From positions 1-21,593 of the IMG/VR virus record IMGVR_UViG_3300032304_000701: a DNA stretch of 21,593 nt, one strand, 5' to 3'. The translations under genes and the position numbers were made by a program. The notes beneath the pieces were generated by a model. The model made no database searches. It saw only the letters and a program-made list of their open reading frames with translations, and had not been told where the DNA came from. Source of the stretch: a virus. Positions 1 to 21,593 of the stretch are shown here, one piece after another. The stretch's first letter is position 1. Each line of letters begins with the position of its first letter.

Positions 1-2
1 AG

Positions 3-1994
3 CTTCACCCGTATGACGAAGACCGGATGAACACCAAGCTGCGGGAGATCAAAGGTCCGTACCCCTGCACTAAGTTCGACTCCGAGAACCCCGGCATTTG
101 TACATCCTGTACACACTGGGGCAAGATCACCAACCCGCTGGCACTGGGGCGCGAGTATGCCGTTGAGGTAGCGCCGAAAGAAATCGATGTGCAGGTGGAG
201 AACGAGGCGTATGCCCGCAAGGTACTGCGTCCTGAACCGCCCAAGGGTTATGCCTACGGCAAGCAGGGCGGGGTGTTCATCGAGAAGGACGATGAGGACG
301 CTAACGGCAACAAGATCAAGCGCCAGATTATGCTCATCCCCTACGACTTGTTCCCTGTGGACATCCTGAACTCCGGGGGCGAACACACGGTACACATGAT
401 GGCGATCAGGAACGGCAATCCAAGCACCATCACCATTCCCCAGAAGAGCGTTGTTAGTAAGGATGAGACCATGAAGCACCTTGCCAACCAGAACATTCTG
501 GCGTCCTTCGGATCAGGTAACGACAAGAACCTGTACGACTACGTCCGTGCCTGTGTGGAGAAGGTAAGCGTTGAGAAGCGCACAGTCAGTGTGCCCACCA
601 GCTACGGCTGGCAAGCGGATGACACGTTCGTCTTTGCCGGGAAAATTTATACGCCCACTGGCCAGATCGAAGTGCCCATGGAAGGGTTGGAGAACATCGT
701 TGCCAACACCAAACCCACCGGCTCAATCGAGCAGTGGCGGGCGGTCATCAATCTGTTCATCCAGAAGAAAATGTGGCAGCACGTATGCATCATGCTGGCC
801 GGGGCAGGGGGTCCGCTTATGCGCTTCACAGGCATTTACGGTATGACGTTCCACTGCGGCTCAACCAATTCAGGTACAGGTAAATCGTTGGCGCTGGAGG
901 CTGCGGCTTCTGTCTGGGGGCACCCGGTGCACTACCGTACCAGTAAAGGCACGTCTCCTGTGGCCATGCAACAGCGCCTTGGTCTCTTGCATAGCATCCC
1001 CCTGATAACGGATGAGATCACAGCGAAGAACCGGAAAGACTTTGGGTGGTTCTCCGAGTTCGTACTGGATATGACCAACGGGCGGGGCAAGGAGCGTATG
1101 GAGTCCGGCTCCAACAAGGAGCGTATGAACTTGTCCACGTGGATGGACACGGCCATCATGTCTTCCAACACGTACGTGGTGGACTACTTCACAGGCGCTC
1201 AATCCCATTCTGCGGAAGGCGAACTGCGGCGTGTGCTTGAGTTTGCAATGAACGATGTACTTACATGGGAACCACATGAGATTGAGATCATTAAGTCGCT
1301 GGCGGATAATTACGCGGTCGCAGGGCACATGCTCGTCGAGTATATGGTCCAGAATCTGGACAAGCTTAAAGAGTTGGTTCCGCAAGTAGTGCGCCGTATG
1401 TATGGTGAGTACCGTGCTACCAATGACGAGCGTTTCTGGATGGCGGCTATTGGCGCAGCGGTTGCCGCAGGTATTTTGTTTTCCGATGAGCACTGCGGTG
1501 CGATCAACATCCCGATGCAGCCTGTGTTGGATACGTTTGGCAGTGCCGTTCGATACATGCGTAATGCCATCAACACCGGCACACGCTCTGCTGAAGACGT
1601 ACTGAACTCGTTTACGCAGGAGTACTACGGCAACTTCATCATCGTGAAGTTCAACTCGACTGAAGGTGTACTGGCAGAGCTTGGCAACGGTGGGGCGATT
1701 GATGCGTCTACAACCCGAACCAAGATCATGGGGCGCATCGAGCATGGCGCGACTGTCGGGTTCACGGACTACTACATCGAGGAGCGATTATTAAAAGCGT
1801 TTTGCTCCACCATGAGCTTCGGCTACGCCGACTTCAAGAAGTATTTGGAAGAGCAGTTCATGGTGTCGTATATGCCCAAGAAAGATATGACCGCCAAAAC
1901 CAAAGGACCACCGATGCGTGTGTCCGTCATGAAGATAACCAGACGTTCCGATGAAGAAGACTTTACAGGTAACGTACCCTTGGTCGCAGCTTAA
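3..1994 (+). CDS. DUF927-like primase/helicase ATPase, 5' end outside window
   Basis: This is probably a replicative DNA helicase/primase of the phage, an ATP-dependent enzyme acting at the fork. The frame is open to the left edge (codons from base 3), and the first ATG, at base 27, has only a weak ribosome-binding site, so I read it as the C-terminal ~660 residues of a longer protein. Numbering from that ATG, a Cys cluster (Cys14, Cys25, Cys28, then His30) resembles the zinc-binding segment between the primase and helicase parts of such proteins. A Walker A motif, GSTNSGTGKS, lies at residues 278-287 (K286), followed by a Walker B-like ITDE with D329/E330. The pattern of a P-loop followed by an ASVWG segment matches DUF927-family ATPases. 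It ends in TAA at 1992-1994. It is the only + strand gene and belongs to the replication region, convergent with the late genes. The ATPase class is fairly sure; primase activity is inferred. Confidence 0.78.
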   Translation, partial: LHPYDEDRMNTKLREIKGPYPCTKFDSENPGICTSCTHWGKITNPLALGREYAVEVAPKEIDVQVENEAYARKVLRPEPPKGYAYGKQGGVFIEKDDEDANGNKIKRQIMLIPYDLFPVDILNSGGEHTVHMMAIRNGNPSTITIPQKSVVSKDETMKHLANQNILASFGSGNDKNLYDYVRACVEKVSVEKRTVSVPTSYGWQADDTFVFAGKIYTPTGQIEVPMEGLENIVANTKPTGSIEQWRAVINLFIQKKMWQHVCIMLAGAGGPLMRFTGIYGMTFHCGSTNSGTGKSLALEAAASVWGHPVHYRTSKGTSPVAMQQRLGLLHSIPLITDEITAKNRKDFGWFSEFVLDMTNGRGKERMESGSNKERMNLSTWMDTAIMSSNTYVVDYFTGAQSHSAEGELRRVLEFAMNDVLTWEPHEIEIIKSLADNYAVAGHMLVEYMVQNLDKLKELVPQVVRRMYGEYRATNDERFWMAAIGAAVAAGILFSDEHCGAINIPMQPVLDTFGSAVRYMRNAINTGTRSAEDVLNSFTQEYYGNFIIVKFNSTEGVLAELGNGGAIDASTTRTKIMGRIEHGATVGFTDYYIEERLLKAFCSTMSFGYADFKKYLEEQFMVSYMPKKDMTAKTKGPPMRVSVMKITRRSDEEDFTGNVPLVAA

Positions 1995-2029
1995 GCGTGG
2001 GCAGGGGTTCTTCGTCCCTTGTCTGGACA

Positions 2030-2057
2030 CGGAGGCCGTCATACAAGACGGCCTCCG
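2030..2057. terminator. 11-bp perfect stem-loop at convergent gene ends
   Basis: The arms CGGAGGCCGTC (2030-2040) and GACGGCCTCCG (2047-2057) are perfectly complementary around a 6-nt loop. The element sits 36 bases after the stop of the + strand ATPase gene and 60 bases beyond the stop of the minus-strand 2100-aa gene, where a bidirectional terminator is expected. Neither side has a clear run of T after the stem, so it is not a textbook intrinsic terminator. It could instead act as an mRNA-end stabiliser. Confidence 0.55.
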
Positions 2058-2081
2058 CAAAGCTTTAGCTCACCGTATCTT

Positions 2082-2101
2082 CCACGCCAAGGCCAGCGTG
2101 G
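2082..2101. other. Second, shorter stem-loop in convergent gap
   Basis: CCACGC (2082-2087) pairs with GCGTGG (2096-2101) around an 8-nt loop. It lies immediately downstream of the minus-strand 2100-aa gene and before the stronger stem at 2030-2057. It may contribute to ending or protecting the late transcript. With only six pairs and no T-run it could be chance. Confidence 0.3.
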
Positions 2102-2116
2102 GGGTGAAGAACGGCC

Positions 2117-5100
2117 TTACTGGGGTCTGGTTTCACCTGTGACTGACAGGAACCGTTGTGCAAGGCGGTACTGGCGGTCATCGATCTTTTCCAGCAGTTC
2201 GTCTTTCTCTGCGGTGGTTCTATTCGATGCCAATACTTGACGACGCGCCGTAGCCAACTCGCCTAGCTGCTCACGTACTGCACCGGACAAACTAGCATTG
2301 GCCAACTTGTTGCGGTACTGATCCAAGAAAGCTTGCGCCTCTTGCTCTTTACCAGTCTCCCGCAAACGCTTGTACGTGCCCTGCACCTGTTGAACTTCCA
2401 GTATGCGCTCATATGCAGCATCAAGCGTTCCTCTACCTTCAACCGGCTGGAACAACCCGCCGATGAACGGCTTCTTGCTGGTCTTCATGGTTGGCTGCGC
2501 AACGGTGCTGGCCTCCGTGTTCAGGATAGGATTGGCCAGCGAAACGATTGCAACACCCAAAGCGCCTGTGTAACCACGGATCAGGTAGTCGATCTTGATT
2601 GGAGTCAACCCTGCATCGCCTGTGACGCTGCCCAGCATCTTGGCAAACTCCGTCGTCGTGTCACGATACCGCTCACCCGGCATCAAGGTGGTCTGCTCAC
2701 GCTTGGACTCGATGTCACCACCGAAGAACGAACGGCCAAGAATAACTTCAGTTGCAGGTTTGATTGCCGCTGGCAGAGCAAACGGATTGGATAGCGCCAC
2801 CAGCTTGCCCATGCCTTTGGTGATGTCGTCAGCACGTTCGTCCTGCGCGGCAGTGTTGAACACTGCTTCTGGCAATGCCTTAAACAGATAGCCCAATTCA
2901 AACGGGATAGGTATCTTCATCGGCTCGTCTGAGAACGGCGTGTACACAAACCAGTTACCCAGACGCTCTTCAGGCTTGGCGCGTTTGTACGCTTCGTCAT
3001 CCTCCATCGCCGCAGCGTAGGCCAGTGTGCCCGCAGCCAACAGCAAGCCGCGAGTGTAAAGCTTCTGGCGAATCTTCAATTGTTCGCTGTACGGCATCTT
3101 GCCCGTGAACGCCCGGTACAGCACATCCAGACCTTGGATCTGAGCATTGAAGAACGGGATGACTGTCGAGAGCATCTGCATCGAAGGCGACAAACCGCGA
3201 CGGCTAAAGTTCATCGACTCCAGTGTGCGCATATATGCCTGCATCTCAGACATACCCTTGGCCAGCGAGTCCTTGTAGATCACAGCACGGGTTGCAGCAT
3301 CGCCCTGCATCGCCAGCGCATCGGCTTTCATCATCAGCTTAGTCCAGCCCGAACGACCAAGGCTCATATCGCGCAAAGCTTTGGCCATATCCTGCTCGTC
3401 GCCCGTCATGACGTTGCTGGAGATAGCGCCTGCCTGCATCAACTCAATCTCTTCTTTGCTGCGTCCGGCCACCATCTTACCTAGCTCTTTAAAAGAATTA
3501 AGCACTGGCACACCGTCTGTGCCCGTAGTAAACCAAGCAGTCAGCGGATCACGGATAGCCTGACGCACAGCGTAAGCTGGGTTGCGGGTGACAAACTTTC
3601 TCAGCACATCGGCAGGCATACCCATGATTTTGATGGCCATCGGGATGGTGGTCTTGATACCTTCCATACCCTTAACAATCAACTCTGCCGGGATGCCGTA
3701 CATGTCTGAGTCGATGATGGCAAAGTTGTCTTCGCCCTTGACTTTATAGCGAACTGTGTTCGGACCTTGTGGCCCTTGCCCCTTACCAATCTTGCTTGCG
3801 ATACCCAGACGGCCAAGCAGCATGGCGTTGTCTTTCATAATCTGGTTACGCAAACCCATGCGGGTCAGAACAAACGCGTTCTGCGCCGAGCTTGTAAAGA
3901 TCGGGAGGATAGCTTCGTTGCCGCCAACAAGCTCGTGCAACATCGGCTCGTCTTTCATGTTGGCGATACGAATAGGGCGCTCTTTGTCCACCATCAACTG
4001 CAACTCGCCACCTTGCACACGGTAGAACGGCACGTAGTCAATCGCTTTTAGTTCAGCGCCTTTCTGTGCGCTCAGGTATCCGGTCTGTACAGCAAAATCA
4101 ACCAAGCCGTTGTTGTACTCTTTATAAATCTTGGCGGCTTCTTCAAACGCGGCGCGGGCTTTATCGTTGCCTTTAAGCTCTTCCATCAACCGGTTGTATT
4201 CCTGTTCAACCTTACCGGGGTCTTTAAAGTTCAGCTTGTTCCAGCCCACCTGCTTGGCGCGTTTACCTGCCGTGTAGATGGTAAACATATGTTCCAACTC
4301 GGTGCTGTTTTTGATGCCGGATTTCTCCAGCGCCTGAGCAACCTTGACCATGTTGGCACCGGGTGCGCTCTTGTAAACGAACTCCATGCCGCGCTTAGTC
4401 ATCTGCTTAACCAGTGCCAGTGGGCCGTTGGTCAGCGCCTGTGTAGCAAAAGCATTTGCCTGCTGGCCAAAGCGCAGGTAATAACCTGCCTGCTCGGCTT
4501 CCAAATCAGAGATAACGCCAGCGTCCAGACCTTTCTTAATAGCCGCATCGAGCGCCGCGTACTGGTCAACAAACTGCACACGGCCAGATAAACCAAGGAA
4601 GTTGCCGCGCAGGTTATCGACAACACCTTTCTGGCTACCAACAAAAGAACTACCGTAGCGGCTTGACTCACGCTTAGTACGGAAAGCCATCACGCCGCCT
4701 TCTGCGCGGTAAGGACCGACAGTGCGCTCATTGAAAGCTTTGTTGGCCATCTTAATAGCGTAGAACACATCCGATGTAGACATCCGCGCCATGCCGTTAA
4801 AGCCCATCTGGCGGAGAGCCGAGCGCACCATGCCAACAAACTCTTTCAACCAACGGCCAGCTTTTTCACGGAAGCTTTCAGTGATCCGCTTCTGCGCTGT
4901 GTAAGCAATAACTTCGCGCAGGGCTTGCAGCTTTTGTACTTCTTCAGACTGGCCTTGCTCCGCAGCAAACTTAGCGGCGGCTACTGCTTCACGCACCAAC
5001 GGCTCACCGCCCAGCTTTCGAGCCAACGTAATAACGTCGGTGTCGTTTGCGTACTTCTGCAACCGGTCCATGCCAATGACGGTGTCGATGCCGTAGTGGC

Positions 5101-8100
5101 CAACCATCTCGTGGAACAACGTCTCTTCCAGATCAGTCACGCTAGTGTGCTGGTCGCCCACCACAACGATAGTGCCGTCAGACAGCACCACGCCTTTAAA
5201 CGCCTCGCCCTCTTTGTACCCACCCTCAACCAACTTCGTCAGTAGCTCAGGCTTTATGTCTGCCAGCGTTGGGGCGTAAACAAGATTCACGCCTTTGGGT
5301 AGCGTAGAGAGGGTCTCTACTATCAACTTCTTTGCTTCTGCCGGGTCAACCGGCGTAGCTGGTGCTTTGGCTGTGCGAAACGCAAGCCCTGCGTCATCCG
5401 CACCTTCTCTAAAATCTTTTTCAGTTTTCTTCCGTTCTTCGCCTGTCATCTTGCGACGGAAACCTTCTTGCCGCGCAGCAGACGCAGCTTGGCTTTCAGC
5501 CGAACCCGTTGTCATTGTGCTGAGTTTAGGCAACTTGCGTGTGGCCTGCGTTGTGCGCTTGGACTTGACCTCTTGCTTACCTGCGGCTACAGCCTTTTTA
5601 AATTCTTTGGTCTCTTCCAGTTTCTTACTGCGATACTCAGGCAGCGTCTTACCAATAGCTTCCGCTTTAGCGTTCAAGTCTGCTGCCACAGAATCTTTAA
5701 ATTCTTTTAGCGCGGCAATACGCTTGTTAGCTTCTTTAATGGCTGCGGCTTCTTTTTCTTTGTACAAGTCAGACGTATCGCCAACTTGTTTCTTCAAAGC
5801 CGCAAGTGCTTTGTTTGTCTTTTCAATAAAGGTGTTGTGCGCTTTTACTCTGGCGTCCACTTTCTTTTGCGCAGTAGTTGCCAGCTTTTGGTATTCCTCA
5901 GTTTCAAAACCAAGCTCACGTGCAACCCGCGCAGCAGATGCGCTAACTTTACCTTCTTCAACTTTCTTGGTTTGCTTGGCTTCACGCGACATTTCACGGG
6001 CAGACTTACCCAGCGCCGCAGTCTCTGCGGCCTTTTGCCGTGGCGTTGCTACTTCGGTTGTTTTGTACAGCTTGGCCATAGCGGCATCAAGCTTGTCACG
6101 GTACGGCTTAATACGGTTTACTGACTTTGTGTAGTTGCGTAAAGAGGTGTCAACTTGGTTTTGTAGTGCAGTAATTTTGGCCGCAGGCGCTTTCTCTGCT
6201 TGTGCAGCCTCCAGCTTGGCCAGCCGTGCTTCGTATATAGCGTAGTTATCGTGAGCGATTTGAAGCATGGAACGCTTGGCATTGCCAATTGGCTTTTCTA
6301 CTGTATCACGCAGATCTGCTATTTCTTGCGCAACCGCATCTGACACATAAATTTCTTGCCGCTCGTTATTGATTGTGGCTTCATACACATCATAGTTGCG
6401 CTCACGACGAACAATGCGGTCGATCTTATCTTTCAGTGCTTCATATACTTCATCCCGTGGGGACAATTTAGATGCTGCCGCAGCCAACGCTTTCTTGTCT
6501 GCTTCTTCACGAGCGCGTTGCATGTTAGCAATAGTGCGCTCATCCCGATTTTGAATGGCCGTGTTTAGCAGATTAAAGTCGCTAAACAAATCAAGCGTAA
6601 TACCTGTCCGTGTTTCTTTCTCTGGCGGCAGCGGGCCTGCGGCAGCTTCTTTTTCTTTAACAACTTCTGTCGCCTGCGGCGCTGCCTCTTCCGGGAACAT
6701 CGGGAGTGTTTCACCAACAGGCACGGCGTTAATACGCAGAGCTTCGCGTTGCTGTTCGGCAGTTGCTTGCTGCTCGGCTTGCTGTGCTTTCAGTTCGTCT
6801 AGCTTGGTGGCCAAGCTCGGCATAGCAGCAAAATCGCCAGTCTCAGCAGCATCTGACAGTTTCTTTTGTGCTGCCTTAATCTGTTTATCAAGCGCTTTCT
6901 GTGCTTTTGCTACGTCAGTCTCAAAGACTTCCGGGGCTTTGGTCGTACCACCCAACGCCTCAATCTGTGCGCCAAGCTCTTGCAGTTGTGCTTGCTGTTG
7001 CTGATATGCAGGTACAAGTTGATTGATTGCTGCCGTGTCGCCCTTGGCGGCGGCTTCCTGCATTTGCGTTTCAAGTGGGGCTAAAGCAGTTTGTGCTTCC
7101 CGGTACTGGTCCATCATTTGCTGGACGTTACCTTGTACAACTGTCGTTTCAGGACGTACAGGCAACTGCGATGTGCGCAGGGCACGAGCTTCACCTTTTA
7201 TTTCGTCGTACTCTTTCTTGAGCGGTTTGAATTCTTCAATCTGCTCTTTGTATTTGCGTTGCAGTCCAGCGTAAATATCTTGCTGGCCTTCGGTCGCGTC
7301 TTTGCCGGGCTTGGCTGCTTTTAGTTGTTGCTGTGTTTCAGTCAGCGCAGCCTTTGCGGCATCGTGGCGATCTGCAATACCCAGTATGTATTCAGGCTTG
7401 GCTTTCTCTGCCGCTTCTGCTTCACGTAGTTCTTTGGCTTTCTTTGCTGCCTCCAGCGCGTCGCCTCTGGCAACTTCTTCTCTTGCACCGCTAACCTGCA
7501 CCCTACGACCAACACCACCAAACGGACCACCAAAGAGCGCAGCGCCGTAGGCAGCTTCGCTGTATTCTTTCAACGCGTTGTCGTCCATCAACGGCATATT
7601 GGCTTGCCAACGCTCCAGCATCTGCTGCCCAACTTCTGTGGGGATTTCAGCCAACAAACCTTTACCAGTACCTTTGGCAATCGATGTGGCCAGACGCTCT
7701 TCAGCCAGCTTGCGGGCTGCGGGGGATACCAATGCCTGAGCGCCTTCCTTTTCTGCAATACCCAGTATGCGGCTCATCAGCTTGCCGCCCAGCGGCACCA
7801 CCATAGCGGCGGTTTCCAGACTTGCTTGCCCTGCGGCAGACAGTGCAGTTTTACCGGGGTCTTGTGGGAGTCCTTCAGCAGCCCGCCGTTCAGCGCCTGC
7901 ACCATAGGCTTGGAAAGCCAGAGGCAAGAGAGCGCCAGCAATACCGCCACCTATCACACCGGGCAAACCACCCGGCGCACCGGCCATAGCCCCCAGACGA
8001 CCTGTAGCAAACGCTTGTGCTAATTGCGGAGACTGTTCAGCAATAAAGCCCGGAGCCTGACGCAGCACTTCCCCAGCGGCGGAGAAGAAGCCGTCATTCG

Positions 8101-8419
8101 CGTACTTTTCTTTAACCTTCTCAAGACTTAGTGCGGACGGTGTTTTTTCTTCCAACTCACGGCTGCGTTTTAGTCCGGCCTGTGCAGCTTCTTCTGGATT
8201 GACAAAAGATTCCAGCGCCGTGCGCTGGGACGACAGTAGTTTCTTAGCTCCGCCAATACCGCTCTCAATTATGCCCGGTTCTCTTGGTTTAGGCGCTTCT
8301 TCTGGCTTAGCACCAAACGCTTGCGGGTATTTTTTGTACGCCTCAAGAAACGCTTGCTGCGTGTTCATCCCTTTGGGAATTTCGTAGTAAGACCCGTCAG
8401 GCAGAGAAAGGTACGCCAT
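2117..8419 (-). CDS. 2100-aa polyvalent ejection protein with HExxH metallopeptidase motif
   Basis: Probably a giant internal virion protein injected into the host with the DNA. The N-terminus (LPDGSYYEIPKGMNTQQAF) is the short motif that opens many phage ejection proteins. Residues ~125-190 are Gly/Ala-rich and hydrophobic. Residues ~305-960 are Lys/Glu/Ala/Gln-rich with coiled-coil character. At 1103-1108 is HEMVGH, the zinc-peptidase HExxH signature, within ETLFHEMVGHYG as in the metallopeptidase domain of phage polyvalent proteins. Residues ~1400-1900 resemble the large polyvalent protein-associated (LPD38-like) C-terminal region, including a segment around FVTRNPAYAVRQAIRDP. A hydrophobic stretch lies near 1790 (GLLLAAGTLAYAAA). 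Start: ATG at 8419 with GAGG five bases upstream; stop TAA. It is the last gene of the late operon, directly after the 573-aa protein. Peptidase activity is inferred from the motif; the injection role comes from context and family resemblance. Confidence 0.8.
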   Translation of the reverse strand: MAYLSLPDGSYYEIPKGMNTQQAFLEAYKKYPQAFGAKPEEAPKPREPGIIESGIGGAKKLLSSQRTALESFVNPEEAAQAGLKRSRELEEKTPSALSLEKVKEKYANDGFFSAAGEVLRQAPGFIAEQSPQLAQAFATGRLGAMAGAPGGLPGVIGGGIAGALLPLAFQAYGAGAERRAAEGLPQDPGKTALSAAGQASLETAAMVVPLGGKLMSRILGIAEKEGAQALVSPAARKLAEERLATSIAKGTGKGLLAEIPTEVGQQMLERWQANMPLMDDNALKEYSEAAYGAALFGGPFGGVGRRVQVSGAREEVARGDALEAAKKAKELREAEAAEKAKPEYILGIADRHDAAKAALTETQQQLKAAKPGKDATEGQQDIYAGLQRKYKEQIEEFKPLKKEYDEIKGEARALRTSQLPVRPETTVVQGNVQQMMDQYREAQTALAPLETQMQEAAAKGDTAAINQLVPAYQQQQAQLQELGAQIEALGGTTKAPEVFETDVAKAQKALDKQIKAAQKKLSDAAETGDFAAMPSLATKLDELKAQQAEQQATAEQQREALRINAVPVGETLPMFPEEAAPQATEVVKEKEAAAGPLPPEKETRTGITLDLFSDFNLLNTAIQNRDERTIANMQRAREEADKKALAAAASKLSPRDEVYEALKDKIDRIVRRERNYDVYEATINNERQEIYVSDAVAQEIADLRDTVEKPIGNAKRSMLQIAHDNYAIYEARLAKLEAAQAEKAPAAKITALQNQVDTSLRNYTKSVNRIKPYRDKLDAAMAKLYKTTEVATPRQKAAETAALGKSAREMSREAKQTKKVEEGKVSASAARVARELGFETEEYQKLATTAQKKVDARVKAHNTFIEKTNKALAALKKQVGDTSDLYKEKEAAAIKEANKRIAALKEFKDSVAADLNAKAEAIGKTLPEYRSKKLEETKEFKKAVAAGKQEVKSKRTTQATRKLPKLSTMTTGSAESQAASAARQEGFRRKMTGEERKKTEKDFREGADDAGLAFRTAKAPATPVDPAEAKKLIVETLSTLPKGVNLVYAPTLADIKPELLTKLVEGGYKEGEAFKGVVLSDGTIVVVGDQHTSVTDLEETLFHEMVGHYGIDTVIGMDRLQKYANDTDVITLARKLGGEPLVREAVAAAKFAAEQGQSEEVQKLQALREVIAYTAQKRITESFREKAGRWLKEFVGMVRSALRQMGFNGMARMSTSDVFYAIKMANKAFNERTVGPYRAEGGVMAFRTKRESSRYGSSFVGSQKGVVDNLRGNFLGLSGRVQFVDQYAALDAAIKKGLDAGVISDLEAEQAGYYLRFGQQANAFATQALTNGPLALVKQMTKRGMEFVYKSAPGANMVKVAQALEKSGIKNSTELEHMFTIYTAGKRAKQVGWNKLNFKDPGKVEQEYNRLMEELKGNDKARAAFEEAAKIYKEYNNGLVDFAVQTGYLSAQKGAELKAIDYVPFYRVQGGELQLMVDKERPIRIANMKDEPMLHELVGGNEAILPIFTSSAQNAFVLTRMGLRNQIMKDNAMLLGRLGIASKIGKGQGPQGPNTVRYKVKGEDNFAIIDSDMYGIPAELIVKGMEGIKTTIPMAIKIMGMPADVLRKFVTRNPAYAVRQAIRDPLTAWFTTGTDGVPVLNSFKELGKMVAGRSKEEIELMQAGAISSNVMTGDEQDMAKALRDMSLGRSGWTKLMMKADALAMQGDAATRAVIYKDSLAKGMSEMQAYMRTLESMNFSRRGLSPSMQMLSTVIPFFNAQIQGLDVLYRAFTGKMPYSEQLKIRQKLYTRGLLLAAGTLAYAAAMEDDEAYKRAKPEERLGNWFVYTPFSDEPMKIPIPFELGYLFKALPEAVFNTAAQDERADDITKGMGKLVALSNPFALPAAIKPATEVILGRSFFGGDIESKREQTTLMPGERYRDTTTEFAKMLGSVTGDAGLTPIKIDYLIRGYTGALGVAIVSLANPILNTEASTVAQPTMKTSKKPFIGGLFQPVEGRGTLDAAYERILEVQQVQGTYKRLRETGKEQEAQAFLDQYRNKLANASLSGAVREQLGELATARRQVLASNRTTAEKDELLEKIDDRQYRLAQRFLSVTGETRPQ

Positions 8420-8436
8420 GTAATCCTCGTTATTTA

Positions 8437-10158
8437 TTACTTACGCACGTTAGCATTCTGCGGCAACTCATTGACAACCGTGGGGCCGGATAGTTGTTGA
8501 TTTGCAATCATGTAGTGTTGGAAAGTCGGGTATTGCTTTTTAAAGTCCCCGTACATGTCTTTTTGCAAGTTGTCGTTGTATTCTTTAAACAGCAGCGCTG
8601 GCGTAATCGCCCCGCGTTCGCCACTCCGCGCACCATAAGCCGAAGCCATAATATTAGCTTTACGTATGTCAGCAACATCTCGTTCACGCGAACGGAGTGT
8701 CTCTTGCTGCTGCTGGTATATTGTGCGTTGATCTTGAGAACGAAGAGTGTCGAGCGTGTTAACCCGTTCACCCGCAGCCTTGAGCGTTTCACCAGAGATT
8801 TTAGCCAACCCTTCAATCTTGGAACGCTTAATACCCAACCCGGCTTCAAACGCTTGCTGTTTAAGTGCTTCCGCTTCTTTCCAATCACCGCGGGCTTCGG
8901 CACGGCGGCTTTCTTCAATCATAGCGGCTTGTTTGCGGCGTTCCACCGCAGCCGCTTCCAGTTTCTCCAAACCTTCTTGATACTGCTTGGTACCCACCAG
9001 CGCACCTTCCGAGATATTTTGAAGTGCATACTGGGACCTGCCTCCTGCAATAGCCAGACCGGCGTTGATCAACGCCATATTAAGATTCTTTGCTTCTTTG
9101 CCTTTGGCCTTCTCTTCTTCTTTGCCCAGCAAAGCTTCCAGCCCCTCATACGCTTTGCCTTTTGGTTTGCTTTCTTCTCTTTCTCTCGCCCGTTTTGCAA
9201 AGCCTTTTTCAGCCTCAGTAGCCAGCGTATCGTACTCAGAACCGTCAGGCAAAAACCCACGCATACGTTTGTATTCTGCGGTTAAGTCGCCTGCTGCTCC
9301 GGGAGTAAAACCGGGCATTTGTTCAGGGCCTGCTTTTCCGTCTTTGGTAATCCCCGCGCCGGGGCGTTTGGCGGCTGCATTTTTCCCGGCATCTGTTTTT
9401 GTATTAAAAGGATTAGCCGTGTCCCGCCCTGTATAAACATTGCCCTCATCTATTGGCGCGGGGTAGTCGGCTTTCTCACCTTTCTTCTTACCTTCAACCG
9501 CATAGCCCGGTTTTTTCTCTACAGGCGCTGGGGCTTGGAATTGTTCTAGTGCAGGTGCGGTTGCTGTTTTATTGCGTAATTGTGCTAACCGTTGTTCTGC
9601 AAATGTGCGTTGAGGTCCGCCAAATGGATTAGCATCTATAATGCTTTGCATTTTTGCTATTTCGTCAACTACGTCTTGCGCTGATGCTTCTCCCATCCGG
9701 GTTGCAACCAATTGATTAAACGAGTTACTTGCACGAGGCGCTGGGATCATTTGATCTTGCCTAAATCCTTGCCCAACCAAACTCGGACCTTCTCCAGCAA
9801 ACGCCACAATCCCACCATTTGCGTACTCATCTGCGTACGAGTCGCCATATCCGGCGATGCCGCCGTCAGCCATGGTTGCTACATTTTCCGCAGGCAACAT
9901 ACCAATGCCTTGCTGTTCTGGTAGTTGAGGCTGGGGCATCGGCGCTGGTGCGCCCATCTGTGCAATCGCTTGGTCTGCCACGGTAGGCTGTTGGGCAGCT
10001 TGCTGCTGTCCCCCCGCACGGAGTTGCGCACGACGCTTACTTTCCGATGCTGCCAGCGCCAGAGTGTAGGGGTCGTTCTTGTGAATTTGGGCGTACTGAC
10101 GCAATTGTGCGTCAGACATCTTGGCCATACGAGAAGTGAGTTCATTTACATTCAGCAT
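8437..10158 (-). CDS. 573-aa internal virion / ejection protein
   Basis: No enzyme domain is recognisable. The protein resembles conserved internal virion proteins of environmental podoviruses. It has an N-terminal helical part (residues 1-55, with DPYTLALAASESKRR), a Gln/Pro-rich linker, and two Gly-Gly motifs: ADGGIAGY (97-104) and ANGGIVAFA (113-121). A disordered Lys/Gly/Pro-rich middle follows. From ~305 to 500 there are long charged helices interrupted by ALINAGLAIAGG, a short hydrophobic segment that recurs in such proteins. The start is ATG at 10158, two bases after the stop of the 332-aa gene, with a strong GGAGAAGG ribosome-binding site lying inside that gene's end; this supports translational coupling. 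The stop is TAA at 8437-8439, 17 bases before the 2100-aa gene. The role, part of the ejection complex, is inferred from neighbours and composition. Confidence 0.72.
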   Translation of the reverse strand: MLNVNELTSRMAKMSDAQLRQYAQIHKNDPYTLALAASESKRRAQLRAGGQQQAAQQPTVADQAIAQMGAPAPMPQPQLPEQQGIGMLPAENVATMADGGIAGYGDSYADEYANGGIVAFAGEGPSLVGQGFRQDQMIPAPRASNSFNQLVATRMGEASAQDVVDEIAKMQSIIDANPFGGPQRTFAEQRLAQLRNKTATAPALEQFQAPAPVEKKPGYAVEGKKKGEKADYPAPIDEGNVYTGRDTANPFNTKTDAGKNAAAKRPGAGITKDGKAGPEQMPGFTPGAAGDLTAEYKRMRGFLPDGSEYDTLATEAEKGFAKRAREREESKPKGKAYEGLEALLGKEEEKAKGKEAKNLNMALINAGLAIAGGRSQYALQNISEGALVGTKQYQEGLEKLEAAAVERRKQAAMIEESRRAEARGDWKEAEALKQQAFEAGLGIKRSKIEGLAKISGETLKAAGERVNTLDTLRSQDQRTIYQQQQETLRSRERDVADIRKANIMASAYGARSGERGAITPALLFKEYNDNLQKDMYGDFKKQYPTFQHYMIANQQLSGPTVVNELPQNANVRK

Positions 10159-10160
10159 GA

Positions 10161-11159
10161 TTACGCCTTCTCCATATCGTAAAGCAACAACTCAGACAGC
10201 CCTGCGGGGGAGTCCGACTCTTTAATTGCTCCGCCTTCTTTGGCTTGTTTTGTACCGCCCGGATTACCGAACATACCGTAAGCTGCAAGCCCTAAACCGC
10301 CAAGCTGTGACAGCGTAGATGGTGGTGCTTGGTACATTGTCGATGCAGTTTGAGACAACGGCAAGCCGCGCAGCATGTCGGACATAAACGCTAACTGCTG
10401 ATACGGATGCTGACGCTGATTTGCAAAGTCCTGATACTGTTGCGCCAAACGCTGCTGCTCCAGCGCCTGTTGTTGCTGACCCAAACTGGCCTGTCCTTGG
10501 ATAGCTGCTTGCTGTTGACCAAACTGAGTCTGCCCTAACTGCCCCAAAGTACCTGCCATCTGACCTGCGGTTTGCATACCTTGCAATCCCAGCGTTGAAC
10601 CAAACTGTTGCGCTTGACGCGCTTGCTCAAAGGCCGTCTGCATTCCCCTGCCGTAGATGTCGCCCATCTGGTTTTGCAAATTACGCTGGCGCTCTGCTTC
10701 TACGATGGCAGAACGCGAACCACCAAAGGCACCCTGCTGTACAGCTTGTGCTTGGTTTTGCTGGCCCAGCATAGCGGACTGACGTTGCGCCTCGCGCATC
10801 TGAGGAGCCAGCGCGTTTTCTACATACGGCGACATGTACGCTTGCATAGCATAGGGGTTGGTGGCTTGCATAGCATAATTTTGACCTGCACCCATAGCAC
10901 CCAGCCCGGCGAGTCCTGCCATCTGCGTACCAACACCTAACTGTTTTGCTGGCCCCAAGTTCGCCGCTGATTGCTGCGCTTGTTGTTGCATCGGGGTAAA
11001 CCCAGCGATTCTTTCTCCGCCATAAGCCTGATATGGTGCATTACTCAGCGCCTCGGTTTTACCCAGCATCTTCTCCACATACGGCTTGGCGTATTCCGGG
11101 ATCGACGTGGTCGTCTGAGTTGTATTAGTTGGTTGTGAAGGTTGTGACGGTGAGCACAT
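10161..11159 (-). CDS. 332-aa Gln/Ala-rich internal virion / ejection protein
   Basis: This is a low-complexity structural protein, probably part of the ejected core. After a Ser/Thr/Gln-rich start comes IPEYAKPYVEKMLGK and then PYQAYGGERIAGFTPMQQQ, a segment typical of this phage protein class. Residues ~45-260 are an almost uninterrupted Gln/Ala/Gly-rich helical region (QAQQ, GQQQAAIQGQASLGQQQQ), expected to form elongated helices. The C-terminus has a Gly/Leu-rich patch and an EGGAI motif (308-312) like those in the other ejection proteins. The second residue is Cys, but there is no signal peptide, so this is not a lipoprotein. Start ATG at 11159 with AGGT four bases upstream. It lies seven bases after the GNAT gene and two bases before the 573-aa gene. 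No enzymatic role is suggested. Confidence 0.7.
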   Translation of the reverse strand: MCSPSQPSQPTNTTQTTTSIPEYAKPYVEKMLGKTEALSNAPYQAYGGERIAGFTPMQQQAQQSAANLGPAKQLGVGTQMAGLAGLGAMGAGQNYAMQATNPYAMQAYMSPYVENALAPQMREAQRQSAMLGQQNQAQAVQQGAFGGSRSAIVEAERQRNLQNQMGDIYGRGMQTAFEQARQAQQFGSTLGLQGMQTAGQMAGTLGQLGQTQFGQQQAAIQGQASLGQQQQALEQQRLAQQYQDFANQRQHPYQQLAFMSDMLRGLPLSQTASTMYQAPPSTLSQLGGLGLAAYGMFGNPGGTKQAKEGGAIKESDSPAGLSELLLYDMEKA

Positions 11160-11166
11160 AATGACC

Positions 11167-11628
11167 TCAGAATGTATATATCATTTGAACTGCCGCTTCT
11201 TTAAAGCCCATACGCTTCCAAAGTTTGGCGACTCTCAAATCGGTAAGCGCTGCGACTGATACTCTTTTTACACCGCGCTCTTTTAACTCTTCAAGAATAA
11301 CTTTTACCAGCTTCTTACCAACACCATTCCGGTGTTCTTTCAACACAAAAATTGTATCTTCCTGTGCAATCAAATCGCCGTTATGCATATCGTTGGTAAG
11401 GTATACGTTGCTGTACCCCACCGCTTTTTCCCCAGACCGCAAAATAAACGTTAGCAGCCATCCACCATCACCCGCTTTTATATACTCATCCAATCGCGGA
11501 TTGTACGGAGAACACGGTATGCCATCTGCTTCCAGACGCGCTGTCATCTCCGCGTAGTGCTGGCGGTACAGCGGCTCAAGTTCCTCATAGGTTTCCTTGA
11601 ACCGCCCAAGATGAAATGTGTAGCTCAT
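11167..11628 (-). CDS. GNAT-family N-acetyltransferase
   Basis: A 153-residue acetyl-CoA-dependent acyltransferase. The pattern EDTIFVLKEHRNGVGKK contains the acetyl-CoA pyrophosphate-binding loop R100-N-G-V-G104-K. It is followed by the usual helix and the C-terminal motif AKLWKRMGFKE, the standard end of the GNAT fold. The N-terminal ~60 residues (helices with REHY/MTARLEADG-like character, then WLLTFILRSGEKAVGY) fit the acceptor-binding half. The ATG at 11628 overlaps the end of the 737-aa gene by four bases (ATGA), so the two are probably translated together. GNAT-like proteins are known in T7-like phages, but the acceptor here is unknown; candidates are a virion protein or a host protein. 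The family is confident, the substrate is not. Confidence 0.88.
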   Translation of the reverse strand: MSYTFHLGRFKETYEELEPLYRQHYAEMTARLEADGIPCSPYNPRLDEYIKAGDGGWLLTFILRSGEKAVGYSNVYLTNDMHNGDLIAQEDTIFVLKEHRNGVGKKLVKVILEELKERGVKRVSVAALTDLRVAKLWKRMGFKEAAVQMIYTF

Positions 11629-13838
11629 GCTGGCAGAAGTTTTTCTGCCTTGGTGTTACGCGCCACTTGATCTTTACCAACAGTTTTGCGTCGGGCTTTT
11701 TGCACACGGTCCATCATGGCGTAGAGTTTTCTTGCTCCGGCTTCTGTACTTCCGTTTCCAATTTCAGAAACAATTCGTGCAGGTACCACAAATTCCCCGT
11801 CAGCAAGACGAGCGGGCTGACGACTGCCAATAGAAGCAGGGATAGAATCAGATACACCATCGCCCGGACCTTTCAACAAACGCCCACCATCAGAATAATC
11901 ACCAAGTGTTGACACCCCACCACCCGCTGCGTAGCCACCGTAACCACCCAACTGCTGGTTCATGTAGTCATAAAACCCGCCCAGACCAAGCTGCTGTTCT
12001 GGCGTTTGGTACGCAGGGATGTCAATATTAGGCACAAACGGTTGCGCTGGCGATGTTGGCTGTCTTACTGGTGTTGCTATACCACCGGATACTGCGCCGT
12101 CTGGCGTTGATGCGCCCTGCGCCCAGCTTGGGGTAAAGTCATACGGCTGCCCAGTTGCTTGCGCTTTGTTGAGCCGTTTCATCATATCAAAAGTGGCTAT
12201 TTCTGGGCTTGGTGGTTTTGCTGCTGATGGCCCCCCAGTTTGCGTAAACTGCATTGTTTTTGGGTCGTACGAGTACTCATACCCGCTACTTTTGTTTTGT
12301 GGGTCTACTGTACCACCACCTTCTGCAAACCGAGCTTCGCCAGTATAAGCGGCCACCCCGGCATCGGCTGACGGGGCAATTACATTCGTGGCTTCAGGGC
12401 GCTGCATCATGGGGTTGCTGTAGACGGGCGTATTGATGTTTGCCATTGGGTACCCTGCATTTGCACCAACAGCGTTCATGGCCGACATCTGCTCAACAGG
12501 CCCACCAACAGCAAACGAAGCTAAACCGCCCTCTGCTTTTTTGTACTCAGGACCCGGCGCTTCGTAAGGGGTGAGCGCTGTGAATGATGGCTGGAAGTAC
12601 GTACGCTCTGCGCTGCCTGAGTACGGCTCAAAAGCTGTATCGGTAGGGCCGTAGCTAAACTCATAGGGGCGAATCATGCCGGGTGATTCTTTCTTACGGT
12701 TGCGCATTTCCTCTTCTGCTTTTTCTTGTCTTTCAATTGCGTAAGTTCCTGCTGTGCCGCCAAGACCCGCTGCAATAGAATATTTTGGCATCGCATCAGC
12801 CAACGCCCCTAACCCATCAACGCCTCCAGCGTATACCTTCTCCGCGCCGCGCCCCACCTGTGACATGTAGTCGGTGTAAGGACGGCTAACGGTTTGTCCA
12901 GAAAGATCCACCGCGTTTGACGGTTGAGCGACGCTGGGCAGCTTACCTGCGAACTGCTGGGTTGTTGTTGCCGTGCTGGGTGCGTAGTTAGGAACGACGC
13001 CCTGTGCAACCTCTGATGTGGGGGGCAAAGTTCTAATCTTGCCGCTAATGTCTGTGAAGTATGGCGAACCTTTGTCAATTGGGGAGACAAACGGTTGTTT
13101 CATCCGATCAATCAACGTAGCGTGTTTTGGCACAACTTTTGGCACATCAAACCCACCTACTGCATCTGATACTAGCGCGTGTCTTTCAGCCACAGAAGTA
13201 GGCGTAAGGCCGGGAGCCGCAGGGATTGGTTTTGGCATACCCGTTGCAAAATTCACATTTGCGTACTGTGGGAGCCGCGCTTGTACAAGATTGGTAGAGG
13301 TCATGCCCGGCGTTGGGGTATTAAATACCGCCGATCTTTGGAACCCAGCAGAGGGGTTAAACGCCGCATTTGGTGAAAATACGTTGGAGTTTGCCCCTGC
13401 ATAGTTTGCTAAGTCATCTGCGGTATTTGCTATGGCTGTTTTGGCAGCGTTAGCGCCTGTCGCGCCCGCATTAGCGCCTGCTGTAGCACCCATAGCATTT
13501 AGACCACCTGCCAAGCCAGCACCGCCATAAGCACCCAGACCGGCCATGATGCCCTTCTTCAGACTGCCGGTAGCAGCGGTATACCCAGCACCAGTAATGA
13601 GCGCAGCAGACAAACCGCCGGTAAGTGGGGCCAGACCAAAGCCGATCAGTGTGGGGAGAAGCGAGCGCAAAAAGCTGGCTTCGGGCAGACCTGTGTGGGG
13701 GTTGATCGTGAGGGAGCCGCCATGCGCCATCGCAAGGGATTGAAGACCACTGACCTCACCGGGGGTCATATGGACAAGGACTTTATCCTCACCGCGTCCG
13801 GCGGACTGTACTTGGCTGGCTGAATCGTGGAGGCTCAT
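11625..13838 (-). CDS. 737-aa Gly/Ala-rich ejection protein with membrane-like segment
   Basis: Probably an internal virion protein that helps form the DNA-ejection channel. Residues 1-55 are a compact domain (LVHMTPGEVSGLQSLAMAHG, then SLTINPHTGLPEASF) common to environmental podovirus proteins. Residues ~57-140 are strongly hydrophobic and rich in Gly/Ala, suitable for membrane insertion. The middle is Pro/Gly-rich and probably disordered, with Gly-Gly motifs AEGGLASF (435-442), AEGG (505-508) and AGGGV (from 638). The C-terminus (LADGEFVVPARIVSEIGNGS, then AGARKLYAMMDRV) is a motif I associate with phage ejection-type proteins. Start ATG at 13838 with GAGG about six bases upstream, after the only sizeable gap in the operon. 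The end overlaps the GNAT gene by four bases. The functional assignment is inference from composition and position. Confidence 0.72.
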   Translation of the reverse strand: MSLHDSASQVQSAGRGEDKVLVHMTPGEVSGLQSLAMAHGGSLTINPHTGLPEASFLRSLLPTLIGFGLAPLTGGLSAALITGAGYTAATGSLKKGIMAGLGAYGGAGLAGGLNAMGATAGANAGATGANAAKTAIANTADDLANYAGANSNVFSPNAAFNPSAGFQRSAVFNTPTPGMTSTNLVQARLPQYANVNFATGMPKPIPAAPGLTPTSVAERHALVSDAVGGFDVPKVVPKHATLIDRMKQPFVSPIDKGSPYFTDISGKIRTLPPTSEVAQGVVPNYAPSTATTTQQFAGKLPSVAQPSNAVDLSGQTVSRPYTDYMSQVGRGAEKVYAGGVDGLGALADAMPKYSIAAGLGGTAGTYAIERQEKAEEEMRNRKKESPGMIRPYEFSYGPTDTAFEPYSGSAERTYFQPSFTALTPYEAPGPEYKKAEGGLASFAVGGPVEQMSAMNAVGANAGYPMANINTPVYSNPMMQRPEATNVIAPSADAGVAAYTGEARFAEGGGTVDPQNKSSGYEYSYDPKTMQFTQTGGPSAAKPPSPEIATFDMMKRLNKAQATGQPYDFTPSWAQGASTPDGAVSGGIATPVRQPTSPAQPFVPNIDIPAYQTPEQQLGLGGFYDYMNQQLGGYGGYAAGGGVSTLGDYSDGGRLLKGPGDGVSDSIPASIGSRQPARLADGEFVVPARIVSEIGNGSTEAGARKLYAMMDRVQKARRKTVGKDQVARNTKAEKLLPA

Positions 13839-13900
13839 CGCTACCTCATCCTAAAAAATTTGTCAAAGTTTATCATTTATGGCTTTATTCGGGCCATATT
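13839..13900 (-). other. AT-rich 62-bp gap with weak hairpin and ribosome-binding site
   Basis: This is the largest gap in the minus-strand operon. It holds a 6-bp inverted repeat, TATGGC (13878-13883) and GCCATA (13893-13898), with a 9-nt loop, and on the transcribed strand the ribosome-binding sequence GGATGAGG just upstream of the 737-aa gene. The hairpin could separate tail from ejection-protein expression, but it is too weak to call a terminator. No convincing promoter is visible. Confidence 0.3.
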
Positions 13901-14200
13901 TTATGTTTTCATCTTTAGAACATTACTAGCCAAAGTGTCCACATACACATCGCCCACTCGTAAATTAGCCAAGTCTGCCTGTGTTGGGAAACTATAGACG
14001 GTGCCGCCTGAACCATCTGGGCGACTGAAGTTCAACGCCGCGACTACGTTAGGAGTGCCCACTCCCTCTGCTGACCCGGCAATAGCGCCGGGGTTATTTA
14101 GTTGATTAAAGTACTGCCGCAGGATGTTGTTGAGCGTATCTTGGTACGCCCGGTCATACTGCACTGGGGCAAGGGGGAGTGACGGTGCTCTTATAGACAT
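13901..14200 (-). CDS. Small virion-associated protein of unknown function (99 aa)
   Basis: Unrecognised as a functional family, though the opening (MSIRAPSLPLAPVQYDRAYQ) and the QYFNQLNNPG segment look like small proteins that accompany the large beta-rich tail protein in related environmental phages. Residues 12-37 are predicted helical. The C-terminal part (TVYSFPTQADLANLRVGDVYVDT) looks like a compact beta unit. The ATG at 14200 shares a base with the stop of the 635-aa gene (TAATG), with GGAAG upstream, so it is probably translated with that gene in a fixed ratio. A tail or head-tail accessory role is likely. There are no catalytic or membrane features. Confidence 0.72.
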   Translation of the reverse strand: MSIRAPSLPLAPVQYDRAYQDTLNNILRQYFNQLNNPGAIAGSAEGVGTPNVVAALNFSRPDGSGGTVYSFPTQADLANLRVGDVYVDTLASNVLKMKT

Positions 14201-16107
14201 TAGTTTCTTCCATCAGGACGAACATCAACACGAGGAACACCCAACTGCCACTGTGTGCCAATCGAATTCGACTCCACCTTAAACGCCATCTGTCTGCCAC
14301 GCACCCGACTGTACACAATCTCTGTAAACTGCTGCACGTTGTAGGCGGTCTGCCCGGCGTAGCTCTGCGCTGATGTCACATCTGGGGTTGCCGCCGTACC
14401 ATATGCAGCGCCGGGGTTTTGTTTCGGCCTTACTGTAAAGGTGACAAACGGCTTATCGTTTGTAGCGCCCGTGGTGTCTGACCCATCGAACGTAATATCC
14501 GGCACAATCCGCCAAACAAACCCATAGTTGTGCCCGTCGCCAATATCAAAGTCTGACGACTGTATGTACGCGTTAATAGCGCTGGGTGGGTTAGTGCTGC
14601 CGTCATCCACCGCCGCTTCGTGGTACACAACAATATTGCCTTCCGTTGCCGCCATTGGAAACTGACGCAGTGGAGAATCCAACCAAGCCGTACGATCTAA
14701 CGTACCGTAGTACCAAACCCGGTCAAGGTAGTTAAAGATGACGTAGCGGTCTATCACCGTGGAATTCTTTGAGCAATAGTTCCACCATACTTCAGAATAG
14801 CCCTCGTTGGTGCCGGCGTTGAACTGCGCCTCTTGGTCACGGTTAATGTCATTAAAGATGAATTGACGTACCGAGCAAGGCAGTGTCTCTACCCGGCCAG
14901 AGTAAACATAGAACTTATCCACACCCATCCAGTACACAACACCGTTGGCTGTTGCCATAGCATTGGGGGATACGATAGAAATATTGTCGGCAAGAAGGGT
15001 GAAGCCGTACACAAACGGTGGTCCAAGATACTGCATCGAGTAAATAGCCGCGTCAGTCCACACCACGATTTCTTGACGAGTCTGTATTGCACCAATAATT
15101 TCGGAGCCACGAGAAAGTCGGTAGCTTCCTGCTTGGTTTGTCGCCGCTGGAGTCCATCCGGTGTAACTCTCTTGTTCAGACCAACGAATAAGCAACGGGT
15201 CTTGAGCGGTTGTGCCGTATGCACCGTAATCGTTACATCCAAAACAGATGACAATTCGTGAGGTGTCTGACACCATAATCTGGTTGATCAGAGCCGGAAC
15301 ATCCGTGCCAGACACCAAAGCACCGCGAGTACTATACGCAGGGGTCGCGCCCGCGCCGGGTTGCCAAATGTAAAATGCGCCGCCGCGTGGCGAAAACAGC
15401 AGGTCTTCACCAAAGTTTGACTGACTCCACAAACGCAACTGCAAACCAAAACCTGTAGTAAAACCTGACCCCCATGAACCGCGTGACCAAGAGCCGGTAC
15501 CCCAGCCAGTGCCGATGGTGTAGATAGGAAAGCCTGTGTTAATCTGATAAGCAAGCGTAATCCCAGCAGCGGAGTTGCTTCCTGTTGCTGGCGTGGTTAA
15601 TGTTACCGTGTAGGTAGTGCCTGAAGTAACAGTCGCAATCTGGTACTCACCGTTAACATTCACACCACCAATCGTACCGGCACCTGCTATGGTGACAAAA
15701 TCATTAACCTGCAAGCTGTCTGCGGCGCTGTCGGATATAGTCAATACTGTGCCGCTGGCGGTAAGCGTGATCGTAGAAGCATTAACTACGGGTGGGCCAG
15801 CAGAAGGAGTGTTGCCGTTAATCTCACGTAATGGGGTGATGTCGTAGTACTCGCCACCGTCTTCCACATAGAACTTCAAGTTGGTACCAACGCCCATTAA
15901 GTTGTAGCTTCTAAGCGTTACCCAATTCCATAGTGAGCGGCACACACCAAGGAAGGTGTTATACGACAGCGCAGCCCAGCCGCCGATTTTCTCGGGATAG
16001 CCAGAGCGGAAGCGAATCTTGTCGCAGTCAAACCAGCCACCCTCGTTGGCAAGCGTTGTGCCTTCGCGGTTTACGCCGGGGCGAAATTGTAGTTTTTGTA
16101 ATGGCAT
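14200..16107 (-). CDS. 635-aa beta-rich virion protein, candidate tail nozzle/hub
   Basis: A large structural protein that probably forms part of the short tail. The N-terminus (FRPGVNREGTTLANEGGWFD, then CDKIRFRSGYPEKIGGW) is the conserved opening of a structural family seen in many environmental podoviruses, sometimes labelled stabilisation or tubular-tail protein. The rest is Trp/Tyr/Gly-rich beta sequence with repeated WxYG/VYW-type strands, suggesting a beta-propeller as in podovirus tail nozzles. Residues ~100-185 are a Thr/Val-rich insertion (TITLTASGTVLTISDSA...) resembling an Ig-like module. No enzyme motif is visible. Start ATG at 16107 with AGGTAG upstream. It begins six bases after the last oxygenase gene and is coupled to the 99-aa gene. 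Virion structural role: high confidence; nozzle versus other tail part: uncertain. Confidence 0.75.
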   Translation of the reverse strand: MPLQKLQFRPGVNREGTTLANEGGWFDCDKIRFRSGYPEKIGGWAALSYNTFLGVCRSLWNWVTLRSYNLMGVGTNLKFYVEDGGEYYDITPLREINGNTPSAGPPVVNASTITLTASGTVLTISDSAADSLQVNDFVTIAGAGTIGGVNVNGEYQIATVTSGTTYTVTLTTPATGSNSAAGITLAYQINTGFPIYTIGTGWGTGSWSRGSWGSGFTTGFGLQLRLWSQSNFGEDLLFSPRGGAFYIWQPGAGATPAYSTRGALVSGTDVPALINQIMVSDTSRIVICFGCNDYGAYGTTAQDPLLIRWSEQESYTGWTPAATNQAGSYRLSRGSEIIGAIQTRQEIVVWTDAAIYSMQYLGPPFVYGFTLLADNISIVSPNAMATANGVVYWMGVDKFYVYSGRVETLPCSVRQFIFNDINRDQEAQFNAGTNEGYSEVWWNYCSKNSTVIDRYVIFNYLDRVWYYGTLDRTAWLDSPLRQFPMAATEGNIVVYHEAAVDDGSTNPPSAINAYIQSSDFDIGDGHNYGFVWRIVPDITFDGSDTTGATNDKPFVTFTVRPKQNPGAAYGTAATPDVTSAQSYAGQTAYNVQQFTEIVYSRVRGRQMAFKVESNSIGTQWQLGVPRVDVRPDGRN

Positions 16108-16113
16108 ATCAAT

Positions 16114-16716
16114 CTACCTGAACGGTGGGCCACCGACCCATAAGACCAATGAACGCCTGACACCCTTCGTCACGGGCGCTACCCGGTGCAACATGTATGA
16201 CGGAAAAAACCAAGCCCGCCCCTTTTTAATCTCTAGCGTTCTGGCTTCGTCGTTTGTGGTTTTAACTTGAAACTCCCCACCCTCAAACTCCGACGAATCA
16301 GATAACAAAATTACTACCGACAACTTGCGGGGTACTCCCTTGTCTTGGGATGAAGCATCTGAGTGCCAATCGTAGTGCCCTTTTGCTTTTGCCGTGTACA
16401 CGCCCAACTGCATGGGTTCGTGAAACCCGGTCAAATCATAGTGAAAATACCTGCGATTTACCTCGGCGACAACCCCCGCCAGTTTAGCCCATAAAGGCTC
16501 CAAATCAGGCCGCGCACCTATCCAACCAACCTTAGTTTCCCGAATATCTGGGTTAACCTCCGACGCACCGCCCAAGCCGCCAATACAAGCAGACTCTGTC
16601 TGTAACCACTCCGGTTGCGCCAGTATGAAGTTAATGTCCTCCTGCGTCAGAAACCCGTCCCAAAAGGCAAGCTCCTCTTGTCCGTAGTTGGTGCGGTCAG
16701 GAATCGGATAAATCAT
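16114..16716 (-). CDS. 2OG-Fe(II) dioxygenase A, prolyl-hydroxylase-like (200 aa)
   Basis: Predicted 2-oxoglutarate- and Fe(II)-dependent hydroxylase. The double-stranded beta-helix core shows H118-S-D120 (in HYDWHSDAS), distal H177 (in FPSYMLHRVAPV) and R187 as the likely 2-oxoglutarate anchor. The segments LSVVILLSD and EFEGGEF before the distal His are typical of the P4H/PKHD-type hydroxylases. Length (200 aa) is normal for a stand-alone core. I chose the ATG at 16716 because it overlaps the stop of the upstream oxygenase by four bases (ATGA) and begins at the first family-like residues; a longer in-frame extension to 16917 would run deep into the preceding gene. It is the last of four consecutive oxygenase genes and lies just before the main tail gene. 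Substrate unknown; protein side chains (Pro, Asn, Lys) are usual for this branch. Confidence 0.9.
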   Translation of the reverse strand: MIYPIPDRTNYGQEELAFWDGFLTQEDINFILAQPEWLQTESACIGGLGGASEVNPDIRETKVGWIGARPDLEPLWAKLAGVVAEVNRRYFHYDLTGFHEPMQLGVYTAKAKGHYDWHSDASSQDKGVPRKLSVVILLSDSSEFEGGEFQVKTTNDEARTLEIKKGRAWFFPSYMLHRVAPVTKGVRRSLVLWVGGPPFR

Positions 16717-17198
16717 GCGTACCCCAAAGGTTTGTGCGTCCACGGATTCACTGCAACAGACAGGCGCGTCCCGGTGTATTTCTCGACCCCATGCAACAAA
16801 CCGGGGGAGAACACAACCATGCGGTTTGTTATTGGCCGCACTGACACTGTCTCTGTTACAAAATTGCCGCCAACCACATCGATGTCGGCGTAGTAAACAA
16901 TGCTGCAAATCGGGCACTCGGTGTTGCCTGACATCTGGTACAACTTCTCATCCTTGTCAATGTGCCAGTCAGGCCGTGTTCCGTAGTGCGCCCAGTACTC
17001 ACTGCCAGCCATTAAGGACAAATCAAAATAATCTGCCGCTTTTCTTAGCAACAGCGCCATCGGCGAGTTGTTGCCGTGTAGCTTGTCTACCCCACCCGGC
17101 TCCCATTTCATCTTCCGCGCTTCGTCACTCTGGGAGAAGAACCCCACCACCGCCAGACGATGCTCCTCGTCCAAAACGTCGTCCAGTACTATCAACAT
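16713..17198 (-). CDS. 2OG-Fe(II) dioxygenase B (161 aa)
   Basis: Small 2OG-Fe(II) oxygenase with H79-I-D81 (in PDWHIDKDE), distal H136 (in SPGLLHGVE) and R145 (in TGTRLSVAVNPW). The strand CSIVYYADIDVVGGNF between them is the expected core, and its VVGGNF corresponds to the GGE loop of the family. Two Cys (C95, C98) lie just before this strand. The protein is short, close to a minimal core. Start ATG at 17198, overlapping the end of oxygenase C by seven bases; the ribosome-binding site is weak, so coupling to upstream translation is likely. Sequence resemblance to oxygenases A, C and D is confined to the motifs, so these are not recent tandem copies. Substrate unknown. Confidence 0.85.
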   Translation of the reverse strand: MLIVLDDVLDEEHRLAVVGFFSQSDEARKMKWEPGGVDKLHGNNSPMALLLRKAADYFDLSLMAGSEYWAHYGTRPDWHIDKDEKLYQMSGNTECPICSIVYYADIDVVGGNFVTETVSVRPITNRMVVFSPGLLHGVEKYTGTRLSVAVNPWTHKPLGYA

Positions 17199-17752
17199 TT
17201 TTTGTACACCAGCGCCAAAGTAAATCTAAAAAACGACGCCAAGTGTGACTGCGGTCTGATGGTGTGTGGAATTCGGCCATCAAAAACTATGATCCGTCCC
17301 GGTGTGTATGGGCTTGCATACACAATGTCTTTACAGGACTCATCAAAGAACAGCGTCTCACCATGCCAGCCGTCTCGCCACTCCAAGTTCACGTAGTACA
17401 GTATTACCTTGTCTTCTGGGTGCGAATGCACAAAGTTGGCATCTGCTGGCGTGGATAAATTTAGGATGCACTTATCTCGCTTATACCCCACAAACTCCTG
17501 ACCAACAGGCGTTTGCTCCAGCTTACTAATCAACCTCAACTTATCTAAGTCCTCATCCGAATATACGGAATGCAGGAACTTATGCTGCATATTTTCTACG
17601 ATGCATCCATCTGCCCAACCTATTTGGAACAAGGAGCTCTGCGCAAAGTTGTACACCCGATTGCGAAACTCAAAGTCCAGCACATTGTCGTAGACCCGCA
17701 AACTCCTGCCGTTATCTACCTGTACATCCTGAATCAATTGGTTGCGAAGCAC
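17192..17752 (-). CDS. 2OG-Fe(II) dioxygenase C with HxE motif (186 aa)
   Basis: Oxygenase of the type found in cyanophages and other aquatic phages: a conserved LYYVNLEWRDGWHGETLFFD stretch, then PGRIIVFDGRIPH with the distal H163, and R176 in the final FRFTLALVY strand. In the first metal site these proteins usually read HPD, but here the sequence is H109-S-H111-P-E113, so the ligand pair is probably H111 and E113. HxE is used by some active members of the superfamily, so activity is plausible. The start is GTG at 17752, supported by GGAGG seven bases upstream (GGAGGTGTTGTCGTG); it overlaps oxygenase D by 19 bases. The stop overlaps oxygenase B. Substrate unknown. Confidence 0.87.
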   Translation of the reverse strand: MLRNQLIQDVQVDNGRSLRVYDNVLDFEFRNRVYNFAQSSLFQIGWADGCIVENMQHKFLHSVYSDEDLDKLRLISKLEQTPVGQEFVGYKRDKCILNLSTPADANFVHSHPEDKVILYYVNLEWRDGWHGETLFFDESCKDIVYASPYTPGRIIVFDGRIPHTIRPQSHLASFFRFTLALVYKKC

Positions 17753-18264
17753 GACAACACCTCCGCATACTTGGTCTTGGTAAACGAGAACGTCAACATC
17801 CTGCGCATCTTATTAGGCACCATGTCCACCGAATGCGGCACCGACGTATCCATCAACCACACATCCCCAGCGTTTGCGCAAAACTCTTCAACATACTCAG
17901 ACTGACGGCTACCCCGGCTCCACTGGTAGAACTTAGTCACCTCGCCATGCGTATCTAGATAGACGTTGATGCCGCAGGTCTTGTTGATGTCTACGTGTGC
18001 AGGTAGCACTGGGTCTTGCGCATCCAAGGCAGGGAGTTCAAGCATGAACAAGCTAGGCCACTCGATGGCAACCAACGCTTCTGGTAGCTGCGCCACAAAT
18101 TCTGCTTCATTCAAAACCCTCAGTGTCTCGGTATAGGGGATGGAAGTGCCGTCCAGATTGCGGGCGTACTTCTGCACACGGTAGTACTTTTGATGGGGGG
18201 CAAGAAGCTCTTCCCTAAATGGGGACAGATCAATACTGATCGGCAGCTTTGTTGCGTGTCTCAT
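17734..18264 (-). CDS. 2OG-Fe(II) dioxygenase D (176 aa)
   Basis: Predicted 2OG-Fe(II) oxygenase with H90-V-D92 (in LPAHVDINKTCGINVYL), distal H144 (in LMDTSVPHSVDM) and R154 or R155 (in NKMRRMLTFSF) as the 2-oxoglutarate-binding Arg. The N-terminal 85 residues contain YYRVQKYARNLDG and PSLFMLELPAL, perhaps a substrate-binding part. The region between the metal ligands (YLDTHGEVTKFYQW...) differs from the GGE loop of oxygenases A-C, so this is the most divergent of the four. The start ATG at 18264 overlaps the stop of the 157-aa gene by four bases (ATGA). It is first of the four oxygenases in transcription order. Family assignment rests on motif order and spacing; substrate unknown. Confidence 0.78.
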   Translation of the reverse strand: MRHATKLPISIDLSPFREELLAPHQKYYRVQKYARNLDGTSIPYTETLRVLNEAEFVAQLPEALVAIEWPSLFMLELPALDAQDPVLPAHVDINKTCGINVYLDTHGEVTKFYQWSRGSRQSEYVEEFCANAGDVWLMDTSVPHSVDMVPNKMRRMLTFSFTKTKYAEVLSCFATN

Positions 18265-18734
18265 CTAAACATTAGCCCGTAGACATCTGTGATTGCCATA
18301 GCCGTGTTGCCATTAGTGCGCACTGCCAACTGATACGGACCCATATATTGCCGCTCGTTAACCAGCAATGTCCCACCGCACAAGAAAAGGTTTGTGTTGG
18401 CATCCATGGTGATGGACTGGCCTTGCTTCATCTCAAACACATTGATCGGCGGCACATACCCTTGGTTGATCTCCGGGTCATAGCACCAGCATACAGTCGG
18501 CTCATTGGCGGTACACAGCATCAGCCTGTCTTCATGGTTCCCATAAGAGAACCACCCGGTGTTGCACTGTAGCTGAGTTTCACCAGTATGCTTATCCCGC
18601 GCCGTAAAGTTGCCTTCACTGAAGTACAAAACAATTCTGCTGGAGGCGTTGGTCTGCACCTCAACCACATCGCCCTTATCGTAGTAGTTTGCGTACAGGA
18701 CGCGGCCAAATGCAGCGAAGGGTTTACGCCTCAT
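18261..18734 (-). CDS. Unknown beta-rich protein coupled to oxygenases (157 aa)
   Basis: I do not recognise a family. The protein looks all-beta, with alternating hydrophobic strands (RIVLYFSEGNFTARD, SITMDANTNLFLCGGTLL, YQLAVRTNG) and five Cys residues, several clustered in CTANEPTVCWCYDP, preceded by GNHEDR. A cupin or jelly-roll fold is possible, but no complete metal motif can be assigned. There is no signal peptide or membrane segment. The ATG at 18734 shares one base with the stop of the preceding gene (TGATG) and its own end overlaps oxygenase D (ATGA). Such tight coupling on both sides suggests it works with its neighbours, either as a virion component or as a partner or substrate of the oxygenases. 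Confidence 0.72.
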   Translation of the reverse strand: MRRKPFAAFGRVLYANYYDKGDVVEVQTNASSRIVLYFSEGNFTARDKHTGETQLQCNTGWFSYGNHEDRLMLCTANEPTVCWCYDPEINQGYVPPINVFEMKQGQSITMDANTNLFLCGGTLLVNERQYMGPYQLAVRTNGNTAMAITDVYGLMFR

Positions 18735-19075
18735 CAGACCACCTGAAACGGCGTATCGTGCGCCACAACGGTCAACTCATTTACTGTGAACTCGTGCGTC
18801 TGCCCTACCATAGACTTCAATGCTGTAACGCGCTGCGCATCAGCCACAAACTTCTCTTTGGCTTCCTGCATCTGTGCGTGGTGTATACCAGCCATAGCAA
18901 CGCGTCGCTTGATCTCATCCGCATCTGTCACATCAGGCCACATAGTTAATGGCTGGAAAGCATAGGATGGGTAGCTTGCTGGGTCTTGGCTTTGGGTTGT
19001 ATCTGAGGCAAACGAAACCATCAGCGAGTGGCTGGCCTCATCGTACCCAGTAATTTTCATCTTTACTTTGTTCAT
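18734..19075 (-). CDS. Small tail-region protein of unknown function (113 aa)
   Basis: No family is recognised with confidence. Residues 1-25 look like beta strands (KMKITGYDEASHSLMVSFAS). The middle, YPSYAFQPLTMWPDVTDADE, leads into a long helical part (residues ~50-88) and then HEFTVNELTVVAHDTPFQVV. Similar small proteins sit next to tail-fibre genes in other aquatic phages, so a fibre-associated or chaperone role is possible but not shown. I place the start at the ATG at 19075, which follows the stop of the glycine-rich gene by two bases and has GGGG about seven bases upstream. An earlier in-frame start at 19117 would add 14 residues that overlap the upstream gene. The stop overlaps the next start by one base. 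Confidence 0.7.
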   Translation of the reverse strand: MNKVKMKITGYDEASHSLMVSFASDTTQSQDPASYPSYAFQPLTMWPDVTDADEIKRRVAMAGIHHAQMQEAKEKFVADAQRVTALKSMVGQTHEFTVNELTVVAHDTPFQVV

Positions 19076-19077
19076 AA

Positions 19078-19953
19078 TTACCCCGCCGGTCCTTCTCGTG
19101 TGCCCGTTGCCGCCCATGTCACAAACGGATTGCCAATGATGTAATAGCCCGCACCGCCGCCGGGACCACCAGAGCGTGGGTTTGCACCACCAATAGGACT
19201 TCCGCCACTACCTGCTGCACCGCGTCCACCACCGGGACCACCGGGCGCTGGAGCACCGCCGCCGCCACCACCAGAACTACTGTTACCACCACTACCGGGA
19301 CGGCCACCGCCACCACCGCCACCACCGTCAAAGCCCGCACCGCCACCACCTCCACCACCCCAATCAGAAGGACCTTTATTTGGGGTAAGCCCCGCACCTG
19401 CGCCACCGCCCCCGCCACCACCAGCAATCACGCTGTTGTTTGTAATAGTCACAGGGCGGTTGACATATAGCGCATTACCGCCGCCATTACCAGCAATACC
19501 GTTACTTGCCCCAAACTGCCCCGGACCACCATCTCCCCCACGACCTTGGATAACGCCGTTGTTGGTAATGGTTACTGCATCGCCGGGGCTAAATGATGAT
19601 GGCACCAGCATGGCGTATGTGCCTGTGGATGTGCTACCTACCGTGACACCGGGTGACACAGTTACATTAACATTTGCTTTGCCAGCTACGTATGCAGGGT
19701 TCGTAGATGCTTGTGTATACACATCGTAGTTATAAACAGGCGATCCAATAGTCAGCGGGACATCTACACGGTTGGCGGTGCCATAAAAGTTATTGGCAGC
19801 AATAGTGCCTGATGAGGGGATGGTTGTTGTAGTGGAGCTAACGGGCACCAACCCACCGCCACGGTAGTATTCGTTCAGACCAATAGGGTTCGTGCCACCA
19901 AACTCAGTTTGGATGTTGGTAAACGCCAGCGGTCCAGACGAAGGCAGCGCCAT
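19078..19953 (-). CDS. Glycine-rich tail adhesin-like protein (291 aa)
   Basis: Probably a tail-tip or fibre protein that contacts the host surface. The N-terminus (MALPSSGPLAFTNIQTEFGG, then PIGLNEYYRGG) is a conserved opening shared by many phage tail proteins. Residues ~65-175 are beta-rich and include paired VTITNNGVI / VTITNNSVI strands like a beta-helix. Residues 178-269 are a low-complexity tract in which 52 of 92 residues are Gly, with nine Pro. This is reminiscent of the polyglycine-II sandwiches of T-even gp38-type adhesins; that comparison is by composition only. The last ~22 residues (YYIIGNPFVTWAATG) form a hydrophobic cap. Start ATG at 19953, two bases after the stop of the 244-aa gene. 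Adhesin role: moderately sure. Confidence 0.75.
   Translation of the reverse strand: MALPSSGPLAFTNIQTEFGGTNPIGLNEYYRGGGLVPVSSTTTTIPSSGTIAANNFYGTANRVDVPLTIGSPVYNYDVYTQASTNPAYVAGKANVNVTVSPGVTVGSTSTGTYAMLVPSSFSPGDAVTITNNGVIQGRGGDGGPGQFGASNGIAGNGGGNALYVNRPVTITNNSVIAGGGGGGGAGAGLTPNKGPSDWGGGGGGGAGFDGGGGGGGGRPGSGGNSSSGGGGGGAPAPGGPGGGRGAAGSGGSPIGGANPRSGGPGGGAGYYIIGNPFVTWAATGTREGPAG
19147..19422 (-). repeat. Low-complexity tract encoding 92 glycine-rich residues
   Basis: A GC-rich run of GGN codons (read as NCC on the + strand) encodes residues 178-269 of the adhesin-like protein: uninterrupted blocks of seven, seven, eight and six Gly separated by short Ala/Pro/Ser/Asn inserts. Codon third positions vary, so this is not a simple DNA microsatellite and the glycine content is probably selected at protein level. 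Confidence 0.85.
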
Positions 19954-19955
19954 AT

Positions 19956-20690
19956 TTACACCGTGCCGTAGGCGGTCAGGTTAGCCAGAGCAGTCACATT
20001 GCCCAGCGAATCAATCTTCAGGATATTGGTAACGCCGTTCTTTAGGTACAGCACACCGCCCACCTCAGTAAAGGTGAAGTTGGTTGTTGCAATTGTCCCA
20101 GCACCAGCAGCCACGCTGCCAGTAAGATTGCCTACGACATTACCCGTCACATTGCCTGTGACATTGCCTGTCAGAGGACCTGCAAAACTTGCCCCAGTAA
20201 CAGCGCCCGTAACAGCTAGAGTGCTGCCCACAGAAGCCGCACCGCCAATCGACAAGTTGCCAGTGATATGGTTTAGCTGCTCCACCACGTTGGTGCCGTC
20301 AGCACGAAGGAGCACTGACTTGCCTGTTGGAATAGCTACGCCGGTTCCGGCTGCTGTGGTATTACCAATAACGGTCGAGCAATATACAGTTGCCGTATAG
20401 CCCGATGGGTTAGAGACCACGTAGAGCTTAGTCACTGGTGGTACGTAGACGTTGAACGGAGCTGTAGTCGTAGTGGTCAAACTGATTGCAGCACACCGTG
20501 CTTGGTCAGCCGCACCATTCTGAGCAGTCAATGCTTGGTTTGCAGTTGTTACAGAGACCGATGCCAAGCCCGAGATAGCGTCCTCGATAATGACCCCGAG
20601 GTTGTCGTTGGTGATTGTGCCCCACGTACCGGTCTTTTCACCGTTAGCAATTAATTCGATCCGCAGATCGGGGGAGTATGTACTTGGCAT
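19956..20690 (-). CDS. Tail-fibre-like structural protein (244 aa)
   Basis: Probably a tail fibre or fibre-associated protein. The N-terminus (SPDLRIELIANGEKTGTWGT, then ITNDNLG) is the well-known opening of tail proteins in aquatic phages. The following region is Thr/Ala/Val-rich beta sequence (TTTTTAPFNVYVPPVTKLYVV). Residues ~150-195 carry an imperfect repeat (GNVTGNVTGNVVGNLTG) that should form a narrow repetitive shaft. The C-terminus (GVLYLKNGVTNILKIDSLGN) looks like a small beta cap. There is no chaperone or endosialidase motif. Start ATG at 20690 with AAGGAAA four bases upstream, 11 bases after the endolysin stop. It directly precedes the glycine-rich adhesin, so the two may form one fibre. 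Confidence 0.78.
   Translation of the reverse strand: MPSTYSPDLRIELIANGEKTGTWGTITNDNLGVIIEDAISGLASVSVTTANQALTAQNGAADQARCAAISLTTTTTAPFNVYVPPVTKLYVVSNPSGYTATVYCSTVIGNTTAAGTGVAIPTGKSVLLRADGTNVVEQLNHITGNLSIGGAASVGSTLAVTGAVTGASFAGPLTGNVTGNVTGNVVGNLTGSVAAGAGTIATTNFTFTEVGGVLYLKNGVTNILKIDSLGNVTALANLTAYGTV
20118..20177 (-). repeat. Five imperfect 12-nt tandem units (TGNV repeat)
   Basis: Five 12-base units in a row (for example GCCTACGACATT, ACCCGTCACATT, GCCTGTGACATT on the + strand) encode the TGNV/VGNL repeats of the 244-aa fibre protein, roughly residues 172-191. Units differ by a few bases, mainly at codon third positions, but are close enough to allow copy-number change by slippage. Confidence 0.8.
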
Positions 20691-20701
20691 CGTATTTCCT
20701 T

Positions 20702-21214
20702 TTAGGCAATCATCGTTTCAGCGTGAGTTTTAGCCTCTGCCACCCGGCGCAGCCACCCTTTACCGAATGTTGCAAACGTAGGCAGACTGCGGTAAAACGC
20801 TTCCTTTTCTGCACTGAATTTTGCCACTAATTCGCTCTGATTGGCATCTTTTAATGCTTGCATGGTCTTGGGGCCGATAGCGCCGTCCGGCGTAGTTCCG
20901 ATGGCTTTTTGCATGGTCTTAATTGCACGACCCGGACCCGCGTTAATAGCGAAGTCAAACATCAGGTAGTCCAGACCATCTGGCAGATCGTCAGCCTTGA
21001 CTGCATCCCAGTATTTTTTACGGTACATGGGAGAGACTATCTCAGGGGTCAAAGCCCGCATTGCCTTTTCGTCAACAGGATGACCTACCCACTCCTCCCA
21101 GACTTTCTTAGTCACGCCCAGATTGGTCATGCCGCCGGGGTCTTTCGGGTGATTTACAAAACCGCCTTCATGTTTCAGGATAGCTTTAAGGGCTTCGTTG
21201 AAGTTCTCTTTCAT
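20702..21214 (-). CDS. Endolysin, glycoside hydrolase 108 muramidase with peptidoglycan-binding domain
   Basis: Cleaves host peptidoglycan (N-acetylmuramidase) at the end of infection. Residues 1-~85 match the GH108 family: the catalytic Glu is E16 in KHEGGFVNHPKDPGGMTNLG, followed by the conserved TNLGVT segment. Residues ~90-165 match the small C-terminal peptidoglycan-binding domain (FDFAINAGPGRAIKTMQKAI, then DGAIGPKTMQAL). The length of 170 aa is usual. There is no signal peptide or transmembrane segment, so release to the periplasm should need a holin, which is not seen in this window. Start ATG at 21214 with AGGAG about 11 bases upstream; the first 29 bases overlap the Rz gene. Family assignment is very secure. 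Confidence 0.95.
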   Translation of the reverse strand: MKENFNEALKAILKHEGGFVNHPKDPGGMTNLGVTKKVWEEWVGHPVDEKAMRALTPEIVSPMYRKKYWDAVKADDLPDGLDYLMFDFAINAGPGRAIKTMQKAIGTTPDGAIGPKTMQALKDANQSELVAKFSAEKEAFYRSLPTFATFGKGWLRRVAEAKTHAETMIA

Positions 21215-21593
21215 TTCTCAATATCTCCTGACAAGCTTTTAGTTGGTAGACGATTTCGTCGGCGTCGGCTGCGATGGTGATAAGAGCTTCCGCAGCCTCT
21301 CCTGAAAGTCGGGCTTTCTTTCCTCCATTATCGCTGCTGGGACTGGGGGCAGCGTTGGGCACGGGGTTACTATTGTCTGGACACGCGGCGTCGATGAACA
21401 ACCCGTCAGTACGAGCAACATTAACAAGCTGCTTACGCTCCACTTCCACTGTTCTAACTTTGTCAACATAGACCTTCTCCACTTTGTTTTGTGTATTCGC
21501 CAATAAGTGTTCTAGCTCACGGACTTCCTTATTGGCTTTGTCCAGCGCCTTGCCCGCTTCAATCGCCGCTGTGGCTTTCTCTGCTTCCCACTC
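21186..21593 (-). CDS. Rz: Rz-like i-spanin, N-terminus outside window
   Basis: Inner-membrane subunit of the spanin pair. The frame is open to the right edge, so the N-terminal membrane anchor and start codon lie outside the window; about 135 residues are visible. The first ~60 are charged coiled coil (KANKEVRELEHLLANTQNKV, then EKVYVDKVRTVEVERKQ), as in the periplasmic part of i-spanins. A Pro/Ser/Asn-rich linker (NPVPNAAPSPSSDNG) with Cys in AACPDN follows, then a C-terminal helix (SGEAAEALITIAADADEIVY) ending in QLKACQEILRNERE, typical of Rz proteins. A TTG codon at 21503 could start a shorter protein, but it lies within the coil and is an unlikely start. The end overlaps the endolysin gene by 29 bases. 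Here the spanins precede the endolysin, the reverse of the lambda order. Confidence 0.83.
   Translation of the reverse strand, partial: EWEAEKATAAIEAGKALDKANKEVRELEHLLANTQNKVEKVYVDKVRTVEVERKQLVNVARTDGLFIDAACPDNSNPVPNAAPSPSSDNGGKKARLSGEAAEALITIAADADEIVYQLKACQEILRNERELQRSP
21239..21469 (-). CDS. Rz1: Rz1-like o-spanin lipoprotein, embedded in Rz gene
   Basis: Outer-membrane subunit of the spanin complex that fuses inner and outer membranes in the last step of lysis. The 76-residue product starts with a charged segment and a hydrophobic stretch ending in the lipobox L21-T-G-C24 (LLMLLVLTGCSS), so signal peptidase II should leave a mature lipoprotein of 53 residues. This is Pro-rich (TPCPTLPPVP, SPSQPTPT), the hallmark of Rz1 proteins. 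The gene lies wholly inside Rz in the +1 frame, the classical embedded arrangement. Start ATG at 21469 with GGAGAAGG immediately upstream. Lipobox, Pro-richness and nesting together make this secure despite the weak sequence conservation of the family. Confidence 0.87.
   Translation of the reverse strand: MLTKLEQWKWSVSSLLMLLVLTGCSSTPRVQTIVTPCPTLPPVPAAIMEERKPDFQERLRKLLSPSQPTPTKSSTN

Follow-up and report, generated by a model that had tools for sequence, protein, structure and literature searches.

What could a protease motif be doing in the middle of a 2100-aa phage protein, and what would such a protease cut? The question is raised by a 21,593-nt stretch of viral DNA (IMG/VR record IMGVR_UViG_3300032304_000701, positions 1 to 21,593), called the window here. 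The initial annotation had placed a 2100-aa product at 2117-8419 with HEMVGH at residues 1103-1108, and both stand. The open reading frame, P0001, lies on the minus strand behind a GAGGA ribosome-binding site, and the motif occupies bases 5113-5096. The features of P0001 and its neighbours are as follows.

2117..8419, minus strand: LPD38 polyvalent/ejection-type protein P0001, 2100 aa, with its ATG at 8419
7430..8419, minus strand: N-terminal region of P0001, residues 1-330, Gly/Ala-rich, conserved in many relatives
5405..7429, minus strand: helix-rich low-complexity region, residues 331-1005, varying in length and sequence among relatives
5366..5386, minus strand: upstream linker motif LAFRTAK, residues 1012-1018, candidate processing or docking site
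4808..5371, minus strand: predicted zincin-like core, residues 1017-1204 (AlphaFold2 pLDDT 91.9, pTM 0.83)
5147..5149, minus strand: His1091, conserved in alignments, after the third strand (GDQH)
5096..5113, minus strand: HEMVGH, residues 1103-1108, predicted HExxxH zinc and general-base motif, from alignments
5084..5086, minus strand: Asp1112, conserved in alignments, after the motif (HEMVGHYGID)
4913..4915, minus strand: Glu1169, candidate third zinc ligand on the second C-terminal helix, invariant, in helix 1159-1176 of the model
4670..4690, minus strand: downstream linker motif MAFRTKR, residues 1244-1250, candidate processing or docking site
2117..4660, minus strand: conserved C-terminal module, residues about 1254-2100 (43-sequence alignment, mean column identity 47%)
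2462..2998, minus strand: LPD38 domain, residues 1808-1986 (Pfam PF18857)
8437..10158, minus strand: 573-aa protein directly upstream of P0001, no family found
10161..11159, minus strand: 332-aa neighbour, DNA ejection protein family (phrog_4287, E 3.1e-21)

P0001 is probably an ejection-type polyvalent protein, in which an N-terminal region is followed by a helical 'cargo', an embedded zincin-like domain and a C-terminal module with LPD38. The LPD38-like C-terminal part named in the initial annotation is borne out by Pfam (E 1.4e-26), and a score of 94.2 bits against the curated cut-off of 27 identifies P0001 as an LPD38 polyvalent protein. Searches of P0001 with Pfam, NCBIfam, PHROGs and PADLOC returned nothing else direct besides one uninformative PHROG, and the C-terminal module has no detectable sequence match to any chain in the PDB. 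The N-terminal region contains one weak transmembrane-like stretch at about residue 151. Residues 331-1005 are rich in A/E/K/Q/R/L (60%), hold only 7% G+P and lack Trp, a composition that argues for a helix-rich region. A coiled-coil-like region of ~650 residues had been described here; its helix-rich composition is confirmed, whereas a heptad coiled coil stays a candidate. In the cargo of six relatives, a Pfam search found no enzyme domains, LPD38 being the sole match.

Other genes of the window deserve brief mention. A GNAT acetyltransferase gene (11167-11628, minus strand) sits between structural and ejection-type genes. Three consecutive minus-strand ORFs at 16114-17752 match 2OG-Fe(II) oxygenase families (one match strong, one marginal and one weak) and form an unusual tandem cluster. 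A Gp38-like tail fibre adhesin is encoded at 19078-19953 on the minus strand (Pfam E 6e-10).

HEMVGH had been taken for a metallopeptidase-like motif of the HExxH class. A conserved zincin-like domain is indeed predicted around it, but the class does not hold: the spacing is HExxxH (more exactly HExxGH), with His at i and i+5, and the HExxH reading was rejected. A search through P0001 for the classical HExxH, with His at i and i+4, found none. P0001 has only eight His and zero Cys, and three of the eight (His1091, His1103 and His1108) fall inside the domain. Across 25 aligned sequences from relatives 21-90% identical to the window, His1103, Glu1104, Gly1107, His1108 and Glu1169 are invariant. 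Likewise, a larger set of 80 sequences with residues there shows no variation at the two His and the Glu of the motif; part of this set was retrieved with the motif itself, and 27 sequences collected with out-of-domain patterns alone are equally invariant. His1091 is present in 73 and Asp1112 in 68 of the 80 sequences that have a residue at the position.

Structure prediction, proposed earlier as the way to find a third zinc ligand, points to Glu1169 (REVIAY), 61 residues past the second motif His. The confident AlphaFold2 core model (188 aa, built from 60 sequences) comprises one helix and three short strands, followed by the helices that bear HExxGH and Glu1169; in core numbering, the first helix is H10-23 and the strands are E30-33, E60-62 and E68-71, and HEMVGH lies within helix 1094-1114 of P0001. 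An earlier model, built from 25 sequences with the linkers included, gave helix-dominated PDB matches of no use and was superseded by this deeper one. Foldseek against the PDB placed an M61 peptidase and lethal-factor-like zincins near the top, none of them significant (E at least 0.27, probability at most 0.54). The domain matches no Pfam, NCBIfam or PHROG model. Judged from alignments and model together, it agrees with the HEXXXH variant of the zincin-like MPTase known from phage polyvalent proteins, an already described kind. His1103, His1108 and Glu1169 would bind zinc, with Glu1104 acting as the general base.

Does the protease slot persist in other phages? Relatives were collected from IMG/VR by peptide patterns lying outside the domain, and those of at least 1500 aa that were not cut at the 5' end were counted as complete (n=52). 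Every one of the 52 carries exactly one HExxH or HExxxH motif, where shuffling predicts 0.58, although the 52 share kinship and are not independent of each other. A second, independent set, picked from bacterial genomes and prophages by LPD38, has HExxGH in 9/9 intact giant proteins (about 0.9 expected). Loss of the motif with the rest conserved, which would have spoken against a protease, was found in no full-length intact relative; there other zincin subtypes occupy the domain's place. The motif is absent only from short LPD38-only proteins and from one broken prophage gene. Two such short proteins (826 and 841 aa), without an N-terminal cargo, have no zincin motif. In the broken prophage copy (L230), the motif has decayed to HELVGN and the gene is interrupted ahead of the C-terminal module; we thus set aside its reading as a natural gene fission with protease loss.

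The slot is constant and its occupant is not. Three motif subtypes occur among the relatives: HExxGH (that of the window), HExGVH and HExxH. Profiles of HExxGH and HExGVH are homologous (E 1.4e-6), and comparison of the HExxGH with the HExxH profile detected no homology outside the motif. At least 11 subtype changes are needed on a 54-row tree of the C-terminal module, where the minimum possible is 2. Near-identical C-terminal modules bear differing subtypes (L077 versus L042 and L060; L055 versus L063), and L009 has a different sequence in place of residues about 1005-1245, between flanks that are 42% and 60% identical. As far as sequences tell, the protease domain is frequently swapped, not deleted, in full-length intact relatives, and this repeated exchange without loss suggests that the protease does an essential job.

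The linkers on either side of the domain give a lead as to what that job may be. LAFRTAK upstream and MAFRTKR downstream form an AFRT-like repeat that brackets the zincin-like domain of P0001; both lie in low-confidence stretches (block pLDDT below 60 in the first model), and the best match to the downstream site anywhere in P0001 is the upstream site. A test for such 'bookends' gave p<=0.05 in 15 of 33 non-redundant relatives, which are not independent. In HExGVH relatives, FSRG precedes the domain without exception, and the C-terminal module is often preceded by [FL]S[RK]. Two close relatives with the HExxH subtype (L043 and L047) have no such linker motif. The bookend motif itself is faint or missing in a number of relatives, among them PTXU04 and some HExxH types. 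Global tripeptide enrichment proved uninformative as a test, being dominated by shared ancestry. Because the bookend motif is patchy outside P0001 and the relatives are non-independent, we regard it as a lead and not a result. A 3108-aa prophage protein of Acinetobacter sp. MB5 (L160, ORF 4402-13725) has two tandem HExxGH zincins (HEIIGH and HELGGH) together with InPase, ddrB-ParB, MuF_C and LPD39 domains, and FSR/YSR occurs between its domains.

The zincin most likely cuts the giant protein itself, a reading to which we give about an even chance and which we place ahead of a host-directed protease and then of a structural role. Cleavage would fall in the flanking linkers, close to the repeated A-[FY]-R / [FY]-S-R motif, in the same chain or in a sister copy, and would free the N-terminal part from the C-terminal module either at virion maturation or just after ejection. 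We prefer self-processing because the protease accompanies fused cargo and is missing from the two cargo-less proteins, and because the domain is exchanged along with adjoining linker sequence and the linker motifs are repeated. Processing was already proposed for the MPTase polyvalent class by Iyer et al. 2017, citing P1 DdrB (PMC5512222). According to the same source, the N4 virion RNA polymerase, which bears an MPTase-type HExxH domain, is packaged uncut, and this counts against self-processing; any cutting may therefore follow ejection. The patchy bookend motif, the kinship of the relatives and the lack of a significant Foldseek match weaken the reading further. A bolder version is that giant ejection proteins are true polyproteins, in which an interchangeable zincin and its own cleavage sites on both sides (A-[FY]-R or [FY]-S-[RK]) move between phages as one cassette; we offer it tentatively.

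A less probable account is that the zincin is an injected protease against a host protein, from a defence system or housekeeping, and that subtype exchange reflects changing host targets. Delivery at entry is presumed for LPD38/MPTase proteins (PMC5512222), frequent exchange is typical of arms-race modules, and gp25 of Escherichia phage PTXU04 is among the genes reported to be toxic in E. coli or to interfere with infection when expressed (PMC11879866), although this toxicity may stem from other regions of the protein. A target-directed effector would be expected to go missing now and then, but all 52 complete relatives have the slot filled. Moreover, in a knockdown screen on laboratory E. coli the phage required gp25 to plate efficiently (PMC11879866), a stronger requirement than counter-defence factors usually show, although knockdown takes away the protein as a whole. 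As read from sequence, the comparative pattern seems to fit self-processing better than a host target, without deciding between the two.

It is rather unlikely that the zincin fold has been kept as a building block of assembly or the ejectosome, with catalysis irrelevant. HExxH domains are part of solved ejection proteins (the PhiM1 tetrameric protein, other internal virion proteins and N4-type virion RNA polymerase), and the N4 C-terminal region is required for encapsidation (PMC5512222). A pure scaffold would not need active-site residues, however, and here the catalytic residues are invariant though identity across most of the domain falls to about 20%, while subtypes alike in little beyond the active site replace one another. 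We consider it very improbable that a virion maturation protease acts on other head or ejection proteins and not on P0001 itself, since the domain forms part of the P0001 chain and is swapped along with neighbouring linker sequence, even though the gene sits among structural and ejection-type genes. For self-processing, the flanking linker motifs supply a concrete prediction of the cut positions.

Zincin-like proteases are described as the commonest domain of polyvalent proteins, and their MPTase layout has three strands, a preceding helix and two C-terminal helices, with an existing HEXXXH variant (PMC5512222). The core model of P0001 matches this layout in its three-stranded sheet and preceding helix, and the variant in the predicted placement of HExxxH on the first C-terminal helix and of the candidate ligand Glu1169 on the second. 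One phage-type MPTase subgroup has a conserved His at a strand end and an Asp three residues past the motif (PMC5512222); His1091 and Asp1112 are their counterparts in P0001. A term search of that paper found no mention of a linker motif that recurs or of subtypes being exchanged while the C-terminal module stays fixed. The kind of domain is thus known, and the evolutionary pattern of subtype exchange on the C-terminal module is apparently undescribed. Dipeptidyl peptidase III (M49) also has an HExxGH motif, in a different context, and the M49 profile is not among the Pfam matches of 25 members at E<=5.

Among solved structures, the HExxH profile of the relatives matches the internal virion or ejection proteins 9sfn (E 2e-14), 23sg (4e-8) and 8vb2 (1e-7), as well as the virion RNA polymerase 11fw (3e-5), and these matches support reading the group as ejection proteins. 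In the tetrameric ejection protein of PhiM1 (8vb2 chain A), the match covers residues 379-514, with HEAAH, and is to the HExxH zincin carried by P0001's close relatives, not to P0001's own domain. Its authors describe residues 268-528 as endolysin/exotransglycosidase-like and do not mention a protease (PMC11440229). The N4 virion RNA polymerase, an ejected protein, resembles P0001 in having an N-terminal functional part, an HExxH domain and a large helical C-terminal region (PMC12633501), and its authors point out the HExxH in the C1 domain, residues 2124-2375 (PMC12633501). P0001 differs in lacking an RNA polymerase and in having HExxGH instead of HExxH.

The most useful parallel is PTXU04 gp25, a 2197-aa protein encoded by a large gene that ends the structural block, with HEIIVH at residue 1161 and a homologous C-terminal region. 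Identity to P0001 is about 22% over that region, the motif is HExxVH rather than HExxGH, and gp25 shows no clear bookend motif. With the same architecture, gp25 makes the protease role testable in a laboratory E. coli phage.
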